Shown: piece by piece, positions 1 through 64,000 of the stretch | Layout of the letters: each line of letters begins with the position of its first letter | Numbering within the stretch: position 1 is the stretch's first letter | Assembly: GCF_027497215.1 (NCBI RefSeq) | Contig: NZ_CP114904.1 | Span: 3,432,001-3,496,000 of the forward strand | DNA: 64,000 nt | From: Micromonospora sp. WMMD812 | GTDB lineage: Bacteria; Actinomycetota; Actinomycetes; Mycobacteriales; Micromonosporaceae | Reading direction: 5' to 3' | Program-made: the position numbers and the translations under genes | The notes under the pieces: model-generated | What the model saw: only the letters and a program-made list of their open reading frames with translations | Told to the model about the DNA's origin: nothing | Database searches by the model: none

Positions 1-1
1 G

Positions 2-367
2 GCGATCACCGACGAGCTGGGGTTGTCGGTGCCGGTGCTGGTCCGCAGCGCCCGGGAGTTGGCCGCGATCGCCGGGGGCAACCCGTACTCCACCGGTGAG
101 GACGACCCGACGAAGCTGCTGGTGGCGTTCCTCGCCACCGCGCCCGCACGGTCCACGGTGGACGCGCTCGCCGTGCCCGGCGGCGAGAACGTCGCGTTCA
201 CGGTGACCGGGCGGGAGGTCTACCTGCACTTTCCCGAGGGCGGGTACGGCCGGTCGAAGTTCACCAACGCGTACCTGGAGAAGAAGCTCGGGGTGGTGGC
301 GACCACCCGGAACTGGAAGTCGGTGCGGGCGCTGGCCGACCTGGCCGCCGGTCAGTCCTCCCGGTAG
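2..367 (+). CDS. DUF1697 family protein (5' end outside window)
   Basis: The open frame runs in from the left edge, with codons readable from base 2, so only the C-terminal ~121 residues are present and the first internal GTG is not the start. The segment ELAAIAGGNPY followed by NVAFTVTGREVYLHFPEG and a late YLEKKLGVVATTRNWKSV is the C-terminal half of DUF1697 proteins, small cytosolic proteins of unknown function. The TRNWKS stretch near the end is the family's most recognisable piece. The stop codon overlaps the end of a minus-strand TetR remnant by a few bases. Family call is confident; function is unknown. Confidence 0.85.
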   Translation, partial: AITDELGLSVPVLVRSARELAAIAGGNPYSTGEDDPTKLLVAFLATAPARSTVDALAVPGGENVAFTVTGREVYLHFPEGGYGRSKFTNAYLEKKLGVVATTRNWKSVRALADLAAGQSSR

Positions 368-500
368 GCGCCGATCGCCCGGCCGGCGGCGATCAGCGCG
401 GCGGCCATCGGCTCGCGGTCGTCGAGGTAGGCGCCGGTCAGCGCGCCGTCGCGGAGCATCATCATCTGCTGGGCGGCCAGCTCCGGGAGGTCGCGCGGAC
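352..500 (-). pseudogene. Remnant of a TetR-family regulator C-terminal domain
   Basis: About 46 in-frame minus-strand codons read like the last helices of a TetR ligand domain: LPELAAQQMMMLRDGALTGA, then a short acidic turn and AALIAAGRAIGAY. TetR proteins commonly end with LAEQLxLLYDGA...AALAAAxALL. No HTH lies upstream; the frame passes straight into unrelated sequence and a terminator palindrome. I read this as the 3' stub of a deleted regulator. It could be chance, because the segment is short. Confidence 0.5.
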
Positions 501-538
501 CAGTCTCGACTGGCTCGCGCGGCAGGGCCTGTGATCGA

Positions 539-574
539 CCGGCGGGTGGTCGCGGCGCCGCGACCACCCGCCGG
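539..574. terminator. 36-bp perfect palindrome, terminator of the metallo-hydrolase gene
   Basis: An uninterrupted 18+18 base palindrome (ccggcgggtggtcgcggc and its exact complement) begins 6 bases after the stop of the minus-strand gene at 581. There is no T-tract, as is common in high-GC actinobacteria. Position and stem strength argue for transcription termination. Confidence 0.7.
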
Positions 575-580
575 CCCCGG

Positions 581-1564
581 TCAGAAGTGGTACGCGGTGT
601 CGTACTCGGGCACGAGCACCCGGCTGCGCGGCGACGACTCGCGTACCGCGGCGATGAGCTGGTCGAGCTGCTTGCGGTCGCTCGGCGCGACGGTGGGCGG
701 GTTGCGCAGCTCGGTCTCGAAGTTGTCGAAGTGCACCGGCACCACGACCTTCGGATGGTCCAGCGCGGCCATCAGCCGGGGCACGTAGTCGGCCGTGACG
801 GTGGTGCTGTTGAGCGCCACCATGGCCACGTCGGGCGCGAGCCCGGCCAGGTTCCGCGCGACGAAGTCGCTGGCGCCCATGAAGAACACCGACGGCCCGC
901 CGGCCACCCGGACCAGGTAGTTCAGCGTGTCGCCCTCCGGCAGGTCGGCGATGGTTTCCGGCTTCGCCGGCGGGCTCACCCGCAGGCCCGGGAAGGCCAT
1001 CGAGTACGAGACGTTGCGGCTGTGCAGCGAGCCGACCACCTCGACGGTGTAGTCGCCGAAGTCCAGCACCTCGCCGCCCTTGACCATGCTGAGCTGCCCG
1101 GACGGCACCCCGTACGCGAGCCCCAGGTGGTACGCGGTCAGCGTGCCGAACACCCGGGCCCCGGTACGCCCGGCGATGTACGGCACGTCCATGAAGTGGT
1201 CCCAGTGGGTGTGCGTGACGAGCACCGTCTCGGCCCGGTCGACACGCGCGTCGACCTGGTCGGTGCGGACCTCGAGCCGGGTCTTGGCGTTGAAGGTGCC
1301 GTCGAACAGGCCGGTGTTGATCCGGCTGAGGAACGGGTCGACCAGGACGGTCCGCTGGCCGATGTCGAGCCGCCAGCCGGCGGTGCCCCACCAGCGGAAG
1401 CTGGCCCGTCCGGTGCGGCGGGTGGTCGCGGCGGCGGGGGCCGGCCCGGTGGCGGCGGCCTGGGCCGGAGCGGCGAGCGCGGTCGAGGCGAGCCCGCCAG
1501 CCGAGACGAGGGCGGTGGAGGCGGCGGCGTCCCGGAGGAAGCGGCGGCGGTCGAGACTGGGCAT
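581..1564 (-). CDS. Tat-exported MBL-fold metallo-hydrolase
   Basis: A 327-residue protein that opens with a twin-arginine signal (MPSLDRRRFLRDAAAS, then a hydrophobic stretch and an AQAAA cleavage region). The mature part has the metallo-beta-lactamase signature THTHWDHF, with an upstream VDPF strand and a later VPVHFDNF carrying the distal His ligand, as in the UlaG/YcbL-like group that acts on phosphoester or lactone substrates. The ATG at 1564 is preceded by GGGGAG with about 10 bases of spacing; the longer open frame upstream is out of context with the signal peptide. Stand-alone gene ending in a strong palindrome. Substrate not predictable. Confidence 0.85.
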   Translation of the reverse strand: MPSLDRRRFLRDAAASTALVSAGGLASTALAAPAQAAATGPAPAAATTRRTGRASFRWWGTAGWRLDIGQRTVLVDPFLSRINTGLFDGTFNAKTRLEVRTDQVDARVDRAETVLVTHTHWDHFMDVPYIAGRTGARVFGTLTAYHLGLAYGVPSGQLSMVKGGEVLDFGDYTVEVVGSLHSRNVSYSMAFPGLRVSPPAKPETIADLPEGDTLNYLVRVAGGPSVFFMGASDFVARNLAGLAPDVAMVALNSTTVTADYVPRLMAALDHPKVVVPVHFDNFETELRNPPTVAPSDRKQLDQLIAAVRESSPRSRVLVPEYDTAYHF

Positions 1565-1715
1565 ACGGATTCTGCTCCCCGTGTGCGGTACGAACGGTCG
1601 GCGCCGAGCCAAGCAGCGCCACCCCGGCCGCGTCCAAGATCGAACAGACGCACCGGTGATATGCCAGCGGATATCGGGCCTGCTCAGAACCGTCGCGCCC
1701 GCCGCGTGCGGCGGA

Positions 1716-2690
1716 TCAAATTTCTCGGCCGCGCAGCGCCTCGACCGCGGTCCGGGCCGCCTCCCCCATGGCCAGGTCCACCTCGATGCGCCGGGTGGCG
1801 AGCTGGTTGGTGCGGGCGAAGACCGCGATCGCGTACCGGCCGCCGTCGGGATACTCGGCCACCCCGGCCTCCAGGTGCAGCCCGGGCAGGGTGCCGGTCT
1901 TGCCGAACACCCGTACGCCGGGCGGGAAGCCGGCGGCGAGCCGGGTCCAGAACAGCTGGCGGGCCATCCAGGCACGGACCATCGCGCAGGCCGGGGCGGG
2001 CCCGGCCTCGTCCCGCCAGATCAGGCCGAGCAGCCGGGTGATCTCCCGCGCGGTGCTGGACGTGGTCTGCTGCGGGTCGAAGACCCGCATCGCGTGGACC
2101 CGCTCGGGGGGCAGCGTGGGGAAGATCCGGGCGAAGTCCGCCTCGCTGCGCGCGCCGACGTCGGCGAGCATCATCTCGACCAGCTGCCGGGGGCCGCCGA
2201 CGATCCGGGTACGGGCCAGCCCCAGCTCGGCGGCGAGCATCGGCAGCAGGTCCGCGCCGACCCGGCGCAGCAGCAGGTCCGCCGCCGTGTTGTCGCTGAC
2301 CGACATGGCGAAGTAGGCCAGGTCGCGCAGGGACACCTCGGCGTCGTCGGCGCAGCCCGCCAGCCCCCAGCCGCCGAGCCGGTCGGCGGCGGTGACCAGG
2401 ACCCGCTCGGTCGGGTCGAGCTGACCGGCGGCGACCTGCCGGGCGAACTCCAGCACCAGCAGGATCTTGAAGATCGACGCGATCACCACCTGCTCGTCGG
2501 CCCGGACCGCGACCTCCCACTCACCGACCGACCCGGGCGCGCCACCCGGCCCGGGCGCGCCATCCGGCCCGGGCGCGCCACCCGGCCCGGGCGCGTCGCC
2601 CCGTCCGGGCGCGTCGATGTCGACCACGTGCAGGCTGGCGGTCACGCCGGCCCGGTCGAAGATGTCCTGGATCAGCTCGCCCACTGCCAC
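1716..2690 (-). CDS. Class A beta-lactamase-like serine hydrolase with a Gly-Ala-Pro repeat
   Basis: The three landmarks of the penicillin-recognising serine fold are in order: SIFK (nucleophile Ser and general-base Lys), SDN, and KTG before a final strand. This fits a class A beta-lactamase or related serine hydrolase/esterase. I see no secretion signal, so it may be cytosolic and not a true resistance enzyme. A run of GAPGPG-type repeats is inserted between the first strand and the catalytic Ser (see the repeat at 2530-2617). The start is uncertain: GTG codons at 2690 and 2684 are plausible, and the frame stays open to 2771, which overlaps the inverted repeat. Divergent from the LysR gene, which may control it. 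Confidence 0.75.
   Translation of the reverse strand: MAVGELIQDIFDRAGVTASLHVVDIDAPGRGDAPGPGGAPGPDGAPGPGGAPGSVGEWEVAVRADEQVVIASIFKILLVLEFARQVAAGQLDPTERVLVTAADRLGGWGLAGCADDAEVSLRDLAYFAMSVSDNTAADLLLRRVGADLLPMLAAELGLARTRIVGGPRQLVEMMLADVGARSEADFARIFPTLPPERVHAMRVFDPQQTTSSTAREITRLLGLIWRDEAGPAPACAMVRAWMARQLFWTRLAAGFPPGVRVFGKTGTLPGLHLEAGVAEYPDGGRYAIAVFARTNQLATRRIEVDLAMGEAARTAVEALRGREI
2530..2617. repeat. Tandem 18-bp repeats coding for a GAPGPx tract
   Basis: Four to five units of roughly gggcgcgccacccggccc lie head to tail inside the beta-lactamase-like gene, with small substitutions in the outer copies. Length is in multiples of three, so gain or loss of a unit would keep the frame. Confidence 0.85.
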
Positions 2691-2754
2691 CCCGGCACGG
2701 TATCCAGCGGCCCGGTCGCCGCGCCGGCCACCCGTTGATCCACTCGGGTTCCAA

Positions 2755-2787
2755 GAAGTCGGGGTATCCAAGCGTCACCCCGACTTC
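2755..2787. promoter_or_regulatory. Perfect 11-bp inverted repeat in the LysR/hydrolase divergent region
   Basis: GAAGTCGGGGT and ACCCCGACTTC are exact complements separated by 11 bases. Looser complementarity (CTCGGG at about 2742 and CCCGAG at about 2794) extends the dyad. It lies about 75 bases upstream of the LysR start and upstream of the divergent gene, where a LysR-type autoregulatory site is expected. An RNA hairpin is the alternative. Confidence 0.5.
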
Positions 2788-2863
2788 CATGATCCCGAGC
2801 CGATCGACAACGCCCGCCCTGGCCCCGGGGCGCCTGGTCGGGTGCTGGCGTAAGGTCCGGGCA

Positions 2864-3823
2864 ATGGACCTGCTCCGGCATCTGCGGCACTTCGTCGTGG
2901 TCGCCCAGGAGCTGCACTTCGGGCGGGCCGCCGAACTGCTCGGCATCGCCCAGCCGCCGCTGAGCCAGTCCGTCCAGCGGCTCGAGCGGGAGCTGGCGGT
3001 GGAGCTCTTCGACCGGTCCCGCCGGCAGGTGCGCCTGACCACGGCCGGTGAGCTGCTGCTCGGTGAGGCCGAGGAGCTGCTCGCCGCCGAGGGGCGGCTG
3101 CGCAACCTGATGCACCAGGTGCGCGCGGGGGCGCTCGGCGTCCTGCGGGCCGGGGTACCGCCGGAGACGCCGGCGGTGACGCTGCGCGCGCTGTTGGACC
3201 GGCTCGCCGACCGGGCACCGGGCCTGGACGTGGAGCTGCACGAGCTGACCAGCGGCGAACAGCTGCGGATGCTCGCCGAGCGGCGGCTCGACGTGGGGTT
3301 GGTGCACCACCCGGTCGAGACGGACGGGCTGCGGTTCGGCGCTCCGGTCGACGTACCGCTGGGGGTGCTGGTGCCGCGGACCTCGCCGCTCGCCCGTGCG
3401 CGGGAGGTGAAGCTGGCCGCGCTGGCCGGCCTGGACCTGGTCACCGCGCCCCGGGCCACCGCGCCCGGCTGGCACGACCACCTCCTCGCCGTGTGCCGGG
3501 AGCACGGCTTCCGCCCGGGCCGGGTCCGGCCGGCGCGCAATCCCGAGTTCCTCTTCGGGCTGGTGCTCGCCGGCGGCGGGGTGGCCGTGGAGCCGGCGAC
3601 GACGGCGCGCCGGGAGCCCCGGCTCGCGTGGCGGCCGATCGTGGGCACTCCCCTGGTCAAGCGCACCTCGGCGGCCTGGCCGGAGCGCGCGGGGCACCCG
3701 GCCGCGCCGATGTTCGCCCAGCTCGCGGCCGAGGTGCTGGCCGACGTCGAGCCCGCGCCGACCGGCCCGGCGGTGACACCGGCGCCGCGGCCGTGGCCGG
3801 TGCTGTTCGACGAGGCCGGCTGA
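2864..3823 (+). CDS. LysR-family transcriptional regulator
   Basis: A 319-residue LTTR. The N-terminal winged HTH is clear (LRHFVVVAQELHFGRAAELL, then AQPPLSQSVQRLERELAVEL and FDRSRRQVRLTTAGE). It is followed by a LysR-type effector domain with the expected LRAGVPPETPAV start and a Pro/Ala-rich tail. The ATG at 2864 gives the canonical MDLLRHLRHF start; the longer frame begins inside the palindromic regulatory region. Divergent arrangement with the beta-lactamase-like gene is typical of LysR-target pairs. Effector unknown. Confidence 0.9.
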   Translation: MDLLRHLRHFVVVAQELHFGRAAELLGIAQPPLSQSVQRLERELAVELFDRSRRQVRLTTAGELLLGEAEELLAAEGRLRNLMHQVRAGALGVLRAGVPPETPAVTLRALLDRLADRAPGLDVELHELTSGEQLRMLAERRLDVGLVHHPVETDGLRFGAPVDVPLGVLVPRTSPLARAREVKLAALAGLDLVTAPRATAPGWHDHLLAVCREHGFRPGRVRPARNPEFLFGLVLAGGGVAVEPATTARREPRLAWRPIVGTPLVKRTSAAWPERAGHPAAPMFAQLAAEVLADVEPAPTGPAVTPAPRPWPVLFDEAG

Positions 3824-4040
3824 CGCCGACCCGGGGGGCGACTCCCGACGGCACCGGCTCCTTCGCGGGCGTGGCGGGGTCGAGCCAAGTATCAAGCCGG
3901 CGCCGTGGCCGAGATCACCGGCGGCGGATCCGTGAGCCGGCGACGGGGGTGGGTATGGGGGCAGGTGGCAGGTCCGGCCCGGGGCAAGTGCGGGAGCACT
4001 TCCCGGGCCCGACGCCCTGACGACGCGCGAAGGAGCCCCC

Positions 4041-4892
4041 GTGGCGAACACCGTCCCCACCATCAGCCTGAACGACGGCAACACCATCCCGCAGCTCGGC
4101 TTCGGGGTCTTTCAGATCGATCCGAAGGACACCGCGGAGGCGGTCGGCACGGCGCTCAGCATCGGCTATCGGCACATCGACACCGCGCAGATGTACGGCA
4201 ACGAGGCCGAGGTGGGTCAGGCGATCCGCACCTCCGGGCTGGACCGCGGCGAGGTCTTCGTGACCAGCAAGCTGAGCAACGCCTTCCACCGGCCCGACGA
4301 CGCCCGCAAGGCGTTCGAGTCCACGCTGTCGGCGTTGAAGACCGACTACATCGACCTGTTTCTGATCCACTGGCCGCTGCCCACCCTGTACGACGGCGAC
4401 TACGTGTCGACCTGGAAGACGCTCAAGGAGTTCCAGCAGGACGGGCGGGCCCGCTCGATCGGGGTGTCGAACTTCCAGGTGCCGCACCTGGAGCGGCTGG
4501 CCGCCGAGGCGGAGGTGGTGCCGGCGGTGAACCAGGTCGAGGCGCACCCGTACTTCGGCAACGAGGAGGTGCGGGCGTACGGCCGGGAGTTCAACATCAT
4601 CACCGAGGCGTGGTCGCCGATCGCGCAGGGCGCGGTGCTCGGCGACCCGACCGTGGTGGACATCGCCGACCAGATCGGGCGCACGCCGGCGCAGGTGGTG
4701 CTCCGCTGGCACGTGCAGCGCGGCGACGTGATCTTCCCGAAGTCGACGACGCCGGCGCGGATCGAGGAGAACTTCCAGCTCTTCGACTTCGAGCTGGACG
4801 ACGCCGCGATGGAGCGGATCAGCTCACTCGACCGGGGCGCGGCTGGACGGCAGGGCGGCAACCCGGACACCTTCGACTACGTGCCGGCCTGA
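4041..4892 (+). CDS. Aldo/keto reductase (2,5-diketogluconate reductase type)
   Basis: A 283-residue (alpha/beta)8 NADPH-dependent oxidoreductase of about the usual family length. The AKR tetrad is visible: Asp in YRHIDTAQMYGNE, the Tyr of that motif, Lys in FVTSKLSN and His in DLFLIHWP. NADPH-binding features appear later (FPKSTTPARIEEN). The GTG at 4041 follows AAGGAG with a 6-base gap. The gene stands alone, about 220 bases after the LysR gene. Physiological substrate is not inferable; carbonyl detoxification is the usual role. Confidence 0.92.
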   Translation: MANTVPTISLNDGNTIPQLGFGVFQIDPKDTAEAVGTALSIGYRHIDTAQMYGNEAEVGQAIRTSGLDRGEVFVTSKLSNAFHRPDDARKAFESTLSALKTDYIDLFLIHWPLPTLYDGDYVSTWKTLKEFQQDGRARSIGVSNFQVPHLERLAAEAEVVPAVNQVEAHPYFGNEEVRAYGREFNIITEAWSPIAQGAVLGDPTVVDIADQIGRTPAQVVLRWHVQRGDVIFPKSTTPARIEENFQLFDFELDDAAMERISSLDRGAAGRQGGNPDTFDYVPA

Positions 4893-4945
4893 GGTGAACG
4901 CGCGGTCGTTCGAGAAGGCCGCCTGAGCCTCGGCTTCCCGCCGGG

Positions 4946-5788
4946 TCAGGCGGCCACGCGCTCGGCGAGCCGGCGGAACGCCACCTGGGTGGGTGAGCCG
5001 GGCTCGGGGACGTAGACGATCAGCCGCTGGTCGGTCTCCGGGACGTGCAGCACCCGGCACTCGAACTCCAGCGGCCCCAGCTCGGGGTGCGGCACCCGCT
5101 TGACGACCGGTCGACGCTCCTCGACGTCGTGCTCCGCCCAGAGCTGTGCGAACCGCGGCGAGGTGCCGAGCAGCTCGGTGACCAGCTGCTGGATGCTCCG
5201 ATCCGACGGGTAGCGGCCGTAGGCGGCCCGCAGGTCGGCCACCGAGGTGCGGACGAACCGCATGGTCTCGGGGTCCTCCCAGTGGCCGCCGTCGCCGGAT
5301 CTCCGGAACGTCCAGCGGAGCATGTTGCGGTCGCCGGCCGGCACCGCCGACAGATCGCCGATGAAGTGCCGGGCGATCGGGTTCCAGGCCAGCACGTCGT
5401 AGGCCGCGTCGACCAGGTATGCCGGCGTCTCGGTCATCGCGTCCATCAGGTGCCGCAGGCCGGGGCCGACCTCCCGGCTCGGCCCGGCGGACGGTGGCGG
5501 GCTCTCCCCGGCCACCCGGAACAGGTACGCACGCTCGTCGCGGCTGAGCAGCAGCGCCCGGGCCAGCGCGGCGAGCACCTGCCGGGACGGGTGCGGGCCG
5601 CGGCCCTGCTCCAGCCGGATGTAGTAGTCGACCGACATGCCGGCGAGCTGGGCCACCTCCTGCCGGCGCAGGCCGGGGGTGCGGCGGCGTACCCCGTCGG
5701 GGAGGCCGACCTCGGCCGGCCGCAGCCGGGCACGGCGGCTGCGCAGGAACGCCGCCAGTTCGTCGCGCCGCAGGCCGGTGCTGGTCAT
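4946..5788 (-). CDS. XRE/MmyB-type HTH transcriptional regulator
   Basis: A 280-residue regulator. An N-terminal XRE helix-turn-helix (RRQEVAQLAGMSVDYYIRLEQGRG, with the preceding RRRTPGLR signature) is followed by the PAS-like MmyB ligand domain (YDVLAWNPIARHFIGD, WTFR..., LVTELLGTSPRFAQLWAEHDV). These regulators often repress a divergent short-chain dehydrogenase and respond to a small hydrophobic ligand. The adjacent gene across a 103-base gap is exactly such an SDR, so it is the likely target. Confidence 0.92.
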   Translation of the reverse strand: MTSTGLRRDELAAFLRSRRARLRPAEVGLPDGVRRRTPGLRRQEVAQLAGMSVDYYIRLEQGRGPHPSRQVLAALARALLLSRDERAYLFRVAGESPPPSAGPSREVGPGLRHLMDAMTETPAYLVDAAYDVLAWNPIARHFIGDLSAVPAGDRNMLRWTFRRSGDGGHWEDPETMRFVRTSVADLRAAYGRYPSDRSIQQLVTELLGTSPRFAQLWAEHDVEERRPVVKRVPHPELGPLEFECRVLHVPETDQRLIVYVPEPGSPTQVAFRRLAERVAA

Positions 5789-5891
5789 GCCCTCCAGCTT
5801 GCCTCAGCCGCCCGCGGTGAGGGTGGTACCGCCGGTCCCAGCCTCGCCGCGTCTCTCCCGCCCGCCCGACACGGCGGGCAGCGTCGACGGC

Positions 5892-6647
5892 ATGACGACG
5901 AACATGATCGCCCTGATCACCGGGGCCAACAAGGGAATCGGCCTGGCCACCGCCCGGCAGCTCGGCGCGCGCGGGATGACCGTGCTGGTCGGCGCCCGGG
6001 ACGCCGAGCGCGGCCGGGCGGCCGGGCGGGAGCTGCGCGCCGGCGGCGCGGACGCCCGGTTCGTGCCGCTGGACGTGACCGACGCCGAGTCGGTCGCCGC
6101 CGCCGCGAAGCTGGTCGAGGAGGAGTACGGCCGGCTCGACGTGCTGGTCAACAATGCCGGCATCGCCATCGGTGACGGCACGCTGGCGCTGCCCAGTGAG
6201 ACCACCGTGGCGACGCTGCGCCAGGTGTACGAGACGAACGTCTTCGGGGCGGTGGCGGTGACCAACGCGCTGCTGCCGCTGCTGCTCCGGGCGCCCGCCG
6301 CCCGGATCGTGAACGTCTCCAGCGAGGTCGGCTCGATCGCCACCATCACGAACCCGGAGAGCTTCATCTGGACCCTGACCTCGGTGCCGTACCCGTCGTC
6401 GAAGGCCGCGCTGAACATGGTCACCGCCATGTACGCCAAGGAGCTGCGGGACACCCCTATCAAGGTGAACGCGGCGAATCCTGGGTACTGCGCCACCGAC
6501 CTGAACGGCCACCACGGGTTCCGCTCCGCCGACGAGGGCGCGGAGGTGAGCGTGCACCTGGCGACGCTGCCCGCGGACGGCCCGACCGGGCAGCTCTGGG
6601 GCCACCTCGCGGACGGCGACGGCGGGTACGGCGTCCTGCCCTGGTGA
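5892..6647 (+). CDS. Short-chain dehydrogenase/reductase (SDR)
   Basis: A 251-residue classical SDR: the NAD(P)-binding TGANKGIG motif at about residues 10-17, NNAG at the end of strand 4, a catalytic Ser in NVSSEVG, and YPSSK as the YxxxK pair. The ATG at 5892 gives MTTNMIALITGANKG. The upstream in-frame extension would run into the divergent regulator and is rejected. It probably acts on a carbonyl or alcohol under control of the MmyB-like regulator on the other strand. Substrate unknown. Confidence 0.92.
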   Translation: MTTNMIALITGANKGIGLATARQLGARGMTVLVGARDAERGRAAGRELRAGGADARFVPLDVTDAESVAAAAKLVEEEYGRLDVLVNNAGIAIGDGTLALPSETTVATLRQVYETNVFGAVAVTNALLPLLLRAPAARIVNVSSEVGSIATITNPESFIWTLTSVPYPSSKAALNMVTAMYAKELRDTPIKVNAANPGYCATDLNGHHGFRSADEGAEVSVHLATLPADGPTGQLWGHLADGDGGYGVLPW

Positions 6648-6692
6648 CCGGTACCGGGCGGATGGCCGGAGCGCATCGTGGCGTGGCAACAT

Positions 6693-6709
6693 AGTGAAGC
6701 ACACTCACT
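6693..6709. promoter_or_regulatory. Candidate MarR operator (AGTGA-N7-TCACT)
   Basis: A short dyad lies in a locally AT-richer stretch 17-33 bases before the GTG of the MarR gene, where an autoregulatory operator would sit. Found by eye only; the arms are just 5 bases. Confidence 0.35.
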
Positions 6710-6725
6710 GTGAAGGCAGGTAACG

Positions 6726-7193
6726 GTGTCGGAGCGGGACCGCTGGACCGGCGCGCTGGACCGGGTGCTCGAACTCGTCGTGGTGCTCGGCGACGACATG
6801 AGCCGGGGGCTGGCCCGGGAGGGCCTGACCGAGTCCCGGGCCACCCTGCTCTGGACGCTGCGGCGCACCGGACCGGTCACCCAGCGGGACCTGGCCGAGG
6901 CGCTCGGCGTCAGCGCCCGGACCATAACCGGCCTGGTCGACGGCCTGGTCGCCTCCGGCTTCGTCACCCGGGAGCCGCACCCCGCCGACCGGAGAGCCTT
7001 CCTGGTGACCTTCACCCCGCACGGCCTGTCCACGGTGGAGGGGCTGGAGCAGGGCCAGCGCGAATTCGCCGAGCTTCTCTTTGGGCGGATGCCCGCCGAG
7101 CGGCTCGACGCCTTCCTCGCCGGCCTGGACGAGATTCTGGGCCGGCTGCGGGAGCACGGCCTCTCCCCCGAGATCCGCGAGGAGGACCGGTGA
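6726..7193 (+). CDS. MarR-family transcriptional regulator
   Basis: A 155-residue protein with the MarR winged helix: SRATLLWTLRRTGPVTQRDL, then AEALGVSARTITGLVDGLVA as recognition helix and an EPHPADRRAFLVTFT wing, flanked by dimerisation helices. The GTG start follows a purine-rich GAAGGCAGG. The stop overlaps the GTG of the next gene (GTGA), so the two are translationally coupled. It likely represses its own operon through the dyad just upstream. Confidence 0.92.
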   Translation: MSERDRWTGALDRVLELVVVLGDDMSRGLAREGLTESRATLLWTLRRTGPVTQRDLAEALGVSARTITGLVDGLVASGFVTREPHPADRRAFLVTFTPHGLSTVEGLEQGQREFAELLFGRMPAERLDAFLAGLDEILGRLREHGLSPEIREEDR

Positions 7194-7822
7194 CCGCCGT
7201 GCTGCGACTGCTACGGATGGCCACGCGCTACGAGATCCGCCTGTGGACGAGCCTCTACCGGTGGATCTTCCGCCGCCCCGAGAAGCTGCGGCCCGGCGAT
7301 CGGACGTTCGGCTACACCGGCGCGGTGATGACCCTGATGTGGGTCTTCATCATCGTCTCGGCGATCGAGATCCCGATCCTGGAGCTGATCGTGCCCTGGG
7401 AACTCGTCTCCAACATCGTGCTGGGCCTCGGCATCTACGGCCTGTTCTGGATGTTCGGCCTGCTGGCGAGCCTCAAGGTGCACCCGCACGTGGTCGGCGA
7501 GGGTGGCATCCGGATCCGCAACGGCATCAGCCTCGACCACACCGTCCCCTGGTCGGCCATCGAGCGGGTGCGCGTCCACCGCCGGTCGATGCCGCCCGAG
7601 GGCCAGACCCAGGTGGAGTCCAACGCGTCCGGCGTCACGTTGAGCCTCGGCATGGCCAGCCAGACCAGCATCGACGTTCTGCTGCGCGAGCCGATCGCGG
7701 TGCCGGTCCGCAAGGCCCGCGGCGCGGCCGTCACCGAGCTGCGCTTCCACGCCGACGACCCGGAGGCGCTGGTCGAGGCCGCGCAGGAGCGACTGGCCGC
7801 GTACCGGCCGGCGGCCCACTGA
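7190..7822 (+). CDS. Two-helix membrane protein with PH-like cytosolic domain
   Basis: A 210-residue protein with two transmembrane segments (about residues 47-68 and 72-92), followed by a beta-rich region (HPHVVGEGGIRIRNGISLDH, then VPWSAIERVRVHRR) resembling bacterial PH-like domains in small membrane proteins of unknown function. The GTG at 7190 overlaps the MarR stop by 4 bases, so it is the co-regulated partner of that regulator. Possibly a membrane-stress or permeability factor; this is inference from context only. Confidence 0.75.
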   Translation: MTAVLRLLRMATRYEIRLWTSLYRWIFRRPEKLRPGDRTFGYTGAVMTLMWVFIIVSAIEIPILELIVPWELVSNIVLGLGIYGLFWMFGLLASLKVHPHVVGEGGIRIRNGISLDHTVPWSAIERVRVHRRSMPPEGQTQVESNASGVTLSLGMASQTSIDVLLREPIAVPVRKARGAAVTELRFHADDPEALVEAAQERLAAYRPAAH

Positions 7823-7850
7823 CCCGTCCTGGCCACGCGGCCGGGACGGG
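7823..7850. terminator. Terminator between convergent genes
   Basis: CCCGTCC...GGACGGG with an inner GGCC/GGCC pairing starts directly at the end of the plus-strand operon. It lies just before the end of the minus-strand permease, so it can serve both strands. Confidence 0.65.
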
Positions 7851-7861
7851 GTCCGGCCGCC

Positions 7862-9412
7862 CTACAGCCCGACGGTACGGGCGGCGGACGGGCGCAGCAG
7901 CAACACGAGGCAGCTGACGACCGACAGCACCGCCTGCGTCACCACCCAGTGCCAGCCGAGCGGTTCCGGGGCGGACACCGTGGCCAGGCCGATCCACAGC
8001 GGCAGGGCCAGCACCGCCACCACGTCCACACCGTTGGCCAACCACAGGAGCATGCCGCTGGGGAACGCGCCCAGCGGCGTGTCGATGAAGACGGTGCCGA
8101 GGCTGGAGGCGCTCGCCTTGGCCCGCCAGAGCGCGGCGACGGCGACCGCCGGGGCGGCGGCCACGCCGAACGCCCACCAGGGGCCGGCCCGCTCGCCGGC
8201 CACCTGGAGCAGGCCCAGCGCGAGCGCGCACCAGAGCGCGGCGATCCCGGTGGGGACCACGAGCCGCTGCGCCCGAACCTGCCGGGCGGTGAGGCCGAGC
8301 AGCCGCAGCACCGCCGGATTCGCGGCGTCGGTGTGCGTCGACGCGCCGCTGACACTGGCCGCCGCCAGCGCGCCGACCAGGAGAACACCGATCAGCAGCC
8401 AGGTCGGCCCGTCGGCCAGCACGGTCGGCGCCACGGCGGTGGGGACCAGCCAACCGAGCCGACCGGGCCGGCGTCCGACCTGGAGCAGATCCTGGGCCAC
8501 CAGCGGCGGAACCCCGCCGCGCAGCAGCCGCGAGGTGCGGACCCCGGTGCGGCGCCGCCAGTACCGACGGGTGCTCTGCTCGGCCAGGAACGACGGCTCG
8601 ACCGCGTAGACGGCGTCGGCGTAGGAGCCGGTCGTCGCCGAGGCCTCGACGATCCGGTGGGTCGGCCAGTCGTCCAGCCGCCACCACACCCACAGGAGGG
8701 CCACGACGGCGAGCGGAAGCACCGCGCCCGCCAGGGCCAGCACCGCCGACGCCGGCGGCAGGACGTCGCGCGGCGCGTACCCGCCAGCCAGTCGTTCCCC
8801 GGCGGCCAGTCGCTCCCCGGCGGCCGCGACGACGAGCGCCGCCCCGGCCGCGCCGGTGAGCAGGTCGACGACCCGGGCGGTGCGGGGCCGATGCTGGCAC
8901 CGCACCGCGAGCAGCACCAGGACCAGCGCGGCGGCGGCACCGCCGGTGAGGCCGGCGAGGACGCCGGTCGCGGTGGCGGGCCGTGCGGCCAGGTGGCCGG
9001 CGACGGCGAGCCCGACCACCCCGCCGAGGATCACCGCGGCGAGGGCGGTCAGCAGCAGTGCCGGGGCCAGCAGCGTCCGCCGGGGCACCGGCGCCGGCAG
9101 CAGCCAGGTGGCGTCCGCCCGGCTGACCACCAGCGGGCCGAGCCGGCGGAGCACGCCGAAGAAGGCCAGCAGCACCAGCGCGGCAACGACCAGCACCGGC
9201 GCCGGCGGTCCGGACGCGCGAGACGGCCAGACGACAGCGACGACGGGCTGCCCCACCAGCGCCGCCGCCATCCCGATGGCGAGCAGCACGCAGTAGACGG
9301 ACGACGGGTCGACCCGACCGACGGCGGCGATCCGCATCCGCCGGATCCGACGGCGGATACCGGTGGCCGCGGCGCTGGTGGGCACGGCGGCCGGCGCGCG
9401 CGTCGCGGTCAC
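7862..9412 (-). CDS. ABC exporter membrane subunit (DUF6297-like)
   Basis: A 516-residue, very hydrophobic protein with roughly 12 predicted membrane segments interrupted by a long charged cytosolic stretch (WPTHRIVEASATTGSYADAV...RRYWRRRTGVRTSRLLRGG). It has no ATPase motif. It begins 4 bases after the stop of an ABC ATPase gene, so the two form a two-gene exporter operon. The GTG at 9412 is the only start compatible with that spacing. I recognise it as the actinobacterial DUF6297 permease type; the substrate is unknown. Confidence 0.75.
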   Translation of the reverse strand: MTATRAPAAVPTSAAATGIRRRIRRMRIAAVGRVDPSSVYCVLLAIGMAAALVGQPVVAVVWPSRASGPPAPVLVVAALVLLAFFGVLRRLGPLVVSRADATWLLPAPVPRRTLLAPALLLTALAAVILGGVVGLAVAGHLAARPATATGVLAGLTGGAAAALVLVLLAVRCQHRPRTARVVDLLTGAAGAALVVAAAGERLAAGERLAGGYAPRDVLPPASAVLALAGAVLPLAVVALLWVWWRLDDWPTHRIVEASATTGSYADAVYAVEPSFLAEQSTRRYWRRRTGVRTSRLLRGGVPPLVAQDLLQVGRRPGRLGWLVPTAVAPTVLADGPTWLLIGVLLVGALAAASVSGASTHTDAANPAVLRLLGLTARQVRAQRLVVPTGIAALWCALALGLLQVAGERAGPWWAFGVAAAPAVAVAALWRAKASASSLGTVFIDTPLGAFPSGMLLWLANGVDVVAVLALPLWIGLATVSAPEPLGWHWVVTQAVLSVVSCLVLLLRPSAARTVGL

Positions 9413-9416
9413 CGAA

Positions 9417-10103
9417 TCACGCCTCCGGCCGGCGCAGGACGACCTGGGTCGCGCCCGCGTCGCGCCAGAACTGCTCGTCGTGGCTCGCCATCAGCAGCGT
9501 CCCGCCGGCTGTCACGTAGGCCCGCAGGTGATCGGCGAGGGCACGCTTGACCGTGGTGTCCAGGCGCTGCTCCGGTTCGTCGAGCACCAGGAGCCGGCTC
9601 GGGCGGACGAAGGTCGCCGCGAGCAGGAACCGCTGCCGCTGGCCGGAGGAGAGGGTGATCGGGAGGCTGTCGGCTAGGGCGTCGATGCCGAGCAGGGTGG
9701 AGACCTCGTCGATCCGCCCGTCGGCGGGGTCACCGCCGTTGGCGACCCGCACCAGGTCCAGGTGTTCCCGTACGGTCAGGCCGTGGTACCAGGTCGGCGA
9801 CTCGACCGTGGTGGCCACCTGCCGCCAGAACGCCACGCCCCGCCCGGGCGTCCCGCCGAGGACGACCACCTCGCCGCCAGACGGCTCCTGCAGACCGGTG
9901 ACGCAGCGCAGCAGGGTGGACTTGCCCACCCCGTTCTCACCGGTCAGGGCAAGCGCGGTGCCGGTGGGAACCCGCAGGTCGACACCGTCGAGGACGGTCG
10001 TCGACCCGTACGTGACGGTCAGATCGGTGACCGCGACCGCGGGTTCGGGCCCGGCGTCGACCCGCGTCGCGCCGCCGTTTCGGCTGGCAGTCGGCTCCGG
10101 CAT
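9417..10103 (-). CDS. ABC transporter ATP-binding protein
   Basis: A 228-residue single ATPase domain with Walker A GENGVGKST, Q-loop region VATTVESPTWYHG, signature LSSGQRQR, Walker B LLVLDEPEQR and the switch His in MASHDEQ. The signature LSSGQ replaces the usual LSGGQ, a tolerated variant. It is the energising subunit of the permease encoded 4 bases downstream. The N-terminal ~22 residues are a disordered Pro/Ala extension, so a slightly later start is possible. Confidence 0.92.
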   Translation of the reverse strand: MPEPTASRNGGATRVDAGPEPAVAVTDLTVTYGSTTVLDGVDLRVPTGTALALTGENGVGKSTLLRCVTGLQEPSGGEVVVLGGTPGRGVAFWRQVATTVESPTWYHGLTVREHLDLVRVANGGDPADGRIDEVSTLLGIDALADSLPITLSSGQRQRFLLAATFVRPSRLLVLDEPEQRLDTTVKRALADHLRAYVTAGGTLLMASHDEQFWRDAGATQVVLRRPEA

Positions 10104-10112
10104 CGGCTCATG

Positions 10113-10682
10113 CTACTGGCCCCCCGCCGCCTTCCCGGCCCCGTCGCCAGCCACCGCCGCCGCCGGCCGGTCACGCCCGGCGGGAGCGGTCAGGTCGATG
10201 CGCCAGTCGTTCGAGAGCATGAGCCGGCCCGGCGGGTACTCGAACTCCGTCTCGCCGAGCAGCGTGAACCCCGCCTTACGGCAAACCGCGTTCGACGCGG
10301 GGTTGTCGACCGACGGGTACGCGTGCGCCCAGCGGTGGGTCCGCCGGGCGCGCGCCGCCTCGACCACCGCACGCACCGCGGCGGTGGCCAGCCCCCGCCC
10401 CTGGTACGCGGGCAGCACCGCCCAGCCCATCTCGTAGACCTGCTCGCCGTGCCATTCGCGGTCCCAGTAGCCGACGCTGCCCACCTTCGCCCCGTCGGGC
10501 AGCACCACCGTGTACATGCAGCCGTGGCCGATGCCGCCGAACCGCACGTAGCGCTCGTGCCGCGCCAGCACCTGCTCGTCGGTCTCCGACCCGCCGGTGT
10601 GTGCCCGGATCTGCGGCGCGTTGAGCCGCCGCAGCAGGTCGAGATCGTCCTCGCTCCACGGCGCGATGCGCACCTCCGCCAT
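10113..10682 (-). CDS. GNAT-family N-acetyltransferase
   Basis: A 189-residue GNAT of the ribosomal-protein/RimJ-like group. The acetyl-CoA loop is GWAVLPAYQGRGLATAAVRAV and the following helix-strand is SVDNPASNAVCRKAGFTLLGE. It ends 9 bases before the ABC ATPase gene on the same strand and may be the first gene of that operon. Substrate unknown. Confidence 0.9.
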   Translation of the reverse strand: MAEVRIAPWSEDDLDLLRRLNAPQIRAHTGGSETDEQVLARHERYVRFGGIGHGCMYTVVLPDGAKVGSVGYWDREWHGEQVYEMGWAVLPAYQGRGLATAAVRAVVEAARARRTHRWAHAYPSVDNPASNAVCRKAGFTLLGETEFEYPPGRLMLSNDWRIDLTAPAGRDRPAAAVAGDGAGKAAGGQ

Positions 10683-10834
10683 GCCGCCCCCCTCGTCGTC
10701 GGAGTCCAGTCAACAGGACTCCCCCGACACGTCAACGAACATCAATCGTTGGCGGATGCCCCTGGGGAGCCCCCCTGTCGTTCGGGGCGGCTGAGGTGCG
10801 ACCGATTCGGCGCCAGGCTCCGCTCGGCCGCGGA

Positions 10835-11194
10835 TCAGCCGCGAGCCAGCCGCTCGGCGTGGTCGGCCTCCTCCTCGGCGACGACACCGGGCCGGCTGCT
10901 CTCCAGCCGCCACCGCGTGGTCACGCCGTCCGGCCCGCGCAGCTGACCACCGGACAGCGCCTGGTCGATGCGGTGCCGGACGACCTGCTCCCGGTCGGGC
11001 TCGACGGCGAACAGCACCCGCAGGCGTACCTCACCACCGACCCGGTCCACCCGCGTGTGGTGCGGCGCCAGCGGGCAGGGCGGTTCGTGATCCCAGTGCC
11101 CGCACAGCGCCACGGTGATCGCCCCGCCCGGCGCGCGCAGGTCGGCATCCGGCTCCATGAGGAGGACCGCCTCGTGAACGAACGCGCCACGCAC
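10835..11194 (-). CDS. Conserved hypothetical protein
   Basis: A 119-residue soluble protein I do not recognise. A compact stretch GHWDHEPPCPLAPHHT is rich in His and Cys and could bind metal. The rest alternates beta-like strands (ALCGHWD, VRLRVLFAVEPD) with an acidic helix and ends in VVAEEEADHAERL. Codon use matches neighbouring genes, with strongly GC third positions, which supports a real gene. No operon partner: a 152-base gap on one side and a divergent gene on the other. Confidence 0.6.
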   Translation of the reverse strand: MRGAFVHEAVLLMEPDADLRAPGGAITVALCGHWDHEPPCPLAPHHTRVDRVGGEVRLRVLFAVEPDREQVVRHRIDQALSGGQLRGPDGVTTRWRLESSRPGVVAEEEADHAERLARG

Positions 11195-11266
11195 CCCCGC
11201 AGTATCCCCGCAACCGGTCGCCGACAGGACCGATCAGGCCGCGACGGGTTTGTGCTGGTAGGTAGC

Positions 11267-11287
11267 CCGCTAGATCCCGTCTAGCGG
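11267..11287. promoter_or_regulatory. Inverted repeat upstream of the FMN reductase operon
   Basis: CCGCTAGA-tcccg-TCTAGCGG has perfect 8-base arms centred about 67 bases before the ATG of the reductase gene. The size and short spacer fit a TetR-like or similar dimeric operator. No cognate regulator gene is adjacent. Confidence 0.5.
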
Positions 11288-11343
11288 ACGCGCGCCCCCT
11301 TCTCGCGCCTCAGGGACGAGACCCGAGGCCGGGAGGGGGAACC

Positions 11344-11898
11344 ATGACGCCGTTACGGCTCGCCGTGATCATCGGCAGCACCCGTGAGGGACGCATGGGC
11401 GACCGCGTCGCCCAGTGGTTCGTCGACCAGGCACGCCTGCGGGACGAGCTTATGGTGGACGTAGTCGACCTGGCCGAATACGACTTCCCGGCCAACTACC
11501 CGGCGGAGCCGACCGACGCGATCCGGTCGTTCGTCGGGCAGGTGCGCCGGGCCGACGCGTTCGCGGTGGTCACCCCCGAGTACAACCACAGCTTCCCGGC
11601 CTCGTTGAAACAGGCGATCGACTATGCGTACGACGAGTGGCAGGCCAAACCGGTCGGCTTCGTCGCGTACGGCTGCCGCTCCACCGGCGTCCACGCGGTG
11701 GACCAGCTCCGCACGGTCTTCACCGCGCTGCACGCGACGACGGTGCGCGATGTCGTCGGCGTCGACCTGCTCTGCGGCGAGCCGACGCCACTGCACGCGG
11801 ACCAGCTCCGCCAGGACGCCCACGTCCTGCTCGACCAGCTCTGCTGGTGGGGCCTGGCGTTGCGCGAGGGCCGCGCGGCGCGCCCGTACGTCTCCTGA
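11344..11898 (+). CDS. NADPH-dependent FMN reductase / flavodoxin-like protein
   Basis: A 184-residue flavodoxin-fold protein. The FMN phosphate loop IGSTREGRMGDRVAQW and the second signature TPEYNHSFPASLKQAIDYAY are textbook for the NADPH:FMN reductase/azoreductase family. The ATG follows a GGAGGGGGAACC leader. It sits 21 bases before a DrrA-type ATPase gene, so it is likely co-transcribed with the exporter, perhaps in a redox-drug detoxification operon. Confidence 0.92.
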   Translation: MTPLRLAVIIGSTREGRMGDRVAQWFVDQARLRDELMVDVVDLAEYDFPANYPAEPTDAIRSFVGQVRRADAFAVVTPEYNHSFPASLKQAIDYAYDEWQAKPVGFVAYGCRSTGVHAVDQLRTVFTALHATTVRDVVGVDLLCGEPTPLHADQLRQDAHVLLDQLCWWGLALREGRAARPYVS

Positions 11899-11919
11899 CA
11901 TGGAAAGGAAGAGAAGACC

Positions 11920-12933
11920 ATGAGTAAGCGCACGACCGGCCTGGCCATCGAGGCCGAGGGCCTGACCCGGTCGTTCGGGGAGACCCGGGCACTGGCCGGG
12001 ATCGACCTCCAGGTGCCCGCCGGCACCGTCTACGGCCTGCTCGGCCCGAACGGGGCCGGCAAGACCACCGCGGTCCGGATACTGGCCACGCTGCTGCGGC
12101 CCGACGGCGGCCGGGCCCGGGTGTTCGGGCACGACGTGCTGGCCGAGGCCGACAAGGTCCGCGCCCGGGTCAGCCTGACCGGCCAGTACGCCTCGGTCGA
12201 CGAGGACCTGACCGGCATCGAGAACCTGGTGCTGCTCGGCCGGCTGCTCGGGCTGCGTAAGCAGACCGCCCGCGAGCGCGCGGACCAACTGCTCGCCGCG
12301 TTCGGTCTGACCGAGGCGGGCGGGCGACAGGTGAAGAAGTACTCGGGCGGCATGCGGCGGCGCATCGACATCGCCGCGAGCATCCTGAACACCCCCGACC
12401 TGCTGTTCCTCGACGAGCCGACGACCGGCCTCGACCCGCGCAGCCGCAACCAGGTGTGGGAGATCGTGCGGGCGGTGGTGGCGCACGGCACCACGGTGCT
12501 GCTGACCACCCAGTACCTGGACGAGGCGGACCAGCTCGCCGGCCGGATCGCGGTGGTCGACCACGGCCGGGTGATCGCGGAGGGCACCCCGGGCGAGCTG
12601 AAGTCCTCGGTCGGCTCCGGCACCGTCCACCTGCGACTGCGCGACCCCGGGCAGCGGCCCGACGCGGAGAAGATCCTCCAGGCGGCGCTCGGCGTACCGG
12701 TGCAGCTCGAACCCGACCCGGTGGCGCTCACCGCGCGGGTCGGCGGCGAGGGCAGCGGCCTGGCCGCGAGCGAGCAGGCCGCTCGGGCGCTCGCCGAGCT
12801 GGCCCGCGCCGGCATCCTCGTCGACGACTTCTCCCTCGGCCAGCCCAGCCTGGACGAGGTCTTCCTGGCCCTGACCGACCACCCCGCCGTCCCGGCCGAC
12901 GAGCGGGACGACCAGCTGGAGGCAGCCCGATGA
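11920..12933 (+). CDS. DrrA-type drug-export ABC ATPase
   Basis: A 337-residue ATPase with Walker [10 protein letters not shown], signature YSGGMRRR, Walker [17 protein letters not shown] and switch [10 protein letters not shown]. It carries the C-terminal extension typical of daunorubicin-resistance (DrrA) ATPases, including the [11 protein letters not shown] motif. Its ATG follows GGAAAGGAAGAG. The stop overlaps the permease start by 4 bases. Together they form a self-contained exporter for a hydrophobic drug or lipid. Confidence 0.95.
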
Positions 12934-13784
12934 GCGACACCACGACCACCACCGGGCGGGCGCCGTCCGTCTACGTACCGTCCGCGCAGGCGCTGTCGAC
13001 GGTCCTGGCGCCGGGCGAGCGGCCGCCGAGGCCGAGCGCGCTGTCGGCGTCGCTCACCTTCGGCTGGCGGGCCATGCTGAAGATCAAACACGTGCCGGAG
13101 CAGCTGTTCGACGTGACCGCGTTCCCGATCATCATGGTGCTGATGTTCACGTACCTGTTCGGTGGCGCCCTCGCCGACAGCCCGCGGGACTACCTGCAGT
13201 TCTTCCTGCCCGGCATCATGGTGACCAGCGTCGTCATGATCACCATGTACACCGGGGTCGGGCTGAACACCGACATCGAGAAGGGGATCTTCGACCGGTT
13301 CCGCACGCTGCCGGTCTGGCGGCCGGCCGCCCTGGTCGGCATGATCTTCGGCGACGTGCTGCGCTACATCCTGGCGGCCGTGGTGATCCTCTGCGTCGGG
13401 CTGGTCCTCGGCTTCCGCCCCGACGGCGGCCTGCTCGGCGTGGCCATGGGCATCGGCCTGCTGGTGATCTTCTCGTTCGCCTTCTCCTGGGTCTGGACGT
13501 TCTTCGGCCTGATCCTGCGCAGCGAGAAGTCGGTGATGGGGGTGAGCATGATGGTGCTCTTCCCGCTGACCTTCCTCAGCAACGTCTTCGTCGAGCCGAG
13601 CACCATGCCCGGCTGGCTCCAGGCGTTCGTGAAGGCCAACCCGATCACCCACCTGGTGGCCGCGGTCCGCGCCGCGATGGGCGGCTCGTCCGACCCGGCG
13701 AACACCATGTGGCTCCTGCTGTGGAGCGCCGGGTTCGTGGTGGTCTTCGGCACGCTCACCATGTACCGGTACAACCGCCGCTGA
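12930..13784 (+). CDS. DrrB-type ABC-2 permease
   Basis: A 284-residue ABC-2 transporter membrane subunit with a cytosolic Pro-rich N-terminus and about six transmembrane helices. The family's conserved stretches are [34 protein letters not shown] and the late [19 protein letters not shown]. The ATG at 12930 overlaps the ATPase stop (ATGA), giving translational coupling. It ends at a strong palindromic terminator. Confidence 0.95.
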
Positions 13785-13795
13785 CCACGGCCTGT

Positions 13796-13834
13796 CCGAC
13801 GGGCGTCGCCACCCAGGTGGCGGCGCCCCGTCGG
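13796..13834. terminator. Bidirectional terminator between DrrB and the large ATPase
   Basis: CCGACGGGCG-TCGCCACC pairs with GGTGGCG-GCGCCCCGTCGG around a very small loop, with one or two mismatches. It lies in the 85-base gap between convergent stop codons and can serve both. Confidence 0.75.
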
Positions 13835-13869
13835 CGTCTTCGCCCGAGCGCCGCGCAGGACGGGCTGGG

Positions 13870-16800
13870 TCAGAGGCGCCAGGGCAGCGGGTCGGGCGGG
13901 AGGTAGCGGCAGTTGCTCCCGGTCGACACGGTCTCGCGCAGGTGCGAGGCCAGCGCCGGGTGCTGCCCGTCGAGCTTGCGCAGCGTGTCCCGGATCCGCG
14001 CGGTCACCGCCTTGCGGGCACGCTCCGCCTCGTCGCCGAGCCGGCGGCTGCGCCCGGCCAGCCCGGCCGCGGCCCGCAACTCGTCGAGCAGCGCCGTCCG
14101 CTCGGCGTCCAACGCGGCCACCTTCCGCTCGTCGCCACGCGCGGCGGCCCGGTCGATCTCGTCGTCCAACCGGTCCAGGTGACGCCGATAGCGGGCCTTC
14201 GCCTCGTCGTCCAGCACGGGGTCGCCGCCCATCCGCCGCGCGGCGACCAACTCCGGACCCGCGGCCGGGTCGAGCAGCTCGACGGCCGGGATGTCGGTGC
14301 CGGGCCGGCTGAGCAGGAGATGCAGGTCGTGCAGGCCCTTGGCGTCGGGCAGATGGACCACCGTGCCGGCGTAGGCGAGCTGCCACACCGGTCCGTCGCG
14401 CCGGAACTCGTAGGCCACGACCGGCGGCGCGGCCACCGCCGCGACTGGCGGCCCGGCCACCGGCGCGACCGGCGGCCCGGCCACCGCCACGACCGGCGGC
14501 CCGGCGGCCGACGCGTCGGGGCGCGGCGAGCTCGCGACCCGCGCGCCCGTCCCGTCGGCTGCGGCGACGCCCGGGGTGCCGAACATGGCCGTGGCGATGG
14601 CGGGCTCGCCGTCGCGACCGGCGCCGGCCGCGAGTCGGTCGAGCACGTGCCGCATGCCGAGCGCGGCGGCGTGCCGTTCCGTGTCGGCGCGCAGCGCGAC
14701 CGCGGCGGCGGCGTCGCCCGGTCCGTCGCGTCGGGCCAGCGCGTCGGCCAGGGCGGCGCAGGCCATGACCGACCAGGGGCGGGCGCCCATCCGGTCGGCG
14801 GCGTCCCGAGCAGCCTGGAAGCCGGCGACCGCGTCGTCCCAGCGCTCCTGCGCGGCATCGAGTGACGCGAGCCAGTGGTCGACCGGGCCGCCGACGTCGC
14901 AGCCGAAGAGGCCGACCATCCACTGCCCGCGGTACGGGGCCAACGCCGCCCGCGCGTCCGCGCACCGCCGCTTGTCGGCCGCCGCCGCGGCGGCCTGCGC
15001 CCGCAGCCGCAGCCACAGCGGCGACACCGGCCGGGTGTACGTGGTGCCGGCGGCCTCGATGCCGGCGGTGATCCGTACCGCCGTCTCGTGGTCGCCGCGC
15101 TCCGCCGCGACGATGGCGCGGGCAAGTTCGAGGTAGGGGTAGTCAGTGGGATCGAGCCGGTCGAGGTAGGCGTCGATCTCGTCGAACCGGCCCTGCAGCA
15201 GCAGCCGGGCCCAGCGCAGGTGGTGGGCGATGAAGGCGAAGTCGGTCGGGGGTACCTCGCCGAGGTCGTCGAGGACGGCGAAGTGCGCGTCGGCCTGGGC
15301 GAAGTCGCCGCGGAAGGCGGCGATGATGCCGCCGTCGACAGCCCCGGCCATGCGGTGCCGGGCCACGTCGCTGGCCTGGCCGTCGGTGACGAAGGACGTC
15401 CACTCGGCGAGGTAGCGGGGGTCGCCGAGTTCGATCAGCGCGACCCACCGCAGCGAGGTCGCCCACATCTCGGTCTCCCGGTCACCGGTGCGCCGGGCCA
15501 CCTCCCGGATCTCGGCGGTGATCGCCGCCCGGTCCGCGGCGGTGCCGAGCCCCCAGGTGGTGTCGTGGCGGGCCCACAGGGTGAAGGTCAGCGCCTCGTC
15601 GTCCTTGCCGCGGCGGGCCAGCGTCTCGGTGGCCGTGATCAGGTCGGTGACGAGCGTGCCGACCGGCACCGTCTCGTCGGGCTCGCCGATCAGCCGGCGG
15701 TACGCCTCCCGCAGCAGCGCCTCCGCTTCCGCCGAGTGCCCGGCGCCGGCCTGCCGGTGCCGCTGGACGGTGAGCGCGACCCGGGCCAGCACCACCGGCT
15801 CGTCGAGCGTGGCCGCGATCGCCGCCGCCTCGCCGAGGAGCTGGCGGGCCTCGTCCGCGACGCCGGAGTGGAACAGCAACTGGGCGAACTCGATAATGAT
15901 CTTCACCCGGTGCGCCCGGTCCTGGACGACCTCCAACGCCCGGCGGAAGTGCACCACCGACTCGTCCGTGGCCAGCCGACCGCCCGCGTCCCGCGCGGCG
16001 GCGACCAGCAGGTCGGTGGCCCGGGACGGGTCGAGCGCGGCACCGGCGAGGTAGGCGTGACGGGCCAGGTCGGCGGGGATCAGCCGCTCGGCGAGATCCG
16101 CCGAGCCGTCCACCGCCCGCACGACGGCGGCGTGCCGGTGACGCCGGTCGTCGTCGACGAGACCGTCGTAGAGGGTCTCGCGGACCAGGTCGTGCGCGAA
16201 GGCGAACCGGCCGCCGCCGCGGGCCACCACCAGCCGGGCGGTGACCGCGCGGTCCAGGAGCCGGTCGACCTGGGCGGCGGGCGACGCGGCGCAGGCCGCG
16301 AGGACCTGCCGGTGGAACTCGCGGCCCAGCACGGCGGCGACCGTCAGCGCGTCGACCACCGTCGAGGGCAGCTGGGCGAGGCGGCGGCGCACCGCCTCGC
16401 GTACGCCGGGAGCGATGGTGCTCACCGCGCCGTCGGCCCGCCACAGCCGGGCGGTCTGCTCGACGAAGAACGGGTTCCCGCCGGTGCGCCGGTGCACCTC
16501 GTCGACCAGGTCCGCGGCCGGCTCCTGCCCCGCCGTACGCCGCATGAGCGCGCCCACCTCGTCACGGGACAGGCCGGTGAGGGTGAGGGTGGTGGCCTTC
16601 GCGAGCAACGGCATGAGCAGCGGGCGCAGCGGGTGGTCGGCCGACTCGATCTCGGCGTCGCGGTAGGTGCCGACGAGCAGCAGTCGTTCGAACCAGGTGT
16701 GCTGGGCGGTGAACTCCAGTAGACGCAGCGACGCGGGATCGGCCCAGTGCAGGTCGTCGAGGACGACGACGACCGGGCGGCGCTGGGAGACCGCGACCAG

Positions 16801-17253
16801 CGCGGTGGTCACCGCGTCGTGGAGGGCGAACTCCTCCTGGTTGCCGCGGTCGTCCCGGTCGCCGCCGAGCACCTCGCTCATCGGGCCGCCCGACCCGGCG
16901 ATGCCGCTCACGCTGGCCGTGTCCTCGCCGAGCAGGACGCCGAGGCCGGACTCGGCGACCTCCCGCGCGACCGCCCAGTCGTCGGTCGAGCCGCGCAGGC
17001 GACGCAGCACCTGCACCCAGGGCCAGTAGCCGGGTGCGCTGGCCGAATCCCAGCAGGCGCCGCCGACCACCAGCGCGCCCCGTTCCCGGGCCTCCCGCGC
17101 CACCGCCGTGACCAGCGTGGTCTTGCCGATGCCCGGCTCGCCGGTGACCAGGACGAGACCGCCGTGGCTGGTCGTCGCCCGGTCCAGCTCGGCGCGCAGC
17201 AGACCGGCGGGGTGGTCCCGCCCGATGATCGCCTCGCTGGTCCGCGTGCCCAT
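13870..17253 (-). CDS. Large AAA/STAND ATPase with TPR-like region (LAL-related, no HTH)
   Basis: An 1127-residue signalling ATPase. The N-terminal AAA domain has Walker A GEPGIGKTT (about residues 37-45) and Walker B VVVVLDDLHWADPAS, then GTYRDAE and a winged-helix-like region (RLAQLPSTVVDALTVAAVLG). A long helical-repeat domain follows (about 420-860). The C-terminus lacks the LuxR HTH found in LAL regulators. Instead a repeat linker leads to a conserved tail (YEFRRDGPVWQLAYAGTVVH... then a helical region to RETVSTGSNCRYLPP). This ATPase-TPR-tail layout is seen in actinobacterial signalling proteins of unknown output. It converges on the DrrAB operon. Confidence 0.8.
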   Translation of the reverse strand: MGTRTSEAIIGRDHPAGLLRAELDRATTSHGGLVLVTGEPGIGKTTLVTAVAREARERGALVVGGACWDSASAPGYWPWVQVLRRLRGSTDDWAVAREVAESGLGVLLGEDTASVSGIAGSGGPMSEVLGGDRDDRGNQEEFALHDAVTTALVAVSQRRPVVVVLDDLHWADPASLRLLEFTAQHTWFERLLLVGTYRDAEIESADHPLRPLLMPLLAKATTLTLTGLSRDEVGALMRRTAGQEPAADLVDEVHRRTGGNPFFVEQTARLWRADGAVSTIAPGVREAVRRRLAQLPSTVVDALTVAAVLGREFHRQVLAACAASPAAQVDRLLDRAVTARLVVARGGGRFAFAHDLVRETLYDGLVDDDRRHRHAAVVRAVDGSADLAERLIPADLARHAYLAGAALDPSRATDLLVAAARDAGGRLATDESVVHFRRALEVVQDRAHRVKIIIEFAQLLFHSGVADEARQLLGEAAAIAATLDEPVVLARVALTVQRHRQAGAGHSAEAEALLREAYRRLIGEPDETVPVGTLVTDLITATETLARRGKDDEALTFTLWARHDTTWGLGTAADRAAITAEIREVARRTGDRETEMWATSLRWVALIELGDPRYLAEWTSFVTDGQASDVARHRMAGAVDGGIIAAFRGDFAQADAHFAVLDDLGEVPPTDFAFIAHHLRWARLLLQGRFDEIDAYLDRLDPTDYPYLELARAIVAAERGDHETAVRITAGIEAAGTTYTRPVSPLWLRLRAQAAAAAADKRRCADARAALAPYRGQWMVGLFGCDVGGPVDHWLASLDAAQERWDDAVAGFQAARDAADRMGARPWSVMACAALADALARRDGPGDAAAAVALRADTERHAAALGMRHVLDRLAAGAGRDGEPAIATAMFGTPGVAAADGTGARVASSPRPDASAAGPPVVAVAGPPVAPVAGPPVAAVAAPPVVAYEFRRDGPVWQLAYAGTVVHLPDAKGLHDLHLLLSRPGTDIPAVELLDPAAGPELVAARRMGGDPVLDDEAKARYRRHLDRLDDEIDRAAARGDERKVAALDAERTALLDELRAAAGLAGRSRRLGDEAERARKAVTARIRDTLRKLDGQHPALASHLRETVSTGSNCRYLPPDPLPWRL
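14418..14513. repeat. Four 24-bp tandem repeats inside the large ATPase gene
   Basis: Units of cgaccggcggcccggccacc plus four bases run head to tail with few substitutions. They encode a PPVxAVAG-like linker between the helical repeats and the C-terminal domain. The unit length preserves the frame. Confidence 0.8.
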
Positions 17254-17459
17254 GACGTACCGACCGTAGCCGAACCCTCCGACACCGGTTGTAACGCTCG
17301 GTGCCGCCGGGGTGGCCGGGGCAGCTGGGACGGTCGAGCCTGGCTGGCGCAGGCGGATGACGGTGCCGGCGACGGAGCCCGACCAGGGAGGTTCGGACGC
17401 TTCGGAGCTGAGTCGTTTCCGACATCAAAGGCCGACGGCCGCCACGATCATCGGAACGG

Positions 17460-18098
17460 CTAGCGCCGGTTGAACAGCCGCCGTCGGGGACGCGGTCGCG
17501 GTCGCCGGCACCGCAGCTCGGGATCGTGGTCGACCCGGTCCCACCACAACGCCTGGATGACCCGCCCGTTAGGTAGCGTGTGCGTCGGCGGCCCGGAGGC
17601 CGGCACGAACCCTGACTTGGCCAACCAGCGCTGGCTGGCTACGTTCGTCGCCTCGCAGCCGGCAACGAGGCGCGCGATGCCGAAGTGCCGGTGCACCAAG
17701 GCGCACACCATGTCCAGCATCTCGTTGCCGTAACCCTGCGCGCGGTAGTCGCGGTGGACGGCACCGCCGACCTCGCTGACCCCGTTGGAACTGGCGACCG
17801 TCAAGCCGGCCACCAGGTGTCGGGTCAGCCGGTCAATGCCGGCGAAGAACAGGTAGTTCGGGTCGACCGGCAGAAGCGGCTGCTCGGAGTCCAGCGGATC
17901 GGCGATCGGGCCCAACGGGATCTGCCTCGCCTGGTGGAGGTACTCGGCCGGCCAGCCACAGTTCTCCACAGGGCCGTCGGCCACTGCGCGTGCCCATCGC
18001 GCCACATCACTCATGCGACTGGTGACGATCCACAAGCGTGAAGATTGTGCTACGTGCAGATCATCGGGGCGGCACAGTACGGCAGGGCGGGGATACAC
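17460..18098 (-). CDS. GNAT-family N-acetyltransferase
   Basis: A 212-residue protein with a GNAT core: SEVGGAVHRDYRAQGYGNEM is the acetyl-CoA binding loop and CEATNVASQRWLAKSGFVPA the closing helix and strand. It ends in a very Arg-rich tail (CRRPRPRPRRRLFNRR). The start is uncertain: GTG at 18098 retains a plausible first strand (SSRLWIVTSR), while ATG at 18014 gives a shorter protein; neither has a good ribosome site. Confidence 0.8.
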   Translation of the reverse strand: MYPRPAVLCRPDDLHVAQSSRLWIVTSRMSDVARWARAVADGPVENCGWPAEYLHQARQIPLGPIADPLDSEQPLLPVDPNYLFFAGIDRLTRHLVAGLTVASSNGVSEVGGAVHRDYRAQGYGNEMLDMVCALVHRHFGIARLVAGCEATNVASQRWLAKSGFVPASGPPTHTLPNGRVIQALWWDRVDHDPELRCRRPRPRPRRRLFNRR

Positions 18099-18188
18099 CC
18101 CGCGAACCTGGGCTAGGCGGATGTCGTCGACGTGACGACCCGACCAAGACCGGACACCGTGAAAGCGAAGGTCGCCGCGAGCGCCGAC

Positions 18189-18635
18189 TCACGGGACGCC
18201 CTCAAGGCCGTAGTGGCTCCAGAAAACCGGTCGGTGTTTGCGGAGCACTCCGCCGACGCGGGTGAGGAGCAGGTATCCGTCGGTCTGGACAAGCGCTGCG
18301 TCTTCGGGCCGGCCGGCCAGCACCCGTGCGACAGTGGCGGCCATGTTCGGGATGCCCTTCTCCGCGATCTCGTCGCCGCGCATCGAGAAGCCGACGTTGA
18401 CGTAGTCGGTCAGTTCCCACTCCCAGAGCGACCCGTCGTCGTCCTCGGCATCGAAGTAACCGTGATCGCCCGTGTAGACGCTCAGGGCATAGCCACGCTG
18501 TTCGTAAAGCCGCGCGCTGAGCACTCGCGGGAGAGCCGTCGGCGTGGGCTTCTCGGAGGGGTCGGCGGCTGCGAGTTCGGCTATGTCCTCCAGAGCAATG
18601 TCGCCGGCCAGCGTGAGCCGAAACTCCAAAGCCAT
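18189..18635 (-). CDS. SitI3-like immunity protein
   Basis: A 148-residue acidic soluble protein: MALEFRLTLAGD, LPRVLSARLYEQRGY, ALSVYTGDHGYFDAEDDDGS and WEWELTDYVNVGFSMR. I recognise this as the SitI3 family, the immunity partner of SitA3-type toxins first described in Myxococcus. The ATG at 18635 follows GAGAGG and lies only 14 bases after the tRNase toxin stop, the standard toxin-immunity order. It is predicted to bind and neutralise the toxin encoded just upstream. A longer upstream frame overlaps the toxin and is rejected. Confidence 0.8.
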   Translation of the reverse strand: MALEFRLTLAGDIALEDIAELAAADPSEKPTPTALPRVLSARLYEQRGYALSVYTGDHGYFDAEDDDGSLWEWELTDYVNVGFSMRGDEIAEKGIPNMAATVARVLAGRPEDAALVQTDGYLLLTRVGGVLRKHRPVFWSHYGLEGVP

Positions 18636-18649
18636 GTCGCAACCTCTCG

Positions 18650-19222
18650 TCAGTCTCGCCGTACGATCTGCACGATCGCGCCGCTTGGTGTCAGCGCGAC
18701 CAGTTCCTTCAGCCGCTCTATGGGCCAGTCGTCGAATTGGTGACGCAGGGCTGACACATCTCCGCGCCAGTCCTTGAGATTCAGCACCACCCGTTCGGTC
18801 TGTCCACTGTCGATCTTGTCGGCGATCCCACTCCAGACGCCTCTGACCGGCCTGCTCGGGGTGGGAGAGTAGCAATCAAAGACGTGCCCTTCGATCAGGT
18901 AATCCGGATCCGTCTGCGCGTCGCCGACGTCTCCGGTGCGAAGCCGAGCCTCCGCAACCTCAAGCCGTGTCGGGTTCTGGTGGATCTGGTAGCCCTTGTC
19001 GGCGATCTTGTCAGCGCCTTCGTTCTCGAGTTGCAGCGAGCGCCGCACCACGTCGTCTTCCCTGGGTCTGATCCGGGTTCGCGGTCCGGTCGGTCTGCCT
19101 CCGGGCGCACCCGTCGGTCGTCTTGTCCAAGGCGTATCCGCCTTGCTGACATCGGTAGCACGAGTTGCTGCGGCGCGATCGGGGGCAGGGCTGGTCGGTG
19201 CCGGGCCGCCAGCCCCGGTCAG
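18650..19222 (-). CDS. CdiA-type C-terminal tRNase toxin domain, in -1 frame to the DUF6244 gene
   Basis: The last ~133 codons are a CdiA-C tRNA nuclease domain: LQLENEGADKIADKGYQIHQ, PDYLIEGHVFDCYSP, ERVVLNLKDWRGDV and DDWPIERLKEL, with acidic and Lys residues of a PD-(D/E)xK-like fold. The frame is open without a stop back to base 19222, through a Pro/Thr/Arg-rich linker (LTGAGGPAPTSPAPDRAAAT...), with no ATG, GTG or TTG before GTG-GTG at 19051/19048. It therefore reads as the C-terminal half of a longer toxin whose N-terminus is the DUF6244 frame, reached by a -1 shift at 19222-19228. Internal initiation at 19051 (AGGGA 7 bases upstream) would give a 133-residue free toxin. Immunity gene follows. 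Confidence 0.75.
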   Translation of the reverse strand: MTGAGGPAPTSPAPDRAAATRATDVSKADTPWTRRPTGAPGGRPTGPRTRIRPREDDVVRRSLQLENEGADKIADKGYQIHQNPTRLEVAEARLRTGDVGDAQTDPDYLIEGHVFDCYSPTPSRPVRGVWSGIADKIDSGQTERVVLNLKDWRGDVSALRHQFDDWPIERLKELVALTPSGAIVQIVRRD

Positions 19223-19228
19223 TTTCCC
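19187..19228 (-). promoter_or_regulatory. Candidate programmed -1 frameshift signal (slippery heptamer, stop, stem-loop)
   Basis: Read on the minus strand the DUF6244 frame ends GCG GGA AAC TGA. G_GGA_AAC (19222-19228) is an X_XXY_YYZ heptamer in the correct phase, and a tandem -1 slip enters the toxin frame exactly (GGG AAA CTG ACC). Five bases after the heptamer, GGGGCTGG (19209-19216) can pair with CCAGCCCT (19187-19194) around a 14-base loop, 7 Watson-Crick pairs plus a G-U. Slippery site, spacing and structure are the three elements of known -1 sites; phage lambda G-GT uses the related GGGAAAG. Confidence 0.6.
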
Positions 19229-19746
19229 GCCGACCCCAGCCGCCGCGCTTCGGCGATCGCCGCCTCCACGGCTTGTTCGGCGGCGCTGGCGCGTTGTGCC
19301 AACAGGGCGAGGACCTGCTTGATGCCGTCCAGCGCCTGGAGCAGCGGGCCGGGCTGCCCGCCGTGCAGGACCGTGGTGACGAGTTGCTGCACCGTGCCGA
19401 TCTGGGTGATCGTGGCCGCCGACGCCTCGCGGGCACCGATGATGCCCTGCTGTACGGGGGCCAGTGCGGCGACGGTGTCCTGGGGTGTCGCCTCGCGCGG
19501 AACCGCGGCGGTGGCCTTGCTGGCCTCGTCGATCGCGGTGCCGAGGCCGCTCAGGCCGCCCCGGATGTCGCCGATCGCGGCGCGTACCCGGGTCATGCCC
19601 GCCGCGACGGCGGCGAACCCGGCGCCGGCGGCCTTCAGGGCGATCTCCTGGGCCTGGTTGTCGGCCGCGGCCGTCAGCCCCTGCGCTCGCTCCGCGCCGT
19701 TGGCCAGCGCCTGGAGTTCACCGGTGATCGTCTCGACCTGCGTCAC
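19219..19746 (-). CDS. DUF6244-like helical protein (N-terminal module of a polymorphic toxin)
   Basis: A 175-residue, almost entirely helical Ala/Gln-rich protein (VETITGELQALANGAERAQG, AGMTRVRAAIGDIRGGLSGL, LLQALDGIKQVLALLAQRAS), ending AEARRLGSAGN. It has no signal peptide. It resembles the micromonosporal DUF6244 family and, in general shape, the WXG100/LXG coiled-coil modules that lead type VII-secreted toxins. The GTG at 19746 is a best guess; TTG at about 19761 is possible. The stop sits inside a predicted -1 frameshift site that would append the tRNase domain. A short product and a long fusion may both be made. Confidence 0.7.
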   Translation of the reverse strand: MTQVETITGELQALANGAERAQGLTAAADNQAQEIALKAAGAGFAAVAAGMTRVRAAIGDIRGGLSGLGTAIDEASKATAAVPREATPQDTVAALAPVQQGIIGAREASAATITQIGTVQQLVTTVLHGGQPGPLLQALDGIKQVLALLAQRASAAEQAVEAAIAEARRLGSAGN

Positions 19747-19942
19747 GGGGTCACGTACCTCAATCGACGACGGTGGAGATGCTCGGCCTCGAAACCTACC
19801 GGGAATCACGCAGGCCGGCGACCCCGAACGGACCGGGCCGGACAACGGCGGCGGCCCGGAAGGAGCCGGCTGGGTCAACGGCCCGCGACCCCGAAGGAGC
19901 AAGGTGGAGCAACGGCCGGCGACCGCGAGGGTGCCGGCTGGG

Positions 19943-21271
19943 TCAGCCGGCGGCGACACGGTGCGGGCGCAGGTGGGTCAGCGTCGACTGGTTCGCCTCC
20001 CAGCCGTCGGGGAACTTCACCGGCACGTCGAGGTGCATCGGCTCGGTGGACGGGTGGGCGTCGAGCAGGTCGCCGATGCCGTCCCGCGCCACCACGACGC
20101 ACGCGTGCCGGTGGCGTGACGCCAGCACGCACAGCCGCCCCGACTCCAGGTGGAACGCCGTCGCGTCCCGCCGCCCGGACAGCGGGTGCAGCACGATCGT
20201 CAGGTCGTACTCGCGGCCCTGGAGCCGGTTGGCGGTGTCGACGGTGATGCCGGCTCCGGCTGCGCCGAGCTGCGCGCGGATGACGGCGACCTGGTCGCGG
20301 TGGGCGGCGCCGATCGCGAGGCGGTCCGCGGTCACCGGCGCTCCCGTGGGCGCCTGCTCGGAGACGGCGACCGCGCCCCGCTCCAGCACCCGCACCGCGA
20401 GGGCCACGCACGCCGCCGCGGCTTCCACATCGGTACGTAGGGTGTGCCGCTCCGGCAGCGCGTAGAGCGCCCAGCCGGTGCGGGCGGCCGTTTCGATCGC
20501 GGCGTCGACCGCGTCGCCCGGGCCGGGCCCGGTGAGCGACAGCGCCCGCTCGTCGCGCCCGGTGCCGGCGCGGAAGCCGGTGAACGGGTAGAACGCGGCG
20601 GCCACCAGGGGCGCGGCGGAGGCCGGCAGCCGCCACGAGACGGGTAGCCGGTGAACAGGCAGATCGGGGTTGTGCCGCAGGAGCACCGCGACCGCGGACT
20701 GCATCGGGTCCCAGGTGAGGCCGGTCCAGCGCGCGGTGTCGACGGTGGAGAACGGGTCGAGCTGCCCGGGGTCGCCGACGAACAGGGCCCGTTCGAATCT
20801 GCCGGCCACGCGCAGCAGGGCGTCCGAGCGCATCTGGTACGCCTCGTCGACGATCGCCCACGGCCAGGAGCCCTCGGTGACTGTGGCCCACTTGGCGGCC
20901 GTACCGATGATGACGGCCGCGCTGCCGAGGTCGGTGACCTTCGCGGCGACCTGGACCGTGTCGTGGCCCCGGACCCGCGCGGACGGCTGGTAGTCGGTGG
21001 CGGAGAGCCGGCCGATGCGCAGCTCGGGTGCCTTGCGGGCGAGGCGGTCGATGAGGTCGTCGACCTGCTCGTTGGTCTGCGCGATGACGATCAGCGGCTC
21101 GTCGGCGGCGGCCAGCTCGACGGCGGCGCGGACCACCAGGGTCGACTTGCCGGCCCCGGGTGGCGAGTCGACCACCACGCCGCGGTGGTCACCGGAGCGG
21201 ACGTCGGCGAGCACGGCCGTGATGACGCGCTCGGCCTCCACCGCGGGTGGCAACTCCAGCCCAGCCAGCAC
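19943..21271 (-). CDS. AAA/superfamily 1-type helicase-like ATPase
   Basis: A 442-residue protein: Walker A DSPPGAGKSTL near residue 40, a QTNEQVDDLIDRL motif Ia, DEAYQM as Walker B/motif II, LFVGDPGQLDPFS as motif III, and motifs V/VI late (TANRLQGREYDLTIVLHPLSG, CVLASRHRHACVVV). This is the layout of compact SF1 (UPF1-like) helicases. The GTG at 21271 is preceded by GGGGAGGGGCAC, which rules out the longer frame. Downstream on the same strand is the DUF6244 toxin, with a 197-base gap, so co-transcription is uncertain. Role unknown; nucleic-acid remodelling is likely. Confidence 0.8.
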   Translation of the reverse strand: MLAGLELPPAVEAERVITAVLADVRSGDHRGVVVDSPPGAGKSTLVVRAAVELAAADEPLIVIAQTNEQVDDLIDRLARKAPELRIGRLSATDYQPSARVRGHDTVQVAAKVTDLGSAAVIIGTAAKWATVTEGSWPWAIVDEAYQMRSDALLRVAGRFERALFVGDPGQLDPFSTVDTARWTGLTWDPMQSAVAVLLRHNPDLPVHRLPVSWRLPASAAPLVAAAFYPFTGFRAGTGRDERALSLTGPGPGDAVDAAIETAARTGWALYALPERHTLRTDVEAAAACVALAVRVLERGAVAVSEQAPTGAPVTADRLAIGAAHRDQVAVIRAQLGAAGAGITVDTANRLQGREYDLTIVLHPLSGRRDATAFHLESGRLCVLASRHRHACVVVARDGIGDLLDAHPSTEPMHLDVPVKFPDGWEANQSTLTHLRPHRVAAG

Positions 21272-21421
21272 GTGCCCCTCCCCTCGCCGCTGTCGGCACC
21301 CTACCGGCACCCTCCGACGACCGATCGATGACGCTTCGGCGACCGGTCGCCCGGAGCGTCGGGTCGCTGGACCGCCGAGCTCGTCGGCCCGGGCCGAGGA
21401 CGACATCGTTCCGAGGGTCGG

Positions 21422-22105
21422 TCAGCGGCCGGCCGCCGTCAGGTAGGCGGCGAGGTGGCCGCCGGCCACCAGCATCGCGCGGCCACGGGCGGCCAGGCGT
21501 TGCCGCCAGGCGTCGAGGGACTCGGCCAGCGGCCCGGGTCCGGAGGCGGTGCGGACCTGCGCCATGACCGTCGCGATGTGGTCGAGCAGGTAGCCGCCGC
21601 GGCGCAGCAGGTGCGCGAGGTCGGCGTCGCGGACGTCGTCGGGGCCGTAGAGGCGTTGGTGACTGGCGCGGTCGCGGGCCGGGGTGAGGATGCCGGCCCG
21701 TTCCCACTTGCGCAGGGTCGCGGGCGTCACGCCGAGCCGGTGGGCGAGGGCGCCGACGGTCAGCGGCCGGTCGGGTCGGTCCGGGGGCGGCGCCGCGGTG
21801 AGCACCCCGATCGTCGTCTCGACGGCGTCGAGGGTCTCCCGGTCGCGGAGCAGCTGCGCGTGGCCGCCGTCGACGGCGCGCAGGGCGGCGTCGAGATCGC
21901 CGCGGGTCGCCGCCCGCATGATCTCGGCGGCGACTCCGTAGCCGTACGCCGGGACGAGCGCGAGGTACGCGCGGAGCGCCGCGGCGTGCAGGTCGGTGTA
22001 GGCGCGGTAGCCGCTGGGGGTGCGATCGGCGGCCGGGAGGACGCCGTCGCGCTCGTAGTTGCGGACGGCCTGGGTGGAGATGCCGTGCTCGCGGGCGAGG
22101 TCCAC
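21422..22105 (-). CDS. MerR/TioE-type regulator with two HTH modules
   Basis: A 227-residue protein with an N-terminal MerR HTH (DLAREHGISTQAVRNYERDG, LPAADRTPSGYRAYTD), a helical linker, and a second MerR-like HTH (LTVGALAHRLGVTPATLRKW, ERAGILTPARDRASHQRLYG). This doubled arrangement is that of TioE-like regulators described in Micromonospora. GTG at 22105 is taken as start, but GGAGGACAG lies about 11 bases further upstream than ideal, so the true start may be an unusual codon just before. Divergent from the DUF6194 gene. Confidence 0.85.
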   Translation of the reverse strand: MDLAREHGISTQAVRNYERDGVLPAADRTPSGYRAYTDLHAAALRAYLALVPAYGYGVAAEIMRAATRGDLDAALRAVDGGHAQLLRDRETLDAVETTIGVLTAAPPPDRPDRPLTVGALAHRLGVTPATLRKWERAGILTPARDRASHQRLYGPDDVRDADLAHLLRRGGYLLDHIATVMAQVRTASGPGPLAESLDAWRQRLAARGRAMLVAGGHLAAYLTAAGR

Positions 22106-22206
22106 CGGCCGGTAGACCTGTCCTCCGGTTTGAGGGTTCAGGCGTGCTCCTCGGGCTCAACCGCGGGGAAGGTCTCAATAGGTGGTTCAACGATACGGTG
22201 AAGGTC

Positions 22207-22728
22207 ATGGCTTCTTCTCAGGTACCCTCCCCCGACCCTCACGAGCCCGCCTTGAGCGTGGACGCCCTCGCCGGACGGATTCTCGCCCTGCCCGAGGTCG
22301 AGGTTCTGCGGGCCGACGAGGCGTCGGGCGCTCCGGAATCGAACTGGGGCAACTGGTTCTTCTTCGTCGGCCCGGACCGCCGGATGCCGTTCGCCACCAT
22401 CGTCGTACGCGACATGCCCGGCTTCGACGAGGAATCGCGGCTCGACCGGCCGGACGTCTACCGGCTCAACCTGGACCTGGGCCGCCACGAGTTCGAGCGG
22501 CTGTTCGGCTACCCGCCGGCGCAGTCCGCCGACCATCGGGCGTCGGTCGACGTCGCCGCGCTGGACGAGGTGCTGCCGCATCCGGTCTACGGCACCGCCG
22601 CCTGGGCGTGCGTCCTCAACCCCGGCCCCCGGAGCCGGGCCGAGGTGGATCGGCTGCTCGCACACGCGCACGGCCGGGCGGTGGAGCGGCACCGCCGCAG
22701 GCTCGACCGTGGCGGCGAGTCGTCCTGA
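22207..22728 (+). CDS. DUF6194 family protein
   Basis: A 173-residue soluble protein with the stretch SNWGNWFFFVGPDRRMPFATIVVRD (about residues 47-71), then RPDVYRLNLDLGRHEFERLF and a late HPVYGTAAWACVLNPGPRS. I recognise this as the DUF6194 group, common in actinomycetes and of unknown function. The ATG at 22207 follows GTGAAGG; 21 in-frame upstream codons exist but lack a ribosome site. It shares a 101-base divergent promoter region with the MerR/TioE-type gene, the usual layout for a MerR target. Confidence 0.75.
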   Translation: MASSQVPSPDPHEPALSVDALAGRILALPEVEVLRADEASGAPESNWGNWFFFVGPDRRMPFATIVVRDMPGFDEESRLDRPDVYRLNLDLGRHEFERLFGYPPAQSADHRASVDVAALDEVLPHPVYGTAAWACVLNPGPRSRAEVDRLLAHAHGRAVERHRRRLDRGGESS

Positions 22729-22947
22729 CCGTGCGGGTGGCGCCGGACGCGAAGGCGTGCCCACCAAGCCGCGAGCGGCGTCGGGTGCGACGGCGTCGCC
22801 CGCCAAGCGGCGGTGGCGCCCGGGCGACGGCGTCCTCCGCCACACGGCGGAGACCGGCCAGATGATCAAGAGAGCACGGGCGGTTCATGTCGATCATCTC
22901 CCCCGTTCATCCCCGCATGATCGGCTCGTCGGGAACCTTTTCGCTGG

Positions 22948-22969
22948 TCCGGCCGCCTCCTCGGCCGGA
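22948..22969. repeat. Hairpin in the leader of the phosphodiester glycosidase gene
   Basis: TCCGGCCG-cctcct-CGGCCGGA is a perfect 8-base-pair stem with a 6-base loop, located 47-68 bases before the ATG. It could be the terminator of an upstream transcript, since the DUF6194 gene ends 220 bases earlier, or an mRNA leader structure. Confidence 0.5.
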
Positions 22970-23015
22970 TCGACCCCGGGCACGCGCCCGGGATCGCACG
23001 GAGAAAGGAGCGGCG

Positions 23016-24281
23016 ATGAGGTCATCACACCTCGTGCGCCCGACTCTGGCGCTGCTGCTCGCCACGGGGCTGAGCACCCTCGTGACGCCCACCGGCACCG
23101 CCCAGGCCGCGACCGGCCCCGCGACGTCGGTGTCCACTGCGGACACCTCGATCACCTTCACCGCGACTGAGAAACTCGCCCCGGGCGTCACTTACGGGTC
23201 GTTCCAGGTGGACACGCCGCGTGGCGCGACCGTCGGTTACCTGCTCACCGCCGACCTGCACAAGAACAAGGTCTCCCTGGACCTGCTGCACCCCGGCAGC
23301 GTCGCGCAGCGCCAGGTCGTCTCGGCCATGACCAACGGCCAGGGCGCCGTCGCCGGCGTGAACGGCGACTTCTTCAACATCAGCGAGACCCACGCCGGAG
23401 TCGCGCCGACCGGCTCGGCGTCGGGCCCGGAGATCGCCGACGGCGAGGACCTGAAGTTCGCCGTGCCGACCGCGCAGCGCTTCGGCCCGGGCCTCGCCCC
23501 CGGCACCTCGACCCGTGACGTGTTCGGTGTGGGCGTGAACGGCAAGGCGCGCGTCGACACCCTGTCCCTGGCCGGCGAGGTGCGCAGCGCCAAGGGCACG
23601 ATCGCCCTCGGCGGCCTCAACCAGTACGCGCTGCCGGTCGGCGGCGTGGGCATGTTCACCGCCGACTGGGGCACCGCCTCCCGGGTCCGGTCGACCTGCG
23701 GCAGCGACACCAGCCGCAACGATCCGTGTAGCACCCACACCTACGAGGTGACCGTCCGCCGGGGTGTGGTGACCTCGGTGAGCCCGACGCCGGGCGCGGG
23801 CGCCATCCCGAGCGACACGCAGGTGCTGGTCGGCCGCGAGGGCGGCGCGGACGCGCTCGACGACCTCGTCGTCGGCGACCGGGTCAAGGTGGACGAGAAG
23901 CTCGTCTCGGTGGGCAAGCCGAAGCTGACGTTCGCGGTCGGCGGCGCGCCGATCCTGCGTGACGGGCAGCCCCTCGCGGGCCTGGACACGAAGACCGCCG
24001 CCGTCCGCAGCTCGGCCGGGGTCAGCGCCGACGGCAGAACGGTGTACCTCGTCGCGCTGGCCGGCCGCGCCCCCGCCAGCGCGGGCTTCACGATCGCCGA
24101 GCTGGCCGACCTGATGCGGTCGCTCGGAGCGGACGCCGCGGTGAACCTGGACGGCGGCGGCTCGACCACGATCGCCGTCCGGGAGCCGGGCCAGACGGCG
24201 GCGACCGCCCGCAACAACCCCTCCGACGGTACGGAGCGCGCGGTCGCCAACGGCATCGGCATCTTCGTGGGCCGCGACTGA
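23016..24281 (+). CDS. Secreted phosphodiester glycosidase (NAGPA-like)
   Basis: A 421-residue exported protein: Sec signal peptide (MRSSHLVRPTLALLLATGL... to TAQA-A), then the NAGPA/phosphodiester glycosidase fold. The two family signatures are GVNGDFFNISETH and the C-terminal VNLDGGGSTTIAVREP, with NPSDGTERAVANGIGIF at the end. Family members remove sugar phosphodiester groups (N-acetylglucosamine-1-phosphodiester alpha-N-acetylglucosaminidase in animals; exopolysaccharide or wall-polymer modification in bacteria). The ATG follows GAGAAAGGAG. A second paralogue lies at 37347-38642. Ends in a strong terminator. Confidence 0.9.
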   Translation: MRSSHLVRPTLALLLATGLSTLVTPTGTAQAATGPATSVSTADTSITFTATEKLAPGVTYGSFQVDTPRGATVGYLLTADLHKNKVSLDLLHPGSVAQRQVVSAMTNGQGAVAGVNGDFFNISETHAGVAPTGSASGPEIADGEDLKFAVPTAQRFGPGLAPGTSTRDVFGVGVNGKARVDTLSLAGEVRSAKGTIALGGLNQYALPVGGVGMFTADWGTASRVRSTCGSDTSRNDPCSTHTYEVTVRRGVVTSVSPTPGAGAIPSDTQVLVGREGGADALDDLVVGDRVKVDEKLVSVGKPKLTFAVGGAPILRDGQPLAGLDTKTAAVRSSAGVSADGRTVYLVALAGRAPASAGFTIAELADLMRSLGADAAVNLDGGGSTTIAVREPGQTAATARNNPSDGTERAVANGIGIFVGRD

Positions 24282-24298
24282 CCGACCGGTCGATCAGC

Positions 24299-24338
24299 GC
24301 GGGAGCCTCGCCCGGCCACCGTCGGGCGGGGCTCCCGC
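24299..24338 (+). terminator. Terminator of the phosphodiester glycosidase gene
   Basis: GCGGGAGCC-TCGCCCG pairs with CGGGCGG-GGCTCCCGC across an 8-base loop, with a single T-G wobble in 16 pairs. It begins 18 bases after the stop codon. Confidence 0.85.
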
Positions 24339-24404
24339 CGTTTCCGCGGGCGCCCGGTCGGCCGCCCGATGACTAGGCGCCGGCTGGCCGGGTACGCGCC
24401 GCTC

Positions 24405-24626
24405 ATGGGTAGCCAGAAGCCGAACAAGCATGATCCCGGCGGCGAATCGGCGCGTGGACGGCGACATCCGGGCAGTGGCGCCCGGGGTCGGCAGGGCTCG
24501 GAGGTCGAGCACTCGCCGGACCGTCGGCACCTGCGGGCCGCGACCGGGACGTCCGGCAGCGAACGTGACCACGGACGGGCCAAGGTCGAGGGCAGCGAAC
24601 GCATCCAGCGCCAGGGCAGCCGCTGA
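24405..24626 (+). CDS. Small hydrophilic protein, unknown
   Basis: A 73-residue, strongly charged, probably disordered protein (GSQKPNKHDPGGESARGRR, ERDHGRAKVEGSERIQRQG) without hydrophobic segments. Third codon positions are overwhelmingly G or C, which supports translation, but the ribosome site before the ATG is weak. It sits alone between the glycosidase and the GYD gene. It could be a small basic stress protein; nothing in the sequence assigns a role. Confidence 0.45.
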   Translation: MGSQKPNKHDPGGESARGRRHPGSGARGRQGSEVEHSPDRRHLRAATGTSGSERDHGRAKVEGSERIQRQGSR

Positions 24627-24713
24627 CCACGATCGTGGTACGCCACGAGTAGTCCGTGCCGGCACCCGCGCCCGCGGCGCGGGTGCCGCATCGTCGGGGA
24701 GGGTGACGTCACG

Positions 24714-25034
24714 GTGGCGATGTTCCTGCTCAAGTCGACCTACACGATCGATGGGGTCAAGGGGCTGGTCAACGACGGTGGCACGAAGCGTGTCGACGTC
24801 GTCCGGAAGATGGTCGAGGACGCCGGCGGGCGGATGGAGTCGATGTACTTCGGCTTCGGCGACCACGACACGTACGTGCTGTGTGAGCTGCCGGACCACA
24901 AGACGGCGGCCCGGCTCGCCATCGACATCCGGGCCGCCGGCGGCGTCGACACGCGGGTCGTCCCCGTGCTGACGGCGGACGAGGTCGACGCGGCGACCCG
25001 GCGGAAGATCGCCTATGAGGCGCCGGGCCGGTGA
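24714..25034 (+). CDS. GYD domain protein
   Basis: A 106-residue protein with the GYD-domain pattern MFLLKSTYTIDGVKGLVNDG, then VRKMVEDAGGRMESMYFGFG and a D-x-Y/V-L-E/C-L strand (DHDTYVLCELPD). GYD proteins are small ferredoxin-like-fold proteins of unknown role. The GTG at 24714 follows GGGAGGGTGACG; ATG at 24720 is an alternative start. Confidence 0.85.
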   Translation: MAMFLLKSTYTIDGVKGLVNDGGTKRVDVVRKMVEDAGGRMESMYFGFGDHDTYVLCELPDHKTAARLAIDIRAAGGVDTRVVPVLTADEVDAATRRKIAYEAPGR

Positions 25035-25073
25035 GCGCCTGACCCCTCCGGCGGCTCCCCCCGGGGTCGGGTG

Positions 25074-25475
25074 TCAGCGGGCGTCGGTGACGACGTGGGA
25101 GCAGGCGGCGCAGGCCGAGCGGCCCTGCTCGGCGTACCAGCGGCAGCTGCGCCGGATGGCGCAGCGCGGCAGGTCGGCCTCGGTCTCGCCGGTGGTCTCC
25201 TGGTACGAGGCGGCGAGGCGTTCGCCGAGGCCGCAGTGGGAGCCCGTCCAGAAGCCGCACGAGGTGGTGACGCAGGGGCCGGCGAGGCGGAACTGCGACT
25301 CCACCGGCCGGTCCGTGCCGGCCGTGGCGAGGGCGACGTCGGCCGGCAGCTGCGGCGTGACATAGGCGACCCGACCCGCCGGAGTGATCATGCCGAGGAA
25401 GACCGTGGCGTTGGCCGCGGGCGTACTCGGGCACATCCGCTCCGGCGAGGCCGGCCGGGAGACCGTGTCGGTCAC
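25074..25475 (-). CDS. Cysteine-rich hypothetical protein, third gene of an operon
   Basis: A 133-residue protein with a Cys cluster in its second half (GPCVTTSCGFWTGSHCGLG and PRCAIRRSCRWYAEQGRSAC, then AACSH). The pattern suggests a metal site or disulfide-rich fold. There is no signal peptide. The GTG at 25475 overlaps the preceding gene's stop (GTGA), so the genes are translationally coupled. I do not recognise the family. Confidence 0.65.
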   Translation of the reverse strand: MTDTVSRPASPERMCPSTPAANATVFLGMITPAGRVAYVTPQLPADVALATAGTDRPVESQFRLAGPCVTTSCGFWTGSHCGLGERLAASYQETTGETEADLPRCAIRRSCRWYAEQGRSACAACSHVVTDAR

Positions 25476-25732
25476 CGCTGCACCCAGAAACCGATGTCGT
25501 TGATCCTCTTGCCGAGGTCGTCGGCGAACGGGCCGTCGAGCACCCAGAGCCCGTACCACTCGGGGCGCAGCTTCAGGTTGGCGTGCCCGACGGAGAGCGG
25601 GTTGGTAAGCCTCGTGCCGGCCACGGCGAGGGCGTTCAGCCCCGCCTTCTGGATCTCACCCGCGATGAGGCTCTGCTGCTCGGTGGTCAGCTCGACGCCG
25701 TCGACCACGAACCGGAACTCGCTGCGTGCCAT
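25472..25732 (-). CDS. Small hypothetical protein, second gene of the operon
   Basis: An 86-residue protein: MARSEFRFVVDGVELTTEQQ, SLIAGEIQKAGLNALA, a variable middle, and LKLRPEWYGLWVLDGPFADD near the end, finishing NDIGFWVQR. The VDGVELTxEQ start and WYGLWVLDGP core look conserved and globular. The ATG has the leader AGGTAGGAC. It lies 16 bases after the Tat-signal gene and overlaps the next gene by 4 bases. Unknown function. Confidence 0.65.
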   Translation of the reverse strand: MARSEFRFVVDGVELTTEQQSLIAGEIQKAGLNALAVAGTRLTNPLSVGHANLKLRPEWYGLWVLDGPFADDLGKRINDIGFWVQR

Positions 25733-25748
25733 GTCCTACCTCCGATGA

Positions 25749-26402
25749 TCAGTACGCTTCGGTCCGCAGCCCGCGCCGCAGACTCGCCCTGGTGAAGGCC
25801 GCCCACGCGTCGGCCCGCCGCCCGCCGACCTGGTCACGCCAGGCGCCGGCGTTGGCCGTACGCACACCCCACAGCTCACTGCAGGCGGCGACCGCGAACG
25901 CCACCTGCTCGGTCGCGCCGGTGAACCCGGCGAGCCCGTCGGTCACCCGCAGCCCGCCGCCGGCCACGACGCCGACCAGCGGGAAGTGGTGGTAGAGGCT
26001 GGCGAGGGTGGCCAGGTGCGCGGCGTCGACCCGGCCCGCGGTGAACGCCTCGACCTGTTCGTCGTCGCGGACGACCCGGATGGCGCGCAGCGTGAACGCG
26101 GCACCGGCCGAGCCGACCTCCGCGTCCACCTCCACCGGGCTGCTCCACCGTCGGGGTGAGTTGGCGGACCAGAACGCCAGCCAGTCGTCGAGCCGGTCGG
26201 CGAAGTCCGCCGCGACGCGGACCGGCCCTCCGGTGAGCCGCGCGCCCGCGACCCGGTCCCGGGTGACCAGGGGCTGCGCGGGGCGTGCGGTGGGTGGTGC
26301 GGCGTGTGCGGCGCTCGCGCCGGCGACCGTGGCCGCCGCCGAGGCCGCGGCGGCGCCCACGAGGACGCGCCGCCGGGACAGTGCAGGGATCGTGTCGGTC
26401 AT
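25749..26402 (-). CDS. Tat-exported hypothetical protein, first gene of the operon
   Basis: A 217-residue protein with a twin-arginine leader (LSRRRVLVGAAAASAAATVA up to AHA-A). The mature part is a mixed alpha/beta protein with VDAEVGSAGAAFTLRAIRVV, VDAAHLATLASLYHHFPLVG and AACSELWGVRTANAGAW. No catalytic motif is obvious. The operon pairs one exported protein with two small cytosolic proteins, one Cys-rich, suggesting a redox or metal-related exported enzyme that needs accessories. This is inference. Confidence 0.7.
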   Translation of the reverse strand: MTDTIPALSRRRVLVGAAAASAAATVAGASAAHAAPPTARPAQPLVTRDRVAGARLTGGPVRVAADFADRLDDWLAFWSANSPRRWSSPVEVDAEVGSAGAAFTLRAIRVVRDDEQVEAFTAGRVDAAHLATLASLYHHFPLVGVVAGGGLRVTDGLAGFTGATEQVAFAVAACSELWGVRTANAGAWRDQVGGRRADAWAAFTRASLRRGLRTEAY

Positions 26403-26889
26403 CGTCCGCCTTTCCGTGACGGCCTTTGCCCCGACACGCTATCGACGGGCATTGATCGAAAGAATCACCGTTCTATCGGCACCCCGACATGAATGTCAGC
26501 GATCAACGGCGGCATGAATCCGCTCATTCTGCTGCCGTCGCGTTTCCGCCCGAGGCCGGTCGACTTCCTGCCAGAGCCGCGCAGGTACCTGCCCCGACCG
26601 CCATCGCCGCGCGTTCGGCTCGGCGCCCCGCATGCGCCTGCTCCGCTGGCCGCCGCAGACCGGCGAGCCACTCCTCGCGGTCGGCGGTGGGCGAAGTCCA
26701 GGGCCGGCACAGTACAGAGGCGGTCAGCAGGCGGGGACACGATTGCGTATGTATCGGTAATCCTCAGTGGTCCCCCTTGGAGAGAGAATCCCGTAGGGAG
26801 TAGGGCTAGGTTGATCATGCAGAGCCGATGCCACCCGGCGTGGTTTGGGCAGGCCACACACCTGACAGGACAGGCCGAGTGACTCGTGT
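26403..26889. other. Gene-poor interval, AT-richer than its surroundings
   Basis: Nearly 490 bases with several overlapping frames on both strands, none with a ribosome site or recognisable protein. Short AT-rich patches (26440-26475 and 26740-26830) look promoter-like. This marks the left edge of the putative mobile-element remnant. Confidence 0.5.
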
Positions 26890-26926
26890 GGGGGCTCGTT
26901 TCGAGGACACCCCCAAACGAGCCCCC
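26890..26926. repeat. Perfect 12-bp inverted repeat abutting a small ORF start
   Basis: GGGGGCTCGTTT and AAACGAGCCCCC are exact complements separated by 13 bases. The right arm ends one base before the ATG at 26928. It could be a terminator, an operator, or an RNA structure that masks the start. Confidence 0.75.
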
Positions 26927-26927
26927 C

Positions 26928-27080
26928 ATGCCGTACCCAGCCGAGCCCCCGCACGCGCCCGGACAAGATGTGCAGGGCTGGCATAGGGGATGGCGCTTTT
27001 ATGATCACTTGCTGTTTCGTTGCCGTGCGCGTCTTCCGCTGCTGGGGTGGCTGATCTTCGCGAGGGCGGTGCGGCGATGA
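26928..27080 (+). CDS. Small ORF, unknown (50 aa)
   Basis: A 50-residue frame (MPYPAEPPHAPGQDVQGWHR, GWRFYDHLLFRCRARLPLLG, WLIFARAVRR). A Pro-rich start is followed by an aromatic and basic segment. The stop overlaps the next small ORF's ATG (ATGA), which argues for a real coupled pair. There is no Shine-Dalgarno sequence, and a strong hairpin directly precedes the ATG. Possibly a small gene of an integrative element. Confidence 0.4.
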   Translation: MPYPAEPPHAPGQDVQGWHRGWRFYDHLLFRCRARLPLLGWLIFARAVRR

Positions 27081-27226
27081 TCTGGTCGCCTGCCCGGCGC
27101 CCGTGGTCGTACCGTCCTCCCGATGGGCGGGTCGTCGCGGATGATCCGCTGGCCTTGGCTATGCCGGGTGGCCCCCCGACATGCGGGTGTCGGCTCGGCG
27201 TGGGCGGTGGGATGCGGGCGGTGTGA
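27077..27226 (+). CDS. Small ORF, unknown (49 aa)
   Basis: A 49-residue frame starting MIWSPARRPWSYRPPDGRVV and continuing ADDPLALAMPGGPPTCGCRL. Its ATG overlaps the preceding stop by 4 bases, and third positions are mostly G or C. It contains a CxC pair and no membrane segment. It is followed after 14 bases by a hairpin that could end transcription. Confidence 0.4.
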   Translation: MIWSPARRPWSYRPPDGRVVADDPLALAMPGGPPTCGCRLGVGGGMRAV

Positions 27227-27240
27227 GGTCGGGTCAGGTG

Positions 27241-27286
27241 CTGTCAGACGCGGGCATTCCAACGAGAGCGCCCGTAGGGCTGACAG
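27241..27286. terminator. Compound hairpin between convergent genes
   Basis: An outer stem CTGTCAG/CTGACAG encloses an inner stem CGGGC/GCCCG. It lies between the plus-strand small ORF pair and the minus-strand DUF2637 gene. Confidence 0.5.
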
Positions 27287-27327
27287 AGTCTGTCTGTGAC
27301 CTGAGGGACCTCGCAGGCGTCGTCCCG

Positions 27328-28245
27328 TCACGCCGCGTCCGGCCCTGACGTAGCCGGCGGGGGCGTGGTGGTCTCGGTGCGGAGGAGGCGCACGAGCGCC
27401 GACGCGGTGGCGTTGGACAGCGGGTGCCCGTCGGTGCGTAACTGTTGGGCGAGTGCCTTGCGGGACAGCGGGACACCGTGGGCGGCCAACATGTAAGCGG
27501 CGGTCCGGGCTGCCGGTACCAGCTCGACGAGTGCCGGGCGGCCGTCCCGGACCGGCGCATCGCCGGAGCGGCGGTCCCGGACCGACGCGTCACCGGACCG
27601 GCGGTCCGCCTTCGGCGCGTCGCCGGACTGATGACCCCGGACGGGCGCACGCCTGTGAGCCGATGCGGGGACTGCGGCGGTGCGGTCCCGGACCGCGGCC
27701 GGGTCAGCGCGGACCGGCACACGCGGTCCGGGGACCGGCTCTCGGCTGCCCCGGGCCGCGGTGTGGGTAGCGGGCAGCGGTCGGGACACGATCGGGCCGG
27801 GCCGGGCCGTCCGGTCCGGTGGTGCGGCGTCGGCGCGGCCGAGGGCGATCTTCACCATCGCCAGGAAGCCGAGTGCTGGCAGCGCGGCGGCGATCCAGCC
27901 GATTACCGATGCCTGCGCCTCCACCACCTGCGCCGCGAGGGACAGGAACACTGCCACGGTCAACATGGTCGCCGGGAAGGCGATGCTCTTGCCGTGGCGT
28001 CTGTTTCGGCGCAGTTCGAGGCCGGCGGCGATCGAGGTCAGCTCGAGTACGACGGCGTCAGCCCAGGCCAGCCAGCCTGGCTGGCCGTGCGCGGCGGCCA
28101 CGTCGTGAACATGGCGGAAGGAAGCGGCGCCGGCCGCGCCGCCGATTACCAGCATGATCAGTACCTGGACCTGGTTCTCTAGTCGCTCGCGCCGTGAGTG
28201 GATCTCGCCGGACAGGTTGTGGGGTCGACGCTCAGGTGTCGCCAA
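27328..28245 (-). CDS. DUF2637 membrane protein with C-terminal winged-helix-like region
   Basis: A 305-residue protein. The N-terminal third has about four membrane helices of the DUF2637 type (VLIMLVIGGAAGAASFRHVH, WLAWADAVVLELTSIAAGLE, FPATMLTVAVFLSLAAQVVE, WIAAALPALGFLAMVKIALG). A long Arg/Pro/Asp linker with internal repeats follows, and then a small helical end (AYMLAAHGVPLSRKALAQQL... NATASALVRLLR) that looks DNA-binding. DUF2637 proteins are typical of actinomycete integrative conjugative elements and plasmids, near FtsK-like transfer genes. The start appears to be TTG at 28245 and is probably coupled to the small upstream ORF. Confidence 0.8.
   Translation of the reverse strand: MATPERRPHNLSGEIHSRRERLENQVQVLIMLVIGGAAGAASFRHVHDVAAAHGQPGWLAWADAVVLELTSIAAGLELRRNRRHGKSIAFPATMLTVAVFLSLAAQVVEAQASVIGWIAAALPALGFLAMVKIALGRADAAPPDRTARPGPIVSRPLPATHTAARGSREPVPGPRVPVRADPAAVRDRTAAVPASAHRRAPVRGHQSGDAPKADRRSGDASVRDRRSGDAPVRDGRPALVELVPAARTAAYMLAAHGVPLSRKALAQQLRTDGHPLSNATASALVRLLRTETTTPPPATSGPDAA
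27538..27640. repeat. Imperfect tandem repeats in the DUF2637 linker
   Basis: About three copies of a ~33-base unit built on gcggtcccggaccg encode RDRRSGDAPV-like repeats. Copies differ by substitutions but keep the frame. Confidence 0.65.
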
Positions 28246-28375
28246 CAGCCCACCATCCGTTTGCAGATAGTCGGTCTGGGGCCTCGATGTGCACGGTCGG
28301 GCCGGTGCGGAACGGCGGGGCAGATGCGATCGCCGTAACCTGTGGCGTCGCCGGGTTGATCTCGGGTGACGTCAT
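28232..28375 (-). CDS. Small ORF upstream of and overlapping DUF2637 (47 aa)
   Basis: A 47-residue frame (MTSPEINPATPQVTAIASAP, PFRTGPTVHIEAPDRL, SANGWWAVGDT) with an AGGGAG ribosome site 8 bases before its ATG, better than anything near the DUF2637 start. It runs 14 bases into the DUF2637 gene, whose TTG start lacks its own site, so it may act as a leader that delivers ribosomes. Function unknown. Confidence 0.45.
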   Translation of the reverse strand: MTSPEINPATPQVTAIASAPPFRTGPTVHIEAPDRLSANGWWAVGDT

Positions 28376-28971
28376 GCTTGTGCTCCCTAGGTTGGCTTCC
28401 AGTGGTTGAAGGTGCGGCGACGAAGAAATCGGCGCAGACCCCGCTTGCCCGTCACCCGGGTAGGCGCGACCCAGGCGGCGGCCCCGCCGACCCCTGATAG
28501 GGCCCGTACCGGCGTGTGGGCGATTCGACTGATGAGCCGGACCTCATGCAGGGGTCGGTGGGGGCGGCAGGCTCGCCGCGAACCTGCCGCAGGAGGCGGT
28601 GGTCAGCAGCGGACACCGGGCGGACGGTCAAGCCGAGCGAGGGGTCCGGATCAGCACCGACAGCGCCACGGCGCCAGTGTGCTGGGGCGGCTCAGCTCGC
28701 CGGCAGAAGGTCCTTCATGTGGGTCCCTCCCGTCTCTCAGCGTCCCCGGTGCCGCCAGGAACAAGAGCAGGCATTCCAACTCCGGGGTGCCTGCTGGCGT
28801 TCTTTGACACGGGCGGGCCGGCGGTACGGGCAACGTCCCTCCAGTACGCCCCGGCGACACGGGTGGAGTCAACCCACAATCACCAAACAGGGCCCGCCGC
28901 CCATCAGAATACGGGCGACGGGCTCGATGAAGCTCAACAAAGGCGACGGTCACGTACTTTCGGGACGGTGG
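28376..28971. other. Non-coding or decayed interval
   Basis: About 600 bases with no supportable gene on either strand; frames are interrupted, or lack ribosome sites and family features. Contains the hairpin at 28767-28794. Confidence 0.5.
28767..28794. repeat. Hairpin GCAGGCA...TGCCTGC
   Basis: A perfect 7-base stem with a 14-base loop. The left arm and loop share GGCATTCCAAC with the hairpin at 27241-27286, about 1.5 kb away. Confidence 0.5.
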
Positions 28972-29064
28972 CGCCGGCGGCCAGGGTGCTGCTGGTGCGG
29001 ACCTCGGTCAGGTCGGCGTCGCCGCTCGGCAGGGCGCCGCCAGCGGCCTCGGCGCGAGCCTCAG
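28972..29064 (-). pseudogene. Fragment duplicated from a phosphodiester glycosidase gene
   Basis: About 90 bases are nearly the same as 38460-38550, the N-terminal part of the glycosidase gene at 37347-38642. On the minus strand they encode AEAAGGALPSGDADLTEVRT-SSTLAAG, against AEAAAGTLPIGDADLTEVRT-SSTLAAG in the intact copy. The fragment lacks start, signal peptide and catalytic region, and is an orphan piece. Confidence 0.75.
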
Positions 29065-29147
29065 GGCAGCACCTCGCGCCACCGGCTGAGATGGGCGGTG
29101 ACGGCCGCGGGCTCGCCGGCCAGCGCGACAGCGTTCGACTCGGTCAC
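29061..29147 (-). CDS. Short ORF with good ribosome site (28 aa), probably a truncated gene
   Basis: A GTG at 29147 follows GGAAGAGGAATCC and opens VTESNAVALAGEPAAVTAHL-SRWREVLP before TGA. The stop lies at the junction with the duplicated glycosidase fragment. It looks like the 5' end of a regulator-type gene cut off when that fragment arrived; a real micropeptide is the alternative. Confidence 0.3.
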   Translation of the reverse strand: MTESNAVALAGEPAAVTAHLSRWREVLP

Positions 29148-29271
29148 GGATTCCTCTTCCTGTCCGTCTACCGGCTACTCCGTCGAAAGCGGAACCGGCT
29201 GGCCGGACGGCTATCGACGTGAGTGACGGCGCGCCGGCCGGCATCGGCATATGGCGGTAACAACCGCCCGC

Positions 29272-29314
29272 GTCAACTGTGGTTGACACCCCCGCGGTGT
29301 CAATGTAGGTTGAC
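29272..29314 (+). promoter_or_regulatory. Promoter with duplicated GTCAA-TGT-GTTGAC operator
   Basis: TTGACA (29283-29288) and TAGGTT (29306-29311) are 17 bases apart, a good -35/-10 pair about 100 bases before the DUF998 gene. Two similar dyads, GTCAACtgtgGTTGAC (29272-29287) and GTCAAtgtagGTTGAC (29299-29314), overlap the -35 and -10 elements respectively. This is a classic arrangement for repression by steric block. Confidence 0.65.
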
Positions 29315-29410
29315 GGCCACGATGACCGCAGACGGCCATCGGCGAACAGGGCGAAGCCTCGTCCCGTACGCCGAGCCGCAGCGGCGATCATCACTGGAAG
29401 GAGTCCGGCG

Positions 29411-30112
29411 ATGACCACGACCACTACTCTCCTAGCCGCCGCCACACCTCCCGCCCCACGACCGGACCGGACGCGGAGACTCCTCCTCTGCGGGATCGTC
29501 GCAGGCCCGCTCTTCGTCCTGACGTTCCTGGTCGACGGCGCCACCCGCGACAGCTACGACCCGCTGCGGCATCCGGTCAGTTCCCTCGCCCTCGGCGCGC
29601 ACGGCTGGACCCAGACGGTCAACTTCCTCGTGTGCGGGCTGCTCACCCTGGCCCTCGCCATCGGGCTCCGGCGGGCACTGCGGCCGGCGCACGCGACCTG
29701 GGGGCCGCTGCTCATCGGAGTCTGGGCGGTCGGCCTGCTCGTCGCAGGCGCCTTCACCACCGACCCAGTCAGCGGCTATCCGGCCGGCACCCCGGACGCG
29801 CCGACCGCGTACACCACAAGCGGCGCGCTGCACGACGGTGCCGCGCTGGTCGCGTTCCCGGCGTTGACCGTCGCGTTCTTCGTCTTCACCCGCAGGTTCG
29901 TCGGGCTACGCCGGCGTGGGTGGGCGATCTACTCGGCCCTCACCGGCCTCGCCTTCCTGGCCGGCTTCGTCCTCTCCAGCGCCGGCTTCGCCCAGACCGC
30001 CGGCCTGGTCGACCTCGCCGGGCTCTACCAGCGCCTCACCATCGTCGTCGGCCTGCTCTGGCTGACCCTGCTGGCCGGCCACCTGCGGAGCCAACATCCC
30101 ACAACCACCTGA
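29411..30112 (+). CDS. DUF998 family integral membrane protein
   Basis: A 233-residue membrane protein with six likely helices (LLLCGIVAGPLFVLTFLVDG, VNFLVCGLLTLALAIGL, PLLIGVWAVGLLVAGAF, AALVAFPALTVAFFVF, WAIYSALTGLAFLAGFVLSS and YQRLTIVVGLLWLTLLAG). DUF998 landmarks are SYDPLRHPVSSLALGAHGW and the TTDPVSGYPAGTP loop. The ATG follows GGAAGGAGTCCGGCG. It is expressed from a promoter covered by two dyad operators, but the cognate regulator is not adjacent. Function unknown. Confidence 0.88.
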   Translation: MTTTTTLLAAATPPAPRPDRTRRLLLCGIVAGPLFVLTFLVDGATRDSYDPLRHPVSSLALGAHGWTQTVNFLVCGLLTLALAIGLRRALRPAHATWGPLLIGVWAVGLLVAGAFTTDPVSGYPAGTPDAPTAYTTSGALHDGAALVAFPALTVAFFVFTRRFVGLRRRGWAIYSALTGLAFLAGFVLSSAGFAQTAGLVDLAGLYQRLTIVVGLLWLTLLAGHLRSQHPTTT

Positions 30113-30432
30113 CGCGGTACGGCTCGGCGGCAACGAACGGCTCCACGCGGTCAACCCGCCGCGCGACCTGCGACCTCGCTACGGCGGGCACAGGCCTTCG
30201 CCTCGGCGAACCAAACCATGAGAATGGTGCGGCCGGCGCCGGTCTTACGGAGCCGGCCGCCCCAAGGGATTGAGGTGGGGAAATGCCGCTTCCGTGGCGG
30301 CGGTCAGTGCCCGCTGCGCTAGCCGCTCCGCGAGGCTGGCCAAGGCGGCCCGAAGGTCGACCGGTCTGCGGCGTGGACGCGGTGAAAGAACCGGTTCGGG
30401 ACTCGATGCCTGGCGTTGCCGGCGATGGACAA
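30113..30432. other. Intergenic region with one strong hairpin
   Basis: No convincing gene. A perfect stem GCGGCCGGC/GCCGGCCGC (30229-30260, 14-base loop) may terminate the DUF998 transcript from one side or the NACHT transcript from the other. Frames on both strands are shadows or lack starts. Confidence 0.5.
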
Positions 30433-32823
30433 TCAGTCGAAGGTCGCGGAGGTCAGGTTCTCCTGAACGACGTGCGAACATCCCTCCACCCGGCAGGTGT
30501 CCTCGAGAAGTGACCGGATAGCCGGGGTCACTCTGAGGTTCTGGGCGAAGCCGACCATGTCTGCGTAGAGCTGGCTGTGCGTGCGCTCGTACCGGCGGCG
30601 CTTGGGAATGGCGGTGAGGAAGCCGGCGCGCACCGCACCACTGAGCACGGAAGCGGGATCGACGATGCGCCGCCCCGACAGCAGACCCTTTTCGTCGAGC
30701 GAGTCCCGACGATAGTGGCCGTCCGGCCGCACGAACTTCAGGAACAGGAATCGCAGTTGAAGGGCGGTGGGGCAAGGGCCGACGAAGGGGTGCTCCCGAC
30801 GCCCGTCCGCTCCGAGCAGCTTGACGAAGTCCGCGACGTCTTCGATGGCGGTTCGCGAGTCGATTTCGACGGAGACGAAGCCGGTGAGATGCCCGAAGTC
30901 GGCCTCGGCGAGGGTGGGCAGACAGGCGTCGAATCGTGTCCCGTGCAACGTCGCGTCGGACAGGTCGCAGCCGGTCATGTCACAGCTGTTGAAGCGCGTC
31001 GACTCCAGGTTCGCTCCGCGGAAGCTGACGCCGGCCAGCGACAGGCCTGCGAAGGTGAGCCCGGAAAGATCCTGGCGTTCCAGCGGAGCGTGGATCAGCA
31101 GCCGGGCGCAGTCGGGCAGCCCGAGGAGCACCTGGAGGATGTTGCGAAAGGCGTTGGGGGTCGCGGTAGCGCTGGACAGCCGGGTGAGCAGTTCCTCACC
31201 GGCGGCGAGTTCCCTGATTCGGGCGCACAGCACCCGGAGTGCGAAGGAGTCGGGCGGGAAGGGGCGACAATCCAGCAGTTGCGCGAATCGCACCGGGTTG
31301 ACGGCGAAATACTGGGCGGCGCGGATTCCGATCTGGTGCTCGAAGATCACATCTTGAGCGAAGCGCACCCGCTGTCGCTCGGAGGCGGCACGGAAGACCG
31401 GTAGGCGGCAGATGGCGGCGGTGCACCGTTCGCGCTCGGGGTCGGACAGGTCCGAGGGCATCACGAACTCGGCGAGCTGGCCGATCTCATCGATCGGCAC
31501 ACCGCGATTGTCGTTCTCCAGCTCGGCGACCGCGACGTGACTGATGACGTCGAGCAGGTCATGCCGGGAGACCAGGTTCTCCTGCAACTGCTCCTTCTTG
31601 TACTCGCGATCCATGATCGCGTCCACGGCGTCCCGGACCAGGTCCATCTCGGAGTAATCGTTCGGTATCCCGTCGGTCTTGCCCTCGGCAACGCGCTCGG
31701 CGAGCAGCTCGGCGTAGTACGGGGTGCCGCAGAGCTTCATCAGCTGCGGCTTCGCGTCGAGGATCGAGAGAAGCTCTCGGTCCTTGTCCTGAAGGCGGAT
31801 GCGCGCGAACGTCGTGATCGACTCGGGCCGCCACGGGAGCAGGCGGAACTCCTCGACGTACTCGTGGGCCACCGTGAGGAAGTCGCGCAGCGCCTGGTTG
31901 GAGCTCAGCAGCGAATCTCGGACACAGAGCAGGAGGCGCGGGGTGGTCGGGTTGTCCGGTCGGGCGACGATCTCGTGGATGTACTCGAAGAAGCCGGGGT
32001 CCTGGGCGATGACCTCGTCGAGCCCGTCCAGCAGCCAGCTCGCGAAGCCCCGCGTGAGCATCCACTGGAAGGTCGGTTGCTTGACCGGCCGCGCGACCTC
32101 GGTCTGCAGCAGGGCGTCGACCATGGGGCCCAGTGCGGGGGCACTCGCCAGGGCAGCATAGTCGGGCAGGAGTGGCAGCGGACGGTACGCCCGCCGTAGC
32201 TGCTTCTTGGCCTTCTGGAAGTTCGTGTACAGCGTCGCGAACAGCGACTCGAACAGGACGCTCTTGCCGTAGCCCGCCGGCGCGGTCACCAGCACGATAG
32301 GGCGGTCCCAGTCGCCGGGGCTGTCGAAGCGGCGAGCGAGCTCGGTCAGGAGGTCACTGCCCACCACCCCGGTTCCCACCGCCTCGAAGGGTTGGGGTGT
32401 GCGTCTGAGCGCCTCCACCTCTCCGTCGCGGCGTAGCTGCTGCGCGGCGGTTCCCGCCAAGGCCGACACGGCTGTGTCGTCCCATTTGAATCGCGCGTCG
32501 AAGAACTGGATCGGAACCCGGATGTCGACGTTGTACTCGTGCTTGGCGAGTCTCCGGAAATCCGTCGACAGCCCCTGGGTGGACTCGACCAGCAGAAACT
32601 TCGCGCCGGGAGTGCGCGCTTCCTCCGCGAAGCGTTGCAGGAGGGTGGCCTCGCGGCGATGCAGTTCGTCGGCGTCCGGGGCGGCCGGGCACCACACCGT
32701 CATGTGCTCGCTGTTGTCCGCGTATGCCGCCCGCCTCGCCCGGACAACTTCACCCCGCGACTCTCCGGGAACCGACCAGCCTTCCGACTCGAGGAAAGTC
32801 ACAGCCTCGTCATACAGCGTCAT
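30433..32823 (-). CDS. NACHT/STAND NTPase with pentapeptide repeats
   Basis: A 796-residue protein. Residues 1-115 form an N-terminal domain I cannot name ([55 protein letters not shown]), possibly a restriction-endonuclease-like fold. A NACHT-type ATPase follows with Walker A APAGYGKS (181-188) and Walker B WLLDGLDE (263-270), then a helical region. Pentapeptide repeats come next at about 595-655 (LSGLTFAGLSLAGVSFRGAN, CDLSDATLHGTRFDAC), and last a C-terminal helical domain. Such proteins act as intracellular immune sensors in animals, plants and bacteria. The ATG overlaps the NERD-helicase stop by 4 bases, so the two are one operon and probably one system. Confidence 0.85.
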   Translation of the reverse strand: MTLYDEAVTFLESEGWSVPGESRGEVVRARRAAYADNSEHMTVWCPAAPDADELHRREATLLQRFAEEARTPGAKFLLVESTQGLSTDFRRLAKHEYNVDIRVPIQFFDARFKWDDTAVSALAGTAAQQLRRDGEVEALRRTPQPFEAVGTGVVGSDLLTELARRFDSPGDWDRPIVLVTAPAGYGKSVLFESLFATLYTNFQKAKKQLRRAYRPLPLLPDYAALASAPALGPMVDALLQTEVARPVKQPTFQWMLTRGFASWLLDGLDEVIAQDPGFFEYIHEIVARPDNPTTPRLLLCVRDSLLSSNQALRDFLTVAHEYVEEFRLLPWRPESITTFARIRLQDKDRELLSILDAKPQLMKLCGTPYYAELLAERVAEGKTDGIPNDYSEMDLVRDAVDAIMDREYKKEQLQENLVSRHDLLDVISHVAVAELENDNRGVPIDEIGQLAEFVMPSDLSDPERERCTAAICRLPVFRAASERQRVRFAQDVIFEHQIGIRAAQYFAVNPVRFAQLLDCRPFPPDSFALRVLCARIRELAAGEELLTRLSSATATPNAFRNILQVLLGLPDCARLLIHAPLERQDLSGLTFAGLSLAGVSFRGANLESTRFNSCDMTGCDLSDATLHGTRFDACLPTLAEADFGHLTGFVSVEIDSRTAIEDVADFVKLLGADGRREHPFVGPCPTALQLRFLFLKFVRPDGHYRRDSLDEKGLLSGRRIVDPASVLSGAVRAGFLTAIPKRRRYERTHSQLYADMVGFAQNLRVTPAIRSLLEDTCRVEGCSHVVQENLTSATFD

Positions 32824-34421
32824 GAACCATCCTCCATCAGGAATCGAAAGGGCTGCCAGCGGTCCGGCCGGCCAACAACGTGGAGGTAGGCGCAGGCGCG
32901 GCTGACCGCGATGTAGCTGGTCGTCCAGTCCTCCTCGCCGTCGTCCGCGTAGACCACGGCCGGCGCCTCACAGCCGTGGAACTGCCGCACCGTGCAGACA
33001 GCCAGCTCGTCGCCGCGAAGCCCACTCGTCGTCCGCACGCCCCGCTCCGCCAGCGTCCGGCGGATCGCGGCATGGTGCGCCCGTGTCGACGTCACCACCA
33101 CGAGCTGGGAGGCCGGCAGATCCTTCAGGATCGCGAGGACGGCGTCCGCGCACGCCGACGGGAGGTCCGTGGCGCCCCCGCTGAACCGCGGCGCCCGCCC
33201 GGCCGGACCGGTGACGGGCGTGTGCGCTCCCGAGATTCGCGCGACGAGCTTCGCGATCGGCAGGACGTTGCGGCAGTTCTCGGTCAACCAGAACTCGTTG
33301 TACGAGCCGTCGGGGCGTGGGCGCCAGGTTCCGGAGGAGTCGCGCTGGTACGGGTCGGCGAACAGCACCACCGAACCGTCGGGACGGACGAGTTCGCGTA
33401 GCGCGTCCAGGAGATCCTCGTCATGGCTCTGCGCCTCGTCGACGATGAGGCAGTCCAGCGGCTTGCCGTACGCCTCGGCGAGGCCCAGCACGGTGACCCA
33501 CAGCTGCTCACCCTCGTAGTCGCGCAGCCGATCGGCGCCGTAGAGGTCGCACAGCACGTCCTCCGGGTCACCGGAACTCACACCTTCCACCCGCAACCGA
33601 CGGCGGATCTCCAGGCGCAGGTTGCGCTGCTGCCCGATCACCGCGACCCGCAGCCCTCTGGCGGCCAACTCGCGCGCCCGCTCCTGCGCGAGGACCGTCT
33701 TGCCCGTGCCGGCCGCGCCGAGGACCAGTGACGCCCGCTTCCTGGAGGTCCCTTCCAGCACCTCCAGTTGGCGGCTGGTCAGGCGGATCTGGCGCTGGGT
33801 CAGGCGTGCGAGGTCGTCGAAGGCCAGATCGACGTCGTACCGGAGGGTGCGAGCGACGACCGCGGTCGGCGCGAGCGCCGCGAGGGCCTTCTCGAAGTCC
33901 GCCTGGCTGGCCCACCCATGCTGGTCCCAGTGGGCCATGACGCGTTCCACGAGCACCGGCGCGTGCTCCAACGCCGCCGCGGTCAGCACGATCGTGTCCG
34001 GCGCGTGAGGGCCGAGATTGCCCGAGGGCCGGCCGTCGGCGAAGACGACGCAGTGCCCGGCCGGGACGTGCCGGATGCCGGCGGTATCGCGCAGCCACCC
34101 TGCCAGGGCGTACTTGTTCCGAACGGCCTGATCGAACGGTTCGACGTTCAGTGGCACGTCGCCGCCGCGGCGCTGCGCGAACCACTGCCGGCCCGCGACC
34201 CGGTAGAGCCCGTCCTTGACCTCCATGATCAGCAGGCCACGTCCGGGGTGCAGCAGGACGAAGTCCGCTTCTCCCATCCGCCACCTCGGCTGGCCGGGGT
34301 CGAAGTACGAGAGGCTGTGCAGCACGAACCACGAGTCGTTGAGCGACCGGAGCTTGTCGAAGACGATCCGTTCCCCGCGAGTGGCGTTCGCTCGCAGATG
34401 CTTCGGATAGAAGCGCGCCAA
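32820..34421 (-). CDS. NERD nuclease domain fused to SF1 helicase-like ATPase
   Basis: A 533-residue protein. The N-terminal ~200 residues are a NERD (nuclease-related) domain: GERIVFDKLRSL, GEADFVLLHPGRGLLIMEVK-DG, with the E-D-ExK pattern of PD-(D/E)xK nucleases. A helicase-like ATPase follows with Walker A GAAGTGKT (about 235-242), DEAQ (about 328-331), LFADPYQRD and a late AVSRACAYLHVVG (motif VI). The TTG at 34421 has GGGGAGG 5 bases upstream; an earlier TTG at 34469 lacks a site. Likely a DNA-processing effector working with the NACHT protein. Divergent from the NYN gene. Confidence 0.85.
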   Translation of the reverse strand: MARFYPKHLRANATRGERIVFDKLRSLNDSWFVLHSLSYFDPGQPRWRMGEADFVLLHPGRGLLIMEVKDGLYRVAGRQWFAQRRGGDVPLNVEPFDQAVRNKYALAGWLRDTAGIRHVPAGHCVVFADGRPSGNLGPHAPDTIVLTAAALEHAPVLVERVMAHWDQHGWASQADFEKALAALAPTAVVARTLRYDVDLAFDDLARLTQRQIRLTSRQLEVLEGTSRKRASLVLGAAGTGKTVLAQERARELAARGLRVAVIGQQRNLRLEIRRRLRVEGVSSGDPEDVLCDLYGADRLRDYEGEQLWVTVLGLAEAYGKPLDCLIVDEAQSHDEDLLDALRELVRPDGSVVLFADPYQRDSSGTWRPRPDGSYNEFWLTENCRNVLPIAKLVARISGAHTPVTGPAGRAPRFSGGATDLPSACADAVLAILKDLPASQLVVVTSTRAHHAAIRRTLAERGVRTTSGLRGDELAVCTVRQFHGCEAPAVVYADDGEEDWTTSYIAVSRACAYLHVVGRPDRWQPFRFLMEDGS

Positions 34422-34694
34422 GTCCGCCTCCCCAACACGGGTTGTTCGACGACTGTGGTGACGACGCAAGAGTCCACATTGTCTGCTCGCTCGAGGCCTG
34501 TCCGCTCTCCACCGGACTTGTGGACTTCCTTGGACGATCGGTCATCTGGATGTCACGCACAGCGAACCGATCGCCCCCGCCCGCTCGCACAAGTGACGGA
34601 CATCGTGGCCGAACGGATGACGAAGCAGCGTGGGGACACGGAGGCAGAATTCGGAAATCAATCGCGCCTCGATGAGTTCACGGAGGACCCGCAG

Positions 34695-36152
34695 ATGGCC
34701 GTCGGGAACAAAGGTGTCCTGCTTGTCGACTGGGACAACCTGGCCGGCGCGATCATCGGCCGCGGCCACGTTGTGGAGCGGGGCATCGTCGATGCCCTCT
34801 GGAGCGACGCGACAACCCGGTGCGGCGGCCACCTTCAGTACAAGCACATGGCGGCGGCGAAGTTCGACCGGAGCATCTCGACGGCGATGACGGAGCACCT
34901 CATCGACGACGAGGTGGTGGGCAGCACCAAGGAGCAGGCCGACATCCATCTGACCGTGCTGGCGATGGACTACCTCTACCAGGACTGCGGCCAGTTCGTC
35001 CTGGTCACCGGCGACCAGGACTTCATCCCGCTGATCCGGCGCCTGCTGCGCGACGGTTGCCGGGTCACGGTCGTGTACGGCGACAAGGACCGGCTCTCCC
35101 CCCAGTTCCGCGGCATTCTCACCCTGCCCGGGCTCGACTCCATCTGCATCGACGACATCTACACCCTGAAGAAGCCTCCACCGGTCACCTGCCGAGCGCT
35201 GCTCGGCCTGCTCGAGCTGCAGCGTCGCGGCATCATCCTGGGCGGCAAGGAGCAGGCCGACCGCACCGCGACCCTGGCCCGCTGGGCCATCCTCGAGAAC
35301 GAAGACGAGAGTCAGTACTGGGCGCTCATCGAGTCCCTCGGTCACAAGGTGGTCCGTACCGACGCCGCGGTCCGGGCCAAGGAGCAGTTCCTTCCACGCA
35401 ACGCCACCCGCACCTACCTCGACGTCGGCTCCGGCCGGTTCGGCGACATCGTCGCCATCGACTACCTGGTCCGACGGCTCGCCGCACGACCCAAGGGCCT
35501 GACGGTCACGGAGCTGCGCGCCGGCCCCCTTCAGGCGGACAACGGTGCCCGGCTGCTGCGGGTGCTCGACGCGCTGACCGCCGTGCAGCTCGTTCGCAAG
35601 GGCGCGGACGACACGTACGCGGTGACCGTGAACGACCTCGGCCTCGGGTACCTGGAACCGTTGTGGCGGGTCCATGCCGGCCTGACCATGGAGTGCTTCC
35701 GGACGCAGAGCCGGACCATCCCGTTCCGGCGCCTTCCCGGACTGCTCAGCGCGACCGGTGTCGGGCAGGGGCCGGAGAAGTTCGCCGCCGGCCTGATCAA
35801 CCGGGTCATGAAGTACGCCAGCGCGGCAGGCGTCGTGGACGCCGTGGCGGTCGGCGGCGCCCGCCACGCGCTGCCCACGAACTCACCGTTCGCCCGTCCG
35901 ATCGAGGACGCCTATCACGAGCTCTACCGCGCCTTCGTCGGGCGGGCTCCGAGCCCGATCCCGGAGAGCGAGATCCTCGAGTTCATGGCGGTCAAGGATC
36001 GGACGCGGGCAGAGCCGGTGTTCGGTTACGACCCGCGTGACCGGCACCGGATCCTGCGCATCCTGGCACAGTCCCGGGCCATCACCTGGCGGAGCGAGAA
36101 GGTCACGATCCCCCAGACGCGATGGGGCGACGCCGGTTCGTCCTTCGCCTAG
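34695..36152 (+). CDS. NYN-domain ribonuclease-like protein
   Basis: A 485-residue protein. The N-terminal NYN (PIN-like) domain has its acidic active site readable: VDWDN (D12, D14), KEQADIH (D83) and VTGDQDF (D107, D109), with the usual VVYGDKD strand after. The remaining ~320 residues contain winged-helix-like segments (LARWAILENEDESQYWALIE, YLVRRLAARPKGLTVTELRA, LINRVMKYASAAGVVDAVAV) that could bind nucleic acid. The ATG at 34695 follows GGAGG by 9 bases, better than upstream in-frame ATG/GTG codons. It is divergent from the NERD/NACHT operon and 8 bases from the membrane-protein gene. Confidence 0.85.
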   Translation: MAVGNKGVLLVDWDNLAGAIIGRGHVVERGIVDALWSDATTRCGGHLQYKHMAAAKFDRSISTAMTEHLIDDEVVGSTKEQADIHLTVLAMDYLYQDCGQFVLVTGDQDFIPLIRRLLRDGCRVTVVYGDKDRLSPQFRGILTLPGLDSICIDDIYTLKKPPPVTCRALLGLLELQRRGIILGGKEQADRTATLARWAILENEDESQYWALIESLGHKVVRTDAAVRAKEQFLPRNATRTYLDVGSGRFGDIVAIDYLVRRLAARPKGLTVTELRAGPLQADNGARLLRVLDALTAVQLVRKGADDTYAVTVNDLGLGYLEPLWRVHAGLTMECFRTQSRTIPFRRLPGLLSATGVGQGPEKFAAGLINRVMKYASAAGVVDAVAVGGARHALPTNSPFARPIEDAYHELYRAFVGRAPSPIPESEILEFMAVKDRTRAEPVFGYDPRDRHRILRILAQSRAITWRSEKVTIPQTRWGDAGSSFA

Positions 36153-36160
36153 GAGCTCCC

Positions 36161-36910
36161 GTGCCGCGCTGGACGAGGAGCCTGCTGCGTGGCGCCGGCA
36201 GGTACGGGCTGGCGCTCGCCGGGCTGGTGGCGGTAGTCGCCGCCGGCACCGCCTTGGTGGTGGCCTTCACCTGGCAGAACGAGCGGGCGGCCGCGGTCGC
36301 CGGCTCGTTCGCCGCCATCGCGTCCACCATCGGTGTGCTGGCCGCGATCTACTTCTCCCGGCAGGCGTTGTCCCGGACGGACCGGCAACTCGCGGAAACA
36401 CACCGATCCCTGGTGCTGAGCAGGTATCCGCTCCTGCTGCCGATCCACGAGTCAGTGGCGTTCCCGGACTCCGGCGGGATGCTGGCGCAGCATCCACCGG
36501 CCCAGGAGCGCTTCGCGCTGACCTCCACGCCCGCCCCGGCGTACGCGTTCATCGCGATCGCGAAGGACAGGTTCCTCGTGCCGGTGGAGAATGTCGGTGA
36601 GGGGCCGGCGCTGCGCATTCGAGGGACGTTGTGGTGTTCGGACGGACGCTACGGCCCGGTGGCCGGTGTGCCGGCCCTGGGGGTGGGCCGGACCGGCGTG
36701 ATGGCGGCCATGATCCGGGCCGACGGACGACCGCTGCCGGAGGCGCTCCGTTCGGTGACGGCGCAGGACGCCGGGCCGAACATCGCCTACTGGCTTGATC
36801 TCGAGTATGTCGACGTCTTCGCGAACCCTCGTCGGACAACGGCGCTCTTCGACCCGCGAGGGCTCGGCGCCTGGCACTACGTGGAGGGGCACGAGCCGGG
36901 GACGCTCTGA
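36161..36910 (+). CDS. Two-helix membrane protein partner of the NYN protein
   Basis: A 249-residue protein: two adjacent transmembrane helices (YGLALAGLVAVVAAGTALVV and AVAGSFAAIASTIGVLAAIY), a short coiled stretch (FSRQALSRTDRQLAETHRSL), then a soluble beta-rich domain (RFLVPVENVGEGPALRIRGT, IAYWLDLEYVDVFAN). The GTG at 36161 follows AGGAG and starts 8 bases after the NYN stop. A membrane-anchored partner next to a nuclease is a frequent theme in phage-defence operons. Family not recognised. Confidence 0.7.
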   Translation: MPRWTRSLLRGAGRYGLALAGLVAVVAAGTALVVAFTWQNERAAAVAGSFAAIASTIGVLAAIYFSRQALSRTDRQLAETHRSLVLSRYPLLLPIHESVAFPDSGGMLAQHPPAQERFALTSTPAPAYAFIAIAKDRFLVPVENVGEGPALRIRGTLWCSDGRYGPVAGVPALGVGRTGVMAAMIRADGRPLPEALRSVTAQDAGPNIAYWLDLEYVDVFANPRRTTALFDPRGLGAWHYVEGHEPGTL

Positions 36911-36963
36911 CCGCACCCGGACGCGATCACGCGAAGGCCGCCGGAGCGGCGGGAAAAGTGAAA

Positions 36964-36985
36964 GCCCCAGCGCGAAGGCTGGGGC
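36964..36985. terminator. Hairpin terminator after the NYN operon
   Basis: GCCCCAGC-gcgaag-GCTGGGGC, a perfect 8-base stem 54 bases after the stop. The A-rich side lies on the left (aaaagtgaaa), so the T-tract would be on the minus strand. It may work in both directions. Confidence 0.65.
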
Positions 36986-37248
36986 CGGGTATTGAGACGG
37001 ATCGGACGATGACTACGTTTCAGCTCATCATCGCCAGCCACCATCTCCCCTATGAGTAGAGGCTACGGACACGCTCTGCGAGCGTCAACTCGGCTACCCG
37101 TCCGTGTCTGCGCTCCGATCGGCTCACGGCGAGCCGCGACCTGACGACGCCGCCAGTGCATCCGGCCATGAGTAGCTGGCCCCGGGGTTCGCGGCCGCTT
37201 CCGAACCCGGCTGCCGCCTGCCCCGGCGGTCCCGCCACCGTACGAGCC
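36986..37248. other. Intergenic stretch without a supportable gene
   Basis: About 260 bases. Frames on either strand lack ribosome sites and recognisable features. It separates the defence-like island from the phosphoester cluster. Confidence 0.5.
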
Positions 37249-37286
37249 GGGTGCGGGCCGCTGGCACACGCCACCGGCCCGCACCC
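37249..37286 (-). terminator. Terminator of the second phosphodiester glycosidase gene
   Basis: GGGTGCGGGCCG and CGGCCCGCACCC form a perfect 12-base-pair stem with a 14-base loop, 60 bases beyond the minus-strand stop at 37347. Confidence 0.75.
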
Positions 37287-37346
37287 ACCCTTCGGTCAAC
37301 CGGCGCGCTCCCGCACCCGGTCGTGACCAGCCGTCAGCGGCGGGGG

Positions 37347-38642
37347 TCAGTTCCCGTTGCGGTACCGGCCGGCCACGTAGACGAGCGCGTCGCCGACGGC
37401 CCGCTCGGCTCCGCTCGGGTGGTTCACCAGGGCGCCGCCGACGGCCATCGTGGTGGAGCCGCCGCCGTCGAGGTTCACCGCGTTGTGCAGGCCCAGCGCC
37501 TGGGCGACGGCGGCCGTCTCGGCCATGGTGGTGCCGACGCTGGTGGTCTGCCGGCCGTCGATGGTGGCCAGCACGATCTTCCCGTCCCGGGTGGTGCCGG
37601 CGATGGTCCGGGGGTTGCGGGCGAAGAAGCTGTCACCGGGGGCGCCGGCGGGCACGACGATCTGGCCGTCGGCGGTCAGCCGGTAGCGGCCGTTCACACC
37701 GAACAGGCCGGGGCGCACGGCGAACTTCTCGCCGTCCGGGTCGACGAGGGTCGAGGTGCGCTGCAGGCAGCCGCGCGAGGCCACCGCCAGCAGGGCGGCG
37801 GTCTCCTGGCCGGTGGCCTGCAGCGAGGTCTGGCCGGCCGCCAGCGCGGTGCCGCGGGTGGTCGAGGTACGCACCACGCAGCCGAGCCGGTTGAGCACGA
37901 CCTCGACGCCGGCGCCGGACGGGGTGGCCGCCGCGAACTCGGGCGTGAACTGCGTGACGTCGCCGGGGACGGTGCACTGCGTCTGGTCGGCGAGGGCGGC
38001 GCACGCGGCCGGGACGACCGGCGGGTGGTTGATGAACTCCAGCGGCAGGGTGGCCCCGGTCTGCCGGTTCCGTACGCTGCCCGACCAGCTCAGCTTCCCG
38101 GCGGTGGCCCGGTTGGTGTTGGCGTCGACGAGGAAGTTGACCTCGGCCGGGTCGGCGGTGGGCTCGCTGAGCAGCTTCCCGCCGAACAGGCCCAGCCCCA
38201 CCGGGTCGCCCGGGTACTGCTGGCTGGCGGTGAAGGTAAAGAAGGAGGCGTTGACGCCGGCCAGGGCGCCGGAGGCGCGGACCAGGTCGGTGGTCTTCTC
38301 GACCTGGCTGAGGTCCGGGCCGTACGTCGCCTTCAGGTGACCCCGCGCGCGGCGCGGGTCGATGGTCAGCACGTTGACCACCCACGGGCCCCGCGTGGTG
38401 GTGTTGATCTGGTCGGCCGGCGCCGGCTCGGTGCCCCGCACGATGCGGGTCAGGGAGACGCCGGCGGCCAGGGTGCTGCTGGTGCGGACCTCGGTCAGGT
38501 CGGCGTCGCCGATCGGCAGGGTGCCGGCGGCGGCCTCGGCGCGGGCCCCGGGAGCGACGCCGAGGGCGACCGCGGCCAGGGCGGCGGCGGCGAGCGCGCC
38601 GGCGCGGCGGAAGCCGGACAGGCCAGGCTGGGAAACAGTCAT
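37347..38642 (-). CDS. Secreted phosphodiester glycosidase (NAGPA-like), second copy
   Basis: A 431-residue exported protein with a signal peptide (RRAGALAAAALAAVALGVAP to GARAEA). The fold signatures are GVNASFFTF and AVNLDGGGSTTMAVGGALVN, ending SGAERAVGDALVYVAGRY. It has four Cys in the mature domain, likely as disulfides. It is diverged from the first copy at 23016-24281: signatures match, the middle does not. ATG at 38642 is preferred because GAGAGG lies 9 bases upstream, whereas the in-frame GTG at 38651 abuts it. It shares a 178-base promoter region with phoD on the other strand. Confidence 0.9.
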   Translation of the reverse strand: MTVSQPGLSGFRRAGALAAAALAAVALGVAPGARAEAAAGTLPIGDADLTEVRTSSTLAAGVSLTRIVRGTEPAPADQINTTTRGPWVVNVLTIDPRRARGHLKATYGPDLSQVEKTTDLVRASGALAGVNASFFTFTASQQYPGDPVGLGLFGGKLLSEPTADPAEVNFLVDANTNRATAGKLSWSGSVRNRQTGATLPLEFINHPPVVPAACAALADQTQCTVPGDVTQFTPEFAAATPSGAGVEVVLNRLGCVVRTSTTRGTALAAGQTSLQATGQETAALLAVASRGCLQRTSTLVDPDGEKFAVRPGLFGVNGRYRLTADGQIVVPAGAPGDSFFARNPRTIAGTTRDGKIVLATIDGRQTTSVGTTMAETAAVAQALGLHNAVNLDGGGSTTMAVGGALVNHPSGAERAVGDALVYVAGRYRNGN

Positions 38643-38820
38643 GCCCGTCACCCTCTCGGCGCCACAGAACGAGCATCTGACGTCGAGTCGAATTGTGGCG
38701 TAAGGAACGGCTTAAGTGACCGTCCACCTCGGCGTGAGGGGTCAGCAACCTCCCGCTGGTCGAATCCGATCTTGACGTGGCGACGAACCCGATCCTCGCC
38801 GCGACAAGTGAAGGGTCCGC

Positions 38821-40428
38821 ATGGAGATGGACGAGTTGGAGTCGGCGAGCCCGGCGAAGCTGGCGGCCACCCGCCGGCGATTTCTCACCCTCACCGGCGC
38901 CGCCGCCGCGTTGGCGTTCGCCACGCGGCTGCCGGGCTCGGAGAGCGCGTCGGCGCACGGGTCGTCGCCGGCCGACTACCCGTTCACGCTGGGCGTGGCC
39001 TCGGGTGACCCGTTGCCCGACGCGGTGGTGATCTGGACGCGCCTGGCGCCGAAGCCGCTTGAGCGGTTCAGCGGCATGTCGTACCGGTCGGTGCAGGTCG
39101 ACTGGGAGGTGGCGGACAACGAGCGCTTCCACCGGCCGGTGCGCCGGGGCACCGCGCTGGCCCGCCCCGAGTACGGGCACTCCGTCCACGTCGACGTGCG
39201 CGGGTTGAAGCCCGGCCGGCACTACTACTACCGCTTCCGGGTCGGCCGGCACGAGAGCCCGGTCGGGCGGACGAAGACCGCGCCCGACCCGAGGCTGCAG
39301 ACCTCCGCGATGGCGTTCGCGTTCGTGTCCTGCCAGCGCTGGGACGACGGCTTCTTCACCGCCTACCGGCACCTGGCCGCCGAGGACCTCGACCTCGTCG
39401 TGCACCTCGGTGACTACATCTACGAGTACGGGATCCCGGCCGACGGCAAGGTGCGGGCCACGGCCGTGCCCGAGCCGTACCAGAGCGAGATCGACACGCT
39501 GGACCGCTACCGCATGCAGTACGCGCTCTACAAGACGGACCCGGACCTGCAGGCGGCGCATGCCGCGTTCCCGTTCGCCGTGACGTGGGACGACCACGAG
39601 GTCGAGAACAACTACGCCGACGACATCCCGGAGAACAGCGTCGCGCCCGCCGACTTCCTGATCCGCCGGGCCAACGGCTACCGCGCGTACTGGGAGAACA
39701 TGCCGCTGCGCCCGCTGCAGCAGCCGTACGGCCCGGACATGCGGCTGTACCGCCGGCTGACCTACGGCAACCTCGCCGAGTTCAACGTGCTGGACACCCG
39801 GCAGTACCGCTCGGACCAGCCGTGCGGCGGCGGGATGCACGACGACTGCGACGAGCGGTTCGACCCGTCCCGCACGTTCCTCGGCACCGAGCAGGAGCGG
39901 TGGCTGCTCGACGGCCTCGGCAACTCCCGCGCCCGCTGGAACGTCCTGGCGCAGCAGGTGGTGATGGCCCAGCTCGACTTCAACCGGCAGGCGCCGGTGA
40001 ACATCAGCACGGACAGCTGGGACGGCTACGTGGCGCCCCGGGAGCGACTGCTCACCGGCATCCGTGACCGTCAGGTCAGCAACCCGGTGGTGCTCACCGG
40101 CGACGTGCACCGCAACTACGCCTTCGACCTCAAGGAAGACTTCACCAACCCGGACTCGACGACGCTCGGCGCCGAGTTCGTCGGCACGTCCGTCACCTCC
40201 GGCGGCAACGGCCAGGACCTGCCCAGCAACGGCGCCAACCTGCTGGCGGCCAACCCGCACCTGCGGATGGTGAACAACGAGCGCGGCTACGTCCGGTGCA
40301 CCCTGACGCCGCAGCAGTGGCGGGCCGACTACCGCGTGGTCCCGTACGTGACCACCCCCGGCGCCCCGGTCTCCACCCGGGCCAGCTTCGTCCTCACCGA
40401 CGGCAACCCGCGGATGGAGGCCCTGTGA
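38821..40428 (+). CDS. phoD: Alkaline phosphatase D family (PhoD)
   Basis: A 535-residue Tat-exported metallophosphatase. The leader ATRRRFLTLTGAAAALAFAT carries the twin-arginine motif. The PhoD N-terminal domain follows (YPFTLGVASGDPLPDAVVIW) and then the phosphoesterase core: FVSCQRWDDGFF, DLVVHLGDYIYEYG, WDDHEVENNYA, and VVLTGDVHRNYAFD near the end, supplying the Asp/Asn/His metal ligands (Fe/Ca type in characterised PhoD). It releases phosphate from extracellular mono- or diesters. Its stop overlaps the next gene's start (TGATG). Confidence 0.93.
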   Translation: MEMDELESASPAKLAATRRRFLTLTGAAAALAFATRLPGSESASAHGSSPADYPFTLGVASGDPLPDAVVIWTRLAPKPLERFSGMSYRSVQVDWEVADNERFHRPVRRGTALARPEYGHSVHVDVRGLKPGRHYYYRFRVGRHESPVGRTKTAPDPRLQTSAMAFAFVSCQRWDDGFFTAYRHLAAEDLDLVVHLGDYIYEYGIPADGKVRATAVPEPYQSEIDTLDRYRMQYALYKTDPDLQAAHAAFPFAVTWDDHEVENNYADDIPENSVAPADFLIRRANGYRAYWENMPLRPLQQPYGPDMRLYRRLTYGNLAEFNVLDTRQYRSDQPCGGGMHDDCDERFDPSRTFLGTEQERWLLDGLGNSRARWNVLAQQVVMAQLDFNRQAPVNISTDSWDGYVAPRERLLTGIRDRQVSNPVVLTGDVHRNYAFDLKEDFTNPDSTTLGAEFVGTSVTSGGNGQDLPSNGANLLAANPHLRMVNNERGYVRCTLTPQQWRADYRVVPYVTTPGAPVSTRASFVLTDGNPRMEAL

Positions 40429-42125
40429 TGACCGCCCCGGACAAGAGGAGCTTCGCCGTGCGGATCCTGCCCCGCCGCTTCCGTGGACCGGCCGCGAGCC
40501 GGATCGCCTTCGTCGCGGTGGCGGTCCTGGCGCTCGCCGGCAGCACCGGCATCGCCATCGCGTCGTCGACCGGCGATCACGGCCACGGCAGGCGGGTCGA
40601 GCTCTCCAGCGATGTGGAGCGCCTCGACATCCTGCGCTGCGTCGGCTACGAGCCGGTGCAGCTGACCATCGAGAACCCGTCGACGGTGCCGACGTACACC
40701 GACGTGTTCGTGAAGGCGCAACCGCCGCTGCGGGTCTCCCGCGACGGGGTCTCCACCTACCTGCCCGCCGGGTACCGGATGACCGTGCCGCTGAAGGTGT
40801 CGGTGCCGCCGGACATCAAGCCCGGCGACTACAAGCTGGACTACGAGACCGGCGACTCGGCGGCGAAGCGGCACCGGGTCACCGTGCGGGTCTCCGCGCC
40901 GGCGGACCGGCAGTGCGTGCCGGGCCAGCGGATGGTCGCGACGGCGACGAACGGGCAGGCCAACTACGGGCCGGAGAAGGCCATCGACGGCGACCCGGCC
41001 ACCTTCTGGCACTCCACGTTCAGCCCGCCGCAGCCGCTGCCCCAGTCGATCACCCTGGACCTCGGCGGCGTCTACGACCTCACCGAGCTGCGCTACCGGC
41101 CCCGCGCCGACGGCAACCTCACCGGCAACATCACCGGCTACACGATCGCCGCCAGCACCGACGGCACGCAGTTCACGCCGGTGACCAGCGGGGTGTGGGC
41201 GAACGACGCCACCCAGAAGGCGGCCCGGTTCACCGCTCGCGGGGTCCGGGCCCTGCGCCTGGAGGCCACCGCCGGGCACAACAACCTCGCCGCCGTGGCC
41301 GAACTCGTCCAGCTCGGTGTGCCGGTCGACGTGCCGGTGGCCACCGCCACCGGCCTCGACGCCCCGGCCACGATGGCCGCCGGCACCGCGACGCCGGTCA
41401 AGGTCACCGTCCGCAACTGGACCGCGCAGCCGGTCGACGCCACCGCCTCGGTGGACGTGCCGGCCGGCTGGACCGCCACCGCCCCGGCCCGGGCGACGGT
41501 GCCGCCGAACGGCCAGGTGGCCGTCCCGGTGACGGTCACCCCGCCCGCCGGTCTGCCGGCCGCCGGCCCCGCCCCCGCGGTCACGCTCACCGCGGCGGCG
41601 ACCACGACGAAGGGCCGTACGGACGGCCGGCCGACGGCCACCACCTGGGTGACGCCGAACCCGGGCGGCGCCACGTTCGCGCTGGACAGCGGTGTCGAGA
41701 CCAGCCCGGTGCTCGACGGCTGGACGCGGCTCGCACCCTCGGACAGCTGGCGGGACGGGGCCGCCGCCGGCTGGGTCGGTACGCCCCCGGAGTCCCGGGA
41801 CCGGGGCACGCTGGATCCGCTGCGCAGCGACTTCACGCTCGCCCGGGGACGGACCGGCACGCTGCGCGTCGCGGTTCCGGCCGGCGTGCACGACCTCGCG
41901 CTGCTGCGCGGTGACGCCACCGGCACCTCGGGAGCGACGGTGGTGCAGGCGGACGGGCAGACCCTGGTGCCCGCCGGCGGCAACCTCGCCGCGGGCGAGT
42001 TCGCCTGGGAACGGTTCACCCTCGACGGCGGCGCGACCGGCCGGACGGTCGACCTTGTGATCAGCAACGACGCCGGAAACTACTGGCGCCTCTGCGCGCT
42101 GATCATGGTGCCGCGCGTCGGCTGA
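40428..42125 (+). CDS. Secreted discoidin (F5/8 type C) and NEW3-domain protein
   Basis: A 565-residue exported protein. After a signal/anchor segment (RIAFVAVAVLALAGSTGIAI) come a beta-sandwich with paired Cys (ILRCVGYEPVQLTIENPSTV), a discoidin/CBM32 domain at about 165-305 (ATNGQANYGPEKAIDGDPAT-FWHS, ITLDLGGVYDLTELRYRPR), a NEW3-like domain at about 315-395 (VPAGWTATAPARATVPPNGQ) and a C-terminal carbohydrate-binding-like sandwich. No catalytic site is evident, so it probably anchors to polysaccharide. The start overlaps the phoD stop by one base, indicating coupled expression. Confidence 0.82.
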   Translation: MTAPDKRSFAVRILPRRFRGPAASRIAFVAVAVLALAGSTGIAIASSTGDHGHGRRVELSSDVERLDILRCVGYEPVQLTIENPSTVPTYTDVFVKAQPPLRVSRDGVSTYLPAGYRMTVPLKVSVPPDIKPGDYKLDYETGDSAAKRHRVTVRVSAPADRQCVPGQRMVATATNGQANYGPEKAIDGDPATFWHSTFSPPQPLPQSITLDLGGVYDLTELRYRPRADGNLTGNITGYTIAASTDGTQFTPVTSGVWANDATQKAARFTARGVRALRLEATAGHNNLAAVAELVQLGVPVDVPVATATGLDAPATMAAGTATPVKVTVRNWTAQPVDATASVDVPAGWTATAPARATVPPNGQVAVPVTVTPPAGLPAAGPAPAVTLTAAATTTKGRTDGRPTATTWVTPNPGGATFALDSGVETSPVLDGWTRLAPSDSWRDGAAAGWVGTPPESRDRGTLDPLRSDFTLARGRTGTLRVAVPAGVHDLALLRGDATGTSGATVVQADGQTLVPAGGNLAAGEFAWERFTLDGGATGRTVDLVISNDAGNYWRLCALIMVPRVG

Positions 42126-42142
42126 CCGTCCCGCCGCACCGG

Positions 42143-42180
42143 TGCGGCCAGCTCTGTGGACGTTCGCAGAGCTGGCCGCA
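42143..42180 (+). terminator. Terminator of the phoD operon
   Basis: TGCGGCCAGCTCTG and CAGAGCTGGCCGCA are perfect 14-base arms around a 10-base loop, followed by a T-rich stretch (ttcgtcgatgtccttcttt). It begins 18 bases after the stop. Confidence 0.9.
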
Positions 42181-42281
42181 TTCGTCGATGTCCTTCTTTA
42201 CGGGGGCGTTAACCGGCATTTAGTCTGCGCATCACCAGTCCCGGACCCGGGAGTTTCCCCGGCCTCACGAGGGTGCGACGC

Positions 42282-43322
42282 ATGACCTCCGGAAGATTCA
42301 GGCGCATCGCCGCCGCCACGACGGCCGCGCTGGCCGTGCTGGCCCTCGCCGTCGCCCCCGCCAGCCCGGCCCAGGCCGGCGGCAAACCGCGACCCGGTCA
42401 CTCCCAGAACCCCTGGCTGAAGGCGCGGGTCCTGCACATCGCGCACCAGGGCGGCGAGAGCGAGGCGCCGTCGAACACCATGTACGCGTACCGGCGCGCG
42501 GTCGACCGCGGCGCCGACATGCTGGAGCTGGACGTGCACTCCACCGCCGACGACGTGCTCGTGGCGATCCACGACGCGTCCGTCGACCGCACCACCAACG
42601 GCACCGGCCTGATCCGGGACAAGACGTACCGCGAGGTACGCAAGCTGGACGCGGCCTACCACTTCGTGCCGGGCCAGAACGCGGTGCCCGGGCTGCCCCC
42701 GGCGTCGTACCCGCTGCGCGGAATCCGGACCTACGACCGGAAGGCGCCTCGGGGCTACCAGGCCAGCGACTTCGCGATCCCGTCGCTGCGCCAGGTGCTC
42801 ACCAGGTTCCGCAACGTGCCGATCACCATCGAGATCAAGGGCACCACCGACGCGGACACCGAGTCGTTCCTGCACAACGCGCGGCTGCTCGCCACCGAGC
42901 TGAAGCAGACCCACCGGACCCGGAACATCATCGTGACCTCGTTCAACGACCTCGCCGTCGCCGAGTTCCACCGGCTCGCGCCGGAGGTCGCGCTGGCGCC
43001 GGGCATGACGGGGCTGACCAACTACTTCCTCGCCGGCGTACGCCCGATCGACGGCACGGTCGCCCTCCAGGTGCCGGTGACGTTCCAGGGCCTGCCGGTC
43101 GCCACCCCGGAGTTCATCGCCCGCGCGCACGCCGACGGGTACGCCGTCCACGTCTGGTTCAGCGGCACCGCCCCGGAGGACGAGCCGACCTACAACCGGC
43201 TCATCGACGCCTGCGCGGACGGGCTGATGTCGTCGTTCCCGACCCTGCTGGAGCGGATCCTCCGCCAGCGTCACATCGCCCGCCCCGGCACCCCCGGCAT
43301 CGACCCCTGCGCCACCCGCTAG
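42282..43322 (+). CDS. Secreted glycerophosphodiester phosphodiesterase
   Basis: A 346-residue GDPD enzyme with a signal peptide (RRIAAATTAALAVLALAVAP to AQA-G). The TIM-barrel signatures are VLHIAHQGGESEAPSNTMYA (a GG-E-PENT-like entry), MLELDVHSTADDVLVAIHDA and ITIEIKGTTD. It hydrolyses glycerophosphodiesters, or teichoic-acid-like polymers, to alcohol and glycerol-3-phosphate. In the entry motif the usual HRG is HQG, a known variant. ATG at 42282 is preferred over GTG at 42273 for spacing from GAGG. With the two glycosidases and PhoD it suggests phosphate scavenging. Confidence 0.92.
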   Translation: MTSGRFRRIAAATTAALAVLALAVAPASPAQAGGKPRPGHSQNPWLKARVLHIAHQGGESEAPSNTMYAYRRAVDRGADMLELDVHSTADDVLVAIHDASVDRTTNGTGLIRDKTYREVRKLDAAYHFVPGQNAVPGLPPASYPLRGIRTYDRKAPRGYQASDFAIPSLRQVLTRFRNVPITIEIKGTTDADTESFLHNARLLATELKQTHRTRNIIVTSFNDLAVAEFHRLAPEVALAPGMTGLTNYFLAGVRPIDGTVALQVPVTFQGLPVATPEFIARAHADGYAVHVWFSGTAPEDEPTYNRLIDACADGLMSSFPTLLERILRQRHIARPGTPGIDPCATR

Positions 43323-43331
43323 CCCCAACGC

Positions 43332-43440
43332 TGGTCCCGGTACCGGCTGACCGGGCTGGTGCGGCTCTACGCGGCCGAGCGGCTGGCCGGGGGCGAGCCG
43401 ACGGTGCCCCCGGCCGAGTCGGCCCAGGGCCCCGTCCCGG
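43332..43440 (+). pseudogene. Fragment of an AfsR/NB-ARC-type regulator
   Basis: In-frame sequence RYRLTGLVRLYAAERLAGGE matches the short conserved stretch RYRLHDLVRLYAAERA found after the NB-ARC ATPase in SARP/AfsR regulators. It has no start or surrounding domain and dissolves into unrelated sequence before the LAL gene. Probably the relic of a deleted regulator. Confidence 0.45.
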
Positions 43441-43559
43441 CCTTCGCCGACGCTGAGCTAGGTTCGTGGTTCGAGTCCTTGGGGCAACTGACCTGCGGCT
43501 GCGCGGCGTCGCTTTGTCTCCGGACGGCATCCCCGGGACCGGCGACGACGGGGGACGTG

Positions 43560-46217
43560 GTGCAGGGCCGGGCAGCGGAGTGCGAACGCATCGACCGGAT
43601 GCTGGGCGACGCCCGTGCGGGCGCGAGCAGCGTCCTGCTGATCCACGGCGATGCGGGAATCGGCAAGACCGCGCTGCTCGACCACGCCGCCGCGCGCGCG
43701 TCCGGGATGCGGGTGCTGCGGATCGAGGGACTGGAGTCGGAGACCGAACTCGCCTTCGCCGGCCTGCACCAGTTGTTCCTGCCGGTCATGGACCTCGTCG
43801 ACCGGTTGCCCGGGCCCCAGGCCGCGACCCTGCGTGCCGTCTTCGGACTCACTGACGACACGGTGCGCGACCGGTTCATCATCGGCCTGGCCGTGCTCAG
43901 CATGCTGTCCGAGGCTGCCGGCGAGGGGACGCTGCTCTGCCTGGTGGACGACGTGCAGTGGCTCGACCGGGCCTCGGTGGACGCGCTGACGTTCGCCGCC
44001 CGCCGGCTGCAGGTCGAGGGTGTGGTGATGATGTTCGCCGCCCGGGACGCTGACGGCCTGGCCGGGTTCAAGGGGCTTTCGGTACTGCACCTCGCAGGGC
44101 TCGACCAGGAGTCGGCCTCCGCGCTGGTTCCGGACCTGCCGCCGTACGTTCAGGAGAGGATCATGAAAGAGGCGCAGGGCAACCCGCTCGCGCTCCGGGA
44201 ACTCTCCGCCGCTCTGACCCCGGCGCAGCGCGCCGGTCAGCTGAGCCCGTTGGCGCTGTCCCCACCGTCGAACAGGGTCCAGGGCGCCTTCCTGGACCAG
44301 ATCCACCGGCTCCCTGAAGCCACCCGGGCGACGCTGCTCGTGGCCGCTGCGGACGACACCGGAACGCTGGCACTGGTGCTGCGAGCCGCGGACGCGACGG
44401 TCGGGGACCTGGTGCCCGCGGAGCGCGCCGGCCTCGTCGTGCTGACCGGCGACACGCTGCGCTTCCGGCACCCGCTGATCAGGTACGCGGCCTATCAGGC
44501 CAGCCCGTTCGCCGGTCGGGTCGCCGCGCACCGGGCCCTAGCGCAGGTGCTGGTCGCGCCCGAGCACGCGCATCGGCGGGCCTGGCAGCTGGCCGCCGCG
44601 GCGACCGGGCCGGACGAGCGGGTCGCCGACGAGTTGGAGCGGGTCGCGGTCTGGGCCGGCGGTAGGCAGGCGTTGGCGTCGGCTTCTGCGGCGTACGAGC
44701 GGGCGGCCCAGCTTACGGCCGAGCCGGAGACCCGGGCCCGTCGATTCATCGCCGCGGCACAGGCGGCCGCCGACGCGGGGCAGGACGATCGGGGCGGCCG
44801 GCTCGTGGCCAGGGTCGAGGTGCCTTCGCACGACCCCGGCATGGCCGCGGACCTCGCCCGGGTGCGGGCGGTGGTGGAGCTGGGGTACGGCAGACCGGAT
44901 GCCGCGGGCCGGATGCTCCTCGACTGCGCCGACACGATCGGCGCCGTCCGGCCGGACAAACTCCCGGCGCTGCTGGTGGACGCCCTGCATGCCGCGTTCT
45001 CCGCGGGCGATGCCGAGCTGATCGCGGCGATCGGGGCGCGGTCCCCGGCCGAGGCGGTGCTGGCCGTGCCCACCCGCCTGCTCGCCGACGACGTGCCCGG
45101 GGCCCTGCGCGCGCTGCGGACACTGGTGGCGCAGCGTGCTCGACCCAGCACCGGGTTCATGGACCGGCTGATGACCGGGATCTACTGCCACCTGGTCGCT
45201 GACGACGTGGCCGCGCACGAGATCGCCGTCGAGGCGGTCGAGCGCTGCCGGGACAGCGGCATGGGTGGATGGCTGCCCACCGCGCTGCACCTGCTCGCCC
45301 GGGTGGAGCTGACGCTCGGCCGCCACGATGCGGCGTACGCGCACGCCGCCGAGGGACTTCGGCTGGCCGAGGGCTACGACCTGGCACACCGGGCCGCGTA
45401 CCTGCGTGCCGTGCTGGCGACGGTGGCCGCCGTGCGGGGCGCGGAGGAGCAGGTTCGGCACCTGGCGTGCGACGCCATGGAGTACACGCGGCCGCGCGGC
45501 ATCGGCCATGGTACGGCGGACGCGCTGTGGGCGTGGGGTCTGCTCGACCTCGGCCTCGGGCGCGCGGACGCGGCGCTGGAGCGGTTCGAGGCGGCCCGGG
45601 AAGCTTCGGGTCATCGTCGGCTCGCCGTGGTCCTGCTGCCCGATCTCGTCGAAGCGGCCGTGCGTGCCGGTAGGCCCGAGCGCGCCGCGGAACCGGTGCG
45701 TCTGCTCGACGAGTGGGCGACCGCGATCGGTCGCCCGGCACTCGCCGCGCTGGCCCGTCGTAGCCGGGCCCTGACCATGGCCGACGGCCAGGCGGAGGAG
45801 CATTTCGCGGCGGCCGTGCGGTGGCATCGCGGGGGCAGCGGCTTCGACCTGGCCCGCACTGAGCTGCTGTACGGGGAGTGGCTGCGCCGCGCGCGACGGA
45901 AACTCGAAGCGCGCGGCCACCTGCGTACGGCACTCGACGCCTTCGCGGCGCTCGGCGCCGAGCCGTGGGCCCGCCGGGCCGCGGCCGAGCTGCGGGCCAG
46001 CGGCGAGGTGGCGGAACCGTCCGTCAGCGGACCGATCAGCCGACTCAGCCCGCAGGAACGCGAGGTCGTCCGGCTGGCCGCCGACGGCGCGACGAACCGG
46101 GAGATCGCCGCGCGGCTGTTCCTGAGCCCACGGACCGTGGGGCACCACCTCTACCGGGCGTTTCCCAAGCTGGGAGTCACCTCCCGCACCGAGCTGGCCA
46201 CGCTGCTCGCCTCATGA
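43560..46217 (+). CDS. LAL-type (LuxR) transcriptional regulator
   Basis: A large ATP-binding LuxR regulator, 885 residues. It opens VQGRAAECERIDRMLGDARA, with Walker A GDAGIGKTALL near residue 35 and Walker B LLCLVDDVQWLDRASVD. A long helical-repeat region follows, and a C-terminal LuxR HTH at about 820-880 (ISRLSPQEREVVRLAADGAT, NREIAARLFLSPRTVGHHLY). Two GTG codons (43557 and 43560) follow GACGGGGGAC; 43560 has the better spacing, and the longer upstream frame covers a pseudogene fragment. LAL proteins activate catabolic or antibiotic genes. The stop overlaps the convergent GNAT stop by a few bases. Confidence 0.9.
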   Translation: MQGRAAECERIDRMLGDARAGASSVLLIHGDAGIGKTALLDHAAARASGMRVLRIEGLESETELAFAGLHQLFLPVMDLVDRLPGPQAATLRAVFGLTDDTVRDRFIIGLAVLSMLSEAAGEGTLLCLVDDVQWLDRASVDALTFAARRLQVEGVVMMFAARDADGLAGFKGLSVLHLAGLDQESASALVPDLPPYVQERIMKEAQGNPLALRELSAALTPAQRAGQLSPLALSPPSNRVQGAFLDQIHRLPEATRATLLVAAADDTGTLALVLRAADATVGDLVPAERAGLVVLTGDTLRFRHPLIRYAAYQASPFAGRVAAHRALAQVLVAPEHAHRRAWQLAAAATGPDERVADELERVAVWAGGRQALASASAAYERAAQLTAEPETRARRFIAAAQAAADAGQDDRGGRLVARVEVPSHDPGMAADLARVRAVVELGYGRPDAAGRMLLDCADTIGAVRPDKLPALLVDALHAAFSAGDAELIAAIGARSPAEAVLAVPTRLLADDVPGALRALRTLVAQRARPSTGFMDRLMTGIYCHLVADDVAAHEIAVEAVERCRDSGMGGWLPTALHLLARVELTLGRHDAAYAHAAEGLRLAEGYDLAHRAAYLRAVLATVAAVRGAEEQVRHLACDAMEYTRPRGIGHGTADALWAWGLLDLGLGRADAALERFEAAREASGHRRLAVVLLPDLVEAAVRAGRPERAAEPVRLLDEWATAIGRPALAALARRSRALTMADGQAEEHFAAAVRWHRGGSGFDLARTELLYGEWLRRARRKLEARGHLRTALDAFAALGAEPWARRAAAELRASGEVAEPSVSGPISRLSPQEREVVRLAADGATNREIAARLFLSPRTVGHHLYRAFPKLGVTSRTELATLLAS

Positions 46218-47153
46218 CTCCGGTGCCGAGTAGCGCAGCCGGATCTGCGCGGTGCGGTACCCCGCCCGGGCGAACGCTGCGGCCATCGGCACGTTCGTGG
46301 TGTCGGTGGTGGCCGTGACCAGCTCGGCACCCTGCTCGGCGTGGAATCGGGTGATCTCGGCGAGCACGTCGTCGATGTAGCCACGCCCCCGCAGCTCGGG
46401 GACGACGCCCAGATAGCCGACGTTGCGGTTGTACGGCGTCGCGGACGGGATCGCCAGCCCGGCGAGCGTCCCATCGCTGGTGTGGGCCAGCCGCCACCAT
46501 GCCCGATCGCCCGGGCAGCTCAGGTAGAAGTCCATTTCCTCCCGGGCGGTGGTCTCCGGGCCCTTGACCGCCAGGTTCCGGCGGGTTTGGCCGTCCAGGC
46601 TGCCCTCCGCGATCCGCTGGAACACGTGAAGGAACTCCTCGTCGGATGCCTCGGTGAAGACGAGCCTGCCCCGGGAATCGGGCATACCGACTGCCGGTGT
46701 CCACTCCAGCTGCAGCCGCTCCACCTCCGCGGTGAGCCCGGCCGCCAGCGCGGCGCTCCGCCGCCAGGCCACGGCCGCCGAGACAGACGGCTCGTCGCGC
46801 CAACCGTTGGGCAGCGTCAGGTTGTACAGCGGCGGCTTCGGCGCGCCTTGGGCGGCGAAGGCCCGCAGCCCCGCGGTCAGCAAGGCGGCCGCGACGGCCG
46901 CACGGTCGGTGACCGACGCCGCCAGGTGCAGGCAGTCCAGGGCGATGGGGTGCGCGCTGGACGCCTGCCCCCACCACAGGGCGCGGCCCACCACCCGCTG
47001 GTCGTGCTCGGCGATCCAGGTCCACTCGGGGCGGTACATCCCCTGGCCCAGCTCGTTCAGGTAGCGGTCGGCGTCGATCGAGCCGACTGGGTCGTCGACG
47101 GGGAAGCCGGTGACCTGGTTGAGATCGGCCCCGGTGATGGCTCGGAACAGCAT
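46212..47153 (-). CDS. Double GNAT-domain acetyltransferase
   Basis: A 313-residue protein with two GNAT-like halves. The second half has the complete acetyl-CoA loop (VGYLGVVPELRGRGYIDDVL) and the closing NVPMAAAFARAGYRTAQIR; the first is degenerate (WIAEHDQRVVGRALWWGQ). The ATG at 47153 follows GGAG by 6 bases. It starts 11 bases after the DHFR-like gene and is probably its operon partner. Substrate unknown. Confidence 0.85.
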   Translation of the reverse strand: MLFRAITGADLNQVTGFPVDDPVGSIDADRYLNELGQGMYRPEWTWIAEHDQRVVGRALWWGQASSAHPIALDCLHLAASVTDRAAVAAALLTAGLRAFAAQGAPKPPLYNLTLPNGWRDEPSVSAAVAWRRSAALAAGLTAEVERLQLEWTPAVGMPDSRGRLVFTEASDEEFLHVFQRIAEGSLDGQTRRNLAVKGPETTAREEMDFYLSCPGDRAWWRLAHTSDGTLAGLAIPSATPYNRNVGYLGVVPELRGRGYIDDVLAEITRFHAEQGAELVTATTDTTNVPMAAAFARAGYRTAQIRLRYSAPES

Positions 47154-47163
47154 CGGCACTCCT

Positions 47164-47733
47164 TCAGCGCTGGACATAGGTGGAGATCGTGGCGCCGGTG
47201 TTGAACACCCGGCTGTCGGTCAGGGCGAAGTTCGTCACGGTGAAGGGCGCGTGGAACAGGGGGATGCCGGAGCCGAGGACCACCGGGTAGCGCTTGAGGA
47301 CCAGTTCGTCGATCTCGTCGACCAGCTGCCCGGCGAGCGTCGCGCCACCGCAGAGCCAGATGCCCATCCCGTCCTGGCGCTTGAGCTCGCGGACGAACTC
47401 CACCGGATCGCCGTCGACGATCTCCACCGCCGGATCGCGCTGTTTCAGCGTCCGGGAGAACACGTACTGCCGGAGATGGGCGTACGGGCTGGTGATGCCG
47501 AGGGCCAGGGCCGGTTCGTAGGTGGCGCGGCCCATCAGGACGGTGTCGAACCTCGCGTTGGCCGCTTCGGCAATCCCGAGTGGCTCCCGCGCGTGGACCG
47601 GCATGGTCTCCGGGTAGTCGGCCAGGATGGCCGCGGCCAGATCCCCCTCGAACGCGAAGAAGTCGAACTCGCCGTCCGGCCCAGCGATGAACCCATCCAG
47701 GCTGGTGGCGATGTAGTACGTCAGTTTTCGCAC
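47164..47733 (-). CDS. Dihydrofolate reductase / RibD C-terminal domain protein
   Basis: A 189-residue protein of the RibD_C/DHFR-like family: YYIATSLDGFIAGPDGEFDF, VLMGRATYEPAL, YVFSRTLKQ and IWLCGGATLAGQLVDEIDEL. NADPH-dependent reductase fold; most family members are not true DHFRs. First gene of a two-gene operon with the GNAT. Divergent from the sulfite-oxidase-like gene across about 395 bases. Confidence 0.9.
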   Translation of the reverse strand: MRKLTYYIATSLDGFIAGPDGEFDFFAFEGDLAAAILADYPETMPVHAREPLGIAEAANARFDTVLMGRATYEPALALGITSPYAHLRQYVFSRTLKQRDPAVEIVDGDPVEFVRELKRQDGMGIWLCGGATLAGQLVDEIDELVLKRYPVVLGSGIPLFHAPFTVTNFALTDSRVFNTGATISTYVQR

Positions 47734-48128
47734 GTCAGACGCTGCTTTCCAGAGATGGTGTTGACCGCTGGAACGGTAGTTGGATCATCCGCGGCCGGCA
47801 TCGGTAGCACCGACGTAACGTGACCGACGAGCCCGGGCCGGTCCCAACGCCGCTTGCTGGCGGCGTGCTGGCTGTCACGGGCGTGTTGATCAGGAGATGA
47901 GGAGCGGAGTTCCCGGGCTCGGTGCTGGCGCTGTTACCTCGCCAATGCCCGCGGCCCACCACGCCGGGCTGGCCGAACGGGCGCCGGAGCGCGACCTCGC
48001 ACGCCACGATGAGCACCAGGAGTAAGCGGGCCGACGGCCTGGTCGCGGTCACAGCTCGGGCCCACCCGCCGTTTGCGCGGGGTCGCAGCGTGGTCAACGC
48101 GGTCGGCCTGGGCGATGAAGGGACGCGC

Positions 48129-49202
48129 ATGTGGGGCAAGCGGGACGACATGGTCGTCCACCAGACGGAGCCGTTCAACGCCGAGCCACCGCCGGCCGCG
48201 CTTGCCGGGTTGCTGACCCCGGCCGACGCCTTCTACAGCCGCAACCATGGATCGATACCGCAGATCGACCCGTCGACCTGGCAGCTGCGCGTCGATGGCC
48301 TCGTCGACCGGGAGCTGGACCTGTCCCTGGCGGATCTGCAGGAGCGGTTCCCGCCCCGCACCGAGGTGGCCACGCTCGCGTGCGCGGGCAACCGGCGAGC
48401 CGCGCTGATGGCCGTACGGGACATCCCGGGCCAGACCCCATGGGGGTCCGCCGCCATCTCGACGGCCGACTGGACCGGCGTGCGTCTCGCCGACGTGCTC
48501 GCCGCGGCCGGACCCGCCTCCGATGCGGCGCACATCGCCTTCACCGCCCCGGACGTCGCCCAGGCCGCGGATCCGCCGCAACCGTTCGGCGGCTCCATCC
48601 CGCTACGCAAAGCCCTCTCCGACGAGGTGCTGCTGGCCTGGTCGATGAACGGGCAACCGCTGCCCGCCGCGCACGGCGGGCCGCTGCGCGTCGTAGTGCC
48701 CGGCTACATCGGCGCCCGCAGCGTCAAGTGGGTGCAGAGCATCACCGCCCTGGCACAGCCGTCGGACAACTACTTCCAGGCGGTGGACTACCGACTTCTG
48801 CCCCCCGACGCCGACCCCACCCGGCCTGGGCAGGGCTTCGCACTCGGCCCGGTCGCCGTGACCTCCGCGATCCTCGCCCCCGACGATGGCGCCAGCCTGG
48901 CCGCCGGCCCCACCAACGTCACCGGCTACGCCTTCGCCGGTGACGGCCGGACCGTCGTCCGCGTCGATGTCTCACCCGACGGAGGGCGGACCTGGATCCA
49001 GGCCTCCGTCGACGACGCGGCCGGCCCGTGGGCGTGGCAGCACTGGCACGCCACCCTGGACCTCGCAGCCGGCCACACAGAGATCACCGCCCGGGCGTGG
49101 GACGACGCGGGCGAGTCGCAGCCCGAGTCCCCCGCCAGCATGTGGAATCCCATGGGGTACGGCAACAACTCCTGGCCCCGGGCGCGGGTCGATATCCGCT
49201 GA
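48129..49202 (+). CDS. Sulfite oxidase-type molybdopterin oxidoreductase
   Basis: A 357-residue protein. The Mo-pterin domain contains YSRNHGSIPQIDPSTWQLRV and the cysteine ligand motif VATLACAGNRR, then GGPLRVVVPGYIGARSVKWV, a strong sulfite-oxidase-family signature. The C-terminal Mo-co dimerisation domain follows (VTGYAFAGDGRTVVRVDVSP-DGG, WNPMGYGNNSWPRARV). No signal peptide or Tat motif is seen, so it is probably cytosolic. ATG at 48129 follows AAGGGA; an upstream in-frame stretch of about 70 codons lacks support. Oxidises sulfite or a related substrate. Confidence 0.92.
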   Translation: MWGKRDDMVVHQTEPFNAEPPPAALAGLLTPADAFYSRNHGSIPQIDPSTWQLRVDGLVDRELDLSLADLQERFPPRTEVATLACAGNRRAALMAVRDIPGQTPWGSAAISTADWTGVRLADVLAAAGPASDAAHIAFTAPDVAQAADPPQPFGGSIPLRKALSDEVLLAWSMNGQPLPAAHGGPLRVVVPGYIGARSVKWVQSITALAQPSDNYFQAVDYRLLPPDADPTRPGQGFALGPVAVTSAILAPDDGASLAAGPTNVTGYAFAGDGRTVVRVDVSPDGGRTWIQASVDDAAGPWAWQHWHATLDLAAGHTEITARAWDDAGESQPESPASMWNPMGYGNNSWPRARVDIR

Positions 49203-49304
49203 CCGGCTCTTCTGGAGGCTCGTCACGCAGTCGTGCCGGGTAGTCGACACGCTGCGCGCGACCAGCAGACTGCCTCCAGGGTCTGATCTTCAAGGTGGTC
49301 GTGG

Positions 49305-49415
49305 GTGCGGTACTTCGCGCTCAACGGCACCGATCATCACAGCCACGACGAGCAGAACGCGCTCATCGCCGCCTACGTCCGCCGGCACGACGCCCGCGCC
49401 GAGCCGAAGCGGGAT
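49305..49415 (+). pseudogene. Fragment of an IS630-type transposase C-terminus
   Basis: The frame encodes RYFALNGTDHHSHDEQNALI-AAYVRRHD, close to the usual IS630-family end LRYFALDGTDHxSHxEQxxMIRRYI. Nothing upstream continues the transposase and no inverted repeats remain. It is a scar of a past insertion. Confidence 0.5.
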
Positions 49416-49478
49416 TTCGCATCCGATTCACCCATCCGTCAGTGGACGCAAGACCCCGCCGAGACGCGTGACGAGCGG

Positions 49479-49856
49479 TTACGCGACGAGGAGGAGCACG
49501 CTGATCGCCAGCATCACCACCGCGGTGGCGCCGTGGATGCCGTAGACGGCCGCCTTGGGCCCGTTGCTGCGCAGCACGATCAACGCGTCGCCCACGGGTA
49601 TGCCGGTGGCGGCCAGCATGAACCAGCCCAGCAGGTGGGGTGACGCGTTGGCCACCAGGATGAAGATGAAGAGCCCGGAGGCTATGTCGCGCACGGCCTT
49701 GACGGCCAGCCATGCGTGGAAGCTGCGGTCCCCGGTCGGTGTGCCGGGGATGCCGAAACCGACCGCGGCCTGCGGCGCCCAGAAGGCACGGGCGCCGACG
49801 AAGATGATGCCCACGCCGATCAGTCCGGCGAGCACGGTGGCGACGGTGGTGAGCAT
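49479..49856 (-). CDS. DUF4267 family membrane protein
   Basis: A 125-residue protein with four transmembrane helices (TVLAGLIGVGIIFVGARAF, AVRDIASGLFIFILVANA, LLGWFMLAATGIPVGDALIV and ATAVVMLAISVLLLVA). The family's FWAPQAAVGFGIPGTP region lies between the first two. The ATG at 49856 follows GAGAGGAACC. It is divergent from the TetR gene with two dyad operators in between, so it is the likely repressed target. Confidence 0.88.
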   Translation of the reverse strand: MLTTVATVLAGLIGVGIIFVGARAFWAPQAAVGFGIPGTPTGDRSFHAWLAVKAVRDIASGLFIFILVANASPHLLGWFMLAATGIPVGDALIVLRSNGPKAAVYGIHGATAVVMLAISVLLLVA

Positions 49857-49893
49857 GGTTGGTTCCTCTCGGTAGCGGCGGCCCACTAGATTC

Positions 49894-49906
49894 CTAGCGG
49901 CGCTAG
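49894..49906. promoter_or_regulatory. TetR operator copy 1 (CTAGC-ggc-GCTAG)
   Basis: A perfect palindrome with 5-base arms and a 3-base centre, in the divergent TetR/DUF4267 promoter region, 38 bases beyond the DUF4267 start. Confidence 0.6.
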
Positions 49907-49944
49907 CAGTCGTGCCGATGATAGAGTTACCTTCGGCAGGATGT

Positions 49945-49957
49945 CTAGCGCTGCTAG
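49945..49957. promoter_or_regulatory. TetR operator copy 2 (CTAGC-gct-GCTAG)
   Basis: The same palindrome as copy 1 with a different central triplet, 51 bases away centre to centre, ending 8 bases before the TetR GTG. Two equal sites make cooperative repression of both genes plausible. Confidence 0.65.
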
Positions 49958-49965
49958 GATGGGTC

Positions 49966-50544
49966 GTGTCCGTCATCAGAGAGCGCCGCGAACGTGAACG
50001 CGCCCAACGCCACCAGCTGATCATCACAGCAGCCCGCGAACTCGCCGAGGCCGAAGGCTGGGAGGCGGTGACGACGCGAAGGCTCGCTGAACACGTCGAG
50101 TACAGCCAGCCCGTGCTGTACAGCCACTTCAGCGGCAAGGACGCCATCGTCCGCGCCGTCGCGATCGACGGGTTCGTCGAACTCGCCGCCCACCTGCGCC
50201 GTGCCCGGCTGGCCAACCCCGAGCCACGGCAGGCCCTGCACGCCGTCTGCCGCGCCTACCTGGAGTTCGCTACCGAGCGGCCCGCCCTCTACCAGGCCAT
50301 GTTCGTCATGCCGACCGACGTGAAGTTCGCGCACGCCGAGACACCACCCCCACTGCGCGCGGGCTTCGACGAATTCGTCAGCTGCTTCCGCCCGGACAAC
50401 GCGCGACGCGAACTGGTCGCCGAAGTCATCTGGAGCGCGTTGCACGGCATAGCCACCCTGTCGGGCAGCGGCCGTATCCCCCCGGACACTCAGGAGGAGC
50501 GGCTCGACTTCCTCATCACCCAGCTCGCCGACACCCCAAGCTGA
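49966..50544 (+). CDS. TetR-family transcriptional regulator
   Basis: A 192-residue repressor with the N-terminal HTH QLIITAARELAEAEGWEAVT, TRRLAEHVEYSQPVLYSHFS and GKDAIVRAVA, then a helical ligand domain (ALYQAMFVMP, ELVAEVIWSALHGIATLS). The GTG at 49966 gives VSVIRERRERERAQRHQLI; the 18 upstream codons lie inside operator 2 and are unlikely to be translated. Only 8 bases separate operator 2 from this start, so the transcript must have a very short leader. Probably represses itself and DUF4267. Confidence 0.9.
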   Translation: MSVIRERRERERAQRHQLIITAARELAEAEGWEAVTTRRLAEHVEYSQPVLYSHFSGKDAIVRAVAIDGFVELAAHLRRARLANPEPRQALHAVCRAYLEFATERPALYQAMFVMPTDVKFAHAETPPPLRAGFDEFVSCFRPDNARRELVAEVIWSALHGIATLSGSGRIPPDTQEERLDFLITQLADTPS

Positions 50545-50668
50545 CCGGCCCCACGCCCCATGAAGGGGTCAATGGAAGCCCAAGGATCAGAGCCGAGCCA
50601 CCGACTCCAGGGCACCTGCCCTGCGCCGTCGCTGATCTGAGCCGCCCCACCGCGACGGCACGGCCAGG

Positions 50669-51433
50669 TCAGGAGAAGTGCGTCCTCGGTCGGCTGAGCC
50701 GCTCGCCGTCGACGATCAGATCGACCTTCTCGTTGTAGAAGGTGATCAGGCCGGCGATCGGCAGCAGCGCCGCGGTGGGGAAGGCGTACGACCAGGCCAG
50801 GTCCGGATGCACGGCGCCGTCGACGCGGACGGACCAGTAGTTGCTGGTCCGGCCCTTGTACGGACAGGCGGTCGTCGTCTCGGACGGCACAAGGTGGCCG
50901 AAGTTCACGTCGGTGCGGTTGAGGTAGTAGCGGGTCGGAAGACCGGTCTCGAAGGCCAGCACCGGCGACGTCGACTCGGCCAGGACGACACCCTCCAGCT
51001 CCACCCGTACGCTGCGGGTCGACCGCAGCGCGTCCACCCGCGCATACGGGTTCCGGGGGTGCACGTAGACCTCCTCGTCCTCCTCGAACCAGTTGTCCAG
51101 GGCGGCCCAGTCGAACCGGATCGTGTCGGCCAGCCCTGGCAACGCGTCGTCGCCGTACCATCAAGCGCACGAGGAACGGGTCGTCTCGCTCACTCGCAGC
51201 CCGTGCAGCCGCCCGGGGCCGCGCCGCGACTCCTCCGTGCGCTGCTCGTCAACCAGCAGGCCGTGATTCACGTCGGCGATCGGGATGTAGTACTGGGGGT
51301 AGAACGGCCATTCCCACACGTACCACGCCCGGCTGGTGTCCAACACCTGCTCGCCGGCGAGGAAGGCGCGGACCCGGCGGGGCACCGGCTCGATGTGGTC
51401 GACCGGGGTGATCGCCTTCGGATACTCCGCCAC
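50669..51433 (-). pseudogene. DUF427 double-domain gene interrupted by an in-frame TGA
   Basis: Two halves in the same frame form a protein of the usual DUF427 length (~255 codons): first VAEYPKAITPVDHIEPVPRR ... YPQYYIPIADVNHGLLVDE, then PGLADTIRFDWAALDNWFEE ... PYKGRTSNYWSVRVDGAVHP. A TGA at 51161-51163 (GCT TGA TGG TAC) separates them, and conserved WYGDDALPGL resumes immediately after. The GTG at 51433 has AAGGAGG upstream. Either a recent nonsense mutation or readthrough; the second half has only a weak TTG start at 51142. Confidence 0.8.
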
Positions 51434-51569
51434 CCTGTCCTCCTTCACGCAGATCGGGCACCGGTTTCAACGATCAGCACCGCCCGCCGGTGCCGTCGCG
51501 CTCGGCGTCGCACCAGATTCCGGGGCCCCGGGGCGGGAGATGCCGCCGAGCGGGCTCCCCGGCAGGAGA

Positions 51570-52817
51570 TCACCCACCGGCATGGGGATGCCGCCTGACT
51601 ATGTGCCGCGACCCAGGCACGACGTGGCCGGCACGTAGCTGCAGGTGAGCGCCGGTGAACCGAGCCCGCGTGCGGCGGTCGTGGGTGACGACGACCACCG
51701 CACCCGGGTAATCGACCAGCGCCTGCTCCAACTCCTCGACCAGAGCCGGGCTGAGGTGGTTGGTCGGCTCGTCCAGTAGCAGCAGGTCGACCGGCCTGCT
51801 GACCAGGCGGGCCAATTCGAGCCTGCGAAGTTGTCCGTACGACAGCTCCCTCACCCGCAACCGCAGGTCAGCCGGCCGGAACAGGCCCAGCGACAGCAAC
51901 TCGTCCGGGTCAGCAGCCTGCCCGTCGGCGAACGCCTCCAACACCGTCAGGTTCGGCGGCCACGGCGTCATCTCCTGCCGCAGGTGACCGATCCGGCCTC
52001 GGGTGCGCACCGTTCCCTCGTCCGGGCGCAGTTCTCCTGCCAGGACACGGATGAGGGTGGACTTGCCCGCCCCGTTGGGCCCGGTGACCAGAAGCCGGCC
52101 TGTGCCCCCGATCCGCAGGGACGGCACATACAGCCGGTCGGTGACGCGGACCTCGGTGAGCTCGGCAACCGTCTCCGGGGCGTCGTTGTCGTCGCCGGTG
52201 ATGCTGGCCGCGAACACCAGCGGGTCGGGCGGCGGCGCGACCGGGTTACCCGTGAGACGCTCGATGCACTCCTTGGCGTTGCGGATGCGTCCCATCGCAC
52301 CGTGATCACGGCCGCGGGCCCGGAAGGCGCCGTGCCCGAACTTGGCCATAGGCGCCTTCCGCGGGATCGCTTCCAGACGGAACGCGTTGGCGGCAGCGAG
52401 CTTGTGGGGTACGGACAAGCTCATCGCGCCAGGCTTCGTATTCCTGCAGCCGACGCCGGCGTTCGGCGGCCTTGGCCATCAAGTACCCGTCGTAACCGTC
52501 GCCGTGGCGTGTCACCACGCCGTCACCGACTTCCAAGATCGTATCGGTGACTCGGCTGAGAAACTCCCGGTCATGGGTGACCGCGAGCACTGTGCCGCGG
52601 TGCTGCCGCAGGCGCGCCTCCAGCCAGCCCACGGCCTGATCATCCAGGTCATTGGTCGGCTCATCGAGCTCGATTTGCCGGCGCCGTTGTCGCCGATGAT
52701 GCCGGCTTTCTCGCCCGGTTTGACGCTGAAGGACACTGCGTCCAGCACGACGCGCTCGTCGTAGCGGCGGATGATGTTGTGCAGCGAAAGTTGCGACGTA
52801 AGCAAAACGGCCCTCAT
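51570..52817 (-). pseudogene. Decayed ABC-F ATPase gene (ribosome-protection type)
   Basis: Pieces of an ABC-F protein lie in order in different frames. These are LTSQLSLHNIIRRYDERVVL with Walker A GDNGAGKS; then directly ELDEPTNDLDDQAVGW, so everything between Walker A and Walker B of ATPase domain 1 is deleted and the frame is shifted; an ABC-F linker (GYLMAKAAERRRRLQEYEAW); a second shift; and an intact second ATPase domain (GPNGAGKST, LSYGQLRRLELA, LLLLDEPTNHLSPAL). The linker and domain order match actinomycete macrolide/lincosamide-protection ABC-F proteins. It cannot make a working protein. Confidence 0.85.
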
Positions 52818-53106
52818 CTCGCAGGCTGATCGGAACGTCCGCCGCCATACCGGCCGTCTGGCCGCGAGGGCCAGGTGTTGCTCAGGTGGGGTGGTTGTTC
52901 GCCTGGCGGTCGGTGTGCCTCTGAGCGCTATATCTGTGCGCGGTGATGATTGAAGGGGTGCCGAGCCCAGGCGCGCTCTCGATGCGCTGGGCATCTTCAA
53001 CCCCGCAGTGTTCTCTGAGCCATCGGTGGTGCCCATAGGTCACGGCACCGCCTCGTCGGGCTAGTTCTCCGAGGCGGCGCCGCAAAAACCCCCACACCGG
53101 CCGGGA
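52818..53106. other. Interval between ABC-F relic and DrrB gene
   Basis: No supportable gene. A 71-codon minus-strand frame (52882-53097) has no ribosome site or recognised motif. A short T-run (minus strand, about 53090) could help end the DrrAB transcript. Confidence 0.4.
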
Positions 53107-53852
53107 TCACGCTCGCTTCGTGAAGGTGAAACGCGCCCATAGGTAGCCGACGAGCGCGATCGCCACGCACCAGGCGACGGCGACGGCCGCGTCGGTGGTG
53201 TCGGGCGCGCCGTCGAGCAGCCCACGCATGGTCTCGATGATCGGCGTGAAGGGCTGGTACTCGGCGAACTGCCGCAGGCCCGGGCCCATCTTCTCCGCCG
53301 GAACGATCGCGCTGCTGAAGAACGGCAGCATGACCAGCGGCACGGCGGCCATACCCGCTGTCTCCGGCGACTTCGCCGACAGCCCCAGCGCGACGGTGAA
53401 CCAGCCCGCCGCAGACGCGAGCAGCACCGCGACGCCGCCCACACCGAGCCAGTCGGTCAGGCTCGCCTTCGGGCTGAACCCCAGCAGGAAGGCCACCCCG
53501 ACGAGCGCCGCGATGGCCATCACGTTGGTCAGCACGCTGGTGATGACGTGGCCGGTCAGCACCGCGCCGCGGGAGACGTCCATGACCTTGAACCGGTTGA
53601 TGATGCCCTTGGTCATATCGGAATTCACCGCCGTCGCGGTGCCGCCCAGCCCGTAGCAGACAGCCAGCAGGATCAGGCCCGGCGTCGCGTAGTCGATGTA
53701 GTCGACCCCGACGCTGAAGGCGTCGCCGAACACGTACACGAACATCAGCATGATGATGATCGGCATCAGGACCGCGTTGAACACCGACGTCGGGTTCCGG
53801 ATGAGGTGCTTGACGTTGCGGCGCAGCATGACCAGCGAGTGGGACTGGGCGC

Positions 53853-53856
<4 letters not shown>
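53107..53856 (-). CDS. DrrB-type ABC-2 permease
   Basis: A 249-residue ABC-2 permease with six membrane helices and the family stretches NPTSVFNAVLMPIIIMLMFV, DMTKGIINRFKVMDVSRGAV, VPLVMLPFFSSAIVPAEKMG and FAEYQPFTPIIETMRGLL. The ATG at 53856 overlaps the ATPase stop (ATGA), giving translational coupling. Membrane half of the second DrrAB exporter in the window. Confidence 0.95.
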
Positions 53857-54790
<934 letters not shown>

Positions 54791-54794
<4 letters not shown>

Positions 54795-55225
54795 GTGGTC
54801 ACCTGAGAGGTGGCCGCAGCGGCATCGAGCGCCGCGATGATCTTGTTGGTCATGTCGGCGACGGTGGGGCTGGGCTCGCCCCGCCGAGTCCGGACGGCCG
54901 CGTCCAGGGCGACGACGACGGTGCGGCGGAAGTTGTCGGCCTCGGACGGAGCCTGCTCGGCGAGCAGGCGCATCGCCTCGGTCAGTGCGGGCAGCACGCG
55001 GTCGGCGATCTCGGCCACCGACCTGCCGCTCAGGTCCACTCCTGTGGACTTCTCCGCGAGCACGTGCCCGACCAGGCCGGTTGCCGAGGCCAGGGCGATG
55101 GACCCATCGGTGGCGATCTTGTGGGGTGAGCCGCCGGCGACGCCGGCGGCCGACAGCAGCGTAACGGCACCGTATGCGGCTGTTCGGAGCGTGAGTTTGT
55201 CGTGGGCAGAGAGGGTGACGGACAT
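54791..55225 (-). CDS. Helical hypothetical protein leading the DrrAB operon
   Basis: A 144-residue Ala-rich helical protein (MSVTLSAHDKLTLRTAAYGA, VTLLSAAGVAGGSPHKIATD, ATGLVGHVLAEKSTGV, ADRVLPALTEAMRLLAEQAP) without a signal peptide or recognised domain. A hydrophobic patch near residues 15-30 could touch the membrane. It is the first gene of the operon and overlaps the ATPase start, so it probably has a role with the exporter. Family not identified. Confidence 0.7.
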
Positions 55226-55431
55226 AGTGATGAACTCCTTCGCGGTTCACGTCAGTCGGATTCAATGGAGGTTGCGGTCACCGAGGGGCAAGCCGCGATC
55301 ATTCGGGGGGTCCCTGCCTCCGGCTGGGAGGGCGCACTTTCGCTGGCGGACAAGACCTTTCATGACAAACCTCTCCTCGGCGGCGCGCGTTGGCTGCGTG
55401 TGCCGCTGGACTAGCGGGTCGGGGCCGGCGG

Positions 55432-56232
55432 TTACGGCAGGGTCAGCTCGTAGAGAAGGCTCCGCCCGAGGGGGTGGAAGCCCAGGTGCCGACGCAGGGC
55501 GAGCTGGCCGGGGTCGTCTTGGGCGGTTCGGGTCTCGATCTCCTCGACGTGTGGGTGGATCTCGCGTAGTCGCTGGATCAGAGCGGCGTTGACCCAGAGG
55601 CCCAGCCGCCGTCCGCGATGGCCGACAAGCACGGCAGGCCCGTATTGGCGGGCGCGGCGCTGCGGCAGCGCACCCATCGTCGCCAGGGCGTAGGCGACCA
55701 AGCCGCCGTCCGCTTCCGCGGCGCTCACCACCGCGTCACCGCGACGGCTCGGGCGCCGGAGCAGTTGCTCGACCCTGGTCGTGCCGGACAGGTCGCCGCT
55801 CCAGTAGCGCAGCCGGTATCCGGGGTGCTCGATGTCGACCAGCTCACCCAGCCAGGCATGGTGAACATCGCAGTAGCTGAGCAGGTCATGGCCCCTGGAT
55901 CCGGTGCGCCGGAAACCGTGCCGCACACAGAACGACTCCGCGGCGGAACCCGCGGCGACCTCCACGGTCAGCCGCTGCCCTACGGCGTGTGCACTGACGG
56001 CGGCCAGTAGCCGCGATCCAATCCCGCGTCGGCGCCATTGCGGCTCCACGCACAGGCTCAGCTCGAGGGTGCCCGGCTGCAGGGCCGTCGGCAGCGGCAA
56101 TTCGTACTCGAACGGCATGACCGGACGCAGGCCGGCGACCCCGGCCACCAAGCCGGGGGGCGTCACAGCGTGCCACCGTGGGGTCCCGAGGTGATCCGGC
56201 TCCGCCACGACGTCGATCAAGCGTTCGCTCAT
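55432..56232 (-). CDS. GNAT-family N-acetyltransferase
   Basis: A 266-residue protein with two GNAT-like halves. The first has LELSLCVEPQWRRRGIGSRL as the acetyl-CoA loop and SFCVRHGFRRTG as the closing element. The second has a weaker loop (VLVGHRGRRLGLWVNAALIQ, LALRRHLGFHPLGR), as in mycothiol-synthase-like double GNATs. Stand-alone gene. Substrate unknown. Confidence 0.88.
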   Translation of the reverse strand: MSERLIDVVAEPDHLGTPRWHAVTPPGLVAGVAGLRPVMPFEYELPLPTALQPGTLELSLCVEPQWRRRGIGSRLLAAVSAHAVGQRLTVEVAAGSAAESFCVRHGFRRTGSRGHDLLSYCDVHHAWLGELVDIEHPGYRLRYWSGDLSGTTRVEQLLRRPSRRGDAVVSAAEADGGLVAYALATMGALPQRRARQYGPAVLVGHRGRRLGLWVNAALIQRLREIHPHVEEIETRTAQDDPGQLALRRHLGFHPLGRSLLYELTLP

Positions 56233-56421
56233 GCGTCCACCATCGTCCGGCCGTCCCTGCCGAACAACGCAAAAGATCGCACCGCCGCATTAGTCACCGG
56301 TAATCGATCGACAGCAGACCCTGCGACGGCCGATGGTCCGGGTCACGCTCGCGCAACGAGCCGCTGTCGCGGCCGTAGACTGCCCCACTCAAGGGCGCGA
56401 TGATCGGAGATAGGGCCGCCG

Positions 56422-57309
56422 GTGGAACTGCGTGATATCGAGATCTTCCTGACGCTGACCGAAGAGCTCCACTTCGGTCGCACGGCTGAACGCCTGCACG
56501 TGTCCCAGTCGCGGGTCAGTCAGTCGATCAAACAGCAGGAACGCCGGATCGGCGGGGGCCTGTTCGAGCGTACGAGCCGTGCCGTTCGGCTTACTCCGCT
56601 CGGCGAGCGGCTGCGCGACCGCCTCCGCGCCGGCTACAGCGAGATCATTTCCGGCATCGAGGAGGCCGCCGCCACGGCCCGCGGCCAGGCCGGCACGCTG
56701 ACCGTCGGCACGATGGCCACCCACTACCGGTCGGTTGAGGCCGCCCTCGACCTGTTCCGGCAGCGGCACCCGCAATGCGAGCTGCGCCTGCGCGAGATCT
56801 TGCCTACCGACCCGCTCGGGGCACTGCGGGCCGGTTCGGTCGACATCGGGATCCTCTGGCTACCCATCCGCGAGCCCGACCTCGCGGTCGGGCCGGTCCT
56901 GCACAGCGAGGATCTGGTACTGGCGGTCGCCGCTGACCACCCGCTGGCCGACCAGGGCAGGGTCGAGCTGGAGGATCTCGGCGATCATCCGGTTATCTAC
57001 CCCGAGGGAGCCATTCCCGACTATGTGTGGCAGGCGCACACACCGTCCACGACACCGGCCGGACGGCCCATCCGGCGCGGGCTGGGCGTCGTCACCCTCG
57101 AGGAGGCCTTCCGGGCGATCGCCGGCGGCAGCGTCGTGTCTCCGATCGGATCGGACGTGGCATCCACCCGGCAGCGAGGCGACATCACCTTCCTGCCCAT
57201 CACCGACGGACCGGTGTTGCACTACGCGCCGGTGTGGCGCAACGACGGGGAGACCGCTCTGGTACGCGCCTTCGTCCAAGCCGCCACAGAGGCGCAGCAG
57301 ACGAAATAG
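56422..57309 (+). CDS. LysR-family transcriptional regulator
   Basis: A 295-residue LTTR: HTH (VELRDIEIFLTLTEELHFGR, TAERLHVSQSRVSQSIKQQE, FERTSRAVRLTPLGER) followed by a periplasmic-binding-like effector domain beginning GTLTVGTMATHYRSVEAAL, with EILPTDPLGALRAGSVDIGI. The start is GTG after a weak TAGGG site. Neighbouring genes give no clear target: a GNAT lies divergently and a truncated gene downstream. Confidence 0.9.
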   Translation: MELRDIEIFLTLTEELHFGRTAERLHVSQSRVSQSIKQQERRIGGGLFERTSRAVRLTPLGERLRDRLRAGYSEIISGIEEAAATARGQAGTLTVGTMATHYRSVEAALDLFRQRHPQCELRLREILPTDPLGALRAGSVDIGILWLPIREPDLAVGPVLHSEDLVLAVAADHPLADQGRVELEDLGDHPVIYPEGAIPDYVWQAHTPSTTPAGRPIRRGLGVVTLEEAFRAIAGGSVVSPIGSDVASTRQRGDITFLPITDGPVLHYAPVWRNDGETALVRAFVQAATEAQQTK

Positions 57310-57334
57310 CAGGGCACCGCGCTGACCCTCCCAC

Positions 57335-57667
57335 CTGCAGGCCGCGACTGCGGCTCACACCGGGCTGACCGCGCCGTACGGCGGCGCCGAGTGCGAGGAC
57401 CCGCCCGGCAGCTTCCAGATCTTCGTCAGTCCCAACGCCAACTCGAACCAGGCGCTGAAGAACGGCGAGAAGCCGCCGGCCGAGCCGAAGTGCGGCAACG
57501 GCTTCCGCAACGCGTGGAGCCCCGACGGCAAGACCACCATCCAGGTGGCCAGCGGCGGCCGGCTCTCCGACGCGGAGATGGTCAAGATCCTGAAGGGCAT
57601 CACGCTCGCCGACGTCAGCGACGACCGCACCTGGCCGCAGGCCGCCACCGCCCTGCGGGCCGGCTGA
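57335..57667 (+). pseudogene. 3' remnant of an exported-protein gene
   Basis: An open frame without any start codon encodes the C-terminal ~100 residues of a secreted-looking protein (LTAPYGGAECEDPPGSFQIF, PPAEPKCGNGFRNAWSPDGK, SDAEMVKILKGITLADV, TWPQAATALRAG), with Cys residues suggesting a disulfide. An in-frame stop precedes it at 57323. The 5' part of the gene is missing, and a second copy of the last ~60 bases lies beyond the next gene. Confidence 0.65.
57593..57667 (+). repeat. Left copy of a duplicated gene tail flanking the desaturase gene
   Basis: The final ~75 bases of the truncated gene (from aagggcatcacgctcgccga to its TGA) are repeated in shortened form at 58901-58960. The right copy lacks about 15 bases internally. 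Confidence 0.75.
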
Positions 57668-57735
57668 CCCGCCCGCCCTTCCGCGGGCGGTCCGTCCCGA
57701 CCCCTCCCTGGCACCCCCCGCCCGGGACGGCCGCC

Positions 57736-57784
57736 CGCGCCGGCCCCCGGCAGCGAACGAGTGTCGCTGTCGAGGGCCGGCGCG
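57736..57784 (+). terminator. Two-tier hairpin after the truncated gene
   Basis: An outer stem CGCGCCGGCCC/GGGCCGGCGCG (11 bp, perfect) encloses a second stem CAGCGA/TCGCTG with a 7-base loop. Probably the original terminator of the truncated gene. Confidence 0.75.
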
Positions 57785-57946
57785 TTGGCGCTACGGCTGG
57801 GGTAGCTGTCCGTCATCGGCGGCGGGGCTTCGGCATCTGCCAGTTCAAGCGGGCTTGCCGACCGCACCGCGTTCGTCCGCGGCCGTACATCGAGCTGTCG
57901 CGCGGCGGTTGCGCGGCCGTCGCCTTCCAGGCGGACGGTACGAGCC

Positions 57947-58888
57947 GTGCAGACCCCCGCGCCACTCCGGGCCCGGCCGCACACCACCACGTCGCTGACC
58001 CTCGTCACCGCGGCGGCCGGCTGCCTGATGCTCCAGCTCTTCGTGTTGCCGCTGTGGCTGCTGCCGCGCACGGGCGTCGCCGCGTGGCTGCTGGTCCCGC
58101 TCGTCGCGCTGTCGATTCCACTGTGGTCGGTGCTGCACGAGGCGATCCACGGCTCGCTGCTGGCCGACCGCCGATCCAACGACCGGCTCGGCCGGATGCT
58201 CGCCGTCGGGTACGGCGCGCCGTTCATCCTGTTGAAGACCGGGCACCTGCTGCACCACCGCTACAGCCGCACGCAGCGGGAGCGGACCGAGATCTTCGAC
58301 CCGTCCCACACCACGTGGCTGGCCCGGGCGCCCGGCTACTACCTGCGGCTGTTCGGCGGGCTCTACCTCGCCGAGGTCGCCACCGTGGGGCTCGCGGCCG
58401 TACCGGCCGCGGGCTGGCGCCGGGTCGCCCGCCGGCTCGACGCTCCCGACACGGTCACCGGGATGCTGTTGACCACCGTGCGACGGCGGCATCTGCGGGA
58501 GTTCCGGGTCGACGCCGCCGCGACCGTCGCGCTGTACACCGCGTCGGCGGTCGCGTACGGCCGGCACGCCTGGCTGCTTGTCGCGGCGGTCGCCGGGCGG
58601 GCCGTGCTGGTCTCGCTCGCCGACAACGCCTACCACTACGGCACCCGGCTGGACGCGCCGCTGGAGGCGATGAACCTGGCCCTGCCGCGTCCGCTGGAGA
58701 CGTTCGTGCTGGCGTTCAACCTGCACAGCGTGCACCATCGCCACCCCGGGCTGCCGTGGCACCAACTGCGCCGCGCGTTCGTCGCGGACGAGGACCGGTT
58801 CCACCTCGGCTGGTTCGCGGCGGTCGCCCGCCAGGCGCGCGGCCCGATCCCGGTCACCGCCCTGCGGGACCGGCCGCCGGACAGTTGA
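57947..58888 (+). CDS. Membrane fatty-acid desaturase / hydroxylase family
   Basis: A 313-residue di-iron membrane enzyme. Three His boxes are present: HEAIHG (about residue 65), HLLHHR (about 101) and HSVHHRH (about 263), on a four-helix membrane scaffold (LVTAAAGCLMLQLFVLPLWL, WLLVPLVALSIPLWSVL, YYLRLFGGLYLAEVATVGLA, AWLLVAAVAGRAVLVSL). Such enzymes desaturate acyl lipids or hydroxylate carotenoids. The gene has no partner and is bracketed by duplicated tails of an unrelated gene, a sign of insertion. The GTG start lacks a strong ribosome site. Confidence 0.85.
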   Translation: MQTPAPLRARPHTTTSLTLVTAAAGCLMLQLFVLPLWLLPRTGVAAWLLVPLVALSIPLWSVLHEAIHGSLLADRRSNDRLGRMLAVGYGAPFILLKTGHLLHHRYSRTQRERTEIFDPSHTTWLARAPGYYLRLFGGLYLAEVATVGLAAVPAAGWRRVARRLDAPDTVTGMLLTTVRRRHLREFRVDAAATVALYTASAVAYGRHAWLLVAAVAGRAVLVSLADNAYHYGTRLDAPLEAMNLALPRPLETFVLAFNLHSVHHRHPGLPWHQLRRAFVADEDRFHLGWFAAVARQARGPIPVTALRDRPPDS

Positions 58889-58900
58889 CCGGGTCGACGC

Positions 58901-58960
58901 AAGGGCATGACGCTCGCCGACCGCACCTGGCCGCCAGCCGCCGCCCTGCGGGTCGGTTGA
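58901..58960 (+). repeat. Right, shortened copy of the duplicated gene tail
   Basis: Matches 57593-57667 (aagggcat...acgctcgccgac, cgcacctggccg, ccctgcggg, ending in TGA), with about 15 bases deleted and several substitutions. It begins 12 bases after the desaturase stop. Confidence 0.75.
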
Positions 58961-59171
58961 CCTGGCCTTACTGCCCGACGCCCCTCCCCTGGGCCTGCCT
59001 CGGCGGCCCCGCCGGGTCCGGTTCGCCCCGGTGGACGACGCGGCCGGTGCGGCGGATCTTGCGGCCAGGTCATTGCCAAAGGCAACTATCTGGCGTACGA
59101 ACGTGGATGTCATTCCGGTGGATCTCGACGGAGACCCCGTCCACCGGACTCACCAGACCCAAGGGGGGCCA

Positions 59172-61391
59172 ATGGCACGCAGCCGGATCGCCGGTGCCGC
59201 AGCCATCTCACTCGTCGTACCGCTCCTGAGTGTCCTTCCCGCGACCGGCGCCGCGGCCGCGCCCGCCCAGCCGGCCGCAGCGAACGGCCGGCCCAGCGAC
59301 GACACCCGCGAGCTCACCCGCAAGGACTTCACGCTCGACGGCCGCAAGGTCCAGACGCCGGCCCGCTACCAGCCGCGCGCGCAGGCCCGGTCGAAGGCGC
59401 AGGCGGCGCCGGAGACCCCGGCGGTCGGCACGGTCCGGCAGTGGCTCGGGCTCGACGACATCCAGGGCAGCTACTACCGCAAGGACTACACGCTGCGCGG
59501 CGTCGGCGACAACATCGAGGTGTGGGTCGCCAACGACCTCGCGTTCCCGGCGAACGACTGCCGCAACCAGGTCGCCTCGTCGACGCAGATCACCGACGCG
59601 CAGGTACAGAACTTCGTCCACGAGTTCGACACCAACATGTACCCCAAGGAGACGGCCGCGTTCAGCCGGCCACCGGACCGCGACGGCACCAACACCCTCA
59701 TCGGGCCGGACGCCAACGGCAACGGCGGCGTCTACACCGGCGGCGGCAACAAGACGGTCACCCTGATCGACAACGTCCGCGACGACAACTACTACCAGTT
59801 CCCGGCCGCGCCGACCTACATCGCCGGCTTCTTCTCCGCGCAGCTCAACGAGCTGTTCGACCGCAACGTGATGACCGTCGACGCGTACGACTGGCTGCAC
59901 CGCACCGGGGCGAACCCGCCGGACGAGCCGACCGGCGACCTGTGCACCAGCCGCCCGGCCCGCCCGTTCAGCTACGAGGGCACCTTCGCCCACGAGTGGC
60001 AGCACCTGGCGCACTACTACACCGACCCGTTCGAGGGGACCTGGCTCAACGAGGGCCTGTCCGACTTCGCCCAGACGCTGACCGGCTACGTCGACACCAC
60101 GGCGACCGTCTTCGACCGGGGCGCCGACAGCCACCTCTTCTGCTACCAGGGCTTCGGCACCGTGCAGACGCCGTACAACGCCAACCCGCGCGACTGCGGC
60201 GGCCCGGAGAACTCGCTGAACCTCTGGGACGAGAGCCCCAACGCGAACGCGGTGCTCGCCGACTACGGCAACGCGTACTCGTTCATCCAGTTCCTCTACG
60301 ACCGCTACGGCACGGACATCGTCCACCGCCTGCACAACGACGGTGACCTGCAGGGCCTGGCCAGCCTCGGCGCGGCGCTGAAGGCCGAGGGCGCCAAGGA
60401 CATGTACCAGGTGATCCACGACTACCAGACGATGACGCTGGTCGACAAAATCGTCGGGGACTCCCGCCTCGGGGTCATGCTCGGCGTGTCGAAGAGCCGG
60501 GTGACCAGCAAGAGCCTGCGCTCCACGGTCAACCTGGCCAACCCGGCCGCGAACGCCACCCCGGGCGCGGCCCCGAACGGCGCCGACTACGTGCCGCTGC
60601 AGAAGGCCGACGGGCAGCTGCTACGCGGCCGTGACCTGCGGTCGCTGTCGTTCCAGGGCGGCAAGACCCTGCCGGCGCTGCCGCTGGCCTGGACCGTGGT
60701 GACCAACGACCCGGACCGCGCCGGCAACCCCGTCCTGTTCTCCGGCAACGGCAACAACACCGACGCCGGCGCCGTCACCCCGGTCACCGTGCCGACGACC
60801 GACCCGACGCTGCGCTTCGTCGCCAAATACGGCGCGGAACTCGGCTTCGACTACGGCTACGTCACCGTCTCCACCGACGGCGGCGTCACCTACACCGCCA
60901 TCCCCGGCGACAAGACGGTCGACGGGCCGCTCGGCCCCGCGGTCAACGGCACCACCGACGGGTTCGAGGCGCACAGCTACGACCTGTCCGCGTACGCCGG
61001 CAAGTCCGTCCTGCTCGGCTTCCGCTACGTCAGCGACGGCGGCGTCAACGAAGGCGGCTGGCTCATCGACGACATCACCGTCGGCGGCACCACGGTCAGC
61101 GACGGCAGCAGCCTCACCCCGTTCGACTCCCCCACCGAGATCAAGCCGATCAGCGTCAACAACTGGAACGTACGCCTGATCGGCCTCGACGAGCAGCACT
61201 CGCTCGCCTGGCAGTTCGAGTTCAACGGCAAGTCCAGCCTCACCCTCAACCGGGCGCAACTGGCCGTGCTGAGCCTGTTCCCGAAGGTCGTGGCCGTGGT
61301 CGCCTACGACGAACCGACCGAGCAGGTCAACCAGTACGCGCCGTACACCCTGAAGGTCAACGGCGTCGTCCAGCCGGGCGGCGCCTCCTGA
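59172..61391 (+). CDS. Secreted M6-like metalloprotease (immune inhibitor A type)
   Basis: A 739-residue exported protease. The signal peptide ARSRIAGAAAISLVVPLLSV ends at ...GAAAA-AP. A prodomain-like region follows (to about 105), then the catalytic domain with zinc motif HEWQHLAHY and NEGLSDFAQ as the glutamate-containing third segment. The C-terminal half is beta-rich, including an MAM/CUB-like segment (FDYGYVTVSTDGG, GFRYVSDGGVNEGGWLIDDI) typical of immune-inhibitor-A proteases. The ATG at 59172 has AAGGGGGG upstream. It degrades extracellular protein, and a calcium or zinc requirement is likely. Ends in a strong terminator. Confidence 0.88.
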   Translation: MARSRIAGAAAISLVVPLLSVLPATGAAAAPAQPAAANGRPSDDTRELTRKDFTLDGRKVQTPARYQPRAQARSKAQAAPETPAVGTVRQWLGLDDIQGSYYRKDYTLRGVGDNIEVWVANDLAFPANDCRNQVASSTQITDAQVQNFVHEFDTNMYPKETAAFSRPPDRDGTNTLIGPDANGNGGVYTGGGNKTVTLIDNVRDDNYYQFPAAPTYIAGFFSAQLNELFDRNVMTVDAYDWLHRTGANPPDEPTGDLCTSRPARPFSYEGTFAHEWQHLAHYYTDPFEGTWLNEGLSDFAQTLTGYVDTTATVFDRGADSHLFCYQGFGTVQTPYNANPRDCGGPENSLNLWDESPNANAVLADYGNAYSFIQFLYDRYGTDIVHRLHNDGDLQGLASLGAALKAEGAKDMYQVIHDYQTMTLVDKIVGDSRLGVMLGVSKSRVTSKSLRSTVNLANPAANATPGAAPNGADYVPLQKADGQLLRGRDLRSLSFQGGKTLPALPLAWTVVTNDPDRAGNPVLFSGNGNNTDAGAVTPVTVPTTDPTLRFVAKYGAELGFDYGYVTVSTDGGVTYTAIPGDKTVDGPLGPAVNGTTDGFEAHSYDLSAYAGKSVLLGFRYVSDGGVNEGGWLIDDITVGGTTVSDGSSLTPFDSPTEIKPISVNNWNVRLIGLDEQHSLAWQFEFNGKSSLTLNRAQLAVLSLFPKVVAVVAYDEPTEQVNQYAPYTLKVNGVVQPGGAS

Positions 61392-61408
61392 CCTGAACCG
61401 CTCCGACC

Positions 61409-61450
61409 GCCAGGGCACCTGTCACCGCACCGGGGGGCAGGTGCCCTGGC
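61409..61450 (+). terminator. Terminator of the metalloprotease gene
   Basis: GCCAGGGCACCTG and CAGGTGCCCTGGC form a perfect 13-bp stem with a 16-base loop, followed by CCCTTTCC. Confidence 0.9.
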
Positions 61451-61464
61451 CCTTTCCACGACTG

Positions 61465-61731
61465 TTACCGGGGTGGTTCCTCATCCGTGACCCCGCACGG
61501 GCCGTCGTGGTCGTTGCGCCGCCCGCAGCGGCCGCCGCCGCCGCCGAGCATCGCGTCACACCAAATCCGGGTACGCACGAACTGACGGTCCTCCTCGCTA
61601 AGCGTGGTCTCGCCGAAGTCGATGGCGTTGACGTGCGCGAGCGAGTCACGCAGCGCCGCCGCCAGGATGGTTGCGCCGTCGAGGCTGGTCAGCGTGGTGG
61701 GCAGGTGAATGATCCAGCGGGGTGCGGTCAT
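61465..61731 (-). CDS. Small hypothetical protein, third gene of the DivIVA-domain operon
   Basis: An 88-residue protein: TAPRWIIHLPTTLTSLDGAT, ILAAALRDSLAHVNAIDFGE, LSEEDRQFVRTRIWCDAML, and a Cys/His-containing tail (GRCGRRNDHDGPCGVTDE) that might bind metal. The ATG overlaps the DivIVA-domain gene's stop (ATGA). Family not identified; found next to XRE/flavoprotein pairs in my reading of actinomycete accessory regions. Confidence 0.65.
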   Translation of the reverse strand: MTAPRWIIHLPTTLTSLDGATILAAALRDSLAHVNAIDFGETTLSEEDRQFVRTRIWCDAMLGGGGGRCGRRNDHDGPCGVTDEEPPR

Positions 61732-61991
61732 CGCGGCCACCGGCTGTTGCCCGCTCCTGGCTCCTGATGGCGACAGGTGGTGTGCCGCGACTGCCACTGA
61801 CGCAACGCCTGGCGGATGCGCTCGGCCTCGGTGTTCGCCGTGGTCAGCTCGCGGTGCAGTCGCTCCAGCTCGTCGGCCACCCGGTAGAGATGGTCGTGCA
61901 CCTGGTCCGGGTCGAGCCCGCGCCACCGGCTGTCGAAGGTGGCGACTCGAACGTCGTGCGGGTGCAGGCGCTCGCCGGTCAGATAGATCAT
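61728..61991 (-). CDS. DivIVA-domain small protein
   Basis: An 87-residue protein whose core FDSRWRGLDPDQVHDHLYRV, ADELERLHRELTTANTEAER, IRQALRQWQSRH has the DivIVA N-terminal pattern (F-x-x-x-x-R-G-x-D-x-x-x-V-x-x-x-L) and a short coiled coil. It lacks the long coiled coil of real DivIVA. The ATG overlaps the preceding stop by 4 bases. It may bring the operon products to a membrane or pole. Confidence 0.75.
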   Translation of the reverse strand: MIYLTGERLHPHDVRVATFDSRWRGLDPDQVHDHLYRVADELERLHRELTTANTEAERIRQALRQWQSRHTTCRHQEPGAGNSRWPR

Positions 61992-62242
61992 CGCCGCGGT
62001 GCCGTCTGCTCGGCGACCAGCAGCTCGACCTGGCGGTCCGTGAGGCCGCGCTGGTCCAAGACCCGCCAGCCCCAGCGGTGCAGCCGGCACGGATGCGGGG
62101 CACGATCGTTACGGCACCGTAGGCCGTCGGGCCACTGCTCGGCGGCGTGCACGGTGACCGCCCTGATGGCGAAGCCAACGTCCTCGGCGGTCACGTAGGG
62201 CGGCAGGGGTAGCTCGCCGAGGATCTCGTCAATCGAGTCCAT
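61988..62242 (-). CDS. Small hypothetical protein, first gene of the DivIVA-domain operon
   Basis: An 84-residue protein beginning MDSIDEILGELPLPPYVTAE, then DVGFAIRAVTVHAAEQWPDG and a Cys/His pair region (LRCRNDRAPHPCRLHRWGWR). The C-terminus is helical (LTDRQVELLVAEQTAP). The ATG at 62242 follows GGAGGGCC. It opens a three-gene operon with ATGA overlaps, divergent from an XRE regulator. Confidence 0.7.
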   Translation of the reverse strand: MDSIDEILGELPLPPYVTAEDVGFAIRAVTVHAAEQWPDGLRCRNDRAPHPCRLHRWGWRVLDQRGLTDRQVELLVAEQTAPRR

Positions 62243-62418
62243 GGCCCTCCTTGGTCGGTCGGCAGCGCCGTTTCTTTGTCAGGTGGCGCCGAGGCGGGTG
62301 GGGTCGCCCGGTACGGCCGCGCGCCCGTACCGCCCGGAGCCCAGCACCCGCCCCGGGCCTGTGACCCCCACTCTGAAACCGGCCGTGAGCAGGAACTACA
62401 GCGCTAGCGGCGCTCAAA

Positions 62419-62436
62419 TGAGGCAAAACTGAGGCA
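62419..62436. promoter_or_regulatory. Direct repeat TGAGGCA-aaac-TGAGGCA
   Basis: Two identical 7-base copies 11 bases apart (one helical turn) in the divergent promoter region between the small operon and the XRE gene. A likely regulator-binding site. Confidence 0.45.
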
Positions 62437-62460
62437 CTGCCCGTCACGTGGACGGCGACG

Positions 62461-62476
62461 CACTCTCACTAGAGTG
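62461..62476. promoter_or_regulatory. Dyad CACTCT-cact-AGAGTG before the XRE gene
   Basis: A perfect 6-base-arm palindrome centred 33 bases before the XRE GTG, a position and size consistent with autoregulation by an XRE-type repressor. Confidence 0.5.
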
Positions 62477-62500
62477 ACGTCATCCCGGGAGGATGGACGA

Positions 62501-63751
62501 GTGGCTCTCAAGCGTTACCGGCTGGTGCAGCGACGCAAGATGCTCGGATTCAGCCAGGAGCGACTGGCCGAGGCCCTGGGCGTGGAGCGGTCCACCGTCG
62601 TGCGGTGGGAGCGGGCCGAGAACGACCCCCAACCGTGGCACCGGATCCGGATCGCCGATGCCCTCCAGATGCCCCTAGACCAGCTTCAGGAGATCCTCGA
62701 TGATGTCTCCGTCGCGACGCCCCGAGGAAGCATCATGGGAGACAGCACCGGTCATACCCCGCCCGCAACCCGCGCCGACCTACTCGCTGACCTGCGCGCC
62801 TTCCTCACGCGCTACCTGCCGAACCACACCGCCGGAAGCCCCTCCGCCTCACTGCCCGAAGTGCGACGCGCCGTTGCCCGGGTGCACGGGCTGTATCAGC
62901 GAGCCAGCTACGTCCCCGCCTCGCGCCACATCACGGATGTCCTCCGTGTCGCGACCGGGCTAACCCGATCCGGATCAGGCATCCATCGGGCGACGGCCTT
63001 CAAGATGCTCGCCGCCGCATACGTCGCCGCCTCCAAGATCGGATGCAAGGTCGGTGACGGTGAGACGGCGCTCCTCGCCGCCGACCGGGCCGCGACCTCG
63101 GCGCAGCTCGCCGACGATCAGGCACTGGCGGCGGTCGCCGCCTACCAGGCCGCGTGCGCCCTACTCCGGTTCCCGGATCGCATCGCCGAGGCTGAGGCGG
63201 TCACCGACGCCAACATCGACCACTTGGCGCGACTGCGGTCGTCGCCCCACCCGGACCTGATATCCGCGCAGGGCGCGCTTCTGCTTCTGGCCGCCATCAT
63301 CGCGGCGCGACGGGGTGACACGAAGCGGGCTGGACGTCACCTCTCGCAGGCACAAACAGTCGCCAACGACCTCGGATCCGACCAGAACCGATTGTGGACC
63401 GGATTCGGGCCAACCAACGTCACGATCCACGCGGTGTCCGCAGCCGTGGCGGCCGGCAATGCCGAACGTGCCATCGACATCGGTAGTCGGCTGGATACCT
63501 CCCGGCTGCCAATCGCTTTGGTCGGGCGACGGGCACAGGTTCACCTCGACCTCGCAGAGGCAAGCGCGACGGGCAGCGACGGCAGCTCGCTCGCCGTCCT
63601 CCACCTCCTGGAGGCTGAGCGCGTCGCGCCTGAGGTGCTCGGCGCCAACGTCCAGGCACGATCGCTGCTGCTCAACCTGCTGTCCAAGGAACGCCGATCG
63701 GCGACACCCGGCCTGCGACCGATGGCGGTACGCGCCGGGCTGCTCACATGA
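62501..63751 (+). CDS. XRE regulator with helical-repeat C-terminus
   Basis: A 416-residue protein with an N-terminal XRE HTH (RYRLVQRRKMLGFSQERLAE, ALGVERSTVVRWERAENDPQ, RIADALQMPLDQLQEIL). A Ser/Thr/Pro linker and an Ala-rich helical-repeat domain from about 120 to 400 follow (YVAASKIGCKVGDGETALLA, LLLLAAIIAARRGDTKRAGR). This resembles large XRE regulators that sense through TPR-like repeats. The GTG at 62501 follows GGGAGG. Its stop overlaps the flavoprotein ATG. Confidence 0.88.
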   Translation: MALKRYRLVQRRKMLGFSQERLAEALGVERSTVVRWERAENDPQPWHRIRIADALQMPLDQLQEILDDVSVATPRGSIMGDSTGHTPPATRADLLADLRAFLTRYLPNHTAGSPSASLPEVRRAVARVHGLYQRASYVPASRHITDVLRVATGLTRSGSGIHRATAFKMLAAAYVAASKIGCKVGDGETALLAADRAATSAQLADDQALAAVAAYQAACALLRFPDRIAEAEAVTDANIDHLARLRSSPHPDLISAQGALLLLAAIIAARRGDTKRAGRHLSQAQTVANDLGSDQNRLWTGFGPTNVTIHAVSAAVAAGNAERAIDIGSRLDTSRLPIALVGRRAQVHLDLAEASATGSDGSSLAVLHLLEAERVAPEVLGANVQARSLLLNLLSKERRSATPGLRPMAVRAGLLT

Positions 63752-64000
63752 CCGACGAGAGGGTCATGTACCTCGTCGTCTGCGCCGCGCCGCCGGCCCT
63801 CCAAATAGGCGAACTCATCGAACTGCTGCTGGCAGACGGCTGGACCGTCTGCGTGATCGCGACACCGACAGCGGCGACCTGGATCGACACGGAGGCCCTG
63901 TCCGCGCAGACCGGCTACCCGGTCCGCTCGGAGTGGCGGCGGCCGGGCGAGCCGGACGTGCTGCCCAAGGCGGATGCCGTAGTCGTCGCCCCCGCCACCT
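63748..64000 (+). CDS. Flavoprotein (phosphopantothenoylcysteine decarboxylase-like), 3' end outside window
   Basis: The first ~84 residues of a flavoprotein-family (PF02441-type) protein: VMYLVVCAAPPALQIGELIE, LLLADGWTVCVIATPTAATW and the acidic ADAVVVAPAT at the edge, matching the NAD/FMN-binding N-terminal half. The ATG overlaps the XRE stop (ATGA), so the two are coupled. XRE plus flavoprotein pairs recur in actinomycete accessory regions; their role is not known to me. Truncated by the window edge. Confidence 0.8.
   Translation, partial: MTDERVMYLVVCAAPPALQIGELIELLLADGWTVCVIATPTAATWIDTEALSAQTGYPVRSEWRRPGEPDVLPKADAVVVAPAT

Follow-up and report, generated by a model that had tools for sequence, protein, structure and literature searches.

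A probable programmed -1 frameshift joining DUF6244 proteins to exchangeable toxin and membrane payloads in Micromonospora

Introduction

The classic cases of programmed -1 frameshifting are dnaX with its tau and gamma products, the gpG/gpGT pair of phage lambda, and the IS transposases; to our knowledge, few cellular genes feature conserved -1 frameshifting. Bacterial and phage sites of this kind, the subject of a review (PMC5009743), combine an X_XXY_YYZ heptamer with a nearby 3' stem and yield one short and one C-terminally extended product. The locus described below shares the heptamer and the stem with these sites and would share the pair of products, but differs from them in that the added sequence is a swappable toxin or membrane payload, in that the heptamer is GGGAAAC with an adjoining stop codon, and in that the host is a high-GC actinomycete.

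A second comparison is with the classical polymorphic toxins (PMC3482391), which likewise feature a constant N-terminal part, a variable C-terminal toxin, and an adjoining immunity gene. There, carrier and toxin form one continuous ORF, whereas here they would be joined by recoding; the terms "frameshift", "frame-shift", "reading frame", and "recoding" occur zero times in 300,000 of the 357,715 characters of that source. The toxin domain itself belongs to the same family as the CdiA C-terminal tRNase (PF18451, PDB 4g6v). Unlike CdiA, however, the carrier is a DUF6244 protein, the immunity protein is SitI3, and the ORF contains no large CdiA exoprotein.

Conserved prokaryotic frame transitions, some of them experimentally confirmed, have been sought systematically in the GeneTack catalogue (PMC3711429), in whose main text "toxin", "Salinispora", and "GGGAAA" occur zero times. 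An earlier note on this DNA knew of no polymorphic toxin described as made by frameshifting, and this stands for the literature searched, preprints excluded: no report of such expression is seen among the entries listed and partial texts retrieved on frameshifting as it bears on polymorphic toxins, DUF6244, WXG100, type VII secretion, or deaminase toxins, nor among those on bacterial recoding, Micromonospora, and contact-dependent inhibition.

Materials and Methods

The stretch of DNA analysed, hereafter the window, comprises 64,000 nucleotides of Micromonospora sp. WMMD812. Relatives were sought in 160 genomes under the genus label and in 21 further family genomes carrying ten other genus labels. 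DUF6244 is matched in at least 149 of the 160 genus genomes and the -1-frame toxin in 60. From the matches listed, 191 distinct DUF6244 loci were assembled, with matches below 25 bits and loci of identical domain sequence dropped; because every locus listed as cassette-type was taken in, but only a portion of those with short DUF6244 proteins, the 191 are no random sample.

The C-terminal domain profiles were built on heptamer-bearing loci (23 of CdiA, 13 of deaminase, and 8 of membrane type), and domains counted as continuous include partial ones, such as those of L101 (44 codons) and L121. For the CdiA type alone, the count was repeated with a heptamer-blind CdiA_C profile made from 119 public proteins. 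Stem alignment A1 takes in 24 of the 70 CdiA loci together with the non-intact L040, L067, and L108; A2 takes in 15 of the 23 deaminase loci together with L140; and A5, with 26 sequences, combines seven gap-free deaminase loci with 19 membrane-type sequences out of the 20 in A4.

Results

Layout of the locus

All features of the locus lie on the minus strand. The zero-frame ORF (19222..19746) begins at GTG 19746, runs for 175 codons, and matches the DUF6244 profile PF19757 at 2.1e-31 (108.7 bits against a cut-off of 31.6). Its 3' end reads GCG GGA AAC TGA, with the GGGAAAC at 19228-19222 in X_XXY_YYZ phase, i.e., as the slippery heptamer G_GGA_AAC (19222..19228), abutted by the TGA stop (19219..19221). 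The -1 frame is open from stop to stop between 19717 and 18650. Entered from the CTG at 19222, it holds 190 codons plus a stop and has no start of its own at the junction, the first ATG, GTG, or TTG being GTG 19051. This -1 reading (18650..19222) consists of a linker and a CdiA_C toxin domain of tRNase type, matched by PF18451 at 9.6e-18 (64.6 bits, cut-off 26.6), with residues 22-184 matching PDB 4g6v_A by sequence at 3e-19. The earlier note had described a phased heptamer just before the TGA, a toxin frame open for 190 codons with no start before 19051, and a CdiA-type tRNase identity for the toxin, and on each of these points the sequence and the profile matches agree with it.

Downstream of the toxin lies an immunity gene of the SitI3 family (18189..18635, minus strand, ATG 18635; NF040657 at 7.3e-28, 97.8 bits, cut-off 31). 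Rfam has no match up to E 1 over 18600-19800. In PADLOC the matches are confined to weak ones between the helical carrier and two MukB-like models, both of them long.

The DUF6244 carrier

Among the relatives listed, 98 of 120 DUF6244 proteins are 175 aa long, and the named public ones come mostly from Micromonospora, with some from Verrucosispora and Salinispora; the eight named loci in one relatives list are all Micromonospora. AlphaFold predicts four long helices in a four-helix bundle (pLDDT 92.4). The fold is generic, the rows listed by fold searches being designed and other helical bundles.

The carrier had been called ESX-like, an unproven assignment that would have to lean on a WXG100 profile score of 14.8 bits, under the cut-off of 27.3, and on this generic fold; ESX membership was set aside on the profile score. 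The listed fold-search rows include no ESX protein, an absence that excludes nothing. Because EccC-type ATPase genes are present elsewhere in the same genome, type VII export of the carrier is possible, although its WXG100 score falls short of the cut-off.

Heptamer and stop across relatives

A recognised C-terminal domain is continuous in the -1 frame in 105 of the 191 loci (72 CdiA, 24 DddA, and 9 membrane type). The heptamer directly followed by a stop is found in 102 of these 105, versus 36 of the other 86, the remaining 50 being without a slippery heptamer (Fisher 6.6e-19, a value that overstates the case because related loci are not independent). Of the 36 heptamer-bearing loci that lack an intact recognised domain, some are decayed. 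The heptamer in the 102 loci is GGGAAAC in 96, GGGAAAT in five, and GGGAAAA in one, while the zero-frame stop in the 105 is TGA in 96, TAG in seven, and TAA in two. Eleven heptamer-bearing loci with a -1 domain lie outside the genus, spread over seven genus labels. The three exceptions (L079, L083, and L118) keep the -1 domain with the heptamer absent.

The association recurs in the CdiA group when the heptamer plays no part in the choice of profile. With the heptamer-blind profile, the heptamer is present in 69 of the 71 loci continuous in the -1 frame, in 8 of 10 more loci that are interrupted or in another frame, and in none of the three loci that are in frame. Relatives located by toxin protein alone have heptamer and stop in 27 of 29 cases. 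In every one of the 105 loci, the codon contributing X has G as its third base (TCG 56, CTG 33, GCG 11, TTG 2, CCG 2, CAG 1), although the residue encoded varies among S, L, A, P, and Q. The glycine codon within the heptamer is GGA in 102 of 102 loci, in a set picked by its heptamer, versus 174 of 1646 glycine codons (10.6%) elsewhere in the same ORFs.

The earlier note had proposed sorting homologues by frame, and had held that fusions in frame with no heptamer would count against recoding. This sorting speaks strongly for frameshifting: the 102 of 105 -1-domain loci with the heptamer compare with only seven in-frame fusions, all of them heptamer-free. Two of the seven belong to the genus (L030 and L138), while the five from outside it (L148, L167, L170, L176, and L180) are confined to two genomes of one genus label, making four genomes overall. 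Fusions of this kind, along with clearly decayed loci such as L021, L062, L108, and L111, are what would be expected were the split a lesion or sequencing error in a gene whose ancestor was fused in frame, for which the same note had considered the loss of one G. The same split of heptamer and stop recurs, however, in 102 loci, in dozens of genomes, across the genus and seven other genus labels, and the -1 frame is still under protein selection. We regard a lesion or a read error as practically excluded by this recurrence across relatives.

In one locus under another genus label (L162, 1082-1498, minus strand), AAATTTT occupies the heptamer position, and both the stop and a GGGCGGCGG stem are retained; its -1 ORF has 139 codons and is unclassified and toxin-like.

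Chance occurrence of the site

GGGAAACTRR occurs nine times in the host genome, and four of these occurrences read CTGA, one being the locus studied. At one of the other three CTGA places (L229, G000:C1:2617971, minus strand), GGGAAACTGA is followed by an open -1 frame of 194 codons, with no DUF6244. This -1 frame is, by eye, an ABC-transporter-like gene lying behind a zero frame of 53 codons, and the place is a chance look-alike. Since it has both a heptamer site and an open -1 frame, the two can arise together by chance; what lifts the studied site above chance is that 102 of 105 relatives keep heptamer and stop.

The pattern GGGAAACTRRNNNNGGGYKG, drawn up for the deaminase and membrane types, occurs at 67 places in 58 of the 160 genus genomes, versus two for a reversed control. 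It misses the window's own locus, and three of the 67 places read CTGG, with no stop. Of 19 places viewed, one (L253) is, by eye, without a DUF6244-like end.

Coding and starts in the -1 frame

The codon-position pattern of substitutions is that of the zero frame right up to the codons adjoining the heptamer, and within the toxin domain it is that of the -1 frame. In the CdiA group, codons 28-56 of the -1 frame, which lie 5' of GTG 19051, show a third-position substitution excess of 2.53, comparable to the 2.3-3.1 of the toxin domain, and contain a stretch conserved as -1-frame protein, WxRxxTGxxGGxPTG. Codon-position bias is slight or absent in codons 1-12 (ratio 1.22) and 13-27 (0.96). Because codons 28-56 are selected as -1-frame protein, translation in this frame is under way by about codon 28 in the CdiA group, and many of its loci have no start codon from that point back to the upstream -1 stop. 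Comparison of relatives indicates that the -1 ORF is coding and has no conserved start of its own.

Were the toxin translated separately, either by initiating internally (as at GTG 19051) or through termination-reinitiation where the frames overlap in CTGA, the heptamer would be incidental. Public toxin entries do start internally (93 of 119 are 118-176 aa long), GTG 19051 is present, a CTG overlaps the TGA at most junctions, and a TTG overlaps the stop in five GGGAAATTGA loci. In the interval running from the upstream -1 stop to the junction, ATG, GTG, and TTG are all absent in 62 of 70 CdiA, 18 of 23 deaminase, and 5 of 9 membrane-type loci, and a -1 stop lies within 15 codons upstream in 41 of the 102 loci. 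Extending the interval to codon 40 leaves 40 of 70 CdiA, 6 of 23 deaminase, and 1 of 9 membrane-type loci free of any such codon, with at least one found in 30, 17, and 8 loci, respectively.

These codons are not conserved in place. Of 68 aligned relatives, 7 have a start codon in the GTG 19051 column, and none of the columns ahead of window codon 54 has one in as many as 10. The WxRxxTGxxGGxPTG stretch upstream of this GTG is conserved. Where the zero-frame stop is TAG or TAA, moreover, the junction codon becomes CTA, which is no start, and the -1 ORF is still open, running to 196-202 codons in six genus toxin loci (L019, L027, L106, L107, L122, and L133). An internal start would also leave unexplained both the phase of the heptamer and the synonymous covariation of the stem described below. 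Internal initiation is rejected as a general mechanism, with starts unconserved and the -1 frame selected upstream of them, and separate translation of the toxin is on the whole very unlikely; expression only from GTG 19051, which the earlier note had named as a ground for abandoning frameshifting, is contradicted by the same two observations.

The 3' stem-loop

The stem of seven pairs plus a G-U that the earlier note described is present in the window, five bases past the heptamer, with 19216-19209 pairing with 19194-19187. A longer form has 12 pairs and a single bulged base, with 19217-19206 pairing with 19198-19196 and 19194-19186, and begins 4 nt past the heptamer; this stem-loop (19186..19217, minus strand) is the probable stimulator, a role suggested by folding and by comparative pairing. 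The window stem alone is unexceptional for so G+C-rich a stretch (z -0.13 versus dinucleotide shuffles, with 82 of 200 folding as well). Across the relatives, 93 of 102 loci begin pairing at a distance of 4-7 nt downstream of the heptamer, the mean 45-nt energy is -22.3 versus -14.9 a hundred bases on, and the mean z, against mononucleotide shuffles, is -2.70. Three main forms of the stem are seen: GGGGCTGG/CCAGCCCC before CdiA, GGGCGG/CCGCCC before deaminases, and GGGTGG/CCACCC before the membrane module.

In alignment A5, which spans the last two of these forms, 97.4% of cells pair, and the covariation score is reached in 0 of 500 shuffles, which ignore relatedness, nor does any slid version attain it. 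Among the five measures, two are no higher than in shuffled alignments: the count of pairs in which both sides change (315 of 500 shuffles) and that of additional pair types (472 of 500). At pair 15-39, 19 of the 26 sequences have U-A and the other 7 have C-G. Both sides of this pair are third positions of the -1 frame (Gly GGT/GGC and Pro CCA/CCG), and protein sequence is therefore no explanation for the change. Covariation in the CdiA group is modest: among 500 shuffles, 24 equal the alignment in percentage paired and 32 in score. The alignments thus point to a 3' structure conserved by pairing, more weakly so in the CdiA group.

Slippage of RNA polymerase, as opposed to that of the ribosome, would be expected to yield the same protein, and GGG and AAA are indeed short runs. 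Transcript slippage, however, usually requires a long homopolymer, and it needs neither X_XXY_YYZ phase, nor an adjoining stop, nor a 3' stem at nearly fixed spacing, all of which are conserved here. We consider it extremely unlikely as the source of the second product.

Payloads behind the site

The same site precedes CdiA_C (PF18451), a DddA-like deaminase (PF14428), and a WHH, colicin-DNase-like nuclease (PF14414). The latter is found at L160 (1040-1501, minus strand), behind a heptamer and TAG stop and with a SUKH-family gene next, and at L179 (3261-3728, plus strand), behind a heptamer and TGA stop, where the next ORF is similar by eye. Unclassified toxin-like ORFs lie behind the site at L157 and L162. 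The same N-terminal module is thus seen with different C-terminal toxins, as befits a polymorphic toxin, and adjacent immunity genes are of the SitI3 (window), Imm1 (L102, L107, and L171), and SUKH (L160) families. At L157 (1001-1501, minus strand), a -1 ORF of 167 codons that Pfam leaves unmatched up to E 1 lies behind a standard heptamer, and an ORF of 157 codons begins 3 nt downstream of it; the two are possibly an unnamed toxin and immunity pair.

Short DUF6244 proteins feature the same site, followed by a -1 product that spans 105-119 codons, contains, by eye, two hydrophobic stretches, and is probably a membrane-bound module. Such products are found at L140, L169, L186, L187, L192, L193, L196, L202, and L203, and further at L245 (two), L246-L250, L252, L256, L258, and L259. 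Five that were tested have no Pfam match. Searched with the L202 product, 5.8 billion predicted proteins yield only one relative, as is consistent with a product without a start. At L187 and L202, a 148-codon ORF overlaps the end of the membrane-type product.

Among 35 short loci, the eight with a membrane-type product all have GGGAAAC; among the 27 without one, the heptamer is altered in 15 (to GGGCAAC, GGGTAAC, or similar) and is still GGGAAAC in 12, so that loss of the product and loss of the heptamer are coupled only in part.

Discussion

The comparative evidence assembled here comprises the heptamer, the stop, the stem, -1 coding, a lack of conserved start codons, and natural fusions in which these two parts share one frame. 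It lends strong support to a programmed -1 frameshift, and we hold it very probable that such a frameshift joins the DUF6244 carrier to its payload. The locus would then be one gene with two decodings. The majority of ribosomes would end at the TGA and release the 175-aa, four-helix DUF6244 carrier, while a minority, aided by the stem 4-7 nt downstream, would slip back one base on G_GGA_AAC and continue in the -1 frame to give a DUF6244-linker-tRNase toxin fusion, for which the next gene would encode the SitI3 immunity protein. AAC is a poorer bacterial -1 A-site codon than AAG, and the efficiency of frameshifting may therefore be low. The signal appears to be a property of the carrier, shared as it is by deaminases, WHH nucleases, and the probable membrane module.

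As to what the device is for, the earlier note had envisaged a short DUF6244 protein and a minority fusion, made so as to limit toxin dose. The two products are retained in our reading; the dose limit is unlikely to be the whole story, as the signal also adds a module that is not a toxin. Low toxin output is an obvious benefit, and a pure dose limit is a possible purpose. That the frameshift is real and the short protein a mere by-product seems to us rather unlikely, for the same signal serves the non-toxin module on short DUF6244 proteins and the 175-aa length recurs among the listed relatives; taken together, these suggest that the short form is itself used. We favour a role in stoichiometry because the non-toxin module uses the same device: an excess of toxin-free over toxin-bearing carrier may be wanted for mixed oligomers or for export.

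We think it likely that DUF6244 is the carrier of a family-wide recoding in which a fixed signal sets the ratio of bare to loaded carrier while payloads are swapped, that these would constitute the first frameshift-expressed class of polymorphic toxin, and that the membrane branch is a hidden family missed by gene callers. Toxin entries, that of the window (18653-19051) as well as those of public relatives, start at scattered internal codons, leaving the linker for the most part, and the fusion, unannotated; given such starts and a membrane module that is nearly unannotated, gene catalogues probably miss real proteins here.

The roughly one hundred loci, with their natural variants (three stops, three stem types, alternative heptamers, and in-frame fusions), form a comparative series, in which the natural in-frame DUF6244-toxin fusions are a useful comparison for what the frameshift achieves. 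Should slippage be confirmed, toxin dose or carrier-to-toxin stoichiometry in these bacteria would be set by the ribosome.
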